Positions 1-64,000 of a DNA stretch of 64,000 bases are shown here, piece after piece. The DNA is from Herbidospora yilanensis. Lineage in GTDB: Bacteria > Actinomycetota > Actinomycetes > Streptosporangiales > Streptosporangiaceae. The position numbers and the translations under genes are program-made. The number at the start of each line of letters is the position of its first letter. The stretch's first letter is position 1. Location of the stretch: NCBI RefSeq assembly GCF_001570565.1, contig NZ_BBXE01000018.1, forward strand, positions 215,022-279,021, in the 5' to 3' direction. The notes below the pieces were generated by a model. The model did no database searches, was not told where the DNA came from, and worked only from the letters and a program-made list of their open reading frames with translations.

Positions 1-783
1 CTCACGAGGACCGCGGTCGGGCCGGTCACCGCGGTGACCGGCGTGGTCGCCCCGAGGACCGGCGTGCTCGCCCCGATCGGGACGGTCACCGCGGTCGGGA
101 CGGTCGCCAGGACGCGCGGGCCGCTGGCCCATGCCGCTGGCGTTGGAAGAGAACGGGTTGTTGCCCGGACGCGGGCCGCGCGGACCCGGCTTGGGACCGC
201 GGTCGCCACCCGGACGCGGCGCACCGCCGCCGGCCGCGGGGCCGGGGGTCGGGCGAGGACCGGGGGCCGGGCGCGGACCCGGCTTGGGACCGGGCGTCGG
301 CCGAGGGCCGGACGGCGCCGACGGCCCACCGGCCGAGGGCGCGTTGGAAGAAGAAGCCGCCGGACGGGGCGCCTCGGGGCGCGGAGCCGGGGCGGGCGGA
401 GCCGCGGGACGCGGGGCGGCCTCGCTCTGGGGAGCGGGCTGCGGCGCCGGATGCGGCATGGGAACGGGACGCGGCGCCGGCCGCGGACCCGGCTTCGGAA
501 TCGGCCGGTTGCCGAAGTCCGACGGTGATGCGGGCGCCGGAGCGCCGTTGCCGGCCTGGTCGTTGCCGACCGGCCGGGGTGCCGGCCGTGGGGCCGGACG
601 TGGGGACTTGCCCCCCTTGGAGTCGCCCTTACCGAACGCCTCCGTCAGTTTGCGGACAACCGGCGCCTCAATCGTTGAAGACGCCGATCGAACGAACTCG
701 CCCATCTCGGTGAGCTTGGCCATCACGACCTTGCTCTCAACACCGAACTCCTTGGCGAGCTCGTATACCCGGACCTTCGCCAC
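1..783 (-). CDS. infB: Translation initiation factor IF-2, N-terminal part (cut by window edge)
   Basis: IF-2 is the GTPase that brings initiator tRNA to the ribosome. Only the first 261 codons are in the window; the G domain lies beyond the left edge. The protein starts [17 protein letters not shown], the usual actinobacterial IF2_N start, and the first ~50 residues form that small helical domain. The rest is a long Gly/Pro/Arg/Ala-rich low-complexity linker, typical of high-GC actinobacteria. I chose the GTG at 783 because it begins the conserved N-terminal motif. The gene follows rimP, nusA and ylxR on the same strand, the conserved nusA-infB operon order. The identification is secure; the linker itself is too low in complexity to annotate further. 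Confidence 0.95.
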
Positions 784-925
784 TGCACTCCCTAACTCGG
801 CCCGGGAGGCTGTGCCGCCGGACCGTCGCTACCTGGACGTACTCATTGCCGCGTGCTCATCAGGCGCTCATAGCAATCTGACTCCGCCCATCAACTCGGC
901 GTCCTACGAAACAGTTGGTAACCAT

Positions 926-1252
926 TCACCCGGCGGCTTTCCTCGTCAAGTCCTCCAAGTAGGCCCGCAAACGCGTCTGATCGAGCGTTCCCTCCGCGCG
1001 GAAAGCGCGGGTGAACGCCCGGCGACGATCTGCGAGCTGCAGGCAGGCCGGGGAGGGGTGCAGTGAAGCACCGCGTCCCGGGAGCCGTTTCTGCAGGTCA
1101 GGGATGATCACATCCCCGGCCACCACCAGTCGGAGTAGCTCGGACTTGGCCGTGCGAACCCGGCAGCCCACGCACGTTCTCAGCGGGGCGGCCTGGTCAC
1201 CGTATTCCAGCTTACCTTGCCGACGCATCTGCGGGATCGGCCGGTGCCTCAT
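926..1252 (-). CDS. ylxR: YlxR/RnpM family RNA-binding protein
   Basis: A 108-residue member of the YlxR (DUF448) family, small nucleic-acid-binding proteins coded between nusA and infB; Firmicute members have been linked to RNase P. The signature RTCVGCRVR occurs near residue 27, followed by the conserved GRGA and a C-terminal Arg-rich helix ([13 protein letters not shown]). The ORF start at 1252 overlaps the end of nusA by 41 bp. A second ATG at 1228 would also overlap and shortens the N-terminus by eight residues; neither has a clear ribosome-binding site, so translation is probably coupled to nusA. The family call is firm, the exact start is not. Confidence 0.9.
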
Positions 1253-2213
1253 GAGTATCCGGCTTGATGTCGATGCGCCACCCGGTCAGCCGCGCGGCCA
1301 GCCGGGCGTTCTGCCCTTCCTTCCCGATCGCCAGCGAGAGCTGGTAGTCGGGAACGGTCACCCGGGCGACCCGGCCGTCGGCGTCGACGACCTCCACTCG
1401 TGAAACCCGTGCCGGCGACAGCGCATTCCCGACGAAGTCGGCCGGGTCTTCGGACCAGTCGATGATGTCGATCTTCTCGCCGTGGAGCTCGGTCATCACG
1501 TTGCGCACCCGGGAGCCCATCGGGCCGATGCAGGCGCCCTTGGCGTTGACGCCGGGCTTGCGGGAGCGGACCGCGATCTTGGTGCGGTGACCGGCCTCGC
1601 GGGCGATCGCGGCGATCTCGACGGTGCCGTCGGCGATCTCCGGGACCTCCAGCGCGAACAACTTCTTCACCAGGTTCGGGTGGGTGCGGCTCAGGGTCAC
1701 CGAAGGGCCCTTGTTGCCCTTCTTGACCTGGACCACGTAGCAGCGGATGCGCTCCCCGTGGACGTAGTCCTCCCCGGGGACCTGCTCGTTGTGGGGCAGG
1801 ATGGCCTCGATCTTGCCGAGGTCGACCAGCACGACGCGGGGATCCTTGCCCTGCTGGATCACCCCGGCCACCAGCTCGCCCTCGCGGCTCGCGAACTCGC
1901 CGAAGTTGATCTCGTCTTCGGCGTCGCGGAGCTGCTGCAGGATGACCTGCTTGGCGGTGGTCGCCGCGATGCGGCTGAAGTTGCCCGGGGTGTCGTCGTA
2001 CTCCCGGAGGATCTCGCCGTCTTCGCCGATCTCGGCCGCCAGGATCGACACGTGCCCGGAGACGCGGTCGAGCTGGGCGCGGGCCTTCTGCGCGGCGCCC
2101 TCGGTGCGGAAGTAGGCGATCAGCAACGCGTCCTCGATGGCCTTGACGACCAGGTCGAACGAGATGTCCTTCTCCCGCTCCAGGCTGCGCAGGACGCTCA
2201 TGTCAATGTCCAC
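1212..2213 (-). CDS. nusA: Transcription termination/antitermination factor NusA
   Basis: NusA binds RNA polymerase and nascent RNA and modulates pausing, termination and antitermination. The 333-residue protein has the N-terminal polymerase-binding domain (about 1-125, beginning [18 protein letters not shown]), an S1 domain (about 130-200) and two KH domains (about 205-330, with [17 protein letters not shown] and [20 protein letters not shown]). It lacks the C-terminal acidic repeats of E. coli NusA, as is normal in actinobacteria. It lies 11 bp after rimP and overlaps ylxR, so the four genes rimP-nusA-ylxR-infB form one operon. Confidence 0.97.
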
Positions 2214-2224
2214 AAGGCTCCCCC

Positions 2225-2725
2225 TCAGCCCTCATCGCCGTCTGCGATGTCTTCTTCATCTTCGTCCTCGTCGTCCAGATGACGGAACTCCACCTGGACC
2301 TTGCCCTTTGCCAGATCCGCGTACGCGAAACGGCCGGCGGCCTCGATCTCGACGCCGTCGTCGTCGGCTTCGAGGATCCGGCCCTCGACTCCGGTGCCGT
2401 CGGTCAGCGCCGCCTTGACCAGCCTGCCTCTCGCACGGCGCCAGTGGCGCGGCTCGGTCAGCGGGCGGTCGACACCGGGGGAGGTGACCTCCAGCACGTA
2501 GGGACCGCCGCCGAGCGCGTCGGTCGCGTCGAGCCGGTCGGAGACCGAACGGCTGACCTCGGAGACGTCGTCGAGGCTGATGCCGCCGTCACGGTCGACG
2601 ACCACCCGCACCAGCCGGCGTTTGCCGGCGGGGGTGACCGTCACGTCTTCGAGATCGAGACCTTCGGCCTCGACGACCGGGGCGAGCAGCGCCACGAGGC
2701 GGTCGCGTCGGGCGGATTCGCCCAT
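2225..2725 (-). CDS. rimP: Ribosome maturation factor RimP
   Basis: RimP is needed for 30S subunit maturation. The 166-residue protein begins [28 protein letters not shown] and contains the family motifs [20 protein letters not shown] and [21 protein letters not shown]. An in-frame ORF extends upstream to 2836, but I chose the ATG at 2725 because a near-perfect ribosome-binding site (AAGGAGGT) lies just before it and the homologous N-terminus begins there. The C-terminus is an acidic tail ([16 protein letters not shown]). It is the first gene of the rimP-nusA-ylxR-infB operon. Confidence 0.95.
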
Positions 2726-2946
2726 GGTGACCTCCTTACCAATGGCCATCGGGGGCGTACCTCGCCCAACGTGCCCACAGCCTATCGACAGACCGGCACC
2801 GCTCGCCGCGCCGCGCGAACGCGCGCCCGCCCGCATCCCGTCTGGACCGCTCTACGCGACCCGAGAGCACGAACCGTCCGTGTGGCGCGGGTTGGGTGGA
2901 GTCTGGAGCGCTCTACCATGGGCGGGTGCCTGTGGGAGAGTCCGGT

Positions 2947-3414
2947 ATGAACCTGTCCCGGCGTGCCCTGCTGGGTGCCGGGGCCGGCCTGGTGCTGGTG
3001 GGTTGCGCGAAGGGGCAGGAGGCCGCGTCACCGGCGGCTTCGCCCTCCCCCGATCCACACGCGGCGCTGCTGGCCGGGCTCATCGGCGGCAAGGAGAAGC
3101 TGGTCGCGCTCTACCAGCAGGCCGCCCTGTCGGACGCGAAGCTGGCGCCCGCGCTGCAGCCGTTCCAGCAGCGCCATCTGGCCCACCTGGCGGCCCTCCG
3201 CAAGCATCTGACCGACCCCGGTTCCCCCGCCGCGACCCCGACCCCCGTGGTCAACCCGGAGGTGACCGTGGAAGCGCTGAAAGAGGCCGAGCGGGCCGCG
3301 GCGGCCGCGCGGCCCGAGCAGGCCGCCGCCGCCAAGCCCGTCGTGGCGCAGCTCGTGGCGAGCATGGGGGCCTGCGAGGCCGTCCACGCCCAGGCCCTCG
3401 GGCGGCTGAAGTGA
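2947..3414 (+). CDS. Lipoprotein with ferritin-like helical region
   Basis: A predicted 155-residue lipoprotein. The N-terminus MNLSRRALLGAGAGLVLVGC is a twin-arginine-like or Sec lipoprotein signal with a lipobox ending at Cys20. The mature part is Ala/Pro rich followed by amphipathic helices containing HAALLAGLIGGKEKLVALYQ and QRHLAHLAALRKHL, which resemble the helical bundles of ferritin-like proteins. The ATG at 2947 is preceded by GGGAGAG at a suitable distance; an upstream in-frame GTG at 2926 is less likely. The stop overlaps the next gene by 4 bp (GTGA), so the two are translationally coupled and probably act together. The molecular function is unknown. Confidence 0.7.
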   Translation: MNLSRRALLGAGAGLVLVGCAKGQEAASPAASPSPDPHAALLAGLIGGKEKLVALYQQAALSDAKLAPALQPFQQRHLAHLAALRKHLTDPGSPAATPTPVVNPEVTVEALKEAERAAAAARPEQAAAAKPVVAQLVASMGACEAVHAQALGRLK

Positions 3415-3959
3415 GCGCCTCGGTCGCGCTCTCGAAGGCGCTGGCCGCCGAGCACGCCGCCGTGTACGCCTACGGCGTCATCGGCGCCAAGACGACCGGC
3501 GCGCTCAGGGCCCGCGCGACGACCGGCTTCGACGCCCACCGGGCCCGCCGCGACCAGTTGCGCACCCTGATGCGCCGCCGGGGCGAGACCCCGGCCGAGC
3601 CGGGGACCTACCAGCTTCCCTTCGAGGTGACCACGCCCGCCCAGGCCGCCCGCCTGGCGGCCTACGTCGAGGAGCGGGTCTGCGCGGCCTACGTGGAACT
3701 GTCGGCCGACACCGATCCGGGGCTGCGGCGGCTGGCGGTGCTGGCGACCCAGGAGGCCGCCGTGCGTGGCTTCGGCTGGCAGCCGCAGATCCCCGCCTTC
3801 CCGGGCATGCCGGGCCAGGAACACGCCGTCTCCAGCCCCGCCGTGACCGAACCGACGCCCATGCGGCCCAGCTCGGGCGAGCCCGTCGTGCCGCAGCAGC
3901 CCCAGGGGTCGACGGCGCCGGCGATGCTCCCGGCCCCCGAAGCGGGCCAGACGCCTTAG
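3411..3959 (+). CDS. DUF4439 ferritin-like protein
   Basis: A 182-residue protein of the actinobacterial DUF4439 ferritin-like family. It starts with the typical helix SVALSKALAAEHAAVYAYGVIGA and continues with HRARRDQLRTLM and an RLAAYVEERVCAAYVELSADT helix, giving a four-helix bundle over about 140 residues. The last ~45 residues are a Pro/Ser/Gln-rich tail. There is no signal peptide of its own; the upstream overlapping gene codes for a lipoprotein with similar helices. Metal binding cannot be confirmed from the residues visible. The GTG start at 3411 overlaps the previous stop by 4 bp. Confidence 0.75.
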   Translation: MSASVALSKALAAEHAAVYAYGVIGAKTTGALRARATTGFDAHRARRDQLRTLMRRRGETPAEPGTYQLPFEVTTPAQAARLAAYVEERVCAAYVELSADTDPGLRRLAVLATQEAAVRGFGWQPQIPAFPGMPGQEHAVSSPAVTEPTPMRPSSGEPVVPQQPQGSTAPAMLPAPEAGQTP

Positions 3960-4179
3960 CACCCTCAACGTCACGCGAAGGCTAGGACGCTCCCCCGTCT
4001 CAGGTGCACGCGTCAAAGCGGGCTGACGATCACCACCCGGGCACCACGCTCGGCGGCGTCCAGGCGTGCTGAAACCCCTATCCCGGCGGCCGAACGGGCG
4101 GTGCGCCGCTCCTCCGTCAAGCGCCCCCGACGCGGACCGTTTCCGTTTATTCCCGATTTCTCGGGTAGTTCAGGACGTC
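3960..4179. other. Intergenic stretch without recognised feature
   Basis: These 220 bases between the DUF4439 gene and the small DUF4236 gene contain no convincing ORF, tRNA or strong hairpin that I can see. The promoter of the downstream gene should lie in the second half, where the sequence becomes less GC-rich (around 4138-4170). Confidence 0.4.
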
Positions 4180-4365
4180 ATGAGTTGGGGCTTCCGAAAA
4201 ACGATCAAGATCGGTCCGTTCCGGATCAACTTCTCGCGCGGCGGAGTCGGCCACAGCGTCGGCAAGGGCGGCGTGCGGTACACGAAGCGCGCCGACGGTG
4301 GAAAGCAGGTCAGCGTCGACCTACCCGGTGGTTTCTCCTGGCGGCGCTCATTGAGGCGCCGCTAG
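4180..4365 (+). CDS. DUF4236 small basic protein
   Basis: A 61-residue basic protein that matches the DUF4236 pattern: MSWGFRKTIKIGPFRINFSRGGVGHSVG, with the conserved FRKT-K-GPFR-N-S-GG core and a Lys/Arg-rich C-terminus. Members of this family are short and have no established function. I chose the ATG at 4180 because it starts the conserved block; the longer in-frame ORF from 4066 adds 38 residues with no family character. The gene stands alone and is followed by two strong hairpins. Confidence 0.8.
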   Translation: MSWGFRKTIKIGPFRINFSRGGVGHSVGKGGVRYTKRADGGKQVSVDLPGGFSWRRSLRRR

Positions 4366-4376
4366 ATCGGATAGCT

Positions 4377-4446
4377 CCCCTCCGCTCGGCCGGAGGGGAC
4401 GTGAGCGGGCGGTTCGTCACACTCCCCCCATAGTGACGAGCCGCCC
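4377..4446. terminator. Two consecutive terminator hairpins between DUF4236 gene and proS
   Basis: Two stem-loops lie between the convergent DUF4236 and proS genes. The first pairs CCCCTCCG (4377-4384) with CGGAGGGG (4391-4398). The second pairs 14 bases (4407-4420) with 4433-4446, with one G-T wobble and a 12-base loop. There is no long T tract, as is common for actinobacterial terminators. They could serve both strands. Confidence 0.75.
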
Positions 4447-4497
4447 CTCCTGCTGAGTCCGGGCACGGACGCGGCCCTGCCGTCCCCGGTGGCCTTT

Positions 4498-6237
4498 CTA
4501 GGCGCAGGCCTCGACGACCTTCTGGACGGCCTCTGCGACGGGGATCTCGGCGCGGTCGCCCGAGGCGCGGTCGCGGAGTTCGACCACGCCGTTCCCGATG
4601 CCCCGGCCGACGATCAGGACGGTCGGGAGGCCGAGGAGTTCGCTGTCCTTGAACTTCACGCCCGGGGAGACCTGGGGGCGGTCGTCGAGGAGCACACGCA
4701 GGCCCTTGGCCTCCAGTTCCTCGGCGATCTGGGTGGCGATCTCGATCTGGTTCTCCTTGCCGGTGCCGACGATGTGGACGTCGGCGGGCGCGACCTCGCG
4801 GGGCCAGGCCAGGCCGAGGGCGTCGTGGCGCTGCTCGGCCATCACGGCCACGGCGCGGGAGACGCCGATGCCGTAGGAGCCCATGGTGATCCGGATCGGC
4901 TTGCCGTCGGGGCCGAGGGCGTCGAGCTGGGCGGCGTCGGCGTACTTGCGGCCGAGCTGGAAGATGTGGCCGATCTCGATGCCGCGGTCGATCGACAGGT
5001 CACTGCCGCAGACGGGGCAGGCGTCGCCGGCGCGGATCTCGGCGGCCTCGATGGTGCCGTCGGCGATGAAGTCGCGGCCGGCCACCACGTGGGCGGCGTG
5101 CTTGCCGGGTTCGTTGGCGCCGGTCACCCACTCGCTGCCGTCGACCACGCGGGGGTCGACGAGGTAGCGGATGCCGAGCTCCTTGAGGATCTGCGGGCCG
5201 ATGTAGCCGCGGACCAGCCCGGGGTGCCGGGCGAAGTCGGCCGCCTCGAAGATGGCCGGCTCGCCGGGGGCCAGGGTGGCCTCCAGGCGCTTGAAGTCGA
5301 CCTCGCGGTCGCCGGGCACGCCGATGACCAGGGTCTCGGGCTCCTTCATGCCGGGCGTGACGACCTTGACGACCACGTTCTTGAGCGTGTCGGCCGCGGT
5401 GATCTTCAGGCCGTGGTGCTCGTTCATGTAGGAGACGAGCGTCTCGATGGTCGGGGTGCCGGGGGTGTCGAGCACCGTCAGGGCCGCGCGCTCGCCGGTG
5501 ACCGGCTCGGGGGCGGGCGTGGTGACGGCCTCGGCGTTGGCGGCGTAGCCGCAGGTGCGGCAGGCCACGAAGGTGTCCTCGCCGGTGGGGGCGGGGGCGA
5601 GGAACTCCTCGGAGGCCGAGCCGCCCATGGCGCCGGAGGTCGCGAAGCAGATCTTCACGTCGATGCCGAGCCGCTCGAAGATCCGGATGTACGCCGCCCG
5701 GTGGTTCTCGTAGCTGCGCTTGAGGCCCTCGTCGTCGAGGTCGAAGGAGTAGGAGTCCTTCATCACGAACTCGCGCCCGCGCAGGATGCCGGCCCGGGGA
5801 CGGGCCTCGTCGCGGTATTTGGTCTGGATCTGGTAGAGCGTGACCGGATAGTCCTTGTAGGAGGAGTATTCGCCCTTCACCATGTCGGTGAACATCTCCT
5901 CGTGGGTGGGGCCGAGGAGGTAGTCGTTGCCCTTGCGGTCCTTGAGCCGGAACAGCGTGTCGCCGTATTCGGTCCAGCGGCCGGTGGCCTCGTAATAGTC
6001 GCGGGGCAGCAGGGCGGGGAAGAGCACCTCCTGGCCGCCCATGGCGTTCATCTCCTCGCGCACGACCCTGGCGACGTTCTCCAGGACGATCTTGCCGAGC
6101 GGCAACCACGAGTAGATGCCGGGGGCGACACGGCGGACGTAACCGGCCCTGACCAGGAGCTTGTGGCTCGGGACTTCGGCGTCCGCCGGATCCTCACGCA
6201 GGGTGCGCAGGAACAGGGTCGACATCCGCAGAAGCAC
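4498..6237 (-). CDS. proS: Prolyl-tRNA synthetase
   Basis: Class II synthetase that charges tRNA-Pro. The 579-residue protein is the bacterial type: catalytic core at the N-terminus ([32 protein letters not shown] and motif 2 around [26 protein letters not shown]), an inserted editing domain (roughly 225-400) that hydrolyses mischarged Ala-tRNA, then motif 3 ([13 protein letters not shown]) and the anticodon-binding domain ending KVVEACA. The GTG start at 6237 (VLLRMSTLF) has GAGG upstream; an ATG four codons later is also possible. Length and motif order are normal. Confidence 0.97.
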
Positions 6238-6284
6238 GGCTACTCCTCGATAGGGCTGCTGTAGTCGTCAAAGGCTACCGAGAT

Positions 6285-6941
6285 TCAGAGCGATTGAAGC
6301 ACCAACCCGTACCCGAGGCTGTAGGCGAGTCCGACCGCGACGCCGAAGAGGCGGTCGGCGAGGCGGCGGCGGAACAGCAACAGGAAGCCCGCTCCCAGCA
6401 CGGCCGAGGTGGCCAGGGCGTAGGGCCACTCCTCCGTCAGGGCCAGCATCTCCTCGGCGGCCGTCGACAGCAGCAGGCCGGAGGTGAGGCCGTAGCAGAC
6501 GCCGCCGACCCGGTCGCAGCGCGTCGCGCCGTAGCTCAGCGGGCCCAGCACGGTGATGATGGTCAGGCCCGCGACCAGGCCGCCGGGCGCGGAGCCGAGG
6601 CCGGCGAAGGGCGCGTCGTGGTGGATCGCCGCGCCGGCCGTGATCTGGCCGACCAGCGCTCCGAACGCGGCCATGGAGCCGTTGAGCAGCGCCCAGCCGA
6701 ACCCGGCCGCGCCGGCTCCGACGATCACGGCCAGCACCATGATCAGGTAGGGATCGCAGACGGCCATGAGCCAGGAGGGCGCGGCGCCGGAGAGCCCGGC
6801 GCCGGCGTACCCCACCACGGCCCCGCCGAGCAGCGCGGCCAGCAGGTACCACTGGCTGCGCCGATCCCGTCGGTCAAGTGCGATGAAGTCCTGTTCAGGG
6901 CCGAGTGGGCCGTGTCTGCTCCTACTGAAAGCCCAGACCAT
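6285..6941 (-). CDS. Integral membrane protein of unknown function
   Basis: A 218-residue protein with about six hydrophobic segments: around 32-52 (YLLAALLGGAVVGYAGAGL), 58-80, 85-105, 125-150, 165-185 and 195-215. A short hydrophilic N-terminus contains RSRHGPLGPEQDFIALDRRDRRSQ. I do not recognise a catalytic or transport motif. The ATG at 6941 is preceded by GGGGGA. It lies upstream of proS on the same strand, 47 bp away, and may be co-transcribed, but nothing in it points to a role in translation. Confidence 0.6.
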   Translation of the reverse strand: MVWAFSRSRHGPLGPEQDFIALDRRDRRSQWYLLAALLGGAVVGYAGAGLSGAAPSWLMAVCDPYLIMVLAVIVGAGAAGFGWALLNGSMAAFGALVGQITAGAAIHHDAPFAGLGSAPGGLVAGLTIITVLGPLSYGATRCDRVGGVCYGLTSGLLLSTAAEEMLALTEEWPYALATSAVLGAGFLLLFRRRLADRLFGVAVGLAYSLGYGLVLQSL

Positions 6942-6999
6942 CGATTCCCCCGAGCGATGTCCGCGTACAGCACTTGAGTCTATAAGCGGACAAAAAGGA

Positions 7000-7422
7000 T
7001 CACCCGCCCAGGAGTTCCTCCCACGGCTGGCGCGACCCCGTGCGCCGGGCCGGGTCGAGCGCCTCCGACAGGCGCCACACGCCCGGCCGGGCCCGCATCC
7101 GGTCGAGGCCGAGCGGGTCGATGGCCCGCAGGTCGAAGCTGACGCCCATCACGTCGAGGCGGGCGCACAGCGGGGTCACGGGGGCGAGCGGGCCGACCAG
7201 GGGGCCGGGGAAACCGGGCTCGCGCACCCGCTCGATGAGCAGGTCGGCGACCTCGGTGGCGAAGGGGCCCTCGCGCCACTCGATCTCCCAGCCGTCGGTC
7301 CCGGGCCACCAGCCCAGATCGCGGCAGGTCTCCATCATCTCGGGCTCGGTGGCGAAGGCCGCCATCACGCGGCCGAACGCCTCGTAGCGCCGCGCGCCGA
7401 TCTCGTCGCGGTGGAATCTCAT
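7000..7422 (-). CDS. Conserved hypothetical protein
   Basis: A predicted soluble protein of 140 residues (MRFHRDEIGARRYEAFGRVMAAFATEPEMMETCRDLGWWP...). It is rich in acidic and aromatic residues, has no signal peptide or transmembrane segment, and I do not recognise the family. The reading frame is open up to 7512, so a longer N-terminus is possible; I prefer the ATG at 7422 because the upstream extension is a basic low-complexity stretch. It is read away from fprA, sharing the intergenic region 7423-7619. Confidence 0.5.
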   Translation of the reverse strand: MRFHRDEIGARRYEAFGRVMAAFATEPEMMETCRDLGWWPGTDGWEIEWREGPFATEVADLLIERVREPGFPGPLVGPLAPVTPLCARLDVMGVSFDLRAIDPLGLDRMRARPGVWRLSEALDPARRTGSRQPWEELLGG

Positions 7423-7619
7423 GTCGGGGAGCGTTTCATCTCCCGTGCCATCCGCACCCGGATTTACGCCGGTGCGCCGTCGCCGTTTCCCCGCTCCGCC
7501 CACGAGGTCCAACTGTGATCGCGGAACAGATGTGGCGCAACCCCCAATATCGCACTGGCTACCCGGCCCCCGATGGGTAAAGAATCCGGAGAGCCGCTTC
7601 TTCGCAAGGAGGCATCCCC

Positions 7620-8912
7620 GTGGCGCTGCGTGTCGCTGTGGTGGGCTCCGGCCCGGCCGGGATCTACACCGCCGAAGCTCTCACCAAGCAGTCCCCCGGC
7701 CCCGTCGAGGTCGACGTCCTGGAGCGCCTGCCCACGCCCTACGGGCTGGTCCGGTACGGGGTGGCGCCCGACCACACCTCGATCAAGTCGATCGCGACCT
7801 ATCTTCGCCGGGTCCTGGAGACCCCGGGGGTGCGGTTCCTCGGCGGCGTCGAGCTCGGCCTCGACCTGTCCGTCGACGATCTGCTGACCTGCTACGACGC
7901 CGTGGTCTACTGCACCGGGGCGATGGTCGACCGCAGGATGGGCGTACCGGGGGAGGATCTGCCGGGGAGCGTGGCGGCCACCGACTTCGTGAACTGGTAC
8001 TGCGGCCATCCCGACGCCCCCGGCTTCACCCTCGACGCCGAGGACGTGGTGGTGATCGGGGTCGGCAACGTCGCGGTCGACGTGGTCCGGATCCTGGCCA
8101 AGACCGCCGACGAGCTGCGCTCCACCGACGTGCCCGCCGACGTGCTGGCCGCGCTGGCCGAGTCGAAGGTCAAGCGGGTCCACATGGTGGGCCGGCGCGG
8201 CGCCCAGCACGCCAAGTTCACCCTCAAGGAGCTGCGCGAGCTCGGCGACCTGCTGAACGCCGACATCCTGACCTTCCCCCACGAGGTGGCCTGCGTCGAC
8301 CTGACCGAGCTGACCCGGCAGATCAGGGGCAACGTCGACGTGCTCCAGTCGTGGTCGGCGCGGGTGCCGGAGAACCGGCCCCGCCGCCTGGAGGTCCGCT
8401 TCTGGCTGCGGCCCGTCGAGATCCTCGGCGTCAGCCACGTCGAGGGGGTACGCCTGGAGCGCACCCGCGTCGACGGCAGGCGCGTCGTGGGCACGGGCGA
8501 GTTCGAGACGATCCCCGCCGACATGGTGCTGCGCTCGGTCGGCTACCAGAGCGTGGCGCTGCCGGGCGTGCCGTTCTCCGAGGAGACCATGACCGTGCCC
8601 AACGTGGCCGGGAAGGTCCGCGACCGCGAGTTCGTGGCGGGCTGGCTGAAGCGCGGCCCGACCGGGGTGATCGGCACCAACAAGTCCGACGCGGCCGAGA
8701 CCGTGCGCACCCTGCTGGCCTCGGTGACCGAGAGCCCCCGCGAACGCCGGGTCGACGACCTGCTGCGGGAGCGCGGCGTGCGGCCGATCACCTATCCCGA
8801 CTGGCTCGCGATCGAGCAGGCCGAGGAGAAGCTGGCCCGCACCCTCGATCGGGGCGAACGGGTCAAGCTGGTCGGGCGGGCGGCCATGCTGGAGGCGATC
8901 GGCCGGGGTTAG
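7620..8912 (+). CDS. fprA: Ferredoxin/flavodoxin--NADP+ reductase, FprA type
   Basis: FAD enzyme of the adrenodoxin-reductase-like class that moves electrons between NADPH and ferredoxin, serving cytochrome P450s and other iron-sulfur acceptors. The 430-residue protein has the FAD-binding motif VAVVGSGPAGIYTAEAL at the N-terminus, the family motif PTPYGLVRYGVAPDH, the NADP-binding region VVVIGVGNVAVDVVRIL and MVGRRG, and the C-terminal GWLKRGPTGVIGTNKSDA. The GTG start at 7620 has AAGGAGG seven bases upstream. It lies 9 bp before the DUF6986 gene and probably shares its transcript, though a functional link is not obvious. Confidence 0.92.
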   Translation: MALRVAVVGSGPAGIYTAEALTKQSPGPVEVDVLERLPTPYGLVRYGVAPDHTSIKSIATYLRRVLETPGVRFLGGVELGLDLSVDDLLTCYDAVVYCTGAMVDRRMGVPGEDLPGSVAATDFVNWYCGHPDAPGFTLDAEDVVVIGVGNVAVDVVRILAKTADELRSTDVPADVLAALAESKVKRVHMVGRRGAQHAKFTLKELRELGDLLNADILTFPHEVACVDLTELTRQIRGNVDVLQSWSARVPENRPRRLEVRFWLRPVEILGVSHVEGVRLERTRVDGRRVVGTGEFETIPADMVLRSVGYQSVALPGVPFSEETMTVPNVAGKVRDREFVAGWLKRGPTGVIGTNKSDAAETVRTLLASVTESPRERRVDDLLRERGVRPITYPDWLAIEQAEEKLARTLDRGERVKLVGRAAMLEAIGRG

Positions 8913-8921
8913 GGTCGGTCC

Positions 8922-10055
8922 GTGGAGATCAACGTCGCGGGCTTCGACAACGTCTACCGGACCCAGCAGGCACGTTTCCCGGCGCGGGAGATCGCCTGGC
9001 AACCGGTCCACACCGTCTACGTGCCGGCGAACCTGCTGACCGCCTCGACGGTCGCCGACTGGGGCGCCGAGGCGGCCGGGCTGCTCGGCCTGGTCACTCC
9101 CGGTGAGTTCGCCGCGCTGTTCGGCGGCGACGTCCACGACCGGGTGGCGCGGACGCTGGCCCGGGAGCCGGTCCAGGACCTGCGAATCGACTTCGAAGAC
9201 GGCTACACCGGCGCCGACGAGGACGCCGACGCGGTCCGGGCCGCCGAGGCGGTGGCCGCCATGCCGGCGCTCCCCCGGCGCTGGGGCGTGCGGGTGAAGT
9301 CGTTCGCCGACGGCGACCCCGGGCGGTCGCTGCGCACCCTGCGCGGGTTCCTGGAGCGGGTCGTCGAGCTCAAAGGCGGTCTCCCGGACGGCTTCGTGAT
9401 CACCTTCCCCAAGGTGCTGATGGAGTCCTACCTGGGGATGTTCGCCCGTTCCCTGGCCGAGATCGAACACGACCTGGGCCTGCCGGCGCTGGGCTTCGAG
9501 ATGCAGGTCGAGGCGCCGCAGACGATCCTGTTCCTCCAGCGTTCCCCCGACCTGGTGGCCAACCTGCGCGGGCGGCTGAGGGCGGCCCACTTCGGCGTCT
9601 TCGACTACACCGCCGCCTGCGGCCTGCCGCCCCACGAGCAGCGGCTCGACCATCCGGCCTGCGACCACGCCCGCCACGTCATGCAGACGGTGCTCCACCC
9701 CGAGGGCGTCGAGTTGTCCGACGGCTCGCTGGCCGCCGCGCCCGCCTCATCGTCCCGGGACGACGTGCTGGCGCTGTGGCGGCGGCACGCCGAGACGGTG
9801 CGCCACTCGCTGGCCCACGGCTTCTACCAGGGCTGGGACATGCACCCGTCCCACCTGGTCAGCCGCTTCGCCGTGGTCTACGCCCACCACCTGGCGACCT
9901 ACGCCGAATACCGGGCCAGGGTCGACGCCTGGCGGGCCCGACGCCAGGAGGGCGGGGTGCTCGACGAGCCCGCCACCATCAAGACCCTGGTCGCCGCGCT
10001 GCGCCGGGCCGATCTCGCGCTCGGGCTTGACAGTCCTCCGACAGGAAACCTATAA
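8922..10055 (+). CDS. DUF6986 / HpcH-HpaI aldolase-like protein
   Basis: A 377-residue TIM-barrel protein related to citrate lyase beta/HpcH-type aldolases. The region LRIDFEDGYTGADEDADAVR (about 87-106) carries the acidic residues expected near the metal site, and later segments GFVITFPKVLME and LGFEMQVEAPQTIL fit barrel strands with a conserved Glu. Family members in streptomycetes often lie near malate synthase or ureide genes, but no such neighbours are seen here. The substrate is unknown. The GTG start at 8922 follows fprA closely. The last codons overlap the -35 and -10 boxes of the next operon's promoter. Confidence 0.75.
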   Translation: MEINVAGFDNVYRTQQARFPAREIAWQPVHTVYVPANLLTASTVADWGAEAAGLLGLVTPGEFAALFGGDVHDRVARTLAREPVQDLRIDFEDGYTGADEDADAVRAAEAVAAMPALPRRWGVRVKSFADGDPGRSLRTLRGFLERVVELKGGLPDGFVITFPKVLMESYLGMFARSLAEIEHDLGLPALGFEMQVEAPQTILFLQRSPDLVANLRGRLRAAHFGVFDYTAACGLPPHEQRLDHPACDHARHVMQTVLHPEGVELSDGSLAAAPASSSRDDVLALWRRHAETVRHSLAHGFYQGWDMHPSHLVSRFAVVYAHHLATYAEYRARVDAWRARRQEGGVLDEPATIKTLVAALRRADLALGLDSPPTGNL

Positions 10056-10069
10056 CTTCAGTTGTAGGT
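10027..10069 (+). promoter_or_regulatory. Heat-shock operon promoter with inverted-repeat operator
   Basis: A near-consensus promoter: TTGACA (10027-10032), an 18-base spacer, and TATAAC (10051-10056). The -10 box lies inside an inverted repeat: ACCTATAAC (10048-10056), four bases, then GTTGTAGGT (10061-10069), one mismatch between arms. This is placed to act as a repressor operator for the hsp20-merR operon. It does not resemble the HAIR element bound by classical HspR. The boxes overlap the 3' end of the DUF6986 gene. Confidence 0.7.
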
Positions 10070-10138
10070 TCTCTCTCAGACAGGAGACAGGTTGACGGGA
10101 GCCCGAGGGGTCTCCCGGATCTTCGGAGGTGATGCGCG

Positions 10139-10570
10139 ATGTTGCTGACGTCGATCGACCCGTTCGTGCAGGAGTTCGAGCGGCAGTTCAATCAGCTGAC
10201 CCGGCAGTACACGAAGGACGAGACCGGCGCCGTCATGCCGATGGACGGCATCCGCCGCGCCGACGACGTCGTCCTCCGCTTCGACCTTCCCGGCATCGAC
10301 CCGGGCTCGGTCGAGGTCACCGTCGACCGGGGCGTGCTGACCGTCTCGGCCCGCCGCTCGGAGGAGTACGCCGAGGGCGAGCGCGCGTTCGTGCGGGAAC
10401 GGGTCATGGGAACCTTCACCCGGCGGGTCTACCTCTCCGAGCACCTCGACGCGGAGGCCATCGAGGCCGCCTACGACAACGGCGTCCTGGCCGTCCGCAT
10501 CCCGGTCCTGGAGAAGGCCAGGCCGCGCAAGATCGTCATCAACACCGGCCACCGGGCCATCGACGGCTGA
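10139..10570 (+). CDS. Small heat-shock protein, Hsp20/alpha-crystallin family
   Basis: ATP-independent holdase chaperone of 143 residues. The alpha-crystallin domain covers about 40-130: MDGIRRADDVVLRFDLPGIDPGSVEVTVDRGVLTVSARR, then FVRERVMGTFTRRVYLSEHLDAEAIEAAYDNGVLAVRIPV, which includes the conserved GVL motif; the final K-PRKI segment resembles the I-x-I oligomerisation tail. The ATG at 10139 follows GGAGGTGA. It is transcribed from the promoter at 10027 and lies 16 bp before a MerR-type regulator gene, so autoregulation in one operon is likely. Confidence 0.93.
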   Translation: MLLTSIDPFVQEFERQFNQLTRQYTKDETGAVMPMDGIRRADDVVLRFDLPGIDPGSVEVTVDRGVLTVSARRSEEYAEGERAFVRERVMGTFTRRVYLSEHLDAEAIEAAYDNGVLAVRIPVLEKARPRKIVINTGHRAIDG

Positions 10571-10586
10571 AGCGGAAAGGGGGCGG

Positions 10587-10934
10587 ATGAGCGCGGAACT
10601 GCCGGGGGCCTACCCCGTCGGCCTGTCGGCCTTGGACGACGAGTTCGCCCCCATGTTCAGCGTGGGCCAGGTCGCCTCGATGCTGGATGTTCAGCAGGCG
10701 TTCCTGCGCCGCATCGACCAGCAGCAGGTGGTCTCGCCCCAGCGCTCGGCCGGCGGCCAGCGCCGTTACAGCCGTCACGACATCGGTCAGATCCGGCAGG
10801 TGGTCGTCCTGATGGGCGAGGGCATGACCCTGGCGGCCATCCGCCGGATCATCGAGCTCGAATTCGAGGTCATCGCGCTCCGCCGCGAACGCGACGAACT
10901 CGCGGCCCGGCTGCGCCGGCTAGGCGTCGAGTAG
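10587..10934 (+). CDS. MerR family regulator of the hsp20 operon (HspR-like)
   Basis: A 115-residue MerR-type regulator. Residues about 23-90 form the winged-helix domain: MFSVGQVASMLDVQQAFLRRIDQQQVVSPQRSAGGQRRYSRHDI, followed by MGEGMTLAAIRRIIELE and a short coiled coil (ALRRERDELAARLRRLG) for dimerisation. There is no effector domain and no Cys, unlike metal sensors; the architecture matches HspR-type repressors. Being second in the hsp20 operon, it probably represses its own promoter through the inverted repeat at 10048-10069. Its 3' end overlaps the convergent cutC by 15 bp. Confidence 0.85.
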   Translation: MSAELPGAYPVGLSALDDEFAPMFSVGQVASMLDVQQAFLRRIDQQQVVSPQRSAGGQRRYSRHDIGQIRQVVVLMGEGMTLAAIRRIIELEFEVIALRRERDELAARLRRLGVE

Positions 10935-11597
10935 CGCGCGCCAGCGGGCCACCCGCCGGGGGTCGACGGCCGACAACCACGACTCGCGCGCCGCGCTGCC
11001 GATGTGGAAGGCCTTGACCCCGTAGTCGAGCAGCACCGGCACGTGGTCGAACGACAACCCTCCCCCGGCCATGATCAGCGCCGCGTCGCCGGCCTCGGCC
11101 CGCGTGCGCAGCACCGGCAGCCCCTCGCCCACCCCGCGCGGGGAGCCCGACGTCAGGATCGTGGCCAGGTTGGGCAGCAGCCGCACGGCCCGCCAGCCCG
11201 CCTGGACGTCGGCCGCGTGGTCGACCGCGCGGTGGAAGGTCCACGGCAGCGGCGCGGCCGCGTGGATCAGCGCCTCGGTGGCCGCCAGGTCGACGGCCCC
11301 CTCGGCGGTGAGGAAACCGAAGACGAAACCGGCCGCGCCGGCCTCGGCCATCTCGCGCACCTGAGCGCGCAGCCGGGCCAGTTCCTCGTCGCCCGCGGTG
11401 AAACCGGCGTCGAGCCGGACCATCACCATCTGCGGCAACGTGCACTTCTCGGCGATCGCGGCGACCGTCTCCGCCGGCGGGGTGAGCCCGCCGGCGGACA
11501 TGTCGGCCACGACCTCCAGGCGATCGGCGCCGCCCTCTTCTGCGGCGACGGCGTCGCGCACGTCGAGCACGATGACTTCAAGCAACGGTCCGGTCAT
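10920..11597 (-). CDS. cutC: CutC family protein
   Basis: A 225-residue TIM-barrel protein of the CutC family. Motifs include LEVIVLDVRDAVAAEEGGADRLEVVADMSAGGLTPP, with the family's AEEGGADRLE segment, and TFHRAVDH and ILTSG further on. CutC was named for copper homeostasis in E. coli, but that role is disputed and the enzymatic activity is not settled. I chose the ATG at 11597 since the conserved N-terminal strand starts there; the longer ORF to 12125 runs antisense-like through the acetyltransferase gene. It is shorter than E. coli CutC (about 248 residues) at the C-terminus. Confidence 0.88.
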   Translation of the reverse strand: MTGPLLEVIVLDVRDAVAAEEGGADRLEVVADMSAGGLTPPAETVAAIAEKCTLPQMVMVRLDAGFTAGDEELARLRAQVREMAEAGAAGFVFGFLTAEGAVDLAATEALIHAAAPLPWTFHRAVDHAADVQAGWRAVRLLPNLATILTSGSPRGVGEGLPVLRTRAEAGDAALIMAGGGLSFDHVPVLLDYGVKAFHIGSAARESWLSAVDPRRVARWRALLDA

Positions 11598-11629
11598 GGG
11601 GGAACAGTAGCGGGTCCTCTCACGCCTCT

Positions 11630-12226
11630 TCAGTGGGTCAGCAGGACCTTTCCGGCGGCGGTGAGGTCGCGCACCCTGGCCTCGGTCCGGCCGCCGCGCA
11701 GCCCCGCCGGGCGCTCGAACAACGCCCCCGACGCGCGGTGCGGGAGGTCGACCGTGCGGACGTGCCGGAACCGCTGCCCGAGGTAGTAGCCCTGCAGGCG
11801 GAGGTTCTCCTTGGAGCAGTCGAGCCGCACGTGCCGCCGCCCGGCCGCCAGGGCCCGCAGACCGGCCCAGTCGAGCAGCACCTCGCCGAGCCCCCGGCCC
11901 GAGTGGGCCCGGTTCACCGCGAGCTTGTGGACGTAGAACGCCGATTCCGGACGGTCGGACGGCGTCCAGAACTCGGCGTCGGCGTGGTCGTCGAGGGCCA
12001 TCACGGCGGCCGTTTCGTCGGCGACGGTCAGGACGTAGAGGACTCCTTCGTCGATGAGGGGTTCGATGCGCGCGGCCGGGAAACCGCCGCTCGGCCACTG
12101 TCGGACGCCGAGGCCGTCGAGCCACCGCGCCGCGTCCGCGAGCAGAGTGAGCACGTCGGGGAGGTCGGTGGCGTCCGCCCGGCGGAGCACAAGTTCTGCG
12201 GAGAGGTTGAGGGTGTCGATGCGCAT
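11630..12226 (-). CDS. GNAT family N-acetyltransferase
   Basis: A 198-residue protein with the GNAT acetyl-CoA-binding pattern: FYVHKLAVNRAHSGRGLGEVLLDWAGLRAL, where RGLGE fits motif A (R/Q-x-x-G-x-G/A), followed by RLDCSKENLRLQGYYLGQRFRHV. Such enzymes acetylate small amines or protein termini; the substrate cannot be read from sequence. The C-terminal ~35 residues after PHRASGALFERP are not part of the core fold. It lies 32 bp upstream of cutC on the same strand, so the two may be co-transcribed. Confidence 0.85.
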   Translation of the reverse strand: MRIDTLNLSAELVLRRADATDLPDVLTLLADAARWLDGLGVRQWPSGGFPAARIEPLIDEGVLYVLTVADETAAVMALDDHADAEFWTPSDRPESAFYVHKLAVNRAHSGRGLGEVLLDWAGLRALAAGRRHVRLDCSKENLRLQGYYLGQRFRHVRTVDLPHRASGALFERPAGLRGGRTEARVRDLTAAGKVLLTH

Positions 12227-12542
12227 GGGGGATCCCTTCGTTGCTGCGGGTTTACCTGTGATTACTGAGAGTGACCAATTAGGTGCGCACGGCGTCCGTC
12301 GCCCCTAAAGCGCGACCTGATTGGACGAAATGGGGGCTACCGGCCCGCGCCTCTTCGAGGGAGGTTCACAACGCGAGCCACGGCCGCCCGCTTCCCGCTA
12401 GCGACCTCGCGCGAGAAGGCAGGCCTGATACCTGCGGTGGCGGCGTTTGACGCACACGCCGACGCCACCCCGAGCGCGGCCCGGGGGGCGCTCGCGGCGC
12501 GACCACAGGTGAGGCGGTCCTAGACGGACGGCCTGAGTTCGG
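12227..12542. other. 316-bp intergenic stretch, no gene seen
   Basis: Between the acetyltransferase start and the GntR regulator stop. I see no convincing ORF, tRNA cloverleaf or long hairpin. The first ~80 bases are relatively AT-rich and probably hold the acetyltransferase promoter. The rest is GC-rich with only short imperfect inverted repeats. Confidence 0.4.
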
Positions 12543-13298
12543 TCAATGGCGTTCCAGCTCGTACCTGATCAGATGCTTGTCGGCGGGGAGCACCGACACG
12601 GCGACCCGGACGGGTGCTTCGTCAGGGTCGTACCCAACACGGACATAGACGACAACTGGTGTACCGGGTTCTAGCTGTAGACGTGTCGATTCATCCGGAG
12701 TTGGCATACGTGCCGAAATATCGTCGACAAAGCGGACCTGGGGATGCCCCAGCTCCTCGAGAACCCGGTTGGCCCCGCGGGTGATGTTGCCGGGACGCAC
12801 GATCTCGGAGTCGGCGACCAGCCTGAGCGGGTAGTAGGAGTCGTTCGTGTTGTACGGCTGGCCGTCCACGTAGCGCAGCCGGCGGCGCACCACGGTGTGG
12901 GCGTCGTCCTCGACGAGTTCGAGGCGGGTGGCGACGTCGGGGGGCGGCTGCACGATCTGCACTTCTATGTTCTGCTCGGCCACCCGCCCCTCGGAGGTGA
13001 CGGCGTGCACGAAGGCGTCGAAGCGCGGCAGGTCGCCACCGAGGGGTAACAACTCGTCCTGCGGGCGCATGAGAAGAGGCCGGCGTTCCCGGACGAAGGT
13101 GCCACGTCGGCGCATGCGGAGGATGAGGCCCTCGTTCTCCAGCTCACCCAGGGCCAGGCGGACCGTGTTGCGGCTGACCTGATGGCCGTCCATGAGCTCG
13201 GTCTCGGTGGGGATCTGATCACCCGGGCGGAACTCACCCGAGTAGATGGCCTTCCGGAGTTCGGCGGCCACCTGCTGGTAGAGCGACGATCGTGCCAT
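12543..13298 (-). CDS. GntR/HutC family transcriptional regulator
   Basis: A 251-residue regulator. The N-terminal winged helix (about 1-70: LYQQVAAELRKAIYSGEFRPGDQIPTETELMDGHQVSRNTVRLALGELENEGLI) is the GntR domain. The remainder is a UTRA ligand-binding domain of the HutC type, ending in the typical DEAPVRVAVSVLPADKHLIRYEL. The ligand is not predictable. It is divergent from a small hypothetical gene, and a matching pair of inverted 11-base sites flanks the shared intergenic region, suggesting autoregulation. Confidence 0.88.
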   Translation of the reverse strand: MARSSLYQQVAAELRKAIYSGEFRPGDQIPTETELMDGHQVSRNTVRLALGELENEGLILRMRRRGTFVRERRPLLMRPQDELLPLGGDLPRFDAFVHAVTSEGRVAEQNIEVQIVQPPPDVATRLELVEDDAHTVVRRRLRYVDGQPYNTNDSYYPLRLVADSEIVRPGNITRGANRVLEELGHPQVRFVDDISARMPTPDESTRLQLEPGTPVVVYVRVGYDPDEAPVRVAVSVLPADKHLIRYELERH

Positions 13299-13316
13299 CT
13301 TTCCTCAATCCACCCT

Positions 13317-13410
13317 TTTGTGCCAACAAATCTAGACGATCTCGGTCTAACTTGGAACAACCACTTGACCCCACGGCGTGAGCCCCGCATTATCCAAACG
13401 TTGGTACAAA
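13317..13410. promoter_or_regulatory. Paired candidate GntR operators in divergent promoter region
   Basis: TTTGTGCCAAC at 13317-13327 and, in inverse orientation, GTTGGTACAAA at 13400-13410 (its complement TTTGTACCAAC differs by one base). One site is 18 bp upstream of the GntR start, the other 22 bp upstream of the divergent small gene. The symmetric placement fits binding by the adjacent regulator to control both genes. This is inference from repetition and position only. Confidence 0.5.
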
Positions 13411-13432
13411 TCCATCCAATGGGGGTGGGCCG

Positions 13433-13747
13433 GTGTTGGCGGTCCGTTCGGGTAGGCCATACCTGCCCTGGCGCGATCCCTGTGAGGCGACGCGACTCCT
13501 GAGGTACGCGCTGCATCGTCAGGGCTTCACCCACACCTACCAGAGCAACGGAAATGGGATGTCCGTTCTGTCGGTATCGGCCGATCTGACCGTTTGGTGC
13601 AAGCACGGGTCGTTCGTCTGGAATGAGGATGGTCGCGAGATGACACATCCGTCCGACGACCCGGTGGGCGCGGCCCGGTTGATCCAGCGCCACTACCGCG
13701 CACCGCTCGCGGAAGACGACGGTGCCCCAGTGACTCCGCGCGATTAG
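13433..13747 (+). CDS. Small hypothetical protein
   Basis: A 104-residue soluble protein (MLAVRSGRPYLPWRDPCEATRLLRYALHRQGF...). It is predicted to have an alternating beta structure with MSVLSVSADLTVWCKHGSFVW and a C-terminal helix (GAARLIQRHYRAPLA). I do not recognise the family. The GTG start at 13433 is uncertain because no ribosome-binding site is clear. It is divergent from the GntR regulator and followed by a strong terminator, so it is a single-gene unit probably controlled by that regulator. Confidence 0.6.
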   Translation: MLAVRSGRPYLPWRDPCEATRLLRYALHRQGFTHTYQSNGNGMSVLSVSADLTVWCKHGSFVWNEDGREMTHPSDDPVGAARLIQRHYRAPLAEDDGAPVTPRD

Positions 13748-13810
13748 CGGCGCCTACGACCCCATCCCTCGCCGGGGTCGTCGGCATCCTCGCCGCCGCG
13801 CGGAGCGGTG

Positions 13811-13847
13811 CGTGTCCTGGCGGGTCCCCCACGCCCGCCAGGACACG
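13811..13847 (+). terminator. Strong hairpin terminator
   Basis: A perfect 14-bp stem, CGTGTCCTGGCGGG (13811-13824) with CCCGCCAGGACACG (13834-13847), closing a 9-base loop. It lies 63 bp after the small hypothetical gene and separates it from the envelope operon promoter. Confidence 0.85.
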
Positions 13848-13959
13848 CCACCGTTAATCCGCACCTTGACTTCACCGGCCGGTGAAAGGTTGCCCTGACC
13901 TGCCGGGACCGTTCCAAGACGGGATTTCGGCCGACACGCCATTGTCATTTGGCCGGGTC

Positions 13960-14058
13960 AGAAGTTCATATACTTAACTTCTCTGTAGAAGTTCTCGCTA
14001 GCTATAGTTCACGCTGCGATAACGCCACCCTTCCGCACATGTCATGAAACTTCATGAC
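13960..14058 (+). promoter_or_regulatory. AT-rich promoter region with repeats, upstream of the GtrA operon
   Basis: An unusually AT-rich stretch for this genome. AGAAGTT occurs at 13960-13966 and 13987-13993, and its complement AACTTCT at 13976-13982. TATAGT at 14003-14008 is a plausible -10 box. Downstream, GTCATGAAACTTCATGAC (14041-14058) is a palindrome with 8-bp arms. Together these suggest regulated transcription of the downstream four-gene operon. No adjacent regulator gene identifies the protein that binds. Confidence 0.55.
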
Positions 14059-14108
14059 GCTTGGCACGTACCAATCCGCGATCACCAGGTACAAGCCGTG
14101 GGGGACGA

Positions 14109-14531
14109 GTGGCGATTGTTCCGGATTATCACTTACGTGTGGTGCGATTTCTCCTGGTGGGTGGTTTCTGCTTCGGAGTCCAGTACCTCGCGATGACCGC
14201 AATGGCATCGGCCGGCGTCCCGTGGACCGCCGCCGATGCCATCGGTTTTCTCCTGTCAGCCCAGCTCAACTTCGTGTTGAGCTCGAAGTTCACCTGGGGG
14301 GACCGCCGTTTCCCGCTCACCGTCAGGAGATGGGCGGGCTACAACGGCACGGCACTCCTGTCGCTCGCCGTCAATACGGGCGTTTTCGCCCTTGTACACC
14401 CATACCTGCCAACTCTCATTTCCGCTGCGACCGGTGTCCTAATCGGCACGATTGTCACCTATCTCGTATGTGACAAGTTCGTATTCGCCACCCGTGAGAA
14501 GGCCCGAGAGAAGGCCGAGGCCCTCGCGTGA
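14109..14531 (+). CDS. GtrA family membrane protein
   Basis: A ~140-residue protein with four predicted transmembrane helices, typical of GtrA proteins that flip polyprenyl-phosphate-linked sugars or help glycosylate surface polymers. Motifs: VVRFLLVGGFCFGVQYLAM in the first helix, then DAIGFLLSAQLNFVLSSKFTW, and a final helix with TIVTYLVCDKFVFATREK. I prefer the GTG at 14109, preceded by GGGGA; an in-frame TTG at 14061 would add 16 residues. The stop overlaps the GTG of the next glycosyltransferase by 4 bp, as expected for a GtrA-GT2 pair. Confidence 0.85.
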   Translation: MAIVPDYHLRVVRFLLVGGFCFGVQYLAMTAMASAGVPWTAADAIGFLLSAQLNFVLSSKFTWGDRRFPLTVRRWAGYNGTALLSLAVNTGVFALVHPYLPTLISAATGVLIGTIVTYLVCDKFVFATREKAREKAEALA

Positions 14532-16828
14532 CCCTCGAAATTCCCGGCGCGCCGCCCCGAGCCGCGCGTTTGTACACCGAGGGCGTGACCGTCGTCATGC
14601 CCGCGTACAACGAAGAAGAGAACCTCCGGACAACAGTCGAGGACTTCCTCGGCACGCTGGCCGCCATGGAGCACCGGGTCGTCGTCGTCAACGACGGCTC
14701 CCCCGACGGCACCGGACGGGTGCTCGACGAGCTCGCCGAGCTCTACCCCGGACGTGTCATCGCCGTCCACCACCAGGTCAACCAGGGATACGGAGCGGCG
14801 GTCCGCACCGGCATCGCGGCCGCCCTCGACCAGACCGACATGCGGCGGATCCTGCTCACCGACTCCGACGGCCAGTTCAGGGCCGACGACCTGCTGACCT
14901 TCCTCCAGGTGCAGCGCGACGAACGCGCCGACGGAGTGATCGGCTACCGCAAGCACCGCGCCGACCCGTTCATGCGCAAGGTCAACGCGTGGATCTGGAC
15001 TCAGATGAGCCGGGTGCTGCTGCGCACCCGCAGCCGTGACGTCGACTGCGCCTACAAGCTGCTCGACCGCAAGCTCCTGGACGACCTGACGCTGACCGGC
15101 GAAGCCGCCGCGATCTCGCCGGAGCTGCTCGCCAAGATCGGCGCGGGCTACACGCGCATCGTCGAACACCCGGTCAACCACTACCCGCGCCAGCACGGCC
15201 ACCAGACCGGCGCGTCGATCAGGGTCATCCTGCGCTCGCTCACCAGCCTCGCCGGCGTCTACCGCGACCTGGTCAGAGACGGCCTGAAGTGGCGCCGCAC
15301 CCGCCGGGCCCTCACCCCCGACGACCCGCTGCTGGCCGTGGTGACCGGCCTCGCGTCCGTCCTGTCGGTCGTCGCGGCGGTCTACTACTTCAACGAGGGC
15401 GTCGTCCTCAGCTACAAGGACGCGGTCTCGCACGTCCTGATCGCGGCGCGTGTGGTCGACAGCCCGACCGCCGGCCTCGCCCAGCTCGGTGGTGTGTGGT
15501 TGCCGTTGCCACACGTCCTGGCGGTGCCGCTGGTGTGGATCGAGTTCTTCTACACGACCGGCCTCGCGTCGGGCATCGGCTCGATGATCTCGTTCGTCAT
15601 CACGGTGCGGTACCTGTACAAGATCGCCGACGGCATGGCGGGCACCCGCTGGGCCGGCGTGGCGGCGGCCGCGGTGTTCGCGCTGAACACCAACTCGCTC
15701 TACCTCCAGGCCACCCCGATGACCGAGTCGCTGCTGTTCGCCTGCATCGCGGGCGCGGTCTACCACCTCCAGGAGTGGTGCCGCACCGGGCGCTACGGCC
15801 AGATCGCCCTCTCCTCGATGTGGACCGTTCTCGCCACGCTGACCCGGTACGAGGGCTGGGTGCTCTGCCTCGCGGTCACCTGCGTCGTGGGCTACACCGC
15901 GCTGCGCCGGTGGCGCGGCTACACGCACATCGAGGCGAACCTGATCTTCTTCTCGGTGATCGCCTACAGCGGCATCGCCGCCTGGTGCGGGTGGAACTGG
16001 ATCATCTTCGGCAACCCGCTCTACTGGCAGGTCGGCGAGTACGCCAAGCCGTCTCTGTGGGTGACCGCCGGCGACCGGACCGTCGGCGACATCGTCGTCT
16101 CGGCCCAGACCTACCTGATCGCGATGGCCGACGACATCGGCTACGTGACGCTGGGCCTGGCCGCCCTCGGCGTGATCCTCTACTTCGCCCGCCACCGCGT
16201 CCACGCGGCCACGCTGGCGCCGTACGCCCTGCTCGGGTTCCTGCCGTTCTACATCTTCACGCTGTACGCCGGGCAGCGCCCGCTGCACGTCACCGAGATC
16301 CACGGCGACCTCTACAACGTGCGGTTCGGCATGGTCATGGCGCTGGGCGCGGCGGTGTTCGCGGGGTTCCTGGTGGCGTACGTCAAGCAGGCCAAGCCCT
16401 TCCTGGCGGTCGCCGTGGCGGCGACGGTGCTGGCGGTGCCCGGCACCAAGACGCTGGAGGAGCCGGTGGCCTACCTGAACTCCCCCGGCGGCCGGATCGA
16501 CGTCGGCTCGGCCACCTGGCTGAAAGCCAACTACGACGGCGGGCGGGTGCTGATGCAGAACTTCGGCAACGAGCTCGTCACCTTCCAGTCGCAGCTCCCC
16601 CTCGGGGAGATCATCTACGAGGGTTCGTTCCGGATGTGGGAACCGGCGCTCGAAGACCCCGTCGAGAGCGGGGTGCGCTGGATCTACATGCGCTCGTCGA
16701 AGGGCGCGGAGGACGGCGTCTACAAGTCGCTGCACGACACCCCGGTCCTCAACGAGAACTACCAGCTCCTCTACCAGGACGCCGACCGCCTGATCTACCG
16801 CGCCATCCGAACGGAGACCGTGCGATGA
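14528..16828 (+). CDS. GT2 glycosyltransferase fused to polytopic GT-C-like membrane domain
   Basis: A 766-residue two-part protein. Residues about 20-240 are a GT2 domain of the dolichol-phosphate-sugar synthase type: VTVVMPAYNEEENLRTTVEDFL, VVVVNDGSPDGT, and TDSDGQFRADD carrying the D-x-D metal site. From ~265 to ~650 there are about ten hydrophobic segments, with WLPLPHVLAVPLVWI and TRYEGWVLCLAV resembling PMT/ArnT-like GT-C enzymes. A soluble C-terminal tail (~650-766) follows. A plausible role is making a lipid-linked sugar and then transferring it at the membrane; that is inference from the fusion. It overlaps the genes on both sides by 4 bp. Confidence 0.85.
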   Translation: MTLEIPGAPPRAARLYTEGVTVVMPAYNEEENLRTTVEDFLGTLAAMEHRVVVVNDGSPDGTGRVLDELAELYPGRVIAVHHQVNQGYGAAVRTGIAAALDQTDMRRILLTDSDGQFRADDLLTFLQVQRDERADGVIGYRKHRADPFMRKVNAWIWTQMSRVLLRTRSRDVDCAYKLLDRKLLDDLTLTGEAAAISPELLAKIGAGYTRIVEHPVNHYPRQHGHQTGASIRVILRSLTSLAGVYRDLVRDGLKWRRTRRALTPDDPLLAVVTGLASVLSVVAAVYYFNEGVVLSYKDAVSHVLIAARVVDSPTAGLAQLGGVWLPLPHVLAVPLVWIEFFYTTGLASGIGSMISFVITVRYLYKIADGMAGTRWAGVAAAAVFALNTNSLYLQATPMTESLLFACIAGAVYHLQEWCRTGRYGQIALSSMWTVLATLTRYEGWVLCLAVTCVVGYTALRRWRGYTHIEANLIFFSVIAYSGIAAWCGWNWIIFGNPLYWQVGEYAKPSLWVTAGDRTVGDIVVSAQTYLIAMADDIGYVTLGLAALGVILYFARHRVHAATLAPYALLGFLPFYIFTLYAGQRPLHVTEIHGDLYNVRFGMVMALGAAVFAGFLVAYVKQAKPFLAVAVAATVLAVPGTKTLEEPVAYLNSPGGRIDVGSATWLKANYDGGRVLMQNFGNELVTFQSQLPLGEIIYEGSFRMWEPALEDPVESGVRWIYMRSSKGAEDGVYKSLHDTPVLNENYQLLYQDADRLIYRAIRTETVR

Positions 16829-18300
16829 CCCCCACCGCCGTCATTCCCGACGAACTGAGCGCGCGCCGGCTGCTCAGCCGGGGCCAGGCGGTCACCGGCA
16901 CGCTGGTGATCGCCCTGCTGATCGGGGCGCCGGCGCTGCACGTCGTCACCGGCTGGGGCCCCGGCCCCGTCTGGTACGGCCAGGCCGCCGTCGCGATCGT
17001 CACCGCGATCTACGTCGCCGTCATCGCCTTCAAGCTGGCCATGGTGTTCGGCGCGTGGGGCTCGCCCGTGCTCCGCTTCGAGCCCTCCGACATCGACACC
17101 ATCCCCCGGGAGATGTTGCCCCTCTACACCGTCCTGGTGCCGCTGCACCGGGAGGCGGAGGTGCTGCCGTTCCTGCTCAAGCGGTTGTCCCAGATGGACT
17201 ACCCGCCGGAGAAGCTGCAGATCCTGCTGCTGATCGAGGAGGACGACGACGCGACCCGGGGCGCGCTGGCCACCATCGACCTGCTGCCGCAGTTCGAGGT
17301 CGTGATCATCCCCCACTCCAACCCGAAGACGAAGCCGAAGGCGTGCAACGTCGGGCTGGAGAAGGCACGCGGCGAGTTCTGCGTCATCTACGACGCCGAG
17401 GACCGGCCCGACCCCGACCAGCTCCGCAAGTCGGTGCTGGCGTTCCGGCTGCTGGCCGACCGCGTCGTCTGCGTGCAGGCCGAACTCCAGTACTGGAACC
17501 CCTGGACGAACTGGCTCACCCGGTGCTTCGCGGCCGAGTACGCCACCAACTTCTCCCTGTCGCTGCGCGGCCTCGACCGGCACCGCCTGGCCATCCCGCT
17601 CGGCGGCACCTCCAACCACTTCCGCACCGACGCGCTGCGCGCGCTGGGCGGCTGGGACGCCTACAACGTCACCGAGGACGCCGACCTCGGCATCCGCATC
17701 GCCCGGCGCGGCTGGGACGTGCGCATGATGGTGTCGGTCACCGAGGAGGAGGCCAACAGCCACCTGGGCAACTGGGTGCGGCAGCGGTCGCGGTGGATCA
17801 AGGGCTACATCCAGACGTGGCTGGTGCACACCCGCCACCCGGTGAAGCTCTGGCGGGAACTCGGCACCCGCCGCTGGATCGCCTTCCACCTGACACTCGG
17901 GTTCTCCACGTTCACCACGCTCGTCAACCCGTTCTTCTGGCTGATGACGCTGGTCTACGTCTTCACCGGCACGCAGTACATCGAGGCGCTGTTCCCGGCC
18001 GTGGTGCTCTACCTCGGCGTCATGACGATGATCCTCGGCAACTTCCTGATGATGTACTGCCTGATGACCGGCTGCATGGAGCGGGGGCTCCACCGCGCGG
18101 TCCGGGCGATGCTCACCGTCCCCCTCTACTGGGGGCTGATGAGCGTCGCGGCGTACAAGGCCTTCTTCCAGCTCCTGCGCCCCTCGCGGCGCCACTACTG
18201 GGAGCTCACCCAGCACGGCCTCGTCGACCACGCCTCCTCCCACGACGAGGAGCCCGCCGGCCAGCCTGCCAAGGCCCCCTTGCCTGCCCTCACCGACTAG
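16825..18300 (+). CDS. Processive-type GT2 glycosyltransferase (cellulose-synthase-like)
   Basis: A 491-residue membrane glycosyltransferase. After two N-terminal transmembrane segments (about 22-75) the GT2 domain has YTVLVPLHREAEVLPFLLKRL, YDAEDRPDPDQLR (D-x-D), GGTSNHFRTDALR, TEDADLGIRIARRG (the acceptor-side T-E-D) and RQRSRWIKGYIQ (Q-x-x-R-W). Several transmembrane helices follow (about 350-470). These motifs mark beta-glycan synthases such as cellulose or cyclic-glucan synthases, but no PilZ domain is present. The ATG at 16825 overlaps the previous stop by 4 bp. It probably elongates the polymer built by this operon. Confidence 0.88.
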   Translation: MTPTAVIPDELSARRLLSRGQAVTGTLVIALLIGAPALHVVTGWGPGPVWYGQAAVAIVTAIYVAVIAFKLAMVFGAWGSPVLRFEPSDIDTIPREMLPLYTVLVPLHREAEVLPFLLKRLSQMDYPPEKLQILLLIEEDDDATRGALATIDLLPQFEVVIIPHSNPKTKPKACNVGLEKARGEFCVIYDAEDRPDPDQLRKSVLAFRLLADRVVCVQAELQYWNPWTNWLTRCFAAEYATNFSLSLRGLDRHRLAIPLGGTSNHFRTDALRALGGWDAYNVTEDADLGIRIARRGWDVRMMVSVTEEEANSHLGNWVRQRSRWIKGYIQTWLVHTRHPVKLWRELGTRRWIAFHLTLGFSTFTTLVNPFFWLMTLVYVFTGTQYIEALFPAVVLYLGVMTMILGNFLMMYCLMTGCMERGLHRAVRAMLTVPLYWGLMSVAAYKAFFQLLRPSRRHYWELTQHGLVDHASSHDEEPAGQPAKAPLPALTD

Positions 18301-18308
18301 GTACCACC

Positions 18309-21300
18309 ATGCGCACCCTCACCGCCTTACTGCTCCTCATCGTGTTCGTCGTCGTGCCCGCGCCGGCGGCCCAGGCCGCGCCGCCGGTGGAGTTCGACAA
18401 GACCCTCCTCGCCGACGGCCTCGACATGCCGACGGCCTTCCGGTTCGCGCCGGACGGCCGCATCCTCATCGGCGAGAAGAACGGCGCCATCAAGCTGATC
18501 AAGAACGGCGTGCTCCAGACGGCGCCGATGATCACCCTGCCCACCGCGAACGCCGACGAGCGCGGCCTGCTCGGGCTGGAACTCGACCCCGACTTCGCCA
18601 CGAACCACTACGTCTACGTCGCCTACACCCGCAGCGACAACTTCAACCGGCTGAGCCGCTTCACCGTCACCGGCGACACCATCGCGGCGGCCTCCGAACT
18701 GGTGCTCATCCAGTCGAACCAGCAGTCGAACGTCTTCCACCACGGCGGCGAGCTGCGGTTCCTCCCGGACGGCAAGTTGTACTGGTCGCTCGGGATGAAC
18801 ACCTACAACCCCAACTCGCAGAACCTCGGCACGCCCCACGGCAAGATCCTGCGCGTCAACAAGGACGGCACGATCCCGCCGGACAACCCCTTCGCGGCCA
18901 CCCCGGGGGCCGAACGCTCCATCTGGGCCTACGGCCTGCGCAACCCGTTCCGCTGGGACGTGGTGCCGAGCGGCCCCAACGCCGGGAAGATCCTCACCGG
19001 CGACGTGGGCGGCTCGGAGTGGGAGGAGATCAACCTCGTCGAGAAGGGCGGCAACTACGGCTGGCCCCTCGCGGAGGGCTTCTGCGCCGGATGCGGCTAC
19101 GCCAACCCGGTCTACACCTACCCGCACACCGCTCCCCCGGCCGCGGCCGGGTCGGTGACCTCGCTGGAGATCTACACCGGAGGGACGTTCCCGGAGGAGT
19201 ACGACAACGCGGTCTTCTTCGCCGACTACACGCTCGGGTTCATCAAGTACCTGAAGATGGACGAGGAGTTCAAGAGCGTCATCTCGGTCAACGACTTCGA
19301 CCTGAACGCCGGCACGCCGGTGCAGATCTCGACCGGCCCCGACGGAAACCTCTACCAGCTCAACATCTACCCCGGCGCGTTATACCGGATCGCCCCCTCG
19401 GGCGGCAACCGCGCGCCGGTGGCCAAGGCCGCGGCGACGCCCTCCGACGGCCTCGGGCCGCTGGAAGTGCACTTCTCGTCGCTCGGGTCGGGCGACCCCG
19501 ACGACGGCGACGACGTGACCTACCTGTGGGACTTCAAGGACGGCGCCACCTCGGCCGAGGCGAGCCCGACGCACACGTACACCACCAACGGCACCTACGA
19601 CGTCACGCTGACCGTCAGTGACGGCGCGAAATCCACGCAGGCGACGGTCCGGGTCACCGTCGGCAACCGGAGGCCGACGGGCACGATCACCGCGCCGGTC
19701 TCGCTGAGCACGTACGACGCCGGTGACACCATCACCTACGCGGCCACCGGCACCGACCCCGAAGACGGCGTGCTGCCGGCCTCGGCGTTCTCGTGGTCGG
19801 TCGTCTTCCACCACGCCGACCACGTGCACCCGTTCCTCGGGCCGGTGGGCGGCGTGCGCGGCGGCACGTTCACGATCCCGCGCGTCGCCGACAACGTGGC
19901 CACGACGTGGTATCGGGTGCAGCTCACGGTGACCGACGCGGGCGGGCTCCAGCACACCTCGTTCGTCGACGTGAAGCCCAACCTGGTCGAGCTGACCTTC
20001 ACCTCCGATCCTCTCGGGCCGACGTACACGGTCGACGGCGTGCCGTTCACCGGGACCCGGGTGGAGCAGGCGGTCGTGGGGGTCGAGCGGGTGCTGAGCG
20101 CCCCCGCGACCCAGTTCTGGAACGGCAGGCAGTACGCCTGGCAGGGCTGGTCGGACGAGGGCGAGATCACCCACACGATCGTGACCCCCGGCCAGGACGC
20201 CACCTACGCGGCCGACTTCCTGGAGCTGACCCAGCCCCCGGCCCCGTGGGCCAGCGCCGACATCGGCCCGCGCACCGTCGCCGGGACGACCTACTACGAC
20301 GCCGGCTCGTTCACGATCAGGGGCGGCGGCAACGACGTCTGGGACCAGACCGACGAGTTCCGCTACGTCTTCCAGCCGCTCCAGGGCGACGGCACCGTCA
20401 TCGCCAAGCTCACCGAGCAGGGCGACACCCACCCGTGGGCCAAGGCCGGCGTCATGATCAAGGAGTCGGCGACCCCGATGGCGAAGTACGCCGCGGTGGC
20501 CCTGACGCCCGAGAACGGGATGCACTTCCAGTACGACTTCCAGGGCGACGGCGGCGGCTACCCGTCGCTGGGCGGCTGGATGAAGCTGACCAGGACCGGC
20601 GACGTCTTCACCGCCTACCGCTCCGCGGACGGCGTCGTGTGGACGGCGATCGGCACCACCACTCTGCCCATGGCCGCCCAGGCGACCATCGGCCTGTGGG
20701 TCAGCTCCCACGACATGACCGCGTTGAGCGCGGCCACGTTCGAGAACGTCCAGGTCACGCAGGGCTCGACGGTCGGCCCGGTGCCCGCGCCGTGGACCCG
20801 CGCCGACGTCGACGGCGCCACGCCCGCCGGTTCGGCCACCTACGACACGGCGAACGGGACGTACACCGTCAACGGCGGCGGCACCGACGTGTGGGCCGAC
20901 ACCGAGGAGCACTCGTTCCTCAACCGCCCGCTGACCGGCGACGGCTCGATCACCGCCCGCGTCACCTCGCAGTCGGAGACCGCGCCGTGGGCCAAGGCGG
21001 GCCTCATGATCAGGGGCCCGTCGGGTTACGCCGACCTGTTCGTCACCCCCGAGAACGGCATGCACTTCCAGACCTCCGACCCCTCGTCGGTGGTCGGCGG
21101 CCCGTTCGCCTTCCCCGACGCGTGGGTCCGCCTCACCCGCGAGGGCGACGTCATCAAGGCCTTCCGCTCGCCCGACGGGGAGAACTGGACCCCGGTCGGC
21201 CGGCACGTTCTGCCCGGCCTGCCGGAGACGGTGTCGGCGGGCATGTTCGTCACCGCCCACCGCGACGGCACCGTCCTCGGCACCGCCACCTTCGACCACG

Positions 21301-22403
21301 TGACGTTCGAGTCGGCCGACGACAACGGCCTGCCGGCGTTGTGGACGGGCGGCGACGTGGGCGACCCGGTGCTGCCCGGCTCCTCCGGCGAACTCGGCGG
21401 CCTGTTCACCGTCACGGCGGGCGGCGACGACGTCTGGGGCGAGACCGACCAGATGCACTTCGTGCGCCGCCCGCTCACCGGCGACGGCGCCATCGTCGCC
21501 CGGGTGAACTCGCTGACCCGGGCCGAGGCCTGGACGAAGGCCGGCGTCATGTTCAAGGAGACCTCCGTCTCCGGCTCCCCGTACGCCGCCCTGCTGCTGA
21601 GCGCCGACCACGGCGTCCACCTGCAGACGACCGGGGAACACGACGTGACCGGCTCCGATCTGGACCCCCCTGACGTGTGGCTGAAGCTGGTCCGCGCCGG
21701 CAACACCTTCACCGCCTTCGACTCCGACGACGGCGTGACGTGGACCCGCGTCGGCGCCCGCACGGTCACCATGGCCGCCGCCGCGCAGGTCGGCCTGTTC
21801 GCCGTCTCCCACGACGGCAGCCAGACGACCACGGCGACGTTCTCGGACGTGACGGTGACCCCCGCCAACACCACCGGCCTGCCGGCCGGGTGGAACTCCG
21901 TCGACGTCGGCGGCCCCGCCCTGGCCGGGACGGCCAGCGTCAACGGCCGGACCTTCACCATCTCCGGCGCGGGCGGCGACGTGTGGGGCACGGCCGACCA
22001 GATGCACTACGTCTACCGCGACCTCCCGGCGAACGGGACGATCGTGGCCCGCGTGATCAGCCAGGAGAACACCGACGACTGGGCGAAGTCGGGCCTGATG
22101 ATCAAATCCGCGGCGACGGCGCTGTCGCCGTACTCCGGGGTGTTCCTGACCCCGGCGAACGGGATCCACCAGCAGGCGAACTTCAACTCCGACGCGGACG
22201 GCGGAGCCGCCACGGCACCCGTGTGGTTGCGGGTGTCCCGGGTGGGGTCGACGGTGACCACCTACCGGTCGGCGAACGGCGAGGACTGGACGGCGATCGG
22301 CACGGCGACCATCGCCGGACCGGCGACGATCGGGCTCTTCGTCTGCTCCCATGAGGCGGGACAGCTCAACACGACGGTCTTCGACCAGGTGCTGGTGAGC
22401 TGA
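18309..22403 (+). CDS. Secreted sugar-dehydrogenase-like protein with PKD and four repeat domains
   Basis: A 1364-residue exported protein. Residues 1-26 are a Sec signal peptide (LLLLIVFVVVPAPAAQA). About 30-360 is a beta-propeller of the PQQ-dependent glucose/sorbosone dehydrogenase class, with GEKNGAIKLIKNG, ERGLLGLELDPDF, HHGGELRFLPDG, YGLRNPFRWD and GGNYGWPLAEGF. A PKD domain (about 365-455, DVTYLWDFKDGATS) and two further beta modules follow. From ~640 to the end are four tandem ~180-residue repeats resembling DUF1349/concanavalin-like domains. The gene begins 8 bp after the second GT2 gene, so it may bind or modify the surface polymer. Enzyme activity and true cofactor are unproven. 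Confidence 0.85.
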   Translation: MRTLTALLLLIVFVVVPAPAAQAAPPVEFDKTLLADGLDMPTAFRFAPDGRILIGEKNGAIKLIKNGVLQTAPMITLPTANADERGLLGLELDPDFATNHYVYVAYTRSDNFNRLSRFTVTGDTIAAASELVLIQSNQQSNVFHHGGELRFLPDGKLYWSLGMNTYNPNSQNLGTPHGKILRVNKDGTIPPDNPFAATPGAERSIWAYGLRNPFRWDVVPSGPNAGKILTGDVGGSEWEEINLVEKGGNYGWPLAEGFCAGCGYANPVYTYPHTAPPAAAGSVTSLEIYTGGTFPEEYDNAVFFADYTLGFIKYLKMDEEFKSVISVNDFDLNAGTPVQISTGPDGNLYQLNIYPGALYRIAPSGGNRAPVAKAAATPSDGLGPLEVHFSSLGSGDPDDGDDVTYLWDFKDGATSAEASPTHTYTTNGTYDVTLTVSDGAKSTQATVRVTVGNRRPTGTITAPVSLSTYDAGDTITYAATGTDPEDGVLPASAFSWSVVFHHADHVHPFLGPVGGVRGGTFTIPRVADNVATTWYRVQLTVTDAGGLQHTSFVDVKPNLVELTFTSDPLGPTYTVDGVPFTGTRVEQAVVGVERVLSAPATQFWNGRQYAWQGWSDEGEITHTIVTPGQDATYAADFLELTQPPAPWASADIGPRTVAGTTYYDAGSFTIRGGGNDVWDQTDEFRYVFQPLQGDGTVIAKLTEQGDTHPWAKAGVMIKESATPMAKYAAVALTPENGMHFQYDFQGDGGGYPSLGGWMKLTRTGDVFTAYRSADGVVWTAIGTTTLPMAAQATIGLWVSSHDMTALSAATFENVQVTQGSTVGPVPAPWTRADVDGATPAGSATYDTANGTYTVNGGGTDVWADTEEHSFLNRPLTGDGSITARVTSQSETAPWAKAGLMIRGPSGYADLFVTPENGMHFQTSDPSSVVGGPFAFPDAWVRLTREGDVIKAFRSPDGENWTPVGRHVLPGLPETVSAGMFVTAHRDGTVLGTATFDHVTFESADDNGLPALWTGGDVGDPVLPGSSGELGGLFTVTAGGDDVWGETDQMHFVRRPLTGDGAIVARVNSLTRAEAWTKAGVMFKETSVSGSPYAALLLSADHGVHLQTTGEHDVTGSDLDPPDVWLKLVRAGNTFTAFDSDDGVTWTRVGARTVTMAAAAQVGLFAVSHDGSQTTTATFSDVTVTPANTTGLPAGWNSVDVGGPALAGTASVNGRTFTISGAGGDVWGTADQMHYVYRDLPANGTIVARVISQENTDDWAKSGLMIKSAATALSPYSGVFLTPANGIHQQANFNSDADGGAATAPVWLRVSRVGSTVTTYRSANGEDWTAIGTATIAGPATIGLFVCSHEAGQLNTTVFDQVLVS
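20236..22400 (+). repeat. Four tandem ~540-bp coding repeats
   Basis: The C-terminal half of the secreted protein is four copies of one module, beginning near residues 642, 826, 1005 and 1189. Each copy has a W-x-x-x-D-V/I-G start, then a GGGxDVWxxTD-like turn, a PLxGDGxIxAR strand, an AWAKAGxMIK-like motif and a final VGLxVxSH. The copies have diverged in sequence but keep length and motif order, which fits internal duplication followed by selection for the fold. Confidence 0.8.
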
Positions 22404-22417
22404 ACCGCTTGTCATAT

Positions 22418-22449
22418 GGCCGGGCGTCCCCCTTCGGGGGCGCCCGGCC
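22418..22449 (+). terminator. Terminator of the envelope operon
   Basis: A GC-rich hairpin: GGCCGGGCG-T-CCCCC (22418-22432) pairs with GGGGGCGCCCGGCC (22436-22449) around a TTC loop, with one bulged T. It lies 15 bp after the stop of the long secreted protein. Confidence 0.85.
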
Positions 22450-22514
22450 CCTTCCACGGCGGCCCGGCGGCGCGGGAACACGGCGCCGACCTGCGGGTTC
22501 CGTAGTTTTCTGGC

Positions 22515-23561
22515 ATGCGAGTTCTCGTCACTGGAGGAGCCGGGTTCATCGGCTCGCACATCGTCGCCGCCCTCACCGCCGCCGGTCACGAACCGGTCGT
22601 GTACGACGCCCTGCTGCCCGCCGCCCATCCCCGTGAGCCGGAGATCCCGGACGCCGAGTTCGTCCGGGGCGACGTGCGCGACGCCGCGGCACTGGAGGCG
22701 GCCCTGCGCGGGGTCGGCGCGGTCTGCCACCAGGCCGCGATGGTCGGGCTCGGCTCCGGCTTCGGCGACGCGCCCGACTACGTGTCGTGCAACGACCACG
22801 GCACCGCCGTGCTGCTGGCGGCCATGGCGCGGCAGGGGGTGTCCCGGCTGGTCCAGGCCGGGTCGATGGTCGTGTACGGCGAGGGCCGCTACGTCTGCCC
22901 GGTGCACGGCGTGGTGCGGCCCGGCCCCCGGGAGGTCGCCGACCTCGACGCGGGGCGGTTCGAGCCGCGCTGCCCGCTCTGCGGCGCGGAGATGGCCCCG
23001 GGCCTGGTCACCGAGGACGCCCCGGCCGACCCGCGCAACGTCTACGCCACCACCAAGCTCGCCCAGGAGCATCTCGCCGCCGCGTGGGCGCGGGCGACCG
23101 GCGGGCGCGCGGTGTCGCTGCGCTACCACAACGTTTACGGGCCCGGCATGCCGCGCGACACCCCCTACGCGGGGGTGGCGTCGTTCTTCCGGTCGGCGCT
23201 GGAGCGCGGGGAGGCGCCCCGGGTGTTCGAGGACGGCGGGCAGCGCCGTGACTTCGTGCACGTCAGAGATGTCGCGACGGCCAACCTGGCCGCGCTGGAC
23301 GCGGTCGGCGACCGGCCCGAGGGGCGGCACACCGCCTACAACGCCGGCAGCGGCCACCCCCACACCGTGGGCGAGATGGCGACCGCGCTGGCGACCGCGT
23401 TCGGCGGGCCGATGCCGGTGGTGACCGGCGAATACCGGCTGGGCGACGTGCGGCACATCACGGCCGACTCCGCGCGGCTCCGCCGTGACCTCGGCTGGAA
23501 GCCCTCGGTGGAGTTCGGCGACGGGGTGGTGGAGTTCGCGCACGCCCCCCTCAGGTCATGA
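22515..23561 (+). CDS. NAD-dependent epimerase/dehydratase with Cys/His insertion
   Basis: A 348-residue extended SDR acting on a nucleotide sugar. The Rossmann motif VLVTGGAGFIGSHIV is at the N-terminus and the catalytic pair is Tyr177-x3-Lys181 (YATTK). Between the GSMVVYGEG strand and this pair lies an insertion containing C128-x2-H131 and C153-x2-C156, which looks like a small metal-binding knuckle. I recall similar insertions in dTDP-L-rhamnose 4-epimerase-like enzymes, so that is a possible activity, but the substrate is not proven. It starts a group of sugar genes (22.5-24.9 kb). Confidence 0.82.
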   Translation: MRVLVTGGAGFIGSHIVAALTAAGHEPVVYDALLPAAHPREPEIPDAEFVRGDVRDAAALEAALRGVGAVCHQAAMVGLGSGFGDAPDYVSCNDHGTAVLLAAMARQGVSRLVQAGSMVVYGEGRYVCPVHGVVRPGPREVADLDAGRFEPRCPLCGAEMAPGLVTEDAPADPRNVYATTKLAQEHLAAAWARATGGRAVSLRYHNVYGPGMPRDTPYAGVASFFRSALERGEAPRVFEDGGQRRDFVHVRDVATANLAALDAVGDRPEGRHTAYNAGSGHPHTVGEMATALATAFGGPMPVVTGEYRLGDVRHITADSARLRRDLGWKPSVEFGDGVVEFAHAPLRS

Positions 23562-23621
23562 GCGCGCATAACCCGCGTTGCGCGGGGATCGACCGGGGCC
23601 GGTCCTTCCTACGGTGGCAGG

Positions 23622-24287
23622 GTGATCGAAACAACCGTGGACACCGTGGACGTCGTGCTGCCCTGCCTGAACGAGGCCGAGGCCCTGCCGTGGGTGCTGG
23701 AGCGCGTCCCGCCGGGCTGGCGGGCGCTGGTCGTGGACAACGGCTCGACCGACGGGTCGGCGGAGATCGCCCGCTCGCTCGGCGCGACGGTGGTGCACGA
23801 GCCGCGGCGCGGATTCGGGGCGGCCTGCCACGCCGGGCTCCTGGCGTCCGAGGCCGACGTCGTCTGCTTCTGCGACTGTGACGCCTCACTCGATCCGGGG
23901 CTGCTGACGGAGTTCGTCCAGTTGCTCTCCGCCGGAGACGACCTGGTGCTGGGGCGGCGGCGGCCGCGGTCGCGCGGAGTGTGGCCCGCGCACGCGCGGG
24001 CCGGGAACTGGGCGTTGTCGAAGATGGTGCGGCGGCGGACCGGCCTGCGCCTGCACGACCTCGGTCCGCTGCGCGCCGCGCGGCGGGAGGCGCTGCTCAA
24101 GCTCGATCTCACCGACCGGCGCAGCGGCTATCCGCTCCAGATGGTGGTCCGGGCCGCCGACGCGGGGTGGCGGGTGCGCGAGATCGACGTGCCCTACCTG
24201 CCGCGCAGCGGGAAGTCGAAGGTCACCGGCACCTGGCGGGGAACGTTCCAGGCGGTTCGCGACATGCGGCGGGTGCTGGGCGAATGA
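23622..24287 (+). CDS. GT2 glycosyltransferase, dolichol-phosphate-mannose synthase type
   Basis: A 221-residue GT2 enzyme without membrane segments. Motifs: VDVVLPCLNEAEALPWVLERVP, LVVDNGSTDGSAEIA, FCDCDASLDPGLL (D-x-D) and a C-terminal GYPLQMVVRAADAGWRVREIDVPYLPRSGKSKVTGTWRGT, the usual end of polyprenyl-phosphate glycosyltransferases of actinobacteria. It likely charges polyprenyl phosphate with a hexose. The stop overlaps the next gene (DUF2064) by 4 bp, a frequent pairing in actinobacteria. Confidence 0.85.
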   Translation: MIETTVDTVDVVLPCLNEAEALPWVLERVPPGWRALVVDNGSTDGSAEIARSLGATVVHEPRRGFGAACHAGLLASEADVVCFCDCDASLDPGLLTEFVQLLSAGDDLVLGRRRPRSRGVWPAHARAGNWALSKMVRRRTGLRLHDLGPLRAARREALLKLDLTDRRSGYPLQMVVRAADAGWRVREIDVPYLPRSGKSKVTGTWRGTFQAVRDMRRVLGE

Positions 24288-24904
24288 CGACGCTTCTCGT
24301 GATCGCCAAGGAACCCGTGCCGGGACGGGTGAAGACCCGGCTGACCCCGCCCTTCACCCCGGTCGAGGCGGCCGCGCTGGCCGAGGCGGCGCTGGCCGAC
24401 ACCCTCGCCGCGGCGTTGCGCACCCCCGCCGACCGGCACGTCCTGGTCTTGGCCGGGTCTCCCGGAGACTGGCTGCCCGCCGGTTTCGAGATCCGCCCCC
24501 AGTGCGGCGGCGGCCTGGACGAACGCCTGGCCGCCGCGTTCGCCGCCTGCGCCGGCCCGGCGCTGCTGATCGGCATGGACACCCCGCAGGTCAGGCCCGA
24601 TCTGCTGGCACCCGCGCTGGACTTCGGCCGGCACGACGCCTGGTTCGGGCCCGCCGACGACGGCGGCTTCTGGGCGCTCGGCCTGGCCGACCCCGATCCG
24701 GCGTTGCTGCTCGGCGTGCCGATGTCGGTCGCGGAGACCGGCGCCGCCCAGCTCGCCCGCCTGCGCGACAAGGGCCTGCGGGTCGGCGAGCTGCCGGCGC
24801 TGCGCGACGTCGACACGGCGGCCGACGCCCGCGCGGTGGCCGCCCAGGCCCCGTGGAGCCGCTTCGCCGGCCTGCACGCCCGGCTCCGGGCACCCGCCGA
24901 ATGA
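24284..24904 (+). CDS. DUF2064/TIGR04282 glycosyltransferase-like protein
   Basis: A 206-residue protein of the DUF2064 family, related to nucleotidyl/glycosyltransferases of the GT-A fold. The N-terminal signature LLVIAKEPVPGRVKTRLTPP is characteristic, and LIGMDTPQVRP plus GPADDGGFWALGL match the family's D-x-P and active-site segments. The exact reaction is not established for this family. The ATG at 24284 overlaps the preceding GT2 gene by 4 bp, so the two products probably act in one pathway. Confidence 0.85.
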   Translation: MTTLLVIAKEPVPGRVKTRLTPPFTPVEAAALAEAALADTLAAALRTPADRHVLVLAGSPGDWLPAGFEIRPQCGGGLDERLAAAFAACAGPALLIGMDTPQVRPDLLAPALDFGRHDAWFGPADDGGFWALGLADPDPALLLGVPMSVAETGAAQLARLRDKGLRVGELPALRDVDTAADARAVAAQAPWSRFAGLHARLRAPAE

Positions 24905-24911
24905 CGGCGGG

Positions 24912-25292
24912 TCAGCGGCGGCGGCGCAGCAGTACCAGCACGACCGCGACGACGGCCACCGCCGCCAGGCAGATGAGCAGGTTACGGCCGTAGGGCTGGA
25001 CCAGCACGGTCGGGTTCGGCGACGGCCCCGGCCGCAGCAGCGCCGGCACGGTGATCAGCACCAGCCCGCCCATCGTGATCAGCGCGCCCCGCACCACGGC
25101 CCGGTCGGGCAGCCGCGCCACGAGCACGCCGGTCGCCAGCACGATCGGGCCGATCAGCACGTCGTGCAGCGCGACGGCCCCGGCGAACCAGACGACCACC
25201 CCGAGCAGGCCCGGCAGCGGCAGCAGGAAGAACAGGCCCACGCCGACGAGGGCGACCCCGGCGGCGCCGAGCGACAACCGCAACGCCCTCAC
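24912..25292 (-). CDS. Small integral membrane protein
   Basis: A 126-residue protein with four hydrophobic segments (about 5-25, 30-50, 65-85, 98-120) and a C-terminal RRRR. No known family is recognised. The GTG start at 25292 overlaps the stop of the upstream molybdopterin oxidoreductase by 4 bp, so it is translationally coupled to it and may be an accessory membrane subunit. This start is chosen over longer ORFs because of the overlap and the hydrophobic N-terminus. Confidence 0.65.
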   Translation of the reverse strand: MRALRLSLGAAGVALVGVGLFFLLPLPGLLGVVVWFAGAVALHDVLIGPIVLATGVLVARLPDRAVVRGALITMGGLVLITVPALLRPGPSPNPTVLVQPYGRNLLICLAAVAVVAVVLVLLRRRR

Positions 25293-26410
25293 AGCGTCTC
25301 CACCTGGGCCTCCATCCGGGACACCCATTTGGTCTGCAGCACGCCGGGGCGGTTGGGGGCGATGATCCGCGCCGGGTAGCCGTGGTCGAGCGACAGCACC
25401 TCGTCGTTGAGCCGCAGCGCGAGCAGGGTCTGGGGGTCGTCGGCGTACTGGGCGGGCATCTCCATGACCCGGTAGTAGCCCCAGACCTCCAGCGACTCCA
25501 CCCGCACGGCCGTGCCCGGCGGCGCGCCCGCGCGGGCCAGCAGGTCGCGGAGCGGCACCCCGCTCCACCACGCGTCGACGCTCCAGCCCTCGACGCAGGC
25601 GATCGGGAGCCGCACCCGCCGCTGCGGCAGCGCCTCCAGTTCGGCGAGGGTGACGCGGTAGGGCTTCGGCCCGGCGACCTCAAGCGCCCAGCCCTCGGAC
25701 GAGGCGTAGGTGACCTGCGCGGCGGCGGCCGTCCGGTTGATCGGCATGCCCTGGGTCGCGACGTCCGGGTTACGCGGCGCGAGCAGGTCGAACCCCCGCA
25801 GCGCCGAGAGCGACTGGCCGACCGTCGTGAGCGTGACCGCGCCCACCGCCGCGCCGACCCCGGCGAGCAGCGCCCTGCGGTCGGCCGCGTCGAGGTCGGC
25901 CGGCTTCCCGCGCCAGTTCTCCCTGATCAGCGGCGCCTTCACGGCCAGGTGCAGCAGCAGCGCGCCGGCGACGATCCAGGCGACGGCGTAGTGGGTCTGG
26001 GTGAAGGAGAACGGCCACGGATACCACTGGAGAATGTTGATCAGCCCGGTGAACAGCTCGAACACCGTCGCCGCGACGAGCAGCGCGATCGACAGCCGTT
26101 CGGCGAGGTGGAGCGGCGACCGGAACGCCGGCCAGGTGAACAACCTCGGGTAGACCGCCCAGAGCTTCGCCATGACCAGCACGATCGCCGCCAGCCCGGA
26201 CGCGACGTGCAGCCCCTGGGTGAGCCGGTAGCCCCACACCGGCCGGACCGGCAGCAGGCCGGCCATCCATCCGGGCGGGTGCTGGAGCACGTGGCTGATC
26301 AACCCGGTCAGGAAGCACACCACGACGGCCGATCCGAGCCACCGCCCGATGGCGACGGCCGTCCTGGCGTCGTGCAACCGGCCTCTGAACCGCGGGAGCG
26401 TGGGATTCAT
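25289..26410 (-). CDS. Membrane-anchored molybdopterin-dependent oxidoreductase (sulfite-oxidase-like)
   Basis: A 373-residue protein. The N-terminal half (about 20-190) has four to five transmembrane helices with several His residues (SHVLQHPPGW, GLHVASG, LLHLAVK), compatible with heme binding. The C-terminal half (about 225-373) is a sulfite-oxidase-type molybdopterin domain: RVTLAELEALPQRRVRLPIACVEGWS, where Cys near residue 271 would ligate molybdenum, then GVPLRDLL, and GYPARIIAPNRPG. Helix-Moco fusions of this kind are common in actinobacteria; the electron donor is unknown. It is divergent from the mannosyltransferase gene. Confidence 0.85.
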   Translation of the reverse strand: MNPTLPRFRGRLHDARTAVAIGRWLGSAVVVCFLTGLISHVLQHPPGWMAGLLPVRPVWGYRLTQGLHVASGLAAIVLVMAKLWAVYPRLFTWPAFRSPLHLAERLSIALLVAATVFELFTGLINILQWYPWPFSFTQTHYAVAWIVAGALLLHLAVKAPLIRENWRGKPADLDAADRRALLAGVGAAVGAVTLTTVGQSLSALRGFDLLAPRNPDVATQGMPINRTAAAAQVTYASSEGWALEVAGPKPYRVTLAELEALPQRRVRLPIACVEGWSVDAWWSGVPLRDLLARAGAPPGTAVRVESLEVWGYYRVMEMPAQYADDPQTLLALRLNDEVLSLDHGYPARIIAPNRPGVLQTKWVSRMEAQVETL

Positions 26411-26524
26411 ACGTCACATGGAATCGCGCCGCAGGCCCATCGGAGCGGCAACGACACCTGACGAAACGTCGAGGCGCGGCCCGGTGACCGGGGTCCGCGA
26501 CCCGGTGGTTGAGACCCTGGCCCG

Positions 26525-27832
26525 GTGAGACTCACCGTCGCCCTGCTGGGCGCCCTGGCCGCCGCGCTGACCGTCGCCGTCACCCGGCGCGGCCAACTGG
26601 CCGACCCGGCGGGGCTGATCGGCTGGTACGCGGTCTGCTGGGCGCTGTTCGCGGCGGCGGCGTGGTCGCTCTGGCGGGTGCCGCCGGGGAGGGCGGCCGT
26701 GCTGGTGGTGGCGGGCGGGCTCGCCGTGGGGGCGGTCGGGCTGCTGGACGGGCCGCGCACCAGCACCGACTCCTACCGCTACGCGTGGGACGGGCGGGTG
26801 CAGGCGGCCGGGATCTCCCCCTACGACCACCCGCCCGTCGCCGAGGAGCTGGCCGGACTGCGCGACGACTGGTTGTTCACCGAGGGGCCGATCTGCCGCA
26901 CGGCGTACCTGTCGTGGTTGTGGGGCGGCGGCTGCACCCGCATCAACCGGCCGCGGGTGCCGACCATCTATCCGCCGGTGTCGGAGGCCTACTTCCTGGC
27001 CGTCCACACCCTGTCGCCGCCGGGGTCCCGGCACAAGCCGCTGCAGGTGGGCGGCCTGCTGCTGGCGACGGCGACGACGCTGCTGCTGGTGCGGCTCGCG
27101 GGGGCGCGGGGGGCGTGCCTGTGGGCGTGGTGCCCGGCGGTGCCGATCGAGGCGGTCAACAACGCCCACGCCGACGTGTTGTCGGTGTTCCTGGCGGTGG
27201 CGGCGCTCGGGCTGCTGGCGCGGCGGCGCGCCGCCGGGGGTGCGCTGCTCGGCGCGGCCGTCGCCGCGAAGTTCTTCCCCGCCGTCCTGCTGCCGGGCGC
27301 GCTCTCGGGTGTACGCCGCCCGCGCGACGCCATGGCCGTCCTGGTGCCGGCCGGCCTCGTGGTGGTCCTCGCCTACCTGCCCTATGCGCTGGCCTCGAAG
27401 GCGTCGGTGTTCGGCTACCTGGGCGGTTACGCGTCCGAGGAGGGCTACTCGACCGGGTCCGACGGGCGTTACGGGCTGGTCCGGCTGCTGGCGCCCGACG
27501 CCTGGGCGTTGCCGGTGGTCGTGCTGGCGATGGGGGCCGTGGCGGCGTACACGATCGTGAAGGGGGACCCCGCGCGGCCCTGGCAGGGCGGGCTGGTCGT
27601 GACCGGGACCGCGTTCCTGCTGCTCACGCCCGGCTACTCCTGGTATGCGCTGCTGCTCGTCGCCCTGGTCGCCCTCGACGGGCGCTGGGAGTGGCTCGGG
27701 GTGGCCGCCGCCGGCGCGGTCGCCTACGTGACGGGCCTCGGCACGGTCGCCTACACGCTGGCCGCGCTGGGGGTGCTGGCGGGCTGGGCGGTGCGGACGC
27801 CGGCCCGCACCGCCCCGGCCTTCGCCTACTGA
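26525..27832 (+). CDS. GT87-type polyprenyl-phosphate mannosyltransferase (DUF2029)
   Basis: A 435-residue membrane protein with about ten transmembrane helices. The first external loop has DSYRYAWDGRVQAAGISPYDHPP, a signature of DUF2029/GT87 alpha-mannosyltransferases, with acidic residues expected at the GT-C active site. NNAHADVLSVFLAVAALGLLARRR and AKFFPAVLLPGAL are also typical. Such enzymes use polyprenyl-phosphate-mannose to extend lipoglycans, which fits the DPM-type GT2 nearby (23.6 kb). The GTG at 26525 has no clear ribosome-binding site. Its 3' end overlaps the convergent qorB-like gene by 7 bp. Confidence 0.82.
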   Translation: MRLTVALLGALAAALTVAVTRRGQLADPAGLIGWYAVCWALFAAAAWSLWRVPPGRAAVLVVAGGLAVGAVGLLDGPRTSTDSYRYAWDGRVQAAGISPYDHPPVAEELAGLRDDWLFTEGPICRTAYLSWLWGGGCTRINRPRVPTIYPPVSEAYFLAVHTLSPPGSRHKPLQVGGLLLATATTLLLVRLAGARGACLWAWCPAVPIEAVNNAHADVLSVFLAVAALGLLARRRAAGGALLGAAVAAKFFPAVLLPGALSGVRRPRDAMAVLVPAGLVVVLAYLPYALASKASVFGYLGGYASEEGYSTGSDGRYGLVRLLAPDAWALPVVVLAMGAVAAYTIVKGDPARPWQGGLVVTGTAFLLLTPGYSWYALLLVALVALDGRWEWLGVAAAGAVAYVTGLGTVAYTLAALGVLAGWAVRTPARTAPAFAY

Positions 27833-28659
27833 GCGAGCGCCTCCCGCAACGTGACGGGCGGACGGCCGATCAGCTTCGCCAGGTCGTCGCCCGACGCCGC
27901 CAGGTTCCCCCCGGCGATGCCGAGGTCGATGCCGACGACGATCCCGGCGACCTCGTCGGGCAACCCCGCGCCCTTGAGAACCTCCCGGTACTGCTCGCCG
28001 GTCAGCGGCGTGTAGCCGACCGGCCGCCCGGTGACCTCGGTGACCGCCTCGGCCAGGGTGGCCAGGGTGAAGACCTCGGCCGCCAGTTCGTACACCCCCT
28101 TCTCCGGCTCCTGGGTGAGCACCGCCGCGGCGGCGTCGGCGAGGTCGGCGCGGGCCGCCGCGCCGATCGGCCCGTCTCCGGCCGCCCCCGCGACGCCGTG
28201 TTCGAGGTAGGCGGGCACCTGGCCGGCGTAGACCTCGTAGTAGAACCCGTTCCGCAGGAAGACCGACCGCAGCCCCGAATCGGTCAGCAGCTTCTCGGTG
28301 GCCCGGTGGTCTTCGGCCAGGTCCATCGTGGAGGTGGCGGCGTTCAGGATGCTCGTGTACGCCACCAGCTCCACCCCGGCCTCGACGGCGGCGGCCACGA
28401 CGTTGGCGTGTTGCCCCTGCCGCCGCCGTCCCAGCTCCGACCCCGACACGAACAGCAACCGCGACGCCCCCGCGAAGGCGTCGCGGAGCGCGTCGCCGTC
28501 CTCGTAGTCGGCCCTGCGGATCTCCACGCCGAGGTCGGCGGCCTTCTCGATCTGGCGTCCGATCCCGCGGATCTCCCCGGCGGGCACCCCGCGGCGCAGC
28601 AGGCTCTCGACGGCGAGCCGCCCGAAGGGTCCGGTGGCGCCGGTGACGACGTAGGTCAT
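27826..28659 (-). CDS. NmrA-like NAD(P)H:quinone oxidoreductase (QorB-like)
   Basis: A 277-residue atypical SDR. The nucleotide-binding motif VVTGATGPFGRLAVESLLRRG is at the N-terminus. The rest follows the NmrA/QOR2 pattern: VAYTSILNAATSTMDLAEDHRATEKLL, then LRNGFYYEVYAG and YELAAEVFTLATLAEAV. QOR2 reduces quinones with NADPH. I chose the ATG at 28659, which has GGGAGCGAG immediately upstream, over the in-frame ATG at 28674. It is divergent from an HxlR-type regulator, the usual arrangement for redox-responsive control of this gene. Confidence 0.85.
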   Translation of the reverse strand: MTYVVTGATGPFGRLAVESLLRRGVPAGEIRGIGRQIEKAADLGVEIRRADYEDGDALRDAFAGASRLLFVSGSELGRRRQGQHANVVAAAVEAGVELVAYTSILNAATSTMDLAEDHRATEKLLTDSGLRSVFLRNGFYYEVYAGQVPAYLEHGVAGAAGDGPIGAAARADLADAAAAVLTQEPEKGVYELAAEVFTLATLAEAVTEVTGRPVGYTPLTGEQYREVLKGAGLPDEVAGIVVGIDLGIAGGNLAASGDDLAKLIGRPPVTLREALAQ

Positions 28660-28736
28660 CTCGCTCCCTCTCATTACCGATGTAACGGGGGCAACAGAGC
28701 AGGTCAGGTCATGCTTCCCGATCGATAGAGGGCACC

Positions 28737-29141
28737 TTGAAGTGCAGTACTCTCCTGAGGGATAGTGAGCAGGTGGACAGCTTGAGAGACTGCGCGAGCC
28801 GCCAGGTGCTCGACCGGATCGGCGACGCGTGGAGCGTGCTGATCGTGACCCAGCTCCGCGGCGGCCCGCTGCGCTTCACCGAACTGTCCCGCAAGATCGA
28901 CGGCGTCACCCCGAAGATGCTCACCCAGACGCTGCGCGGCCTCGAACGCGACGGCCTGGTGACCCGCACGGTCCACGCGGTGGTGCCGCCCCGGGTCGAC
29001 TATGAACTCACCCCGCTCGGGCGCAGCCTGGAAGGCGTGGTCGACGCCATCACGTCGTGGGCCGACTCGCACATCGGCGACGTCCTGGCCGCCCGCGGCT
29101 CCTACGACTCGAAACTGTCGACGGCGAAGACCCCGTCGTGA
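28737..29141 (+). CDS. HxlR family transcriptional regulator
   Basis: A winged-helix regulator of up to 134 residues. Motifs: CASRQVLDRIGDAWSVLIVTQLRGGPLRFTELSRKIDGVTPKMLTQTLRGLERDGLVTR and VDYELTPLGRSL, standard for HxlR. One Cys near the N-terminus could sense quinones or electrophiles as in YodB/QorR. The start is uncertain: TTG at 28737 has GAGGG four bases upstream, GTG at 28773 lies closer to the conserved domain. It faces away from the qorB-like gene and probably represses it. The 3' end overlaps the convergent lipoprotein gene by 40 bp. Confidence 0.85.
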   Translation: MKCSTLLRDSEQVDSLRDCASRQVLDRIGDAWSVLIVTQLRGGPLRFTELSRKIDGVTPKMLTQTLRGLERDGLVTRTVHAVVPPRVDYELTPLGRSLEGVVDAITSWADSHIGDVLAARGSYDSKLSTAKTPS

Positions 29142-29554
29142 CCGCCACAGCCCGAGGGGATGTCGGCGCCCGCGAGCCACGACCCGCCCTGCTTGAAGGT
29201 GTCGCCGTCGAGGATCTCGCCCTTGCCCGGGACGTGCACGCCGCGCCGTCCGTCTGACGCGCGGACGGGCGTGGTGTCCTTCGGCCAGACCGGGACGACG
29301 GTCGTGTCGCGGGTGACGGCGACGAGGCAGGCCTCGTTCTCCAGCCAGGTCAGCCGGGCCTTGAGCGAGCCCAGATTCGACGATTCCAGGTCGTGGACGA
29401 CAATGGCGGGATCGGAGCCGATATGGCAGAAGAAAGACGTGCACGAAAGCGCGGAATTCGGGCGTTCCATGGGCGTCTCAACAGAGGAATCGGCCGCACT
29501 ACACGCCGAAATGCCCAGCACACCGGTGAATAGCGCGATTAGTGTCGGCCTCAT
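29102..29554 (-). CDS. Putative lipoprotein
   Basis: A 150-residue predicted lipoprotein: MRPTLIALFTGVLGISAC is a signal peptide ending in a lipobox Cys at 18. The mature domain has three further Cys (LSCTSFFCH and ENEACL) and ends SGCGGHDGVFAVDSFES. No family is recognised. The ATG at 29554 is preceded by GGGAGG. Just upstream, on the same strand, lies a short stretch that repeats this C-terminal motif, suggesting a decayed second copy. Local GC content is somewhat lower than in neighbouring genes. Confidence 0.7.
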   Translation of the reverse strand: MRPTLIALFTGVLGISACSAADSSVETPMERPNSALSCTSFFCHIGSDPAIVVHDLESSNLGSLKARLTWLENEACLVAVTRDTTVVPVWPKDTTPVRASDGRRGVHVPGKGEILDGDTFKQGGSWLAGADIPSGCGGHDGVFAVDSFES

Positions 29555-29588
29555 TGGTAGCGCCTCCCGCTGCTCGATTAGCGCCACC

Positions 29589-29700
29589 TTAACGGGCAGA
29601 CCGTCGAATGCGGTCGAATTCGAAACTGTCAATGGCGAAGAATCCGTCATGCCGTCCTCGCCGCCCCGTCAGCGCCTTCGCCGCGTCCTCCCCGGCACCG
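29589..29700 (-). pseudogene. Relic of a second copy of the lipoprotein gene (C-terminal codons)
   Basis: On the minus strand, the frame ending at the TAA 29589-29591 reads GRHDGFFAIDSFEFDR, matching the lipoprotein's C-terminal GGHDGVFAVDSFES. At DNA level about 28 of 36 bases agree between 29105-29140 and 29618-29653. Upstream the frame soon hits a stop and loses similarity, so this is a fragment and not a working gene. It points to an old tandem duplication. Confidence 0.55.
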
Positions 29701-29791
29701 CGCCAAAGGTCTCAATTCCATCATCCCGCCCGAAACCGGCGCGGGCCCTGCTTACGCTCGGTCCGCAGTCGACGGAGGGGCGACGGAGTCC

Positions 29792-31669
29792 ATGAGTCCT
29801 TCGGGGGACGCAGAGCCCCGCACGAGAGAGGGCGCACGCGACGGCTCCGACGCCCGGATCGCCGCCGTGATCGCCCTGCTCGGCATCCTGCCCGAGATCG
29901 GGCTGGCGGTGACCGGCACCGAACTCGCGGCCCGCTGGGTCGTCCGGATCGCCATCGGCGTCATCCTGGTCGCCGCGGTCTACCGTCCGGTGCGCGACCG
30001 GTGGCGGCGGAGGGCCGCGGGACGGGAACGCCGGCTCCCGCGCTGGTGGCCGCGAGGGCGGATCGCCGCCGTGTGGCCCTCGTTGCGGATGGGCGCGGCG
30101 GGCGTCGTGGCCGGGGGGATGGTGCTCGCGCTGGCGCAGACGGCGCCCGCCGGGTGGCAGCGCCTCCAGGCGTGGATCGGGCAGTGTCCGATGCCGCGGG
30201 AGATCGTGCTGAGCGTGCCGTCGTACGAGGTTCCGGCGTTCGACCTGCTGGCGCGGCAGTTCACCCTCGACCGGGCCGCGAACCGGTGCGCGGAGACCCG
30301 GCTGAAGGTGGTCGCCGCACCGCCCGTCACCGGGCTCCTGGCCGCGCTGCGCAACGGCTGGCGCACCCCCGACGGCGTCCGGCTGATCGGCCCCCGTCCC
30401 GACCTGGTCGTCGTCGAGAGCCGGGACATCGCGAACCTGCTGGCCGCGGCCGGGGCGCCCGTCGAGGACGCCGGGCCGGTCGGCTACGCGGAGATCGCGG
30501 TGGGCGTTCCGGAGACGCTGCGCAACCAGGTCGAGCGTGAGGCCGGAGGCGTCTCCCTCGATTCGGTGCTCCGGTTCTACGCCCGACCGGGCCGGAACTT
30601 CGCCCGGCCCGACCCGCTCATCACCGGAATCGGCCTGACGGCGACGGCCGGGCTGAACGCGCGCCGGGTCTTTCCGAATCCCGAGGCGGCCGAGGACAAG
30701 ATGCGGGAACTGCCCGAGGAGATGGGCGACGCCTTCTGGAAGGACCAGGCGGATCCCATTTCCCTGCTGTGCAATCTGCAGCGCGATTACGAATCCCGGC
30801 GCAACACCCTGTTACGCCGTTCGGCTTTCCTGCTGCCGCGCCACCTGATGGAGGACTACAACAACCGGCCCGGCCAGATCTGCCCGGGCGGCGACCAGAA
30901 TCGCGGCCGGTTGTGGATTCCCGACATTCCGTCATTGGCCGCGCTCGACTACCGGGCGATCCGCCCGGCGTGGCCCGACCGGGATAGCGCCGGGCGGAGC
31001 ACGGTCGTCCGCGAACTGGCCGGGTGGTTGCGGGCACGGGCGGTCACGCCCGCTCCCGAGGCGCAGCCGGCGCCGGCCGGCGGCGCGCTGGCCGCGGCGA
31101 TGGAGGCGATCGGGAACCGGGAGCAGCGGCTCGACCTGGCCCTGGTGCTCGACGGGTCGGGATCGATGCAGCGGCACCTGCCGGTGACGGTGCGGGCGGT
31201 CGGGGAGATCGTCGACGCCCTCCGCCCCACCGACCGGATCTCGCTCGACATCGCGCGCCGGCCGTCCCGGGACGGCCGTCCGCAGATCTACAACGCCTAT
31301 CCCTCCGACCTCGCCGGTTCGCAGGGCGGCCAGGTGGTCGGCTACCTGGCCCAGTGGACGCCGCGCGACTGGGACCTCGACGCCGCCTCGACCATCGCGG
31401 GCATGGGAAACCGTCCCATGGACGTCATGGTGATCGTGACGGACACCAGCCCGGGGAAGCAGGCCGACCTGCGCCGGATCACCGCCGAGGTCGTCGAGCA
31501 GGCGACCGGCAAACCGAGCGATGCCCCGGTCTACATCGTCAACGTCGGCGGCACCGCGTGCCCGCCCGCCCTGCGGTCCGACCACGCGGGCGAGAGCGGC
31601 GTCTTCTGCGTCGAAGCCGCCGGCTTCGACGTCACCACGGCCCTCGACCGGCTCAGGGAGCCCCGATGA
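29792..31669 (+). CDS. Membrane-anchored solute-binding-like protein with C-terminal VWA domain
   Basis: A 625-residue protein. Residues 20-66 form two transmembrane segments, and about 100-118 (GAAGVVAGGMVLALAQT) a third. Then follows a region (about 135-400) resembling a type 2 periplasmic binding fold: IVLSVPSYEVPAFDLLARQFT, RPDLVVVESRDIANLLAAAG, VGYAEIAVGVPE. The C-terminus (about 440-620) is a von Willebrand A domain with the metal-site motif DGSGSM and MDVMVIVTDT. It overlaps the next gene by 4 bp. No transporter or AAA ATPase lies nearby. The family recurs in actinobacteria but its function is unknown. Confidence 0.75.
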   Translation: MSPSGDAEPRTREGARDGSDARIAAVIALLGILPEIGLAVTGTELAARWVVRIAIGVILVAAVYRPVRDRWRRRAAGRERRLPRWWPRGRIAAVWPSLRMGAAGVVAGGMVLALAQTAPAGWQRLQAWIGQCPMPREIVLSVPSYEVPAFDLLARQFTLDRAANRCAETRLKVVAAPPVTGLLAALRNGWRTPDGVRLIGPRPDLVVVESRDIANLLAAAGAPVEDAGPVGYAEIAVGVPETLRNQVEREAGGVSLDSVLRFYARPGRNFARPDPLITGIGLTATAGLNARRVFPNPEAAEDKMRELPEEMGDAFWKDQADPISLLCNLQRDYESRRNTLLRRSAFLLPRHLMEDYNNRPGQICPGGDQNRGRLWIPDIPSLAALDYRAIRPAWPDRDSAGRSTVVRELAGWLRARAVTPAPEAQPAPAGGALAAAMEAIGNREQRLDLALVLDGSGSMQRHLPVTVRAVGEIVDALRPTDRISLDIARRPSRDGRPQIYNAYPSDLAGSQGGQVVGYLAQWTPRDWDLDAASTIAGMGNRPMDVMVIVTDTSPGKQADLRRITAEVVEQATGKPSDAPVYIVNVGGTACPPALRSDHAGESGVFCVEAAGFDVTTALDRLREPR

Positions 31670-33027
31670 CCCGCCGCAGGCGTCCCGTGTGGCCGTTCGT
31701 CGCCGGCTTCGCGCTGACCATCGCCTTCAGCGGGGCGATGTCGTTCCTGAACCGCGCCCCCGCCGGCGGCTGCCCGGGGAACACCGACGAGATAACGGTG
31801 GCCGCGGGCTACGACGACAGCATGGACCGCACCCAGCGCGGCCTGGTCAACGCGTGGCACGACCGCGGCCACACGGCCCGGTACGTCGAGATCTCCCGGA
31901 TCCCCGACGAGGCGCGGGCCGAGATGGCCGCCACCGACCAGGACGGCGCGTGCCCCTACGACGTCCTGGTCCTCGACGTCGCGCACCTCGCCGAGTTCGT
32001 GGCCAACGGCTACGCCTCCCCCGTCGAGCTGCCCCACCCGGCCTCGGCCTTCATGGCCAAGTCCGTCGCCGCCGGTCAGATCGGCGGGACCCAGTACGGC
32101 GTCCCGTTCGCCGCCGACGTGCCGCTCGCCTATTCGATCGGCGCGACCGGCGAGCTCGTGTCGAGGATCTGGGGCGGCGAGGCGTCCGGCGCCAAGCCGC
32201 CGGGCCAGGCGCTGACCCAGCTCGACGACTACGAGGGCGCGATGGTCAACCTCATCGAGGCGATCGGCCCCGAGCTCGTGCCGCTCCTGTCCGACCCCGG
32301 CGACATGCCCGGCGGCGCCGAACTGCGCGCGGTCGCCGGGCCCCGCCTGGAGGCCTGGCGGACCGCTCTGAAGACCGGCCTGATCGACGGCGACTCGCTC
32401 GACCACTCCGAGGGCGACACCCTGCGGGCCTTCCGCAGCGCCCGCCCGCCGGCCCCCATGGTGATGCGGCACTGGCCCTCGGTGTTCCGTTCGTTGTGGC
32501 TCGACAGCCGGTTCCGCGACGCCGGCGGCAGGCTCACCTTCTCCTACCGGCCGCTGCCCCGGGGCGGCGTGCTCGGCGGTTCCGTGCTGGTGATCTCCCC
32601 CAAGACCCGCAACCGGGCCGCCGCGGAAAGCCTGGTCGAGCACCTGACGACCCCGGCGGTCCAGGCGAAGCTGTTCGCCTGCGGCAGCTACGCGCCGGTG
32701 CTCGCCGCCGCCTACGAGGTGAGCGAGTACGAGACGCGCCAGTTCACCGAGGCCCTCACCTGCCTGCGCGGCGACGCGGAGGAGCCGGAGAGCCTGGTCG
32801 CGGAGTTCGGCGACTTCGCCCAGACGGTCCGCCGCGCGATGGACGGCGCGCTGCTGCGCCCCCGGGTCCCCTACTACAGCCGCCTGAGCGAGACGTTCCG
32901 CGCGTGCGCGCTGACCGTCCTGCGCTCGGCCGGCCCGCGCGACCTGCGCTACTACGACGAGTTCGCCGACCGCCTGCGGGCCGCGGCGGAGGGCCGGCTG
33001 CCCGGCGACGGCTCCGACTGCGGCTGA
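31666..33027 (+). CDS. Membrane-anchored extracellular solute-binding-like protein
   Basis: A 453-residue protein with a single N-terminal membrane anchor (WPFVAGFALTIAFSGAMSFL) and no lipobox. The rest is a type 2 solute-binding fold: DEITVAAGYDDSMDRTQRGLVNAWHDRGHTARYVEIS, CPYDVLVLDVAHLAEFVANGY, IGGTQYGVPFAADVPLAYSI, GGVLGGSVLVISPKTRNRAAAESLVEHLTTPAVQAKL. The ATG at 31666 overlaps the VWA gene by 4 bp. With no permease or ATPase gene beside it, it more likely senses or scaffolds than transports. The tail (~380-453) is an extra helical segment. Confidence 0.78.
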   Translation: MTRRRRPVWPFVAGFALTIAFSGAMSFLNRAPAGGCPGNTDEITVAAGYDDSMDRTQRGLVNAWHDRGHTARYVEISRIPDEARAEMAATDQDGACPYDVLVLDVAHLAEFVANGYASPVELPHPASAFMAKSVAAGQIGGTQYGVPFAADVPLAYSIGATGELVSRIWGGEASGAKPPGQALTQLDDYEGAMVNLIEAIGPELVPLLSDPGDMPGGAELRAVAGPRLEAWRTALKTGLIDGDSLDHSEGDTLRAFRSARPPAPMVMRHWPSVFRSLWLDSRFRDAGGRLTFSYRPLPRGGVLGGSVLVISPKTRNRAAAESLVEHLTTPAVQAKLFACGSYAPVLAAAYEVSEYETRQFTEALTCLRGDAEEPESLVAEFGDFAQTVRRAMDGALLRPRVPYYSRLSETFRACALTVLRSAGPRDLRYYDEFADRLRAAAEGRLPGDGSDCG

Positions 33028-33051
33028 ACGCCGCCTCTCCGACCCGCGCCC

Positions 33052-34422
33052 TCAGTGGTGGAAGCCCATCGCCTTCATGTCCCGGTGCATCGGATGGGGC
33101 TGCGCCTCCAGGTCGGGCAGCACCCGCTCCAGGTCGGCCAGCAGCAGATCGGCCAGGTCGTGGCTGAACCCGTTGCGCACCACGATCCGCAGCACCGCCA
33201 GGTCCTCCCGGTCCTTCGGGAACGTGTACGCCGGCACCAGCCACCCCCGCTCCCGCAGCCGCCGCGACACGTCGAACACGTCGAAGGCCGTCACCGGGTC
33301 GGCGGTCGTGAACGCGAACACGGGCAGCTCGTCGCCCCGGGAGATGAGCCGGAACACCCCCATCTCGCCGATCTTCCGCGACAGGTGGGTGGCCACCGCC
33401 CGGGAGGTCCCCTGGACCTCCTGATAGCCCCGCCGCCCGAGCCGCAGGAAGTTGTAGTACTGCGCCACGACCTCGGCCCCGGGCCGGGAGAAGTTCAGCG
33501 CGAAGGTCGGCATGTCGCCGCCGAGGTAGTTGACCCGGAAGATCAGCTCCTCCGGCAGGCAGTCCGTGTGCCGCCACAACACCCATCCGACCCCGGGGTA
33601 GACCAGCCCGTACTTGTGCCCCGACGTGTTGATCGACGCCACCCTCGGCAGCCGGAAGTCCCACACCAGCCCGGGGTCGAGGAAGGGCGCGATCATCGCC
33701 CCGGAGGCCCCGTCGACGTGGACGGGGATGTCCCACCCGCGCGCCTCCTGGAGGGCGTCGAGGGCCCCGCAGATGTCGGCGACCGGTTCGTAGGACCCGT
33801 CGAACGTCGACCCGAGAACGGCCACCACCCCGATGGTGTTCTCGTCGCAGTACCTGACCGCCTCCTCGGCGGTCAGGTGGAAACGCTCGCCCGACATGGG
33901 CACCAGCCGGGGCTCGACCTCCCAGTAGCGGCAGAACTTCTCCCAGCACACCTGGACGTTGGCCCCCATGACCAGGTTGGGTCTCCCGGGCCCCGACCAG
34001 CGGCGCTTCAGCGCCATCCCGGCCAGCATGCAGGCCTCGCTCGACCCGGTCGTGGACGTGCCGATCACGTCGGACGGCGACGGCGCGTTCCACAGGTCGG
34101 CCAGGATGCAGACGCAGCGCCGCTCGAACTCCGCCGTCTGCGGGTATTCGTCCTTGTCGATCATGTTCTTGTCGGCGCACTCGGCCATCAGCCGGGCGGC
34201 CTGCGGCTCCATCCACGTCGTCACGAACGTGGCCAGGTTGAGCCGGGCGTTCCCGTCGAGCATCAGTTCGTCGTGGACGAACTGCCACGCCGCCTCGGCG
34301 GGCACCGGCGTGTCGAACAGCCGGTGGGTGGGCGCGGTCAGGTCGAGACCCAGCGCCGTGACCGGGTTGACCGATCGCGACGCCGGGTGTTTGTGGTGCG
34401 TGTGTCCGGAGTGCAACGCCAT
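33052..34422 (-). CDS. gadB: Glutamate decarboxylase
   Basis: PLP enzyme that converts glutamate to GABA and CO2, often used for acid tolerance or as part of the GABA shunt. The 456-residue length is normal. Motifs: GTSTTGSSEACMLAGMALKRRW, VDGASGAMIAPF, INTSGHKYGLVYPGVGW with the PLP lysine in SGHKYG near residue 270, and FRVNYLGGDMPTFALNFSRPG. The N-terminus has a His-rich stretch (HSGHTHHKH). It lies 47 bp downstream of an aspartate aminotransferase on the same strand, so it could be the last gene of a thrS-aminotransferase-gadB transcript. No antiporter gene is adjacent. Confidence 0.93.
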   Translation of the reverse strand: MALHSGHTHHKHPASRSVNPVTALGLDLTAPTHRLFDTPVPAEAAWQFVHDELMLDGNARLNLATFVTTWMEPQAARLMAECADKNMIDKDEYPQTAEFERRCVCILADLWNAPSPSDVIGTSTTGSSEACMLAGMALKRRWSGPGRPNLVMGANVQVCWEKFCRYWEVEPRLVPMSGERFHLTAEEAVRYCDENTIGVVAVLGSTFDGSYEPVADICGALDALQEARGWDIPVHVDGASGAMIAPFLDPGLVWDFRLPRVASINTSGHKYGLVYPGVGWVLWRHTDCLPEELIFRVNYLGGDMPTFALNFSRPGAEVVAQYYNFLRLGRRGYQEVQGTSRAVATHLSRKIGEMGVFRLISRGDELPVFAFTTADPVTAFDVFDVSRRLRERGWLVPAYTFPKDREDLAVLRIVVRNGFSHDLADLLLADLERVLPDLEAQPHPMHRDMKAMGFHH

Positions 34423-34469
34423 GCTCGATGTCTATCAGTCATCGAGCGATCACTTCAGGTAAGGCGCGC

Positions 34470-35687
34470 TCAGGCGCGCTCGGCCGCGACCAGCCGCACG
34501 CAGACGGCCAGCCCGCTGATCGCCGCTTCGAGCTCCGCCAGGTCGGGGAACGTGGGGGCGATGCGGATGACCGAGTCGGACGGGTCCTGCCCGTAGGGGT
34601 GGGTGGCCCCGGCCGGGGTCAGCGCGATGCCGGCCTCGGCGGCGCGGCGCACGACCTCCTTCGCCGTGCCCTGGGGCACCGAGAGCGAGATGAAGTAGCC
34701 GCCGAGCGGCGACGACCAGGTCGCCAGGCCCGACAGTTCCTTCGACAGGATCCGGTCGACGGTCTCGAACTTGGGCCGGATCAGGTCGGCGTGGGCGCGC
34801 ATGTGGGCCCGCACGCCGTCTTCGTCGCGCAGGAACTCGACGTGGCGGAGCTGGTTGACCTTGTCGGCGCCGATCGTGCCCTTGCCCATGTAGCCGAGGT
34901 ACCAGGCGATCGTCTCGGGCGAGCCGCCGAAGAACGAGACGCCCGAACCGGCCAGGGTCACCTTGGACGTCGACCCGAACACGAACACCCGGTTCGCGTT
35001 GCCGGCCTCGGTGGCCAGCGCCAGCAGGTCGGCGAGCTCGGCCTCCTGGTCGAACAGGTGGTGGATGGCGTAGGCGTTGTCCCAGAAGATCCGGAAGTCG
35101 GGCGCCGCCGTGGTCATGGTGGCCAGCCGCGCGACGGTCTCGGCCGAGTAGGTCGTGCCGTCGGGGTTGGAGTACTTCGGCACGCACCAGATGCCCTTGA
35201 TCGCCGGGTCGGCGGCGACGAGGCGCTCGACCTCGTCCATGTCGGGACCGGCGGGGGTCATCGCGACCGGGATGAGCTCGATGCCGAAGCGCTCGCACAA
35301 CGCGAAGTGCCGGTCGTATCCCGGCACGGGGGCCAGGAAGGCCACCCGCTCCTCGTCGGCCCACCGGCGGGCGGCGCCGAGCGGCACCCCCAGCAGGCAG
35401 TGGACGATCGCGTCGTGCATGAGGGCGAGGCTGGAGTTGCCGCCCACGATGAGCTGCGAGGCCGGGACCTGGAGGAACCCGCTGAACAGCGCCCGGAGCT
35501 CGGCCAGGCCGTTGAGCCCGCCGTAGTTGCGGGTGTCGGTGCCGTCGGCGGAGCGGTAGGACGTCCCAGGCAGCGAGAGCATCGGGGTGGACAGGTCGAG
35601 CTGGGCCGAGGCGGGCTTGCCCCGGGTCAGGTCGAGCTTCAGTCCCCTGGCCTTCAGCTCCTCGTACTCGGCACGCACGTCGCTCAT
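34470..35687 (-). CDS. Aspartate aminotransferase, subgroup Ic type
   Basis: A 405-residue class I PLP aminotransferase like the actinobacterial aspartate aminotransferases. Motifs: YGGLNGLAELRALFSGFL, PVPGYDRHFALCERFGIELIPV, WCVPKYSNPDGTTYS, IFWDNAYAIHHL (PLP ring Asp) and FVFGSTSKVTLAGSGVSFFGGS with the PLP lysine in STSK. It would interconvert aspartate and oxaloacetate; aspartate is the precursor of threonine. The ATG at 35687 follows GAGGGAA and lies 43 bp after thrS, whose attenuator might therefore also control this gene. Confidence 0.88.
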   Translation of the reverse strand: MSDVRAEYEELKARGLKLDLTRGKPASAQLDLSTPMLSLPGTSYRSADGTDTRNYGGLNGLAELRALFSGFLQVPASQLIVGGNSSLALMHDAIVHCLLGVPLGAARRWADEERVAFLAPVPGYDRHFALCERFGIELIPVAMTPAGPDMDEVERLVAADPAIKGIWCVPKYSNPDGTTYSAETVARLATMTTAAPDFRIFWDNAYAIHHLFDQEAELADLLALATEAGNANRVFVFGSTSKVTLAGSGVSFFGGSPETIAWYLGYMGKGTIGADKVNQLRHVEFLRDEDGVRAHMRAHADLIRPKFETVDRILSKELSGLATWSSPLGGYFISLSVPQGTAKEVVRRAAEAGIALTPAGATHPYGQDPSDSVIRIAPTFPDLAELEAAISGLAVCVRLVAAERA

Positions 35688-35730
35688 CGCGGGTTCCCTC
35701 GGTAGTAATGGGCGGTCATCGAAAGCTTAG

Positions 35731-36936
35731 TCACCACAACCCGGTCCCCCGTCGCGAGGTGATCTCCCCGATCCTCCCGAGCGCCTCCCCCACCGGCAGG
35801 GCGGCGGGCTTGCGCCCGTCGCGAAGGCGGATGGACACCTCACCGGCCGCCGCCTCCCGGGCCCCGACGATCAACTGGTACGGCACGAGCCGCGCCTCCC
35901 GGATCCGCGCCCCCAGGCTGCCCCTCCCGGGCCCCGCGAGCTCCGCGCGCAGCCCGAGGCCGGCACACCGCGAGACCACCGCCCCGGCATAGGCCACCTC
36001 GTCCTCCCCCAGCGGCAGCACCGCCACCTGCACCGGCGCGAGCCAGGCCGGGAACGCGCCGCCGTGCACCTCGATCAGGTGGGCGACGGCCCGCTCCACG
36101 CTGCCGACGATGCTCCGGTGGACCATGACCGGCCGGTGCCGGGCCCCGTCGGCGCCGGTGTACTCCAGGCCGAACCGGGCGGGCTGGTAGAGATCGATCT
36201 GGACGGTCGACAGGGTCGACTCCCGCCCGAGGTTGTCGGCGATCTGAATGTCGATCTTCGGCCCGTAGAACGCGGCCTCGCCCTCGACGGCCTCGTACTC
36301 CACGTCGTGGAGCACCTCCCGCAGCATCTCGCCCGCGCGCTCCCAGAGGCCGGGGACGGCGACGTACTTCCCGGAGGAGCCCGGCAGCGACAGGCGGTGG
36401 CGCACCGGCTTGACGCCCATGGCCGCGTGGGCGGCGGCGATCAGTTCGAGGGCCGCGCGGGCCTCCTCGACGGCCTGGTCGGCGGTGCAGAAGATGTGCG
36501 CGTCGTTGAGCTGGATGGCCCGGACGCGGGTCAGCCCGCCCAGCACGCCCGACGGCTCCGACCGGTACATCCCGCCGAGTTCGGCCAGCCGGAGCGGCAG
36601 GTCGCGGTAGCTGCGCCCGCGTGACCGGTAGATCAGCGCGTGGTGCGGGCACAGGCTGGGCCGCAGGACCACCTGCTCCTCGCCGACCGACATCGGCGGG
36701 TACATGTCGTCCCGGTAGTGGTCCCAGTGGCCGGAGATCTCGTAGAGCTCGCGCTTGCCCATGATCGGTGAGTAGACGTGCCGGTAGCCGTTGCGTCTCT
36801 CGACGTCGCGGACGTAGTCCTCCAGCGCCATCCGGACCGCCGCGCCGTCGGGCAACCAGAAGGGCAACCCCGCGCCGATGAGCGGATCGCCGTCGAACAG
36901 GTCGAGTTCACGGCCGAGTCTGCGGTGGTCGTACAC
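35731..36936 (-). CDS. thrS: Compact threonyl-tRNA synthetase lacking editing domain
   Basis: A 401-residue class II synthetase containing only the catalytic core and anticodon-binding domain of ThrRS. Motifs: GLPFWLPDGAAVRMALEDYV, YSPIMGKRELYEISGHWDHYRDDMYPP, RPSLCPHHALIYRSRGRSYRDLPLRLAELGGMYRSEPSG (zinc-ligand Cys and motif 2), VHRSIVGSVERAVAHLIE (motif 3). The usual N-terminal TGS and editing domains (about 240 residues) are missing, because the GTG start at 36936, with AAGGGAGA upstream, opens directly into the core. A full-length ThrRS is presumably coded elsewhere. The gene is preceded by a Thr-rich leader peptide and alternative hairpins. Confidence 0.9.
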   Translation of the reverse strand: MYDHRRLGRELDLFDGDPLIGAGLPFWLPDGAAVRMALEDYVRDVERRNGYRHVYSPIMGKRELYEISGHWDHYRDDMYPPMSVGEEQVVLRPSLCPHHALIYRSRGRSYRDLPLRLAELGGMYRSEPSGVLGGLTRVRAIQLNDAHIFCTADQAVEEARAALELIAAAHAAMGVKPVRHRLSLPGSSGKYVAVPGLWERAGEMLREVLHDVEYEAVEGEAAFYGPKIDIQIADNLGRESTLSTVQIDLYQPARFGLEYTGADGARHRPVMVHRSIVGSVERAVAHLIEVHGGAFPAWLAPVQVAVLPLGEDEVAYAGAVVSRCAGLGLRAELAGPGRGSLGARIREARLVPYQLIVGAREAAAGEVSIRLRDGRKPAALPVGEALGRIGEITSRRGTGLW

Positions 36937-36975
36937 GATGCGTCTCCCTTGGTGAGAAAGGGGCGCACACGACAC

Positions 36976-37006
36976 CGAAGCCCGGGGCGGTGCGCCCCGG
37001 GCTTCG
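36976..37006 (-). terminator. Attenuator terminator hairpin upstream of thrS
   Basis: A perfect 13-bp stem, CGAAGCCCGGGGC with GCCCCGGGCTTCG, around a five-base loop, 40 bases upstream of the thrS start codon. It lacks a T tract, as many actinobacterial terminators do. Its 5' arm (on the minus strand) overlaps the region that can pair with the end of the leader peptide sequence, making terminator and antiterminator exclusive. Confidence 0.78.
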
Positions 37007-37020
37007 AAGTAAGGCAGTGG

Positions 37021-37071
37021 TCAGCGCGCCGGGACGGAGTCCGGCGTCGTCGTCAGATGGGCGCGCTGCAT
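37021..37071 (-). CDS. Thr-codon leader peptide (thrS leader)
   Basis: A 16-residue leader peptide MQRAHLTTTPDSVPAR followed by TGA, with three consecutive ACG Thr codons (37053-37045). It is too short to be called as a normal gene. No ribosome-binding site precedes it; a -10-like box six bases upstream suggests the mRNA starts at or next to the ATG (leaderless). Its position, Thr codons and overlap with alternative hairpins identify it as an attenuation peptide for the downstream threonyl-tRNA synthetase gene. Confidence 0.75.
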   Translation of the reverse strand: MQRAHLTTTPDSVPAR

Positions 37072-37101
37072 ACCCGAACGCTAACACACGGAAGGTCCCC
37101 G

Positions 37102-37130
37102 TTCCCTACAGACCGACCGGTCGGTACCCT
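37102..37130 (+). promoter_or_regulatory. SDR promoter with perfect palindromic operator
   Basis: ACCGACCGGTCGGT at 37112-37125 is a perfect 14-bp palindrome typical of TetR-family operators. It sits between a weak -35-like TTCCCT (37102-37107) and TACCCT (37125-37130), with the SDR ATG seven bases further on, indicating a leaderless transcript repressed by a TetR-type protein. The regulator is not coded next to it. Confidence 0.6.
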
Positions 37131-37137
37131 CGGCCCC

Positions 37138-37899
37138 ATGACTCTCTTCTCCGTCGAAGGCAAGATCGTCGTGGTGACCGGCGGGTCCCGTGGGATCGGG
37201 CGGATGATCGCCCAGGGGTTCGTGGACGGCGGCGCGACCGTCTACCTCACCGCCCGCAAGCAGGACCAGCTGGAGGAGGCCGCCGCCGCGCTGGGGTGCG
37301 GGTCGGTGCGGGCCGACCTGTCCACGCGGGAGGGCGTCGAGGCCGTGCACGACCTGGTCGCCGCCCGCCACGACCGGCTCGACGTGCTGGTCAACAACGC
37401 CGGGGCGGCCTGGGGCGCGCCCCTCGACGACTATCCCGAGTCGGCCTTCGACAAGCTCTGGAACATCAACGTCAAGGGGGTCTTCGCCCTGACGCAGCGG
37501 TTCCTCCCCCTGCTCAGGAAGGCCGCGACCCCCCACGACCCGGCCCGGGTCATCAACATCGGCTCGGTCGACGGCCTGCGCACCCCGGCGATGGAGAGCT
37601 ACGCCTACTCGGCCACCAAGTCGGCCGTCCACATGCTGACCCGGCACCTGGCCGACCGCCTGGCGAAGGAGTCGATCACCGTCAACGCCATCGCGCCCGG
37701 CCCGTTCGACTCGAAGATGATGTCGTTCGTGCTCGACGACCCGCAGGCCCGCCGGATGGTCGCCGACAGCGTGCCGCTCGGCCGCATCGGCCGTCCCGAC
37801 GACATGGCCGGGACGGCGATCTTCCTGGCGTCACGGGCCGGTTCCTACCTCACGGGAACCGTCATCCCGGTGGACGGCGGGATCACCGCCCACGGATGA
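37138..37899 (+). CDS. SDR family oxidoreductase (FabG-like)
   Basis: A 253-residue classical short-chain dehydrogenase. Motifs: VVVTGGSRGIGRMIAQGF (cofactor binding), VLVNNAGAAWG, INIGSVDG with the catalytic Ser, YAYSATKSAVHMLTRHLA (Tyr-x3-Lys) and AIAPGPFDSKM. The C-terminus YLTGTVIPVDGGITAHG is standard. The first Arg after TGGS suggests NADP preference. The substrate is unknown; 3-ketoacyl or ketone reduction is likely. It is controlled from a promoter containing a perfect palindrome and ends 1 bp before the convergent ATP-grasp gene. Confidence 0.9.
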   Translation: MTLFSVEGKIVVVTGGSRGIGRMIAQGFVDGGATVYLTARKQDQLEEAAAALGCGSVRADLSTREGVEAVHDLVAARHDRLDVLVNNAGAAWGAPLDDYPESAFDKLWNINVKGVFALTQRFLPLLRKAATPHDPARVINIGSVDGLRTPAMESYAYSATKSAVHMLTRHLADRLAKESITVNAIAPGPFDSKMMSFVLDDPQARRMVADSVPLGRIGRPDDMAGTAIFLASRAGSYLTGTVIPVDGGITAHG

Positions 37900-37900
37900 C

Positions 37901-38713
37901 TCAGGAGAGCATCTCCTTCAGGGAACGGGCGAAGAATCCGGGGGCCTCGAGCTCGGTGTCGAGGTAGAGGAACGGCTCGGTGAGCTCCAGCTCGATCAGC
38001 ACCGGCTCGCCGCCGGGCATGCGCACGAGGTCGACCCGGGCGTAGAGGAGCGGCTCGGCCACCTTGCCCAGGATCTCCTCGGCCAGGTCGAACTGGTCGT
38101 CGTCGGGGTCGCGCAGGGTGGCCTTGGCCCCGGCGTCGTTGAGGTCGCCGATGCCGGGGATCAGCAGCGGGGTGCGCCGGACGGCGTGGCTGAACTGGCC
38201 GTTGAAGTAGTGGAGCGACAACTCGCCCTCGTGTTCGACGCTCTCGACGTAGGGCTGCACCATGATCGGCCGGCCCTGGGCCTCAAGGGAGGCGGCGAAC
38301 GCCGCGGCCTCCTCGGCGGAGGTGGTGCGGATGGTGTCGCGGGCCCCGGCGGAGACGGTCGGCTTGACGACGTATTCGGGCCAGTCGGGCAGGGCCAGCG
38401 AGCTCCAGTGGGTCGGCACGGTCGGCACGCCCAGGTGCTTCAGGTAGGTCTTGTCGGTGTTCCAGGCCAGCACCGACGCCGGGTTGAGCAGCCGGGTGTG
38501 CTGTTCGGCCCGCCAGGCCCAGTCGATGAACTCGTCGCGCCGGCCGACGTAGTCCCACGGTGAGCGGACCACGGCCGCGTCGAACTCCGACCAGTCGGCC
38601 TCGGGGTCGTCCCACCGGACGGGTGCGCCCTCGATCCCCTCGGCTAGCCACGCCGAGAGCACGGTCTCGCGTTCCGGATCGGGCCCGTCCCAGGTGACAT
38701 ACGCGGCCTTCAT
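37901..38713 (-). CDS. ATP-grasp domain protein
   Basis: A 270-residue protein with an ATP-grasp-like layout: an N-terminal Rossmann-like part (KAAYVTWDGPDPERETVLSAWLAE, AAVVRSPWDYVGRRDEFIDWA), a central NTDKTYLKHLGVPTVPTHW and EYVVKPTVSAGARDT typical of the nucleotide-binding lobe, and ARVDLVRMPGGEPVLIELELTEPFLYL with metal-binding acidic residues. Members ligate a carboxylate to an amine or similar nucleophile, often making small peptides such as glutathione-like compounds. I chose the ATG at 38713 because AAGGGGA lies six bases upstream; an ATG two codons earlier is too close. It is not clustered with biosynthetic genes. Confidence 0.8.
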   Translation of the reverse strand: MKAAYVTWDGPDPERETVLSAWLAEGIEGAPVRWDDPEADWSEFDAAVVRSPWDYVGRRDEFIDWAWRAEQHTRLLNPASVLAWNTDKTYLKHLGVPTVPTHWSSLALPDWPEYVVKPTVSAGARDTIRTTSAEEAAAFAASLEAQGRPIMVQPYVESVEHEGELSLHYFNGQFSHAVRRTPLLIPGIGDLNDAGAKATLRDPDDDQFDLAEEILGKVAEPLLYARVDLVRMPGGEPVLIELELTEPFLYLDTELEAPGFFARSLKEMLS

Positions 38714-38775
38714 CGACATTCCCCTTGCATGTGCGGCATGACGTACAAGAACCCATCATGGCCGCAACGCGCGAC

Positions 38776-38814
38776 GGCGCGCGCCGGGCCCGGAAGGAGA
38801 GCCCGGCGCGCGCC
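38776..38814 (-). terminator. Terminator after the small secreted protein genes
   Basis: A perfect 14-bp stem, GGCGCGCGCCGGGC (38776-38789) with GCCCGGCGCGCGCC (38801-38814), and an 11-base loop. It lies 11 bp after the stop of the 38826-39086 gene and before the ATP-grasp gene. Confidence 0.85.
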
Positions 38815-38825
38815 GGAGTCGACGA

Positions 38826-39086
38826 CTAGTCGTCGAAGCGGTAGGCGAGGCCCGCGACGCTGTTGCGGGCGGTGACCGAGACACCGTTGATGGTGTTGGA
38901 GTTGGTCGACGAACCGCCGCCGATGTTGGTGGCGGCCACGTTGCCGAACACGTTGCCCGACTGGGCGGAGCCGCGGTTCACGCTGCCGTTGCTGATCCAG
39001 GTGTCGGCGTGGGCGGGCGCGGCGATCAGGCTCGCGCCACAGGCGGCGGCGAGGACGGCACCGGTCATGGCAAGCTTCTTGAACAT
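38826..39086 (-). CDS. Small secreted Asn/Ser/Gly-rich protein, paralogue A
   Basis: An 86-residue exported protein. Residues 1-27 are a Sec signal peptide (MFKKLAMTGAVLAAACGASLIAAPAHA). The ~59-residue mature chain is NRGSAQSGNVFGNVAATNIGG followed by GSSTNSNTINGVSVTARNSVAGLAYRFDD: no Cys, many Asn, Ser and Gly, and alternating hydrophobic residues that favour beta structure. A paralogue lies 46 bp upstream on the same strand. The ATG at 39086 has GAAGGAG upstream. The function is unknown; a surface-coat or amyloid-like role in aerial growth is speculative. Confidence 0.72.
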   Translation of the reverse strand: MFKKLAMTGAVLAAACGASLIAAPAHADTWISNGSVNRGSAQSGNVFGNVAATNIGGGSSTNSNTINGVSVTARNSVAGLAYRFDD

Positions 39087-39132
39087 GATCTCTCCTTCGG
39101 GTGGGGTGAGTGCTGGGGACGCGACCGGCGGT

Positions 39133-39390
39133 TTACTTGAAGATGTAGACCACGGTCACGCTGCCGCCGGTGGCGGTAGCGGAGATGCCGTTGATGGTGT
39201 TGACGTTCGTCGAACGGCCGGAGCCGGCGTTGCGCGCCGCGACCCAGCCGAAGTTGTTGCCCGACTGAGCCGAACCGATGTTCGCGCTCCAGTTGTCGGA
39301 CCACGTGTCGGCGTGGGCCGGGGTGGCGATGAGGCTCGCACCGGCGGCGGCCGCGAGCATCGCACTGGTCACGCAGATCTTCTTGATCAC
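39133..39390 (-). CDS. Small secreted Asn/Ser/Gly-rich protein, paralogue B
   Basis: An 85-residue exported protein with a signal peptide (IKKICVTSAMLAAAAGASLIATPAHA) and a mature part that aligns with paralogue A: DTWSDNWSANIGSAQSGNNFG, then VAARNAGSGRSTNVNTINGIS and a hydrophobic end VTVVYIFK. Shared blocks are DTW, GSAQSGN-FG-VAA-N, STN-NTING and S-TA. The GTG start at 39390 follows AGAAGGAG. The two genes arose by tandem duplication and probably share a promoter upstream of 39390. No known family is recognised; it does not carry chaplin or rodlin signatures. Confidence 0.7.
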   Translation of the reverse strand: MIKKICVTSAMLAAAAGASLIATPAHADTWSDNWSANIGSAQSGNNFGWVAARNAGSGRSTNVNTINGISATATGGSVTVVYIFK

Positions 39391-39424
39391 TACGGCTCCT
39401 TCTCGCGCTTTCCTTGACGGTCTG

Positions 39425-39442
39425 TTTGACTGGCCGGTCAAA
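39425..39442. promoter_or_regulatory. Imperfect palindrome upstream of the small secreted protein genes
   Basis: TTTGACTGGCCGGTCAAA, an 18-base palindrome with a single mismatched pair, 35 bp upstream of the paralogue B start codon. Its place and symmetry suggest an operator or an overlap with the promoter of the pair of secreted protein genes. No partner regulator is identified. Confidence 0.45.
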
Positions 39443-39515
39443 GCACTGCCGAGCATATAGCTCTGCGTAGTTGATTGATAGCACTCTGTGATCAGAATTT
39501 TGGTCTGGAAATGGA

Positions 39516-39547
39516 AACGGCCCCGCGGCTGCGCCCGCGAGGCCGTT
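39516..39547 (-). terminator. Terminator of the GH3 hexosaminidase gene
   Basis: AACGGCCCCGCGG (39516-39528) pairs with CCGCGAGGCCGTT (39535-39547) with one mismatch and a six-base loop. It lies 13 bp beyond the stop of the minus-strand GH3 gene. Confidence 0.8.
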
Positions 39548-39560
39548 GATTATGGGGATT

Positions 39561-41048
39561 TCACGGCAAACGACCGGTCAAGGTCTCGGCCGCCGCCTGC
39601 CCGCAGACCCGCGACGCGCCGTGTGTCGCGATGTGCACGGAGCCCAGGTCGGTGCGTCCGGGCAGGCCCATCTCGACCACCACGCCGTCGGGTCGGGCGG
39701 CGAGCACGTGGCCGAGGGCGTCCATCTGCCAGGCGTGGCGGTGGGCGTCGCGCACGACCACGACGAGCGGCCGGTCGGCGGCCCGGTCGAGAAGGTCGGC
39801 GGGCAGGCCGTCGGCCAGTTCGGCCTCGCCGAGGCGGGTCACCGTGGTGCCGGGGAGGAGCGCTCCCAGCGGATCGGCGACGCCCCACGGCTGGCCCTTG
39901 TCGATGGCCAGGTTGGTGTCCGGCGCCAGCTCGATGACGTGGGGGGCCGCGCTGAGCGGCAGGCGGGCGCCGTCGTGGTGGCTCACCCTGATCGCGCGGC
40001 GGGCGGCGGCCAGGCCGACCGGGCCGCCGTTGAGCACGCGGTCGCCGGGGGTGAAGCGCCAGGCGGCCAGCTTGGCCACCCGGGCGCACGCCTCGTGCAG
40101 CCGGGCCTCCGGCAGCAGGCCGCCCGTGACGGCGTCGGCGATCGACTCCCGGATGTGGTCGAAGGTCGCCTCGTCGGCGTGCTCGCCGCCGACGCAGATG
40201 GAGTCGGCCCCGGCCGCCACCGCGCGGGCGGCGGCGCCGCCGATGCCGTAGACGTCCGCGACGGCGGCCATCTCGATGGCGTCGGTGATCACCACGCCGT
40301 CGAAGCCGAGCTCGCCCCGGAGCAGGTCGGTGAGGATGCGGGAACTCAGGGTGGCCGGCATCGTCTCGTCGTACGCCGGCACGACCAGATGTCCCGTCAT
40401 GATCGCCCGCACGCCCTCCTGGATGGCGGCGCGGAACGGCCACAACTCCACCTCGTGCAGTTCCTCGCGGCTGACCGCCACCACCGGGAGGCTGTGGTGG
40501 GAGTCGAGCGAGGTGTCCCCGTGGCCGGGGAAGTGCTTGGCGCAGGCCGCCACGCCGGCCGACTGCAACCCCCTGATCCACGCCGCCGTGTGGCGGGCGA
40601 CCAGGCCGGGATCGGCGCCGAAGGAGCGCAGCCCGATCACCGGGTTGTCGGGGTTGGAGTTGACGTCGGCGGCGGGCGCGAAGTTGATCGTCACTCCGGC
40701 GGCGGCCAGGTCGTGTCCGACGTCTCTGGCCACCTCCTCGGTGAGATGCACGTCGTCGACCACGCCGAGGGCGTAGTTGCCGGGGCGGGAGCTGCCCGTA
40801 CGGGCCTCCAGCCGGGTGACGTCGCCCGCCTCCTCGTCGATGCCGACCAGGAGCGCGGGGTTCTCCGCGCGCAGCGCGGCCGTGAGGGCCGCGAGCTGGT
40901 CCGGCGTGTCGACGTTCCGGGAGAACAAGACCACCCCGGCGAGGCCGTCGGCGAGACGCCGGCGAAGCCAGTCGGGGGGCGAGGTCCCGATGAAGCCGGG
41001 GAGGATGACCGAATCAGCCAGACGCAACAGCTCCGTGCTTCGCGTCAT
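39561..41048 (-). CDS. GH3 beta-N-acetylhexosaminidase (NagZ-like)
   Basis: A 495-residue glycoside hydrolase of family 3. The NagZ signature KHFPGHGDTSLDSHHSLPVV (His/Asp dyad loop) is present, along with VGIDEEAGDVTRLE, NFAPAADVNSNPDNPVIGLRSFG and the nucleophile segment GVVITDAIEM. A further C-terminal domain of ~150 residues follows, as in secreted-type GH3 enzymes, but there is no signal peptide. Likely substrates are N-acetylglucosamine-terminated chito-oligomers or peptidoglycan fragments. Starts at 41048 (ATG) and 41060 (GTG) are both possible; neither has a ribosome-binding site. A palindromic operator lies just upstream. Confidence 0.88.
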   Translation of the reverse strand: MTRSTELLRLADSVILPGFIGTSPPDWLRRRLADGLAGVVLFSRNVDTPDQLAALTAALRAENPALLVGIDEEAGDVTRLEARTGSSRPGNYALGVVDDVHLTEEVARDVGHDLAAAGVTINFAPAADVNSNPDNPVIGLRSFGADPGLVARHTAAWIRGLQSAGVAACAKHFPGHGDTSLDSHHSLPVVAVSREELHEVELWPFRAAIQEGVRAIMTGHLVVPAYDETMPATLSSRILTDLLRGELGFDGVVITDAIEMAAVADVYGIGGAAARAVAAGADSICVGGEHADEATFDHIRESIADAVTGGLLPEARLHEACARVAKLAAWRFTPGDRVLNGGPVGLAAARRAIRVSHHDGARLPLSAAPHVIELAPDTNLAIDKGQPWGVADPLGALLPGTTVTRLGEAELADGLPADLLDRAADRPLVVVVRDAHRHAWQMDALGHVLAARPDGVVVEMGLPGRTDLGSVHIATHGASRVCGQAAAETLTGRLP

Positions 41049-41079
41049 GCGGCACCGCACTTGGGCATGCCCGAAATCT

Positions 41080-41098
41080 AATAGGAAAGTTTCCTATT
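41080..41098 (-). promoter_or_regulatory. Perfect palindromic operator upstream of the GH3 gene
   Basis: AATAGGAAAGTTTCCTATT: 9-bp arms around one central G, 20-32 bases upstream of the possible GH3 starts and in the 31-bp tail region before the phoD stop. AT-rich palindromes of this look occur at sugar-catabolic genes under ROK or LacI regulators; that assignment is a guess. Confidence 0.6.
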
Positions 41099-41121
41099 CG
41101 CTAGAGGTCTTACCTGCAATT

Positions 41122-42423
41122 TCACAAGTCGATTCGTTCGAGCTTGTTACCGACGGCGCGGAAGGAGGCTGCCGTGGACACCGGGGCGCCGGGGCGGTCG
41201 ACGTACCCGACGGCCCGGTAGTCGACCGTGAACTCCTCCATCGAGGCGTGGGCGACCAGGTAGCCGCGCCGTCCGTCGAAGAACCCGAGGTGCGGGTTGC
41301 GCTCCAGGACGTCGTCGCGGACGGCCGGCGGGGCGCTGCTGACGGACGTCGCGACGAATTCCACGCCCCTGTCAAGCCGGGCCGCCCAGGCGTTGTGGAC
41401 GTCGCCGCTCAGCACCACGAAGTTCTCCGGCGCGGCGTCGAGGACCTTCCGGCGGCTCTGCGGGTAGGCGTCCCAGGCGTCGGTGCTCGGCGGGGTGCGC
41501 GGGGCGAAGAACAGCGCCTGGGCGAGGACGGTCCAGCGGGCGGTGGAATCCCTGAGCCGGTCGAGCAGCCAGGTCGTCTGGGCCGGGCCGAGGATGTCGC
41601 CCGCCACGCGGTACTGCCGCGCGTCGGCCACCAGCAGGTCGAGCACCTTGCCGAACGGACGCCATCGGTAGTACTGCATCGCGTCGCCGGCCGGCTTGAC
41701 GCGGTAGGGCAGGTGTTCGGCGTTGGCCTGGTAGGCGGCCTTCCTGCGCTTCGGGTCGCCGGTGCGGCCCCCGTAGTTGTTCACCACCTCGTGGTCGTCG
41801 GGGATGGTGATCCAGGGCGCGGCGGCGTGGGCGGCCTGGAGGTCGGGGTCGAGGCGGTAGAGGGCGTACCGCTCGCGGTAGGCGTTGAGGGTGGTGCAGG
41901 CGGCGGTCGAGTCCTTCAGCGGCCGGACGTAGCGGCCCGGCTCGGGCACCGCCGGTTTGCCGTACTCGTAGATGTAGTCGCCCAGGTGCAGGATCACGTC
42001 GGGGTCGTCGGCGACCATGTGCTTGTAGGCGGTGAAGTGGCCGTGCTCGTAGCGCTGGCAGCTCGCCACCGCGATCTTCAGCGGCGCCGTCGAGGCGGGT
42101 GCGGGCGCGGTCTTGGTGCGGCCCACGCGCGAGGTGTGGCCGTCGGCGCGGAACCGGTAGAAGTAGACCGACGCCGGGTGTAAACCGGTGACCTTGACGT
42201 GCACGCTGTGCGCCCCGGAGGGCTGGGCCCTGGCCGTGCCCGACGCCGTGAGCTTCGCGAACGTGTCGTCCTCGGCCACCTCCCACCGCACGTCGAACGC
42301 GCTCGCGGGCATGCCGCCGCCGTTCAGGGGGTCGGGGGCGAGCCGGGTCCAGATGATGACGCCGTCGGGCGCGGGCTCCCCCGAGGCGACGCCCAGCGTG
42401 AACGGGAATTTGATTTTCGCCAT
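41122..42423 (-). CDS. phoD: PhoD-type alkaline phosphatase
   Basis: A 433-residue metallophosphatase. An N-terminal Ig-like PhoD_N domain (FPFTLGVASGEPAPDGVIIWTRLAPDPL) precedes the catalytic domain with VASCQRYEHGHFTAYKHM, ILHLGDYIYEYG, WITIPDDHEVVNNYGG and VVLSGDVHNAWAARL, which carry the Fe/Ca ligands. PhoD enzymes are normally exported by the Tat system to release phosphate from mono- and diesters, but no signal peptide is visible here; the protein starts MAKIKFPFTLGVAS. It may be cytoplasmic or depend on another start. Confidence 0.9.
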   Translation of the reverse strand: MAKIKFPFTLGVASGEPAPDGVIIWTRLAPDPLNGGGMPASAFDVRWEVAEDDTFAKLTASGTARAQPSGAHSVHVKVTGLHPASVYFYRFRADGHTSRVGRTKTAPAPASTAPLKIAVASCQRYEHGHFTAYKHMVADDPDVILHLGDYIYEYGKPAVPEPGRYVRPLKDSTAACTTLNAYRERYALYRLDPDLQAAHAAAPWITIPDDHEVVNNYGGRTGDPKRRKAAYQANAEHLPYRVKPAGDAMQYYRWRPFGKVLDLLVADARQYRVAGDILGPAQTTWLLDRLRDSTARWTVLAQALFFAPRTPPSTDAWDAYPQSRRKVLDAAPENFVVLSGDVHNAWAARLDRGVEFVATSVSSAPPAVRDDVLERNPHLGFFDGRRGYLVAHASMEEFTVDYRAVGYVDRPGAPVSTAASFRAVGNKLERIDL

Positions 42424-42487
42424 CCTCGATCATCGCCGATTCCGCGCTCTGAATGGTCCGCCGGCCCCAACAGCCCATAATGGGTGG

Positions 42488-43141
42488 GTGAACCAGCGCA
42501 AGAGCACCGTGACGGCGCGCAGAACCCACGGGGTGACCGCCTCGGAGCGCCGCGACCACCTGGTCAAACTGGCGGCTGAACTGTTCGCGCGCAAGGGCTT
42601 TCAGGCCACCACCGTCCGGAACATCGCCGACGAGGCCGGGATCCTGTCCGGCAGCCTCTACCACCACTTCGACTCCAAGGAGTCGATCGTCGACGAGGTC
42701 CTCCGCACCTTCCTCGACGACCTGACCGCGCGCTACCGGGTCATCCTCGACTCCGGGAAGGGCCCGGCCGAGGTGCTCGCCCAGATGGTCCGCACCGGCT
42801 TCGCCACGCTCGAACCCCACCGGGCCGCGATCACCGTCATGCAGAACGACTGGAACTACCTGCGCTCGCTGGAGCACCACCGCTTCGACTACCTCGTGAA
42901 GGCCGAAGACGAGATCGAGCGCATGTGGATGGAGCAGATCAAGAAGGGCCAGGCCACCGGCGAGCTGCGGGCCGACGTCGACCCGAAGCTGACCTACCGC
43001 ATGCTCCGCGACTCGATCTGGGTGGCGGTCCGGTGGTTCCGTCCGGGCGGGCGGCTCAACACCACCGCGCTCGCCGACCACTACATCACGGTCCTGTTCG
43101 ACGGGCTGGCGACCGGAGAGCGGACCAACCGGCCGCGATGA
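42488..43141 (+). CDS. TetR family repressor, KstR2-like
   Basis: A 217-residue TetR regulator. The helix-turn-helix is GFQATTVRNIADEAGILSGSLYHHFDSKESIVDEVLRTFLDDLTARYRVILDS, and the ligand domain ends YRMLRDSIWVAVRWFRPGGRLNTTALADHYITVLFDGL. Both regions closely follow what I remember of KstR2, the CoA-ester-sensing repressor of the late steroid-ring (HIP) pathway in mycobacteria and rhodococci. None of the known target genes lies beside it here, so the assignment is to subfamily only. The GTG at 42488 is the likely start. It overlaps the alkD-like gene by 4 bp. Confidence 0.78.
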   Translation: MNQRKSTVTARRTHGVTASERRDHLVKLAAELFARKGFQATTVRNIADEAGILSGSLYHHFDSKESIVDEVLRTFLDDLTARYRVILDSGKGPAEVLAQMVRTGFATLEPHRAAITVMQNDWNYLRSLEHHRFDYLVKAEDEIERMWMEQIKKGQATGELRADVDPKLTYRMLRDSIWVAVRWFRPGGRLNTTALADHYITVLFDGLATGERTNRPR

Positions 43142-43821
43142 GCCTCGTCGACGCGGTCCGGTCCGCTCTCGGCGACCTCGCCGACCCCGGGAAGGCGCCG
43201 GTGATGCGGGCCTACATGAAGTCCGAGATGCCGTTCCTCGGCGTGCGGAGCGGGCCGAGGCGGCTGGCGCTGAAGAAGGTGTTCGCCGGCCACCGGCTCG
43301 ACTCCGCGCCGGTGTGGCGCCGGGCCGTCCTCGAACTGTGGCGCGAGGCCGAATACCGCGAGGAGCGCTACGCGGCGGTCGACCTGACCGGCTTCCGCTT
43401 CTACCGCCCGTGGCAGACCCTCTACACCCTGCCCATGTACGAGGAGATGATCGTCACCGGCGCCTGGTGGGACCTGGTCGACGAACTGGCCGTCCACCGG
43501 GTGGGCGGCCTGCTGCGCCGGTTCCCCGAGACGATGCGCCCGACGATGCTCGACTGGGCCCACGGCCCCGACCTGTGGAAACGCCGCACGGCGATCCTGT
43601 CGCAGAACACCTTCAAGGAACACACCGACAGCGCGCTCCTCTACGCCTGCATCGAGCCGAGCCTGTCCGACACCGACTTCTTCGCCCGCAAGGCCATCGG
43701 CTGGGCGCTGCGCGAATACGCCAAGACCCACCCGCGCGAGGTCGTGCGCTACGTCGAGCACCAGGGGCTCAGCGGGTTGTCGCGACGTGAGGCCCTGAAG
43801 AACGTGCCGGGCAACGACTGA
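43138..43821 (+). CDS. DNA alkylation repair protein (AlkD-like HEAT protein)
   Basis: A 227-residue all-helical protein of the AlkD family, which excises bulky or positively charged alkylated bases using HEAT-like repeats. Motifs: RAYMKSEMPFLGVRSGPRRLALKKVF, LWREAEYREERYAAVDL, WWDLVDELAVHRVGGLLRRFP, DLWKRRTAILSQNTFKEHTDSALL and FFARKAIGWALREYAKTHP. The ATG at 43138 overlaps the TetR gene by 4 bp. The pairing with a steroid-type regulator has no obvious logic and may be just a compact operon. Confidence 0.85.
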   Translation: MSLVDAVRSALGDLADPGKAPVMRAYMKSEMPFLGVRSGPRRLALKKVFAGHRLDSAPVWRRAVLELWREAEYREERYAAVDLTGFRFYRPWQTLYTLPMYEEMIVTGAWWDLVDELAVHRVGGLLRRFPETMRPTMLDWAHGPDLWKRRTAILSQNTFKEHTDSALLYACIEPSLSDTDFFARKAIGWALREYAKTHPREVVRYVEHQGLSGLSRREALKNVPGND

Positions 43822-43823
43822 AC

Positions 43824-43852
43824 GGCTCGCGCGCCCCGAATGCGCGCGAGCC
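43824..43852. terminator. Bidirectional terminator between alkD-like and GH16 genes
   Basis: GGCTCGCGCGC (43824-43834) and GCGCGCGAGCC (43842-43852) form a perfect 11-bp stem with a 7-base loop in the 50-bp gap between convergent genes. Confidence 0.85.
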
Positions 43853-43871
43853 GCCGGTCAGTCCCCGAGCG

Positions 43872-45275
43872 TCAGCTCGCCGGGACGGTGTCGACCCAGC
43901 TCGTGCCCGCGGTGCGGTAGTCGTTCACACGCTGGATCACGGTGGCGGGCGCGACCACCTCGTTCTTGGCGTGGTAGAACCAGTCGACCTGCTGGATCCA
44001 CTGGCGCTGGGTGGCGCTGCCGACGAGTCCGCCGCTGATGAACCACAGGTTGAAGTTCACCGACTGCACGGTCTCCGGGTAGTAGTCGCCGCCGTGGGTG
44101 GCGAACAACTGGCCGTCGATGTAGTACTTGATCTCGCCGCCGGAGACCTGGAGAACCAGGTCGTGCCAGCCTGCGTAGCTGATGCGGTTGGCGGTGTGGG
44201 TGTTGACCGCGAGCCAGGGCTCGTTGCGGTAGGTCTCCCACGAGGTGGCGTACATGATGTTCGCGGGCTCGCCCCAGCCGCCGTTGGGGAGGTACTCGAA
44301 GTCCTGCTCGCTGTAGTTCGGGTCGAGGTCCTGGTTGAGCGGGGTGATCGTGAAGAAGGTCTGCACGATGTGGTCGCCGTCGGGGCCGGTCGTCGGGGTG
44401 TCGGTGAAGAAGACCCGCGCGGCGTAGGTGCCCTCCAGGAACTTGCGCTGGTGCAGCACCTCCGACTGCTGGGTGCCGGCCGAGGTGCCGTCGGTGACCG
44501 ACTTGAGCTGGAGGGCCTTGTTGGCGCCGCTCACGGTCGGGAAGGTGATGTTGGACGCCGGCCAGGTCGCGCCGGGGATGCCGGGTCCGCCCTGGTTGGT
44601 GCGGATCGTCCAGTTGTGCGCGGTGATGTTCGGGTCGGTGTGCGAGGAGTAGCTGAAGTCGTCGAAGACCACGCCGTTGTTGCCTCCAGGCGGAGGTGAC
44701 GTGCTCGGAGAAGCCGACGGCGACGGGCTGGGGTTGCCGCCGGCCGGGGCGTTGCCCCACAACAGGGCGCCCGACTGGTAGACGGTGATCTTGTTCCAGT
44801 CGGCGTACGAGGTCTGCGCGCCGAAGGAGTAGTCGTCGCTCTGCGTGACGCGCTGCCAGTCGGCCCGGTAGAACCGGAGCTGCATGTCGCTGGTGGAGGC
44901 GCCCGGGGCGAGCGAGCCGCCGGTGAAGCCGATCTCCAGGTAGCGGTCGGCGGTGGCCGTGCCGGGCGAGATCGTGCCGAAGGCGCCGGTGATCGTCGAG
45001 CAGCCGACGACCGCCCACGAGCAGGCGAAGCGGTACTGCTGCGACGCCGAGTCGGCCTTGAAGTAGTAGCGGATCCTGACGGTGTTGAGCGCCACGGCGG
45101 TGGTGCCGGTGTTGACCAGGTTCAGCCAGGGCTCGGCCTGGTCGGCCTGGGCCCCGGACGCGCTGGTCTTGTACTGGACCTTGACGGCGGTCGCGGCCTC
45201 GGCCGGCAGCGCCACCAGGCCGATGACGGCGAGGGCGGACATCAGTCCGCCGGCTAACCACTTCTTGCTGGACAC
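43872..45275 (-). CDS. Secreted GH16-like glycanase with N-terminal CBM3-like domain
   Basis: A 467-residue exported enzyme. A signal peptide (to about AEA28) is followed by a cellulose-binding-like module (30-175: VKVQYKTSASGAQADQAEPWLNLVNTGTTAVALNTVRIRYYF), a Ser/Pro linker (~185-200), and a GH16-type jelly roll (~205-430) with EQDFEYLPNGGWG carrying the E-x-D-x-E catalytic pattern, plus WHDLVLQVSGGEIKYYIDGQLFATHG. GH16 enzymes cut beta-glucans or related glycans; the substrate is not clear. The GTG at 45275 has AAAGG upstream. It lies 14 bp after the GH20 gene and may be last in the das-like operon. Confidence 0.82.
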   Translation of the reverse strand: MSSKKWLAGGLMSALAVIGLVALPAEAATAVKVQYKTSASGAQADQAEPWLNLVNTGTTAVALNTVRIRYYFKADSASQQYRFACSWAVVGCSTITGAFGTISPGTATADRYLEIGFTGGSLAPGASTSDMQLRFYRADWQRVTQSDDYSFGAQTSYADWNKITVYQSGALLWGNAPAGGNPSPSPSASPSTSPPPGGNNGVVFDDFSYSSHTDPNITAHNWTIRTNQGGPGIPGATWPASNITFPTVSGANKALQLKSVTDGTSAGTQQSEVLHQRKFLEGTYAARVFFTDTPTTGPDGDHIVQTFFTITPLNQDLDPNYSEQDFEYLPNGGWGEPANIMYATSWETYRNEPWLAVNTHTANRISYAGWHDLVLQVSGGEIKYYIDGQLFATHGGDYYPETVQSVNFNLWFISGGLVGSATQRQWIQQVDWFYHAKNEVVAPATVIQRVNDYRTAGTSWVDTVPAS

Positions 45276-45289
45276 ATCTGACCTTTCTT

Positions 45290-46561
45290 CTATGGGATGA
45301 GCGGACCCACCGAGACGCCCTGTGCGGCGAGACGGCTCAGGTGGGGGTCGAGGCGACGCAGGAAGTCGGAGTAGTCGTCCGCCGAACCCCAGGCGACCTC
45401 GGCGAACGCGAGCAGCCGGGGGAAGGCCTGACGTTCGACGTCGGCCGGGGTCGGCATGTACTCGGTCCAGAGCTGCGCCTGGACGCCGATGATCCCCGGG
45501 GCGGCGGGCGGGGCGAAGTGATAGGTGTTCGACAACGACAACACCCGGTCGGGGAAGAACGGGCCCGCCTCCTGCTCCGGCGGATAGTCGAGGTAGGTGC
45601 GCAGGTGCGGGGCGAGCACGACGTCGCGGCCCTCGAGCGCGGCCAGCTCGCCGCTCTCCTCGTCGAGCCAGGTCATGGTGGTGGCGCCGGGGGGACCGTC
45701 GGGCTTCTCGTACCAATAGACGAGTTTCCTGTCCTTCTTCGCCAGGTGCTCGGCCATCCGGGCGGTGATCCAGGCCCGGCAGGCGTGCGCGCCCGGCAGG
45801 CCGAGCTCGCGGATGCGCTCCCGGGCGCGTGGAGTGCGCTCCCATTCGGTGTTACGGCACTCGTCGCCGCCGACGTGGACGTACTCGCCGGGGAACAGGT
45901 CGCAGACCTCGTCGAGCACGTGGTGGAAGAAGGCGATGGTCTCCTCTTCGAGGTTGAGGGTGTGCTCGCTGACGCCCCAGTCGGCCCACACCTCGTAGGA
46001 CCGCGAAGGGTCGTTGCCCAGTTCCGGGTACGCCGCCAGCGCCGCCTGCACGTGCCCCGGCATGCCGATCTCCGGGACGACGCGGACGAACCGCTCCTGC
46101 GCGTACCGGACGATCTCCCGGATGTCCTCGTGGGTGTAGTGGTCGCCCGAAACCTCGGTGAGACGCGGGTAACGCCGGATCTCCAGCCGCCAGCCCTGGT
46201 CGTCGGTGAGGTGCAGGTGCAGCACGTTCAGCTTCAGCTCGGCGATCAGGTCGATCAGCCGCAGGATGAACGCCTTCGGCATGTAGTGCCGCGCCACGTC
46301 GAGCATCACCCCGCGCCACCCGAACCGGGGCGCGTCCTCGATCACCCCCTCCGGGAGCCGCTCGCCGAGCTGGCGCAGCGTCTGCCGCCCGTAGTAGGCC
46401 CCGGCGGGCCCCCCGGACGCCAGCTCGATGCCGCCCTCGTCGAGGGTCAGGCGGTAGCCCTCCTCCGGCAGGCCCGGATCGGGCCGGTGCCGGACGAGAT
46501 CCTCGGAGAAGGCGACGGAGCCCCCGAGGACGGCCAGGTCACGTGGCCGCGGAATGATCAC
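45290..46561 (-). CDS. GH20 beta-N-acetylhexosaminidase
   Basis: A 423-residue cytoplasmic-type hexosaminidase. The N-terminal GH20b domain (~1-80) precedes the catalytic barrel: GWRGVMLDVARHYMPKAFILRLIDLIAELKLNVLHLHLTDDQGWRLEI, PEIGMPGHVQAAL, YVHVGGDEC with the catalytic Asp-Glu pair, and a late TEYMPTPADVERQAFPRLLAFAEVAW. It splits N-acetylglucosamine from chitobiose-type disaccharides after import. It sits 15 bp downstream of the second permease gene, the order seen in the streptomycete das cluster. Confidence 0.92.
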   Translation of the reverse strand: MIIPRPRDLAVLGGSVAFSEDLVRHRPDPGLPEEGYRLTLDEGGIELASGGPAGAYYGRQTLRQLGERLPEGVIEDAPRFGWRGVMLDVARHYMPKAFILRLIDLIAELKLNVLHLHLTDDQGWRLEIRRYPRLTEVSGDHYTHEDIREIVRYAQERFVRVVPEIGMPGHVQAALAAYPELGNDPSRSYEVWADWGVSEHTLNLEEETIAFFHHVLDEVCDLFPGEYVHVGGDECRNTEWERTPRARERIRELGLPGAHACRAWITARMAEHLAKKDRKLVYWYEKPDGPPGATTMTWLDEESGELAALEGRDVVLAPHLRTYLDYPPEQEAGPFFPDRVLSLSNTYHFAPPAAPGIIGVQAQLWTEYMPTPADVERQAFPRLLAFAEVAWGSADDYSDFLRRLDPHLSRLAAQGVSVGPLIP

Positions 46562-46576
46562 GTTGGGTTTCCTTTC

Positions 46577-47398
46577 TCAGCCCTTGACCGCGCCGGCGAT
46601 GATCCCGGAGGTCACCCGGCGCTGGAGGATCAGGAAGATCAGCAGAACCGGCAGCATGAAGAGCGTGGCGGCGGCCATGGTGGCGCCCCAGTCGGTGCCG
46701 AAGACGTTGGAGAAGGACGAGAGCCAGACGGGGAGCGTGCGGTCGTCCTGGTTCTTGATGATGAGGGCGTTGGCGAACGCGAACTCGTTCCACGCGGTGA
46801 TGAACCCGAACAGCGACGTCGACATCAGCCCCGGCGCGAGCAGCGGCAGGACGACCTTCCGGAACGCGGCGGCCCGGCTGGCGCCGTCCATCTGGGCGGC
46901 CTCCTCCAGTTCCTCCGGGATCGCCGCCAGGAACCCGCGCAGGGTGACGATGGTGAAGGGCAGCGTGCTCATGAAGTAGATGAGCGTCAGCATGGAGAGC
47001 CGGTCGAGCATGCCGGTGTCGCGGGCGATGATGAACATCGGGATCAGCAGCGCCTCCCACGGGGCCATCTGCGCGATGAACACCATGAGGATGAACGCCT
47101 TGCGCCCCCGCCACCGCATCCGGGCGACCGCGAACGCGGCCAGCAGCGCCACGACCAGGCTGAGCAGGACCGCGCCGAGCGACACCAGCAGCGAGTTGCG
47201 CCAGAACAGCGCGAAACCCTCCGAGTCGATCGCGGTCGCGAAGTGTTCGAGCGTGGGGTGGAGCGGGAGGAACTGGGGGGTGTCGGCCTGGATGTCCCGG
47301 GTCGGCTTGAACGCGGTGACGACCATCCAGTAGACCGGGAACACCGAGACGGCCAGCACCGACAGGGCGGCGAGCGTGATGGGCAGGCGCTTGATCAC
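46577..47398 (-). CDS. Carbohydrate ABC transporter permease (MalG/DasC type)
   Basis: A 273-residue inner-membrane permease with six transmembrane helices. The N-terminal FPVYWMVVTAFKPTRDI and the ABC-interaction loop EELEEAAQMDGASRAAAFRKVVLPLLAPGL (EAA motif) define the MalG group. The GTG start at 47398 overlaps the previous permease stop by 4 bp. No ATPase gene is present in the cluster; streptomycete das-type transporters share the ATPase MsiK coded elsewhere, and the same is likely here. Confidence 0.9.
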   Translation of the reverse strand: MIKRLPITLAALSVLAVSVFPVYWMVVTAFKPTRDIQADTPQFLPLHPTLEHFATAIDSEGFALFWRNSLLVSLGAVLLSLVVALLAAFAVARMRWRGRKAFILMVFIAQMAPWEALLIPMFIIARDTGMLDRLSMLTLIYFMSTLPFTIVTLRGFLAAIPEELEEAAQMDGASRAAAFRKVVLPLLAPGLMSTSLFGFITAWNEFAFANALIIKNQDDRTLPVWLSSFSNVFGTDWGATMAAATLFMLPVLLIFLILQRRVTSGIIAGAVKG

Positions 47399-48351
47399 TG
47401 GTCGGCTCCCTCGTGCTTGTACATGCGGCGCAGGTGCGGGACCAGCACGACCAGGAGGATCAGCACGGTCAGGGTCGAGATGGCCGAGCCGAGGTCGTAT
47501 TTGTGCAGCGACTGGGCGACCTGGTAGGCGTACACCGGCAGGGTCGTGGTCGCGCCGTCGGGGCCGCCCTGGCTGATCGCCCAGATCTGGGCGAAACACT
47601 TGAAGACCCAGATGATCTCCAGCGACGTGATCAGCCCGAACAGCGGCCGGAGCATGGGGAAGGTGACGTCGCGGAACACCTGCCACGCGGTCGCGCCGTC
47701 GATCCGGGCCGCCTCGAACAGCTCCTGCGGGATGGTGGTCAGGCCGGCGTACAGGGTCAGCGCCGCGAACGGCACCGACTGCCAGACGACGAGCAGCACC
47801 ATGATGGCGAACGTGGCGGTCCCGTTCGCGAACCACGTGTACCCGTCGAACCGGGTCAGGCCGATGCTCGTCAGCAGCCAGTTGACCACTCCGAGCTTCG
47901 ACTGGAACAGCCACTGGAAGATCGTCGTCGCCGCCAGGACCGGCGTGGCCCAGGTCAGCACCAGCCCCGCCAGGACGGCCAGCCGCAACCTCTTCCCGAG
48001 CCGCGCGACCATGAGCGCGACCAGGGTGGAGATGACCATGATCAGGACGGTGTTGACGCCCGTCCAGACCAGGGTCCGGCGGACCACCGCCCAGAACTCC
48101 GCCGAGCCCAGCGCCTCGTGGTAGTTCTCCAGCCCCACGAACGCGGCCCCACCCCTGATGAGCTCACCGGTCCTGAAGTGCTGGAACGAGATGATCACGC
48201 TTCGGATCAGCGGATAGAACAGCAGGTAGCCGGCACCGGCGACGGTCGGGATCACCAGCAGGTACGGCCACAGGGCCGGGAGACCGCGCCGCCGCCTCGG
48301 TGGAGGCGGGGCCGCCGCGGCGACGGGCCGCTCGGGAGCCTGCGTGACCAC
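47395..48351 (-). CDS. Carbohydrate ABC transporter permease (MalF/DasB type)
   Basis: A 318-residue permease with six or more transmembrane helices. An Arg/Pro-rich N-terminus is followed by LWPYLLVIPTVAGAGYLLFYPLIRSVIISFQ, and the EAA loop reads PQELFEAARIDGATAWQVFRDVTFPMLRPLF. It pairs with the downstream MalG-type permease to import an amino sugar or chito-oligosaccharide bound by the upstream lipoprotein. It is separated from the binding-protein gene by 146 bp containing inverted repeats, which may lower its expression relative to the binding protein. Confidence 0.9.
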   Translation of the reverse strand: MVTQAPERPVAAAAPPPPRRRRGLPALWPYLLVIPTVAGAGYLLFYPLIRSVIISFQHFRTGELIRGGAAFVGLENYHEALGSAEFWAVVRRTLVWTGVNTVLIMVISTLVALMVARLGKRLRLAVLAGLVLTWATPVLAATTIFQWLFQSKLGVVNWLLTSIGLTRFDGYTWFANGTATFAIMVLLVVWQSVPFAALTLYAGLTTIPQELFEAARIDGATAWQVFRDVTFPMLRPLFGLITSLEIIWVFKCFAQIWAISQGGPDGATTTLPVYAYQVAQSLHKYDLGSAISTLTVLILLVVLVPHLRRMYKHEGADQ

Positions 48352-48497
48352 AGAAGTCCTTCCTTCTCTGTACGAACTGGGGCGCGGCTGCCCTCAGGAC
48401 AGACCGCCCGCTTGCCACGAGCTCGGGCCTCGCTCTGGGACGGGCCGGCCGGGCTTCGGGGAACGGCCGCGGCCGGTGGACCGCCTCCCGGTTCCCG
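48352..48497 (-). other. Binding-protein/permease gap with GC-rich inverted repeat
   Basis: This 146-bp gap holds an inverted repeat, CCGGCCG (48445-48451) and CGGCCGG (48470-48476), enclosing an 18-base loop. A partial terminator or RNA-stabilising stem between the binding-protein gene and the permeases is common in such operons and would keep the binding protein in excess. The stem is short and the call is weak. Confidence 0.35.
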
Positions 48498-49763
48498 TCA
48501 GGACTTGGTGTTGAGGATGTCCGCGATGACCTGCGAGGCCCTGGCCGCCTCGGCGCGGCCGTCGGCGCCGGTCAGGTAGGTCGTCATGTATTCCTTGATG
48601 ACGTTCTTGGCCTCGACGGCCGCCCAGTTCGCCGAGTTCGGCGTCGCGTGGCCGTTGGCGGCCCCCTTGGCCATCGCCGCCGCGCCCTCGCTGGTCAGCA
48701 CGCCGCCCAGCGACACCCGGTTCGGCACGTAGGACATCTCCTTGGCCATCTCCGTCTGGAACTTCTCACCGGCGAGGGCCTTGATGACCTCGTACGCGAG
48801 ATCGGGGTTCCTGGACGCCTCGGGGATGATCAGGTCGCTGCCGCCGGTGAAGACGGCGCCGGGCCGGTCGGCGGTCTTGCCGGGGATCGGGAAGAAGCCG
48901 AGCTTGCCGGCCAGTTCGGGGTTGGCCTTCTCGATGGCGACCGCGCCGCCCGGGGCCGAGATGAGCTGCGCCACATTGCCCTTGGCGAACACGTCGGCCT
49001 GCGGCGGGTTGGCCTCGTCGGAGTCCTTCGGCCCCTCGCCCAGCGCCTGGAGTCTCTTGTAGAAGTCGATCCCGGCCAAAGCCTGCGGGGTGTCGAGGCC
49101 GCCCTTCCAAGTGCCGCCCTCGTTGAGGGCCAGGTCGCCGCCCTCGTCCCAGATGAACCCGGCCAGGGTGTACCAGTTCTGGCCCGGCAGGTAGATGCCC
49201 TGGTTGCCGCCGGCGTTGAGCTTGGTGGTCACCTCGATCCACTCGTCCCGCGTCGCGGGCGGGGTGGCCACCCCGGCCTTCTCGAACAGGTCCTTGTTGT
49301 AGATGACGACGCGGTTGGCGGCGTACCAGGGAATGCCGAACTGCTTCCCGTCGATCTTGCCGGGGTCGGCCAGACCGGGCAGCCAGTCGGCGCCCTGGAG
49401 CTCGGTCACCTTGTCGGTGAGGTCCTTCACGCCGCCGCTGGCGGCGTACTCGGCGACCTGGGTGTTGCCCACCTCGATCACGTCGGGGGCGTCGTTGCTG
49501 GCCAGGGCACTGGTGACCTTCTGGCCGATGCCGTCCCACTCCTGGATCTGGACGTCGAGGGTGACCCCTTGGTGCGCGGCCTCGAAGTCGCGCTCGAAGG
49601 TGCCGAGCAGGGTGTCGGACATGCTGTCGCGCATGATCCAGACGGTGAGCGCGGTCGCGGCGGGCGCTTCCGGAGTGGTGCTTCCTGTGGGCGAAGAGCC
49701 GCAAGCGGTGAGCCCGGCGGCGAGCGCCAGGACCGCTGCCGCGGCGAGGAACCGGGGGGCCAT
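48498..49763 (-). CDS. Sugar-binding lipoprotein (DasA-like)
   Basis: A 421-residue ABC binding lipoprotein. Signal peptide with lipobox LAAGLTAC, then LTVWIMRDSMSDTLLGTFERDFEAAHQGVTLDVQIQEW, EVGNTQVAEYAASGGVKDLTDK, FGIPWYAANRVVIYNKDLFEKAGV and IPGKTADRPGAVFTGGSDLIIPEAS. These features match group-1 sugar-binding proteins such as DasA and NgcE, which bind chitobiose and N-acetylglucosamine. The neighbouring GH20 gene and the DasR-like regulator support an amino-sugar ligand. It is the first gene of the operon and is read away from the regulator. Confidence 0.88.
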   Translation of the reverse strand: MAPRFLAAAAVLALAAGLTACGSSPTGSTTPEAPAATALTVWIMRDSMSDTLLGTFERDFEAAHQGVTLDVQIQEWDGIGQKVTSALASNDAPDVIEVGNTQVAEYAASGGVKDLTDKVTELQGADWLPGLADPGKIDGKQFGIPWYAANRVVIYNKDLFEKAGVATPPATRDEWIEVTTKLNAGGNQGIYLPGQNWYTLAGFIWDEGGDLALNEGGTWKGGLDTPQALAGIDFYKRLQALGEGPKDSDEANPPQADVFAKGNVAQLISAPGGAVAIEKANPELAGKLGFFPIPGKTADRPGAVFTGGSDLIIPEASRNPDLAYEVIKALAGEKFQTEMAKEMSYVPNRVSLGGVLTSEGAAAMAKGAANGHATPNSANWAAVEAKNVIKEYMTTYLTGADGRAEAARASQVIADILNTKS

Positions 49764-49785
49764 TGGTACTCCCAGTGGTCAGATA

Positions 49786-49892
49786 TTGGTAAGCAATCTG
49801 CCTGCTGGCGCTAGAGTGGTCTTAACCAGTAGACCCGTCAAGAGCCGTTATTCAGTGTTTACATTCGACAACTGGTAAGACGCTGGTAAGGT
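49786..49892. promoter_or_regulatory. Divergent das-like regulatory region with dre-like operators
   Basis: AGTGGTCTTAACCAGT (49815-49830) resembles the DasR responsive element (ACTGGTCTAGACCAGT), with three differences. The octamer (C/T)TGGTAAG occurs at 49786-49793, 49872-49879 and 49883-49890, the last two 11 bp apart. The regulator's own promoter looks like TTCGAC (49864-49869), a 17-base spacer, TAAGGT (49887-49892), seven bases before its GTG, so the octamers overlap the core promoter. Confidence 0.7.
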
Positions 49893-49899
49893 CGAGGGC

Positions 49900-50634
49900 G
49901 TGACTGTCAACATGCGGGCGGGGCTGAAGCGCGACCGGGTACGCGACTTCCTGCTCGACTACGTGGCCGACAAGAAACCCGGCGAGGCCATCCCGTCGGA
50001 ACGCGACCTGTGCAAGGAACTGGGCGTCTCCCGCCCGACGCTGCGTGCGGCCATAGACGACCTGGTGCGCTCGGGCGTCCTGGTCCGCGAACACGGACGG
50101 GGCACCTTCACCGGCCCCCAGCGCGTCACCCAGGCGCTGTCGGCGACCCAGACTGGATCGTTCTACGCGCCGCCGGCCGAGGGAAAATGGCTGAGCGCGA
50201 TCCTGGAGTTCGCCTCCTCCCCGGCCGGCCCCCAACTGACCAGCAGGCTGCAACTGGCCCCCGCGACCCCTGTTCTCCGGGTGGTCAGGCTCCGCGTCGT
50301 CGACGACGCGCCGATGGCGATCGAACGCCTCCACCTGCCCCATGAGCTGGTGGCCGGACTGCAACCGGCCGACATGGAGACGGGGTCGTTCTACAAGGTG
50401 CTGCGGGAGCGGTTCGGGGTCGACGTGCGCAGCGCGGTGCAGACCATCGAGGCGACGGTGACCGACGAGACGGAGGCGGAGCTGCTGGGGGTGCCGGAAC
50501 ACTTTCCGGCGCTGCTGGTGGAACGCACGACGCGCGACGTGAACGGGCGCATCGTCGAGTTCACCCGGTCGATCTACCGGGGCGACCGCTATCGGGTCAC
50601 GTCAGAGCTCTACTTCGACTCCGAGTCGGGCTGA
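49900..50634 (+). CDS. GntR/HutC family regulator, DasR-like
   Basis: A 244-residue regulator. Residues ~8-75 are the GntR winged helix (RVRDFLLDYVADKKPGEAIPSERDLCKELGVSRPTLRAAIDDLVRSGVLVREHGRGTF). The rest is a UTRA domain with PVLRVVRLRVVDDAPMAIERLHLP and VERTTRDVNGRIVEFTRSIYRGDRYR, close to DasR and related aminosugar-phosphate sensors. It is divergent from the sugar-transport operon and probably represses it, with N-acetylglucosamine- or glucosamine-6-phosphate as a plausible inducer. The GTG at 49900 appears leaderless. Its 3' end overlaps the convergent hydrolase gene by 25 bp. Confidence 0.85.
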   Translation: MTVNMRAGLKRDRVRDFLLDYVADKKPGEAIPSERDLCKELGVSRPTLRAAIDDLVRSGVLVREHGRGTFTGPQRVTQALSATQTGSFYAPPAEGKWLSAILEFASSPAGPQLTSRLQLAPATPVLRVVRLRVVDDAPMAIERLHLPHELVAGLQPADMETGSFYKVLRERFGVDVRSAVQTIEATVTDETEAELLGVPEHFPALLVERTTRDVNGRIVEFTRSIYRGDRYRVTSELYFDSESG

Positions 50635-51461
50635 GCCGCCAACCAGGACGAGACGGTCGCGACGAACGTGCGGGGGTCGTCGAGCCAGGGATAGTGCCCG
50701 GCACCCGATTGCACGACGCACTCGGCGGCGGGGAACAACGCGGCGAACGCCTCGACTTTGGCCGGGACGCTGTTGACGTCGTACTGCCCCGCGATGAGCA
50801 GCACCCGGGCCGCCAGTTCCCCGAGGGCCGCGCGGGTCGCGGCCGGGCTGTAGGCGCCGTCGGAACCGAAGATCCGGGCCGCTTCCATGTTGCGCGCGGG
50901 ACCCTCGACCGCCGCCTTGGCCGCCGCGTCGTAGCGGCCGTGAAAGAACGGCGTGATCGCCTCCGGATCGGCTCGGGCTCCTGCGACGAGCCGTTCCAAG
51001 GCTGCGATCGCCTCGGGATACCAGGGCTCGCCGACGCGCAGGCGGGCGACGGCGAGCCGGTCGTCGGCCGTCGGATCGAGACCGACGGCGAAGAGACTCG
51101 GGGTGACTAGGACCAGGCGGCCGACCAGGCCGGGGTGGGCGGCGGCGTACAGGACGGCGAGGTTGGCGCCCGCGGAATGGCCCAGCAGGTCGATTCGGTC
51201 GAGGCTCAGGTGGAGGCGGAGCGCCTCCACGTCGGCGACCTGGCGGTCACATCGGTACGTCGCGGGATGGGCCGGGGTCGCCGAGCTCCCGGTGCCGCGC
51301 GGGTCGAGGATCACCAACCGGCGATGGCCCGGCAGGCCACCGAGGTCGCCCAGGTAGGAGGCGTCCTGCATCGGGCCGCCGGGCAGCACGACGAGCGGGT
51401 CACCCTGGCCGACGACCCGGTAGGACAGGACGGTGCCGTCGAATGCAGAGAAGGTGGACAT
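50610..51461 (-). CDS. Alpha/beta hydrolase
   Basis: A 283-residue alpha/beta-fold hydrolase. Motifs: VVGQGDPLVVLPGGPMQ (oxyanion region), LVILDPRGTGSS, LLGHSAGANLAVLYAAAHPG with the nucleophile elbow G-H-S-A-G, and GAGHYPWLDDP with the catalytic His. The pattern resembles proline-iminopeptidase-like hydrolases. The substrate is unknown. The ATG at 51461 was chosen because the fold starts there; the ORF extends upstream without family character. It lies 29 bp after the aldehyde dehydrogenase stop on the same strand. Confidence 0.82.
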   Translation of the reverse strand: MSTFSAFDGTVLSYRVVGQGDPLVVLPGGPMQDASYLGDLGGLPGHRRLVILDPRGTGSSATPAHPATYRCDRQVADVEALRLHLSLDRIDLLGHSAGANLAVLYAAAHPGLVGRLVLVTPSLFAVGLDPTADDRLAVARLRVGEPWYPEAIAALERLVAGARADPEAITPFFHGRYDAAAKAAVEGPARNMEAARIFGSDGAYSPAATRAALGELAARVLLIAGQYDVNSVPAKVEAFAALFPAAECVVQSGAGHYPWLDDPRTFVATVSSWLAAQPDSESK

Positions 51462-51490
51462 CAGACGATTGTCGTGGCTGTTCCCGCCGC

Positions 51491-52882
51491 TCAGGCCGGG
51501 CGGAAGGAGTCTCTGGCCGCCGGGGCGGCGTGTTTGATCATCAGGTGTCTCGTCACCGAGTACTCCCCAACCGCCTCCTGGCTCATGTCCTTGCCGAACC
51601 CGCTCCCCTTCACCCCGCCGTGCGGCGCCTCCGACGCGATCGGCAGGTGGTCGTTCACCCAGGTCACCCCCACGTCGAGCCGGTGCGACACCCGCAGCGC
51701 CCGGGAGACGTCGGACGACCACACCGAGGACGCCAGCCCATAGGGAGTGTCGTTGGCCAGCCGCACCGCCTCGTCCTCCCCGTCGAACGGCAACGCGACG
51801 AGGACGGGGCCGAACACCTCCCCCTGCACGATCTCGCTCGACTGGTCGGCGTCGGCCACCAGGGTCGGCGTGTAGTAGTAGCCGGGAGCGTCGAGCGGGC
51901 CGCCCCCGCGGACGACCCGGCCCGACGCCCGCGCCACGTAGCCGTGCACCCTGTCCCGGTGCTCGGCCGAAATGAGCGGACCGATGTCGGTCCCCTCCGC
52001 CCAGGGGTCACCCGGGCGAACCTTCTCCAGCGCGCCCGCGAGGGCGTCCACGGCCTCGGCGTAGCGGGAGCGCTCGACGTAGACCCTGGTCGCCGCCGTG
52101 CAGTCCTGTCCGGTGTTGTACGTCGCCCCCATCGTCACGCCGAAGGCCATGGCCTCCAGGTCGGCGTCGGCGAACACCAGGGCCGGGGCCTTGCCGCCGA
52201 GTTCAAGGTGGACGCGCTTGAGGCCGTCGACGGCGCCGCGCATCACGGCCCTGCCGGTCGCGGTCGAGCCGGTCACGCTCACCATGTCGACGCCCGGGTC
52301 GGTCACGAGCGCCTGGCCGACGTCGCCGCCGCCGGTCACGACGCCCAGCAGGCCCTCGGGAGCGCCCGCCTCGGCCATCAGCTCGGCCAGGCGCAGCGTG
52401 GTGCGCGGAGTGCGCGGGGCGGGCTTGACGACCACGCCGTTGCCTGCCGCGATGGCCGGGCCGACCTTCCAGACGGCCATGATGAACGGGAAGTTCCACG
52501 GCGCGATCGAGCCCACGACGCCGATCGGCCGCCGGATCAGCATCGAGGTGTAGCCGGCGCTGAGCACGCCCGCGCCGGTGCCGTCGAGCGAGCGGGCCGC
52601 GCCGGCGAAGAAGCGCAGGTTGTCGGCCGCGAAGGGCAGTTCGCCGTCGCGGAAGACGGCCGCCGGCTTGCCGGTCTCCTCGACCTCCAGGCGGGTCAGC
52701 TCGTCGGCGTCGCGTTCGACCAGGTCGGCCAGGCGCAGCAGCACCCGGGCCCGCTCCGACGGGGTCGCCTCACGCCACTGCTCGAAGGCGGCCCGCGCCC
52801 GCGCGACCTTCGCCGGGACGTCGGTGCTGTCCGGGATCTCCTCGATGGCATGGCCGGTCGCGGGGTTGATCAGAGTCGTCAT
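51491..52882 (-). CDS. Aldehyde dehydrogenase (aminobutyraldehyde dehydrogenase-like)
   Basis: A 463-residue NAD-dependent aldehyde dehydrogenase. Motifs: VGSIAPWNFPFIMAVWKVGPAIAAGN, VTGSTATGRAVMRGA, HLELGGKAPALVFADAD with the general-base Glu, TYNTGQDCTAATRVYVERS with the catalytic Cys, and EVFGPVLVALPFDGEDEAV. The GQDC-type cysteine segment and the neighbouring amine oxidoreductase fit gamma-aminobutyraldehyde dehydrogenase (PatD/PuuC-like), which would yield GABA from putrescine. The ATG at 52882 follows the oxidoreductase gene by 11 bp. Confidence 0.88.
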   Translation of the reverse strand: MTTLINPATGHAIEEIPDSTDVPAKVARARAAFEQWREATPSERARVLLRLADLVERDADELTRLEVEETGKPAAVFRDGELPFAADNLRFFAGAARSLDGTGAGVLSAGYTSMLIRRPIGVVGSIAPWNFPFIMAVWKVGPAIAAGNGVVVKPAPRTPRTTLRLAELMAEAGAPEGLLGVVTGGGDVGQALVTDPGVDMVSVTGSTATGRAVMRGAVDGLKRVHLELGGKAPALVFADADLEAMAFGVTMGATYNTGQDCTAATRVYVERSRYAEAVDALAGALEKVRPGDPWAEGTDIGPLISAEHRDRVHGYVARASGRVVRGGGPLDAPGYYYTPTLVADADQSSEIVQGEVFGPVLVALPFDGEDEAVRLANDTPYGLASSVWSSDVSRALRVSHRLDVGVTWVNDHLPIASEAPHGGVKGSGFGKDMSQEAVGEYSVTRHLMIKHAAPAARDSFRPA

Positions 52883-52893
52883 CTGTACGTCTT

Positions 52894-54261
52894 CTAACTG
52901 TCGAAACCGATGCCGAAGCGGTCGAGCACGCGGAGCCACGGCCCGCGTCTGCCCTCGTTCGCGTCGGCGCGGGCCAGTGCCCGGCGGGTGAACTCGACCA
53001 CCGGCCACCGGATGGGCTCGGGCGGGAACGGCACCGGGCGGCGGCGCACCATCTTCAGGCCGGTACGCCGGGTCTCCCGCCGCGCCAGCAGGTCGAGCCC
53101 GGCGAGGGCGCCGAAGCGCGAGGCGCCCACGCCGAGCCCGGTGTAGCCGAGGGCGTAGGCCACCCGGCCGCCGAGGGCGGTGCCGAAGAACGGGGTGAAG
53201 CGGCTGGTCGAGTCGATCAGGCCGCCCCAGCGGTGGGTCGCCCGCACGCCTTCGAGCTGCGGGAACGTCTCCAGCAGGTGGCGGGCGAGCAGGGCGTGGG
53301 AGGCGGGGCGCTGGTCGGTGCCGCCGCCCGCGAAGTTGTAGACGGCGTCGTACCCGCCGAACAGCAGCCGGTCGTCGGCGGTCAGCCGGTAGTAGTGGAA
53401 CTGGTTGCCCGAGTCGGTGACGCCCTGCGCCTCGGCCCAGCCGAGCGAGGCCCGCCGCTCGGCGTCGAGCGGCTCGGTCACCAGCACGTAGTCCCACACC
53501 GGCAGCACGTAGTTGCGCAGCCGCCGCAGCGGCGACGGGAACGCGTTGGTCGCGATGAGCACCTGGCGGGCGTCGAACACGCCCTGGGGCGTGGGCACGC
53601 GTACCGAGGAACCGGAGCGTTCCATGCCGGTCACCGGCGTGTGCTCGTAGATCCGCACGCCGAGGTTCTCGGCGACGCCGCGCAGGCCCCAGGCAAGTTT
53701 CACCGGGTCGACGAGACCGCCGGTGCCGCGCAGCCGCAGTCCGCCCAGGTAGGTCGGCGAGTGCACGTCGGCCCGCATGTCGTCGGCGTCCAGGAATGTG
53801 GCGTCCTCGCCATGGTCCCGGTGGCGCTTTTCGGCGGCCCGCAATTCCGCCACCTGGTGGGGCGCAACGGCGACCGACGTCTTGCCGACCAGCCGCAGAT
53901 CGGCGTCGATGTCGTGTTCGGCCACGAAGTCGGCGATGGCGGCCAGGTTCTCCCGGCCGATCGCCAGCAGCAGATCGATCTCCCCAGGCCAGCGGTGCGC
54001 GCCGTGCGTCAGGCCGTGGGTGATGGAGTCGGCGATGAAACCCCCGTTGCGGCCGGTGGCGCCGAACGCGATACGTTCGGCTTCGACCAGAACGACGTCG
54101 CACGCGGGGTTTTCTTGTTTGGCCAGCACAGCAGCCCAGAGGCCGGTGAAGCCGCCGCCCACGACCAGCAGGTCGGCCGTCGTGCCGCCCGTCAGCGGCG
54201 GGTACGCGGCCGGACCGGGCCGGTCGGTCCAGAAGACCCGCGGCAGTGCGTCCGTAATCAC
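52894..54261 (-). CDS. FAD-dependent amine oxidoreductase (PuuB-like)
   Basis: A 455-residue DAO-family flavoprotein. The N-terminus has ADLLVVGGGFTGLWAAVLAKQENPACDVVLVEAERIAFGATGRNGGF, the dinucleotide fold plus the ATGRNGG motif typical of gamma-glutamylputrescine oxidase and related enzymes. Later segments GTGGLVDPVKLAWGLRGVAENLGVRIYEHTPV and ALGYTGLGVGASRFGALAGLDLLAR fit the family. It likely oxidises putrescine or a glutamyl derivative to an aldehyde used by the next gene. A TetR regulator is divergent, with a palindrome between. Confidence 0.85.
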   Translation of the reverse strand: MITDALPRVFWTDRPGPAAYPPLTGGTTADLLVVGGGFTGLWAAVLAKQENPACDVVLVEAERIAFGATGRNGGFIADSITHGLTHGAHRWPGEIDLLLAIGRENLAAIADFVAEHDIDADLRLVGKTSVAVAPHQVAELRAAEKRHRDHGEDATFLDADDMRADVHSPTYLGGLRLRGTGGLVDPVKLAWGLRGVAENLGVRIYEHTPVTGMERSGSSVRVPTPQGVFDARQVLIATNAFPSPLRRLRNYVLPVWDYVLVTEPLDAERRASLGWAEAQGVTDSGNQFHYYRLTADDRLLFGGYDAVYNFAGGGTDQRPASHALLARHLLETFPQLEGVRATHRWGGLIDSTSRFTPFFGTALGGRVAYALGYTGLGVGASRFGALAGLDLLARRETRRTGLKMVRRRPVPFPPEPIRWPVVEFTRRALARADANEGRRGPWLRVLDRFGIGFDS

Positions 54262-54283
54262 GATCCCCTCCGACCGATATTTG

Positions 54284-54299
54284 TTGAATCGTGATTCAA
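54284..54299. promoter_or_regulatory. TetR operator palindrome of the putrescine locus
   Basis: TTGAATCGTGATTCAA: perfect 7-bp arms around GT, in the 108-bp gap between the divergent amine oxidoreductase and TetR genes, 22 bp upstream of the oxidoreductase start. Its AT-richness and position suit an operator controlling both directions. Confidence 0.7.
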
Positions 54300-54369
54300 A
54301 TACTTATCGAGCAACCACGTCAAGAGCTGCGACACTAGTTGTGAGATCCTCCATACGGGGCGGGGTGCG

Positions 54370-55071
54370 ATGACTCAGCGCAAGAGCAGGGCAGACCGGC
54401 GGGTCGAGCTGATCGACGCGGCCAGGCGGGCGATGATCCAGCACGGTGCCGAGGGCGTCCATCTGAACCAGATCGCAGAAGAGGCGGGTCTCACGTCGGG
54501 GGCGGTGCTCTACCACTACCCCGATCTGCGCGACCTGCTGATCGAGGCCCACCACGCCGGCATGGAACGCTTCTACGAGCAGCGGGTCAAGAAGATCAGC
54601 GGCATCGCCGACCCCGCCCAGAAACTCATCACGACGATCCGCTCGGGCCTGCCCGAGGGGCCCGACGACGCGGGCGTGCGCCTGCTGTGCGAGCTGGGCG
54701 GCGCGGCCGGCCGCAACCGCGTCTACGGCACCCTGCTGACCACGCTCTACGACCGCCAGGTGGCGATGTACCAGACCATCCTGGAGATCGGCGCGGCCCA
54801 GGGGGTCTTCAAGCTGGCCGGCGACTCGGAGCAGATCGCCCGCAACCTGGTCGCCCTCGAAGACGCCTACGGCTACCGCATCATCGCCCGCCACCACTCG
54901 ATCGGCCCCGACGAGGCCGTGGGCCTCATCCTCGACTTCGCCCGCATGTCGACCGGCCACCCGCTCAAGGAGACCCCGGCGGCCCGCCAGAAGACCACCC
55001 GCACCCCCCGCCCCAGGAACGGCGCCCCGGCCCGCCGCGCCGGCACCACCCCGCCACCCCAAGAAGCCTGA
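54370..55071 (+). CDS. TetR family regulator of the polyamine locus
   Basis: A 233-residue TetR regulator. The DNA-binding domain reads RRVELIDAARRAMIQHGAEGVHLNQIAEEAGLTSGAVLYHYPDLRDLLIEAHHAGMERFY. The ligand domain (~70-195) is followed by a Pro/Arg-rich tail (ETPAARQKTTRTPRPRNGAPARRAG) not usual for the family. It is divergent from the oxidoreductase-aldehyde dehydrogenase genes and close to the pot-type transporter, so it probably controls polyamine use. The effector is unknown. Confidence 0.85.
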   Translation: MTQRKSRADRRVELIDAARRAMIQHGAEGVHLNQIAEEAGLTSGAVLYHYPDLRDLLIEAHHAGMERFYEQRVKKISGIADPAQKLITTIRSGLPEGPDDAGVRLLCELGGAAGRNRVYGTLLTTLYDRQVAMYQTILEIGAAQGVFKLAGDSEQIARNLVALEDAYGYRIIARHHSIGPDEAVGLILDFARMSTGHPLKETPAARQKTTRTPRPRNGAPARRAGTTPPPQEA

Positions 55072-55150
55072 CGTCCGCGCGCCCCGACTCCTTGCCCGTT
55101 TCTCCACCCGCCAGCAGGCACGTCATGCCGGAAAGGGAGGATCACGCGGG

Positions 55151-55310
55151 GGAACGGACACGCAGGACAACAAGCCGCGTGGCGAACAAGCCGCGCAGGG
55201 AACGGGCCGCGTAAGAGAGCGAACCGCGCAGCACAAGGACCGCACAGGGCAAGAACCGCGCAGGAGAACAAACCGCGCGGGGAACGGACCACGCGGGGAA
55301 CCCGGCCCGG
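55151..55310. repeat. Degenerate tandem repeat, ~16-bp unit, nine to ten copies
   Basis: A unit close to GAACAAGCCGCGCAGG is repeated with anchors (CCGCGC or a variant) at 55159, 55175, 55191, 55207, 55224, 55240, 55256, 55273 and 55289, and a degenerate tenth near 55305. The spacing is 16 or 17 bases throughout. It occupies the gap between the TetR gene and the terminator of the pot transporter operon, which are convergent. It codes for no credible protein. It may be a slippage-derived minisatellite or a binding array. Confidence 0.75.
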
Positions 55311-55364
55311 GAACGCTTCTTCCGCGCTCCCAGCCGCCTATCCCGCGTTTTCGGCCGTAGAAGA

Positions 55365-55400
55365 CACCGCCGCGTCCCGGATGACGGGAACGCGGCGGTG
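55365..55400 (-). terminator. Terminator of the pot-like transporter operon
   Basis: CACCGCCGCGTCCCG (55365-55379) pairs with CGGGAACGCGGCGGTG (55385-55400), with one bulged base and a five-base loop, 18 bp beyond the stop of the ATPase gene. Confidence 0.82.
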
Positions 55401-55418
55401 GTCGATCTGAAGCGGTCG

Positions 55419-56449
<1,031 letters not shown>

Positions 56450-56453
<4 letters not shown>

Positions 56454-57229
56454 TTGAGGGACTCCGTGATTCGGGTCATGCGCTGGACGGCGAGCACCGC
56501 GACGACGCTGACGGTCAGCAGGAGGGTGGCCAGGGCGTTGATGTCGGGGGTCACGCCGAACCTGACCATCGAGTAGATGACGATGGGCAGCGTCGGGTCG
56601 GTCGGGCCGGCCGAGAAGAAGGCCAGCACGAACTCGTCGAGCGAGAACGTGAACGCCAGCAGGGCGCCGGCCGCGATGCCGGGGGCCAGGCCGGGCAGGG
56701 TGATGCGGAAGAACGTCTGGAGCGGGCTCGCGCCGAGGTCGGTCGAGGCCTCTTCCAGCGAGGTGTCCATCGAGGCCAGCCGCACCCTCACCACCACCGC
56801 GACCAGCGGGATGCCGAAGGTCAGGTGGGCCAGCAGGATCGACGTCAGCCCCAGCGTGAAGTCGATCGCGGTGTAGAAGATGAGCAGGCCGATGGCCAGC
56901 ATCAGCTCCGGCAGGATGGCCGGCATGGTGGCGATGGCCTCGATCACCTTCGAGCGGGTGTGCCGGGCCAGGCCGACGGCGAGGAGGGTGCCGACGACCG
57001 TCGAGACCAGGCAGGTGCCGACCGCGACGATGAGGGTGTTGCCGAGCCCCTGGAGGATCGTCTCGTCACCCACGAGCTTGCCGTACCAGTCGAGGCTGAA
57101 GCCCTTGAAGACGTACGGGTTGTCGCCCGCGTTGAACGACATGAAGACCACGACCGCGATGGGCACGTAGAAGAACACGTAGACCAGCCACAGGGGCAGG
57201 AAGACGATACGCGACGACTTCTTACGCAC
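56450..57229 (-). CDS. potC: Polyamine-type ABC transporter permease (PotC-like)
   Basis: A 259-residue permease with six transmembrane helices: LPLWLVYVFFYVPIAVVVFMSFN at the N-terminus and the coupling loop DTSLEEASTDLGASPLQTFFRITLPGLAPGI. The order permease-permease-ATPase and the sequence SLDEFVLAFFSAGPTDPTLPIVIYSMVRFGVTPDINALAT match PotC of spermidine/putrescine systems. It overlaps potA by 4 bp and the upstream permease by 8 bp. Confidence 0.9.
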
Positions 57230-58076
57230 TTCGTGTCCTCCGCGAGACGACCGCCTGGGCCAGCAGCAGGATCACCGTGACCACGACCATGACCAGCGCG
57301 ATCGTGGCGCCGAAGGGCCAGTCGCGGGCCTTGAGGAACTGGTCGCGGATCAGGTTGCCCACCATGATCGCCTTTCCGCCGCCGAGGATCTCCGGCACGA
57401 CGAAGTTCCCGAAGCTGGGCACGAACACGAGCACGGCCCCGATCAGCGCCGACGGCAGCGTCAACGGCAGCGTGACGCTGAAGAACGTGCGGACCGGGGA
57501 GGCGCCCAGGTTGGCGCTGGCCTCCCGCAGGCGCGGGTCGAGCCGCTCGACCGCCGAGTAGATCGGCAGGATCATCAGCGACAGGTAGCCGTAGAGCAGG
57601 CCGACGACCACGGTGCCCCTGGTGTAGAGCAGTTCGAGCGGCTTGTCGATCAGGCCGATGCCGGTGAGCGCCTCGTTGACCAGGCCGGGACCGCTGAGCA
57701 GGATCGTCCAGGCGTACATGCGGATCAGGAAGTTCGTCCAGAACGGCAACATGACGGCCAGCAGCGCGATCGTCTTCCACTTCGGCGGAAGCTGCGCGAT
57801 GGCGTATGCCGTCGGATAGCCGATCAGCAGCGCCAGCACCGTCACCAGGCCCGCGACGACCAGGCTGTCCTGGATCACGTTCAGGTAGAGCGGCTGGAAC
57901 AGCCTGCTGAAGTTGGCGGTGGTGAACTCGTAGACCACCCCGCCGAAGCGACCGCGCTGGAAGAACATGGTGCTGAGCATGAGCAGCATCGGCACCACGG
58001 CCAGCAGCGTCAACATGATCAGCCCAGGTCCGAGGAAGATCAACCGCGCGAGGTTCGAACCTCGCCCACGCGACAT
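57222..58076 (-). CDS. potB: Polyamine-type ABC transporter permease (PotB-like)
   Basis: A 284-residue permease with six transmembrane helices (LIFLGPGLIMLTLLAVVPMLLMLSTMFF; YPTAYAIAQLPPKWKTIALLAVMLPFWTNFLIRMYAW) and the coupling loop DPRLREASANLGASPVRTFFSVTLPLTLP. It is first in the potBCA-like operon. With the amine oxidoreductase, aldehyde dehydrogenase and TetR genes next door, uptake of putrescine or spermidine is the likely role. Its promoter region (58077-58198) is shared with the divergent kinase gene. Confidence 0.9.
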   Translation of the reverse strand: MSRGRGSNLARLIFLGPGLIMLTLLAVVPMLLMLSTMFFQRGRFGGVVYEFTTANFSRLFQPLYLNVIQDSLVVAGLVTVLALLIGYPTAYAIAQLPPKWKTIALLAVMLPFWTNFLIRMYAWTILLSGPGLVNEALTGIGLIDKPLELLYTRGTVVVGLLYGYLSLMILPIYSAVERLDPRLREASANLGASPVRTFFSVTLPLTLPSALIGAVLVFVPSFGNFVVPEILGGGKAIMVGNLIRDQFLKARDWPFGATIALVMVVVTVILLLAQAVVSRRTRSA

Positions 58077-58198
58077 ACCGGGCCCCCCTTCTGATGTTTG
58101 GCGAGTGTTGCAGGAGACATCAAATTAGACAAGACTGTGCCGCGCGGGGTGAGCTCTGAGTTTGTGCTTCCAGTTGAACCGACATTCAGGAGAACGCG

Positions 58199-59287
58199 GT
58201 GGAGTCCGCAGACTGGGCGTTGCCGGGGAACGTCGTCCTGCGCCTCGGCGACGAGCTTGAGGCGGGTCCCGGGGTGACCGAGCAGGTCCTCCGGAACCTG
58301 GGCGCCGCGCCGGCGCCCTTCACGGTGCGCGAGATGCGCCCGCTGCCGGATTTCCCGGCGGGAGAACGCGCGATCACCGTCGACCAGACCCACCGCTCGG
58401 TGGTCGTTGGCGAGAAGGTGATCGTGAAGTGGTTCCCCCATCCGTCGGAGGGTCCGCATCCCGGTCTGGAGATGCTGACCCATCTGGCCGACACTGGGTT
58501 CACGCGCACGGCCGAGCCGTATGCGGCGATCTTCTGCGGGGCGGCGCTGGCCGGGCTGGCCACGGCCTACCTGCCGGGGGCCCGGGACGGCTGGGAGTGG
58601 TGCGCCGAGCAGGCCGCCGCCGGCCGGACCGCCTTCGCGGCGGAGCTCGGCGCCCTGGCGGCCGATCTCCACCTGGCCATGGCCACCCCGTCGGAGGTCG
58701 TCTCCGAGCCGGTGCGCCTGATGCCGGCCACCGGCGGCTGGGCCGAGCGGGCCGAGCGCGCGCTCGACGAGGCCCTGGCCCTGACGACCGACGAGACCGA
58801 CGCGGCCTGGCTGGCCGACCACGTCGCCGACCTGCGGCGGGAGCTCGCGCCGTTGCAGGTGGCCGGCGAGACGCAGGTGATGCGCGTCCACGGTGATCTG
58901 CACGTGGGCCAGATCCTCGAATGGGAGGGCGGGTTCGCGCTGATCGACTTCGACGGCAACCCGACCGTCCCGGACGCCTCGCCCTATCAGCCGGCCGCCC
59001 GCGACCTGGCCCAGCTCGTGGTCAGCGTCGAGAACGCCGGGCAGGTCGCGATCAGGCGGCGCGGCGCCGATCCCCAGGCGATCTCGGCCTGGGTGTGGGG
59101 CGCGCGGGAGGGGCTGGAGAACGCGTACACGAGACGGCTGGAGGAGGCGGGGCGGGCCGACCTGCTCGACCGTTCGCTGCTGCGGCCGTTCGAGGCCGAG
59201 CAGCTCTGCCGGGAGCTCATCTACGCGGGCCGGTTCCTGGAGCGCTGGCGCTACGCCCCCATGGGCGTGCTGCGGACCTGGTTCTGA
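58199..59287 (+). CDS. Glucosamine kinase-like phosphotransferase (actinobacterial GlcN kinase family)
   Basis: A 362-residue kinase of the aminoglycoside-phosphotransferase/maltokinase fold. Key segments: VVVGEKVIVKWFPHP (ATP-binding Lys), VMRVHGDLHVGQILEWEGGFALIDFDGNP with the catalytic HGD-x-H-x-GQ and metal-binding D-F-D, and the C-terminal RPFEAEQLCRELIYAGRFLERWRYAPMGVLRTWF. The QVMRVHGDLHVGQIL region recalls the actinobacterial glucosamine kinases described by structure, often beside a SIS-domain gene, as here. It would make glucosamine-6-phosphate from glucosamine. Maltokinase-like activity is the main alternative. The GTG at 58199 has AGGAGA upstream. Confidence 0.72.
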   Translation: MESADWALPGNVVLRLGDELEAGPGVTEQVLRNLGAAPAPFTVREMRPLPDFPAGERAITVDQTHRSVVVGEKVIVKWFPHPSEGPHPGLEMLTHLADTGFTRTAEPYAAIFCGAALAGLATAYLPGARDGWEWCAEQAAAGRTAFAAELGALAADLHLAMATPSEVVSEPVRLMPATGGWAERAERALDEALALTTDETDAAWLADHVADLRRELAPLQVAGETQVMRVHGDLHVGQILEWEGGFALIDFDGNPTVPDASPYQPAARDLAQLVVSVENAGQVAIRRRGADPQAISAWVWGAREGLENAYTRRLEEAGRADLLDRSLLRPFEAEQLCRELIYAGRFLERWRYAPMGVLRTWF

Positions 59288-59299
59288 GAGGCTGCTGGG

Positions 59300-60241
59300 A
59301 TGGACGCCGGAAAGTTCCTCGACGACCTGCTGAAGAAGCCCGAGTCGCTCGATCGGCTGGCCGCCGCGCTCGACGCGGGCGGCCTGTTCGACGGCATGCC
59401 CCACACCGTCCGGCGAGTGTTGTTCCTGGGCATGGGCAGTTCCCGGTACGCCGCCCGCGTCGCCGCCCTGCGCCTGCGCGCCCTCGGGATCGACGCCGCC
59501 GCCGACTACGCCTCGACGAGCCTGGGCTACCCGCCCGACCCGGCGACCCTGGTCGTGGCGATCTCCGCCACCGGCGGCAGCCGCGAGACCCTCGCCGCGG
59601 TGGCCCGTCACCAGGGCGTGTCGTTCGTGGCCGCGCTGACCAACAAGGAGGGGTCGCCGATCACGAAGGGCGCCGACCACGTCGTCCCGATGCTGGCCGG
59701 CCCGGAGGAGGGCGGGGTGGCGTGCCGGACCTTCCAGCACACCCTCGCCCTGCTGCTCGCCCTGACCGACCGCACCATGGACGGTTCCCTGGTCAGACGG
59801 GCCGCGGAAGCCACGCAGGATCTGCTCGACCGGCGCGGCGACTGGCTGCCCGGCGTCATGGAGCTGCTCGACGGCCCCCACGGCGTCTACACGATCGCCC
59901 CGGCCGAACGCCTGTCGTCGGCCGACCAGTCGGCGCTGATGGTCCGCGAGGGCCCGCGCCGTCAGGCCACCGCCTGCGAGACCGGCGACTGGGCCCATGT
60001 CGACGTCTACCTCACCAAGACCTGCGACTACCGCGCCCTGCTGTTCCCGGGGTCGCCCTACGACGACCAGGCGATGGAGTGGGTCAGGGAGCGCGGCTCG
60101 ACGGTCGTCACCGTCGGCGGCGAGGTGGCCGGGCAGGCCGGGGGCGTGCGTTACCGGCATGACGACGATCCCGGCGTCGCGCTCCTCACGGAGACGCTCG
60201 TGGCCGAGCTGGTCGCCGCGTCGTGGTGGGCGCACGGGTAG
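59300..60241 (+). CDS. SIS-domain sugar isomerase/deaminase-like protein
   Basis: A 313-residue protein with two SIS (sugar isomerase) domains: VRRVLFLGMGSSRYAARVAALRLRALGIDAAADYAS (~33-70), TLVVAISATGGSRETLAAV and ALTNKEGSPITKGADHVVPM, then the second half with RHDDDPGVALLTETLVAELVAASW. The pattern is that of the isomerase half of glucosamine-6-phosphate synthase without its glutaminase domain. It begins 12 bp after the kinase gene and probably acts on glucosamine-6-phosphate, either deaminating or isomerising it. The exact reaction is inference. Confidence 0.78.
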   Translation: MDAGKFLDDLLKKPESLDRLAAALDAGGLFDGMPHTVRRVLFLGMGSSRYAARVAALRLRALGIDAAADYASTSLGYPPDPATLVVAISATGGSRETLAAVARHQGVSFVAALTNKEGSPITKGADHVVPMLAGPEEGGVACRTFQHTLALLLALTDRTMDGSLVRRAAEATQDLLDRRGDWLPGVMELLDGPHGVYTIAPAERLSSADQSALMVREGPRRQATACETGDWAHVDVYLTKTCDYRALLFPGSPYDDQAMEWVRERGSTVVTVGGEVAGQAGGVRYRHDDDPGVALLTETLVAELVAASWWAHG

Positions 60242-60314
60242 GAAAGCTACCGGTGTTCCGGCCCCGCCCGGACCCTAAGTGGCTCAATAGTGACATTCCA
60301 CACCAATTCCTAGA

Positions 60315-60352
60315 GGCCCACCGAGGCGGGGCGCGATCCGTCCCGGTGGGCC
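60315..60352 (+). terminator. Possible terminator after the kinase-SIS operon
   Basis: GGCCCACCG (60315-60323) and CGGTGGGCC (60344-60352) form a 9-bp stem with a 20-base loop, followed by AAATCAC. It is 74 bp after the SIS gene stop. The loop is long, so the call is moderate. Confidence 0.5.
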
Positions 60353-60399
60353 CAAATCACGCTAATCCCGGACGATTTCCCACTCAAGTGCCGGTTGGC

Positions 60400-60655
60400 G
60401 TGATGCGGTTCGTGATGTTGGTCGGGGTGGACAGCCCGGGTGGCGGTGACGAAACACGTGAAGCGGTGCCCGTCGATGTCGCTGAAGCGTAACTGCGCGC
60501 CCGGGTGGGGGCGTTCCTCTCGGACGATGACCCGCATCCCCTTCGGCCAGCCGGTCAGGTCCAGCAGCCCGGTCAGCTCCGCGACCCACGCCCCGTTCGG
60601 ACGAAGCCAGGCCGCCAGGCGGCCGGGTGTCCGGGGTGCGCGCTCTCAGGCATCT
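60400..60655 (-). pseudogene. IS1380-type transposase remnant
   Basis: On the minus strand the translation WLRPNGAWVAELTGLLDLTG then GWPKGMRVIVREERPHPGAQ and LRFSDIDGHRFTCF matches the middle of IS1380-family transposases as I remember them. Both the N-terminal catalytic region and the C-terminal part after HRFTCF are missing; beyond it the frame reads a His-rich tail (HPDQHHEPHHANRHL) that looks like a deletion joint. No terminal inverted repeats are visible. This is a dead element. Confidence 0.7.
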
Positions 60656-60694
60656 CCAAGTGCGTTTCAAGATCGAGTGCGTAGTGTCCGTGGG

Positions 60695-61504
60695 GTGCGA
60701 AGACTGTGGCTGATGACCGGCCTGCCGGTGCTGACCTTGACCTTGGTCCTGACCGGATGCGGGATGTCCGGGATTCCCGAGGTGACGGGCGTGACCGACG
60801 GCCGACAAGGGAGTGAAACGGTGGACGTGGACCGGGCGGACGCGGGGGAGATCGAGCCCGGAGTGCTCAAGGGCAGGGTGGTCGACGAGAAGGGGGCGCC
60901 GCTGGCGGGCGTGGAGGTCGTCGCCGACAACCAGTTGCTCTACAACAGCAACCTGATCACGGTGACCGACGCCGACGGCTTCTACCGGGTGGAGACGGAC
61001 CATGCGGCCACTTTCCACGCGACCGCGACGGTGACCCGCTCGTACAACGGCCAGCGGTTCTCCCTGGCCCTGGCGCCCGACGACGACTCGCCCTTCGCCG
61101 GGCCGACCGGCGCCGTGCGGAACTTCACCTGGAAGCTCACCGGGGAGCGGCCCGACGGCCTCGGCGTCTACGGAAACTCGGTGATCATCTATCTGGACAC
61201 GGCGGATCCGCAGGATCCGCAGGCCTACCTCCAGGATGAGAACGTGGAGCTCACCCTCACCCCCGAGGGTCCGCTGGCCGACGGTTCCCAGGGAAGCGTC
61301 ATCACCCGCGCGTCTTCGCGGACCGGGGACGGGTCGGGTGTGCACGACGTGCCCCTCGGCCGCTACCGGATCACCGCGACCTACGACGGCCGTCCGCTCC
61401 GCGTCAGGCAGCGCAACGTCGGCGAGTACGCGCCGGAGTATGTCGGGGACTTCCAGACGGTCATGACCGGCGTCTACCGGATCGATCTGGATCTGGCGCT
61501 CTGA
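60695..61504 (+). CDS. Lipoprotein with carboxypeptidase-regulatory-like domain
   Basis: A 269-residue lipoprotein: signal peptide RLWLMTGLPVLTLTLVLTGC with the lipobox Cys, an acidic spacer, then a beta-sandwich of the carboxypeptidase-regulatory type (~60-130: GVLKGRVVDEKGAPLAGVEVVADNQ, TVTDADGFYRVETDHAATFHATATV) and a second beta region to the C-terminus. Such domains bind surface structures; no enzyme motif is seen. The GTG at 60695 lies seven bases after TAGTGT (60682-60687), suggesting a leaderless transcript. It sits beside the transposase remnant. Confidence 0.75.
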   Translation: MRRLWLMTGLPVLTLTLVLTGCGMSGIPEVTGVTDGRQGSETVDVDRADAGEIEPGVLKGRVVDEKGAPLAGVEVVADNQLLYNSNLITVTDADGFYRVETDHAATFHATATVTRSYNGQRFSLALAPDDDSPFAGPTGAVRNFTWKLTGERPDGLGVYGNSVIIYLDTADPQDPQAYLQDENVELTLTPEGPLADGSQGSVITRASSRTGDGSGVHDVPLGRYRITATYDGRPLRVRQRNVGEYAPEYVGDFQTVMTGVYRIDLDLAL

Positions 61505-61599
61505 GCGGAGCTTCGACGGCTTCACCCTCGACGACCCGGTCGCCCGCGCGCTCACGACGTCGTCGAGCGGGGCGGTCGGGCCCGCCGGAGTGGGCCGGT

Positions 61600-61618
61600 T
61601 GGATAGCTAGCATATCCA
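61600..61618 (+). promoter_or_regulatory. MerR promoter with inverted repeat
   Basis: TGGATA (61600-61605) and TATCCA (61613-61618) are inverted repeats enclosing TAGCAT (61608-61613), a plausible -10 box seven bases before the GTG of the MerR gene. The layout suggests autoregulation of a leaderless transcript. Confidence 0.55.
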
Positions 61619-61620
61619 GC

Positions 61621-62268
61621 GTGCGGATCTCCCAGCTCAGCGAAACGACCGGCGTGCCCATCCCGACCATCAAGTACTACCTGCGGGAAGGGCTCCTGCC
61701 GCCGGGCGAACAGGTCTCCGCGACCCGTTCGGTGTACGGCGCCGCGCATGTGCGGCGGCTCCGCCTGATCAGAGCCCTCCTCGAAGTGGGCAAACTGCCC
61801 ATCTCCGCCATCAGGGCCGTGATCGAAGCCGTGGAGGACGAGACGAAGGGCGTGCACGAGATGCTCGGCACCGCCCACTACGCGCTGTCCCCGAAGACCG
61901 AACCCGAGGACACCGACGAGTGGGCCGCCGCGCGGGCCATGGTCGACGAGCTCATCCGCGAGCGCGGCTGGCGGGTCGAGCCGGCCGCCCCGGGCCGCGA
62001 CGAACTCGCCCAGACCATCGTGACCCTCCGCCGCCTCGGCCAGGAGGTCACCCTCCCCGACCTGCGCCCCTACGCCGCGGCGGTCGGCGGCCTGGTCCGC
62101 GACCACGAGATGTCGCGCATCCCGTTCGACGGCCCCCGCGAGACCGCCGTCGAGGCCCACGTGATCGGGACCGTGCTCTACGGCCGGGTCCTGGACGTCG
62201 TGCGCCGGCTCGCCGAGGAGTCGGAGTCGGCCCGGCTACTCGCAGATGCCGACGGGCTGGCGGAGTAG
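61621..62268 (+). CDS. MerR family transcriptional regulator
   Basis: A 215-residue regulator. The N-terminal winged helix MRISQLSETTGVPIPTIKYYLREGLLPPGEQVSATRSVYGAAHVRRLRLIRALLEVG is typical of MerR proteins, followed by a dimerisation helix and a ~130-residue C-terminal domain without recognised ligand motifs (no Cys cluster). The ligand is unknown. The GTG start at 61621 appears leaderless. Its 3' end overlaps the convergent ThuA gene by 33 bp. Confidence 0.85.
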   Translation: MRISQLSETTGVPIPTIKYYLREGLLPPGEQVSATRSVYGAAHVRRLRLIRALLEVGKLPISAIRAVIEAVEDETKGVHEMLGTAHYALSPKTEPEDTDEWAAARAMVDELIRERGWRVEPAAPGRDELAQTIVTLRRLGQEVTLPDLRPYAAAVGGLVRDHEMSRIPFDGPRETAVEAHVIGTVLYGRVLDVVRRLAEESESARLLADADGLAE

Positions 62269-62910
62269 CCACTGGGCCGCGCGGCACAACAGCGTGCGGT
62301 GGACCGGCGAGTCGTAGGAGCGCGTGTCGTGGCCGAGGGCGTCGTACACGAGCCGGCCCCTCCGGACGTTCCGCGCCCAGAGCACCGGCTGGCCCAGCGA
62401 GGTGGCCAGCGGCGTGACGTCGGGGAGCACGTCGAGGTCGCTGTAGACCTCGTCGACGACGTCGAAGTCGCGCAGCCCGTCGGTGATGACGTGGTCGCGG
62501 TTGACGTGGACGGTGGTCCAGCCGATCGGCGGGTGGTGCGACTTGCCCCACTTCCACGAGGCGCCCAGCACCCGCGGCCAGCCCTGCCAGTCGTCGAAGC
62601 AGATGGAGGCGGTGTGCATGGCGAGGACGCCGCCGCCCTTGTCCAGGTGGTCGAGCAGCACCGCGCGGGCGTCCTGGCCGAGCGGGAGGTGCCACTGGTC
62701 GCGCTGGTCCTCGAAGTGACCATGCTCGTTGCACCAGCGCATGGCGTTGACGGTGATGAGGTCGACCTGCGGGGGTTCGGACAGGGCGCCCGCGATGTCG
62801 TCGGTGATCTCCGACTCGACGCCCGCTTCGCGGAGCACCTCGGCCAGGGTCTGCGACGTGGCCGCGAAGTCGTGGGCCACACCTCCGGAGAGAATGAGAT
62901 TTCGCGCCAT
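62236..62910 (-). CDS. ThuA domain protein
   Basis: A 224-residue protein of the ThuA/glutamine-amidotransferase-like fold: NLILSGGVAHDFAATSQTLAEVLREAGVESEITDDIAG, VDLITVNAMRWC, LDKGGGVLAMHTASICFDDWQGWPRVLGASWKWGKSHHPP, and RLVYDALGHDTRSYDSPVHRTLLCRAAQWLL with the conserved GHD. ThuA proteins are linked to trehalose or other sugar use, but the reaction is not clear for this one. I chose the ATG at 62910. It is downstream of, and read in the same direction as, the methyltransferase, 81 bp away. Confidence 0.82.
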   Translation of the reverse strand: MARNLILSGGVAHDFAATSQTLAEVLREAGVESEITDDIAGALSEPPQVDLITVNAMRWCNEHGHFEDQRDQWHLPLGQDARAVLLDHLDKGGGVLAMHTASICFDDWQGWPRVLGASWKWGKSHHPPIGWTTVHVNRDHVITDGLRDFDVVDEVYSDLDVLPDVTPLATSLGQPVLWARNVRRGRLVYDALGHDTRSYDSPVHRTLLCRAAQWLLRQPVGICE

Positions 62911-62991
62911 ACCCGCCACTGCATCACAGGACCCCGCGTTGAGGGAATGGCCGGGCGGGTGACGCACGTCGGGGTGCCCGGCCGCACCGGC

Positions 62992-63843
62992 TCACCGCTC
63001 CGCGCTCACCAGCCACAACGCGCCGCCCAGGTAGACCCCTTCCGGACCCGCGTACGGCTCCAGCGTGGCCCGCAGGATGGCGCGGGCCGCAGCGGGCGTC
63101 AGGGTCGCGTCGCGCTCGAGAATCGCGCGGACCGGACCGGTGCCGAGATAGAAGTCGGCCGCGTTCGCGGCGTCGCGGCCGAAGTAGAGAGGGACGTCGA
63201 CCGCCGTCGTGGTGACGGTCCGGAAACCGGCCTCACCGAGCACCCGTTCGATCCTGGAACGGTCGGCGAGCGAGAACATCCCGGGTGCGAGGGCGTCGGC
63301 GGGCGGCTCCGGCGGATGTCCGAGCAGCGCCGCGTTCGGCACGGTGTACCAGGCGCACCGGGCAATGTCCTGCGGGCAGACGAAGACGAGACGGCCGCCG
63401 GGACGCACGGCGCGGCCGATGTTGGCGAAGGCCGCTACGGGATCGGCGAAGAACATGATGCCGAACTGACTGACGGCCACATCGAAGTGGTCGTCGGGGA
63501 ACGGATGGACCTGCGCGTCTCCTTCCTCGAACCGCAGGTTGACGAGCCCCGACCGGACTCCGTCGGCCCGGGCCCGCTCCAGCATCGGCCGGGAGAGATC
63601 GACGCCGACGACGTGCCCTCGGGCCGCCAGGCGGGCCGCGACGATCGTGGTCTCACCCGCGCCGCATCCGATGTCGAGCACCCGATCCGTCTCCGTTATG
63701 GCCGCGGCCCCGAACAACAGCCGGTGCAGTGCGGCGTTCCCGCCGGCCGTGTGGTCCTTCTGGTCGGCCCAGTGGACGCCTTCGGGTCCGTTCCACGAGG
63801 TCGCCTGTGCGGTGTTGGGAATGTCCATGAAATCGCCTGCCAT
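62992..63843 (-). CDS. Class I SAM-dependent methyltransferase
   Basis: A 283-residue methyltransferase. Motif I is DRVLDIGCGAGETTIVAARLAARGHVVGVDLSRPMLERARA, followed by EEGDAQVHPFPDDHFDVAVSQFGIMFFADPVAAFANIGRAVRPGGRLVF. The C-terminal half ends GVYLGGALWLVSAER. The substrate is not predictable. Several starts are possible; I chose the ATG at 63843 because it overlaps the stop of the upstream gene (TGATG), which implies coupled translation. An internal ATG at 63828 is the alternative. Confidence 0.85.
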   Translation of the reverse strand: MAGDFMDIPNTAQATSWNGPEGVHWADQKDHTAGGNAALHRLLFGAAAITETDRVLDIGCGAGETTIVAARLAARGHVVGVDLSRPMLERARADGVRSGLVNLRFEEGDAQVHPFPDDHFDVAVSQFGIMFFADPVAAFANIGRAVRPGGRLVFVCPQDIARCAWYTVPNAALLGHPPEPPADALAPGMFSLADRSRIERVLGEAGFRTVTTTAVDVPLYFGRDAANAADFYLGTGPVRAILERDATLTPAAARAILRATLEPYAGPEGVYLGGALWLVSAER

Positions 63844-64000
63844 CAATATGCCGGGTGGTGTTCCACGGTCAGCGGATAGGTGCGGAATTCGTCGAGAAAT
63901 GCCGTCGCGGGCCGGAGCCGGTCGATGTGCAGGACACCGGGAGGCCCTGGAGCGGTGACCAGGAGGCGCGCCACGTGCGCGGTGACGAGCCCGGTCGCCC
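63843..64000 (-). CDS. 3' end of a gene cut by the window edge
   Basis: On the minus strand the frame ending in TGA at 63843-63845 is open to the window edge and reads ...GPPGVLHIDRLRPATAFLDEF then RTYPLTVEHHPAY. The stop overlaps the methyltransferase start, so the two are in one operon. The segment resembles the C-terminus of NAD(P)-binding saccharopine-dehydrogenase-like proteins, but about 50 residues are too few to be sure. Confidence 0.5.
   Translation of the reverse strand, partial: ATGLVTAHVARLLVTAPGPPGVLHIDRLRPATAFLDEFRTYPLTVEHHPAY

Follow-up and report, generated by a model that had tools for sequence, protein, structure and literature searches.

A conserved threonine-codon leader peptide ahead of an accessory threonyl-tRNA synthetase gene that nearly lacks the leader's own codon

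Introduction

Proteobacterial attenuators, such as those of E. coli thr, leu, and pheST, combine a short leader ORF, regulatory codons, and mutually exclusive RNA helices. Leader peptides also precede aminoacyl-tRNA synthetase genes in actinobacteria: a 2005 survey predicted attenuators for trpS and leuS in Streptomyces, and the available portions of that survey report that threonine operons have no conserved RNA structure ahead of them (PMC1262725). The excerpts available from another study of actinobacterial leaders do not name thrS (PMC4833913). The closest described system is that of Streptomyces lividans TK24, for which a 2021 study gives a leader, thrL (MKRVRPFLETTPGFVPAR*), ahead of thrS (PMC8079986). 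In the available text of that study, thrL and thrS take up one paragraph and one table row; the mRNA is leaderless, the hairpin before thrS has no U-run, and termination is unclear. Actinobacterial leaders without a clear terminator appear more generally in the accessible parts of PMC8079986 and PMC1262725.

A theory of starvation-sensitive codons, building on earlier work, was given by Elf and Ehrenberg in 2005, and their paper, in the part available, counts selective charging as verified for the isoacceptors of Thr, Leu, and Arg (PMC1183508). Bias at the level of amino acids has been reported for biosynthetic enzymes, as far as the accessible sections go (PMC4209129).

Here we describe a locus in a 64-kb stretch of Herbidospora yilanensis DNA (the window), in which a leader with three Thr codons precedes a threonyl-tRNA synthetase (ThrRS) gene that we call thrS2. 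The locus is like thrL-thrS of S. lividans in its leader, its leaderless start, and its hairpin without a U-run, with three Thr codons in place of the two in thrL; it is like Streptomyces trpS and leuS in being a synthetase gene behind a leader peptide, with Thr in place of Trp or Leu. A Thr attenuator reading of a thrS leader is thus not new as such, and the original prediction, made in unawareness of any such description for thrS in actinobacteria, is preceded by the brief description of 2021. Conservation, alternative helices, the anti-SD hairpin, and codon use, which are untreated in the available thrL section, are all addressed here. Compared with E. coli thr, leu, and pheST, this locus has a leaderless leader mRNA, no U-run terminator, a hairpin over the ribosome site, and a leader codon that is near-totally banned from the gene. 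This near-ban, for which no earlier report was found in the open-licence literature, appears to be the new element and is our strongest result; the theory of selective charging was developed for E. coli leaders, whereas here one codon is almost fully partitioned between leader and gene.

The leader and thrS2

All elements of the locus lie on the minus strand (Table 1), and the observation behind the original prediction is real. The 16-codon ORF with its ACG codons is present, as is TAGCGT six bases ahead of the ATG. The perfect pairing proposed between the first and last leader codons is found over 9 nt between CAGCGCGCC and GGCGCGCTG (37030–37022), and the segment after the Thr codons, CGTCCCGG (37036–37029), is complementary to CCGGGGCG (37000–36993) of the hairpin arm, as had been proposed. 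Two measurements change slightly: the short spacer before thrS2 is 84 nt to the GTG (36936) rather than 85, and the hairpin, previously given as a perfect 13-bp stem at 36976–37006, extends to 15 bp. No Rfam model, T-box models included, matches the 64-kb window at gathering scores, and a T-box or other known riboswitch was rejected on this basis. No NCBIfam model was found for the leader peptide (four 20-residue relatives).

Table 1. Coordinates of the features of the thrS2 locus in the window.
Feature	Position	Strand	Remarks
-10 box TAGCGT	37078..37083	(-)	transcription expected to begin on leader ATG
Leader ORF MQRAHLTTTPDSVPAR*	37021..37071	(-)	16 codons; read from sequence
Putative sensor, three ACG Thr codons	37045..37053	(-)	within leader ORF
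Segment 1, CAGCGCGCC	37060..37068	(-)	partner: segment 2
Segment 2 (CGTCCCGG / GGCGCGCTG)	37022..37036	(-)	alternative partners: segment 1 or hairpin 5' arm
P2 hairpin, 15 bp (one T-G end pair), loop CAC, no U-run behind	36975..37007	(-)	sequence and folding
GGGGCGCAC, P2 5'-arm top and loop	36990..36998	(-)	complementary to 36960-36968
GTGCGCCCC, downstream arm	36960..36968	(-)	alternative partner for P2 top and loop
Small hairpin CCCTT/AAGGG over thrS2 ribosome-binding site AAGGGAG	36944..36962	(-)	sequence
thrS2, 401-residue ThrRS, catalytic and anticodon domains only	35731..36936	(-)	Thr codons ACC 7, ACG 0

The gene behind the leader encodes a ThrRS, as predicted, with a score of 431.5 against TIGR00418 (threonyl-tRNA synthetase; cut-off, 383.65). 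Domain matches of the product are limited to the catalytic and anticodon domains, the editing domains being absent, and almost the entire product aligns with solved structures of two-domain ThrRS constructs. Its motifs LCPHH, NDAHIF, and MVHRSIVGS line up with their counterparts in ThrRSs of solved structure, and we take these conserved cysteine and histidine motifs to supply zinc ligands. The same genome has a second, full-size ThrRS (668-residue frame, 45% identical to the thrS2 product). The original prediction therefore needs the qualification that thrS2 is, as judged from sequence, an accessory short ThrRS and not the housekeeping enzyme. In B. subtilis a second ThrRS gene, thrZ, is reportedly expressed conditionally under T-box control, unlike thrS2 with its leader peptide. 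Anabaena likewise has a second, conditionally expressed ThrRS (also named thrS2) beside the housekeeping one, subject to Zur repression and not to a leader peptide in the available account (PMC4787780).

Among 200 genomes of the order, 82 have thrS2 (E 1e-130 or better), a minimum, since at least one more (G444) misses this threshold because its match is split. In genome G556, thrS2 is broken after about codon 32 (L356, G556:C26:80300-83800); the break is followed by a gene with a resolvase domain, and the remainder of thrS2 (L145) lies about 20 kb from the severed start; in G576 (L143), thrS2 starts near codon 25. This part of thrS2 may be an attachment site for serine-recombinase elements.

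Conservation of the leader

A TTTP leader occurs in 81 of 81 loci (the window and 80 relatives), with Thr codons ACGACGACG in 79 and ACTACGACG in 2, and this conservation excludes a chance origin of the leader. In the 3' half of the leader, GTC-CCG-GCG-CGC-TGA, each codon is identical in 79–80 of the 81. At synonymous positions the VPAR codons and the stop hardly vary, so the RNA is conserved and not the peptide alone. Counts were not taken from the MAFFT leader alignment, which holds 76 of the 81 rows, with five leaders omitted.

The wider set comprised 168 thrS2 genes at 62% identity or more, 155 of them distinct. The leader is in place at 153 of these 155, and its Thr codons are ACGACGACG in 149 (that is, ACG-ACG-ACG in 149/155), ACTACGACG in 2, ACCACGACG in 1, and ACG-AGG-ACG in 1; the last, L142, has the peptide T-R-T, read from its sequence. 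The two genes without a leader are the truncated ones mentioned above: L145 has none beside it, the leader being about 20 kb off, and for L143 the leader pattern was not found genome-wide within 3 mismatches. The leader ends of G416 (L136) and L025 are frame-shifted. The check proposed with the original prediction, for a leader ORF with Thr codons in relatives, thus came out in its favor.

Searched with up to three mismatches, the leader pattern is present in 86 of the 200 genomes, as against 0 for the reversed control. Eighty of the 86 also have a thrS2 match, and in 79 the pattern adjoins it; in G556 it lies on the severed start of thrS2. The remaining six are G444, with a split protein match to thrS2; G571, G582, and G478, with thrS2 remnants at the pattern match (tblastn); G441, with a remnant recognized by reading of the sequence where tblastn gave no match; and G555, which is unrelated. 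In the remnant of G478 (L358, G478:C1:3034500-3038000), the leader has decayed to ACA-ACG-ATG and the hairpin is shortened; this locus offers a natural control in which constraint has been lost.

The analysis also covered nine loci that are more distant and fall outside the thrS2 class. Five of these (L089, L090, L092, L093, and L095; 45–54% identical) have different leader peptides that still carry ACG runs, followed, as judged by eye, by a GC-rich hairpin. In L094 the frame is broken and an ACC-ACG-ACG leader is doubtful. A TTT leader was looked for in L091, L096, and L098 and is absent; some of these may be housekeeping ThrRSs.

RNA helices and the ribosome-binding site

The helix between segments 1 and 2 (1:2) has at least 8 bp in 132 of 149 leaders. 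Stem conservation, another check that had been proposed, is therefore seen for 1:2, with slight compensatory evidence because segment 2 is nearly invariant. Pairing of segment 2 with the hairpin 5' arm (2:3) reaches at least 8 bp in 106 of 149 leaders and 4–6 bp in 32 of 149; one large genus, together with some others, shows weak pairing. P2 has at least 8 bp in 149 of 152 leaders, while L052, L139, and L144 have no contiguous 8-bp P2. A U-run after P2 was not found, the 8 nt behind it containing no more than three T in 128 of 149 leaders. The hairpin proposed as a terminator is thus present with a conserved stem but lacks the U-run, and because this terminator feature is missing we assign the locus only to the class of leader-peptide attenuators, and not to the classical terminator type. 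Characteristic of that class are its short ORF with consecutive cognate codons (in predicted translation) and its 1:2 helix.

Of 200 shuffled sequences, 199 fold less well than the 116-nt leader itself (z -3.27). Equilibrium folding of 148 sequences at four ribosome positions gave mean probabilities of 0.978–0.992 for P2 and 0.294–0.299 for opening of the ribosome site throughout; for the window alone, opening increased from 0.05 to 0.13–0.14 on stalling. As both quantities are near constant across all four ribosome states of the set, an equilibrium switch is not supported, and any switch would have to act during transcription or use pairings beyond the reach of the folding program. Antitermination by segment 2, as originally proposed, retains the 2:3 pairing potential but finds no counterpart in equilibrium folding.

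The original prediction had passed over the ribosome-site hairpin, which has equivalents in many relatives (by eye, uncounted), and a complementarity between the P2 loop and the stretch downstream. The top and loop of P2 are complementary to the downstream stretch over 9–11 nt in 99 of 149 leaders, five stem bases being counted. For the 75 loops other than GAGT, the mean complementarity is 7.05 nt, compared with 5.82 (sd 0.12) for shuffled partners, and 0 of 300 shuffles reach 7.05 nt, in a control that ignores kinship. Loop positions 1–4 form standard pairs in 123, 109, 120, and 106 of 123 tetraloop rows, respectively; the downstream arm was chosen by a rule blind to the loop, and 26 of the 149 rows were omitted (no arm found, or a loop of other than four bases). 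Lying next to a ribosome-site hairpin, this complementarity suggests that translation is one level of control.

The locus might even be a purely translational switch, in which P2 and the ribosome-site hairpin hold thrS2 off, a transcription stop plays no part, and leader stalling lets GGGGCNNNNG of the P2 top pair with CNNNNGCC of the downstream arm, freeing the ribosome site. The missing U-run and the loop complementarity both fit this reading, as does the position of this 9-bp helix in the window, which takes in bases of both P2 and the anti-SD arm. The excess over shuffled partners is weakened by kinship, however: on the tree, independent changes are few (1–4 pairs per test), and none of the tests reaches 0.05. 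Changes at loop positions 1–3 are nearly all consistent with pairing, and opposite cases arise in a few of 200 random pairings, but at position 4 (loop G tested; the main variation is T/C) only opposite changes or none were seen. Linker length does not track stem length (rho 0.02), so that the expected pseudoknot geometry is rejected, and the ribosome site does not open in equilibrium folding, a model that excludes pseudoknots. We regard a switch acting on translation only as possible but lean against it.

Promoter and WblC-type sites

The motif TANNNT is found at -13 from the leader ATG in 117 and at -12 in 27 of 152 leaders. With the motif so placed in 144 of 152, the mRNA should start on the leader ATG itself, which agrees with the leaderless mRNA of the original prediction and with the leaderless start given for S. 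lividans thrL in the available text (PMC8079986).

Promoters of the WblC regulon are defined by GAAAWY 3 nt upstream of the -35 element. This WblC-type site occurs at a fixed position, -46/-45, in 38 of 152 leaders; in the window, read by eye, there is no exact GAAAWY at -46/-45. A gene named thrS2 is listed among WblC-activated genes of S. coelicolor in the accessible portion of PMC7157823, presumably the same gene as thrS2 here. Both observations could be taken to mean that the leader senses general translation stress, as caused by antibiotics, and not Thr, with WblC as the regulator and the Thr codons of little account. Against this, ACG-ACG-ACG is near-invariant across genera, and ACG runs recur in the five distant loci outside the class. 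The sites lie upstream of the promoter, where they are compatible with attenuation, and the window has no exact site. We therefore consider a general stress sensor improbable; the fixed GAAAWY sites suggest that antibiotic stress and Thr attenuation act jointly.

Codon usage in thrS2 and leuS

The most striking feature of thrS2, which lay outside the original prediction, is avoidance of ACG in its body. Thr codons in the 155 thrS2 bodies are ACC (1456), ACT (27), ACG (7), and ACA (1). ACG is thus 7 of 1491 Thr codons (95% upper limit 0.0096, with codons treated as independent though the genes are related), and 150 of the 155 bodies are free of it. The seven exceptions are confined to five genes, all of which keep an ACG leader. 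Out of frame, the ACG trinucleotide is common in thrS2 (3286 and 602 occurrences in the two other frames), so the ban acts on the codon. Thr occupies 103 alignment columns, 86 of these in at most 15 genes, and the ban is therefore met at many sites.

ACG is less scarce in genes around thrS2 and elsewhere in the order. Its share is 0.332 of 4412 Thr codons in 233 flanking ORFs (3/218 of those with at least 8 Thr are ACG-free), 174/591 (29%) in thrC, and 225/1039 (22%) in EF-Tu, with 0 of 30 genes ACG-free for each of the latter two. In housekeeping thrS, represented by its C-terminal part only (aligned start to stop), ACG is 54/379 (14%), and 7 of 29 genes are ACG-free. At the neighbor, EF-Tu, and housekeeping thrS rates, 6.8, 20.0, and 40.3 of the 155 thrS2 genes, respectively, would be expected to be ACG-free, versus the 150 seen.

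Such avoidance might stem from ordinary selection on translation, favoring ACC in a gene that is well expressed and having nothing to do with the leader, and housekeeping thrS and EF-Tu do fall below the 33% of neighbors. EF-Tu, which is very highly expressed, nonetheless keeps ACG in every gene of the sample. Nor are other four-fold families in thrS2 comparably skewed: third-base G in 80 loci is 0.58 for Pro, 0.37 for Ala, 0.43 for Val, 0.37 for Ser, and 0.64 for Leu, ordinary values near those of flanking ORFs. Translational selection is hence an unlikely source of the ban, although part of the ACG scarcity is general to ThrRS genes, as housekeeping thrS is ACG-poor too. In the distant genes, ACG is 4/56 in the bodies of the five with leaders and 3/14, 15/23, and 5/19 (together 23/56) in the leaderless L091, L096, and L098.

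Three of the 39 ORFs in the window have no ACG: thrS2, a nusA-like ORF (1212-2213), and an ORF at 37901-38719 (-) that resembles DcsG (D-cycloserine synthetase family, score below cut-off) and has 15 Thr codons. The last was considered as a second reserved-codon gene and rejected because its orthologues use ACG (5/16 in L008 and L010).

The genome has one tRNA-Thr gene each with anticodons GGU, CGU, and UGU (57 tRNA matches, one unreadable). ACC and ACU are read by tRNA-Thr GGU; the leader, with ACG, and the gene, with ACC and ACU, therefore split the isoacceptors between them. Each Thr isoacceptor has a single gene and ACC is the codon used most, so gene number by itself gives no reason to expect ACG to be the codon sensitive to starvation.

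A weaker parallel is seen in leuS. Among 30 leuS loci of the order, eight have a leader (L209, L210, L215, L222, L226, L228, L230, and L231), in which LLL is coded CTG-CTT-CTT or CTG-CTG-CTT, and twenty have none by search, L213, with a chance-looking LL ORF, being scored as without one. Two divergent loci, L236 and L237, were omitted (leaders CTGCTCCTT; CUY 6/70 and 5/66). The share of CUC and CUU (CUY) is 29/520 in leuS with a leader versus 278/1247 without (Mann-Whitney p 2.6e-6, too small a value, as the genes are related), in the direction expected if the leader's codon is kept from the gene; the leaders also hold CTG, the main codon of their genes. The CUY shares of other genes in leuS-leader genomes and in the others, 0.398 and 0.552 for thrC, 0.531 and 0.474 for EF-Tu, and 0.308 and 0.232 for housekeeping thrS, differ in direction, so no consistent genome effect underlies the scarcity in leuS (control without G397, G399, and G401).

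Proposed mechanism and implications

We propose, with a probability of roughly two thirds, that the locus is a ribosome-mediated Thr attenuator on an accessory, stress-type ThrRS, with codon use split between switch and gene. The conservation of the leader and its Thr codons supports this reading well, and the sequences further show which codons the leader uses, that ACG is nearly banned from the gene, that 1:2 and P2 can form, and how the -10 box is spaced. The mRNA would begin at the leader ATG. When the ACG-reading Thr-tRNA is uncharged, the first ribosome would stall on ACG-ACG-ACG, over segment 1, leaving segment 2 free to disturb P2 during its synthesis, and thrS2 would be expressed. With fast reading of ACG, 1:2 and P2 would form and expression would be low, through loss of RNA polymerase, the ribosome-site hairpin, or both. 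As the thrS2 body is nearly all ACC and ACU, the enzyme could be made while the ACG-reading tRNA is empty. Stalling, the direction of the response, the layer at which it acts, and the isoacceptor that is depleted are the steps that we infer.

More tentatively, and at somewhat short of an even chance, the leader may report on the ACG-reading tRNA-Thr while the gene is restricted to codons read by the isoacceptor that remains charged, a "starvation dialect". The same rule would apply to leuS, with CUU in the leader and CUY depleted in the gene, and perhaps to other leader-controlled synthetases. In a bolder form, the signal would be selective loss or inactivation of tRNA-Thr(CGU) and not Thr shortage as such.

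The thrS2 family offers a natural and very strong case that synonymous codons differ in their sensitivity to starvation and that cells exploit the difference, one codon being set aside for the sensor and almost excluded from the gene under its control. Because of the reserved codon, a switch of a known type can serve as a sharp test of selective charging, and directly so in actinomycetes. The same feature also suggests a route, from sequence only, to starvation-regulated genes and the isoacceptors that they sense. Finally, the locus suggests that the spare ThrRS is an enzyme for stress conditions, with relevance to natural ThrRS inhibitors such as borrelidin.
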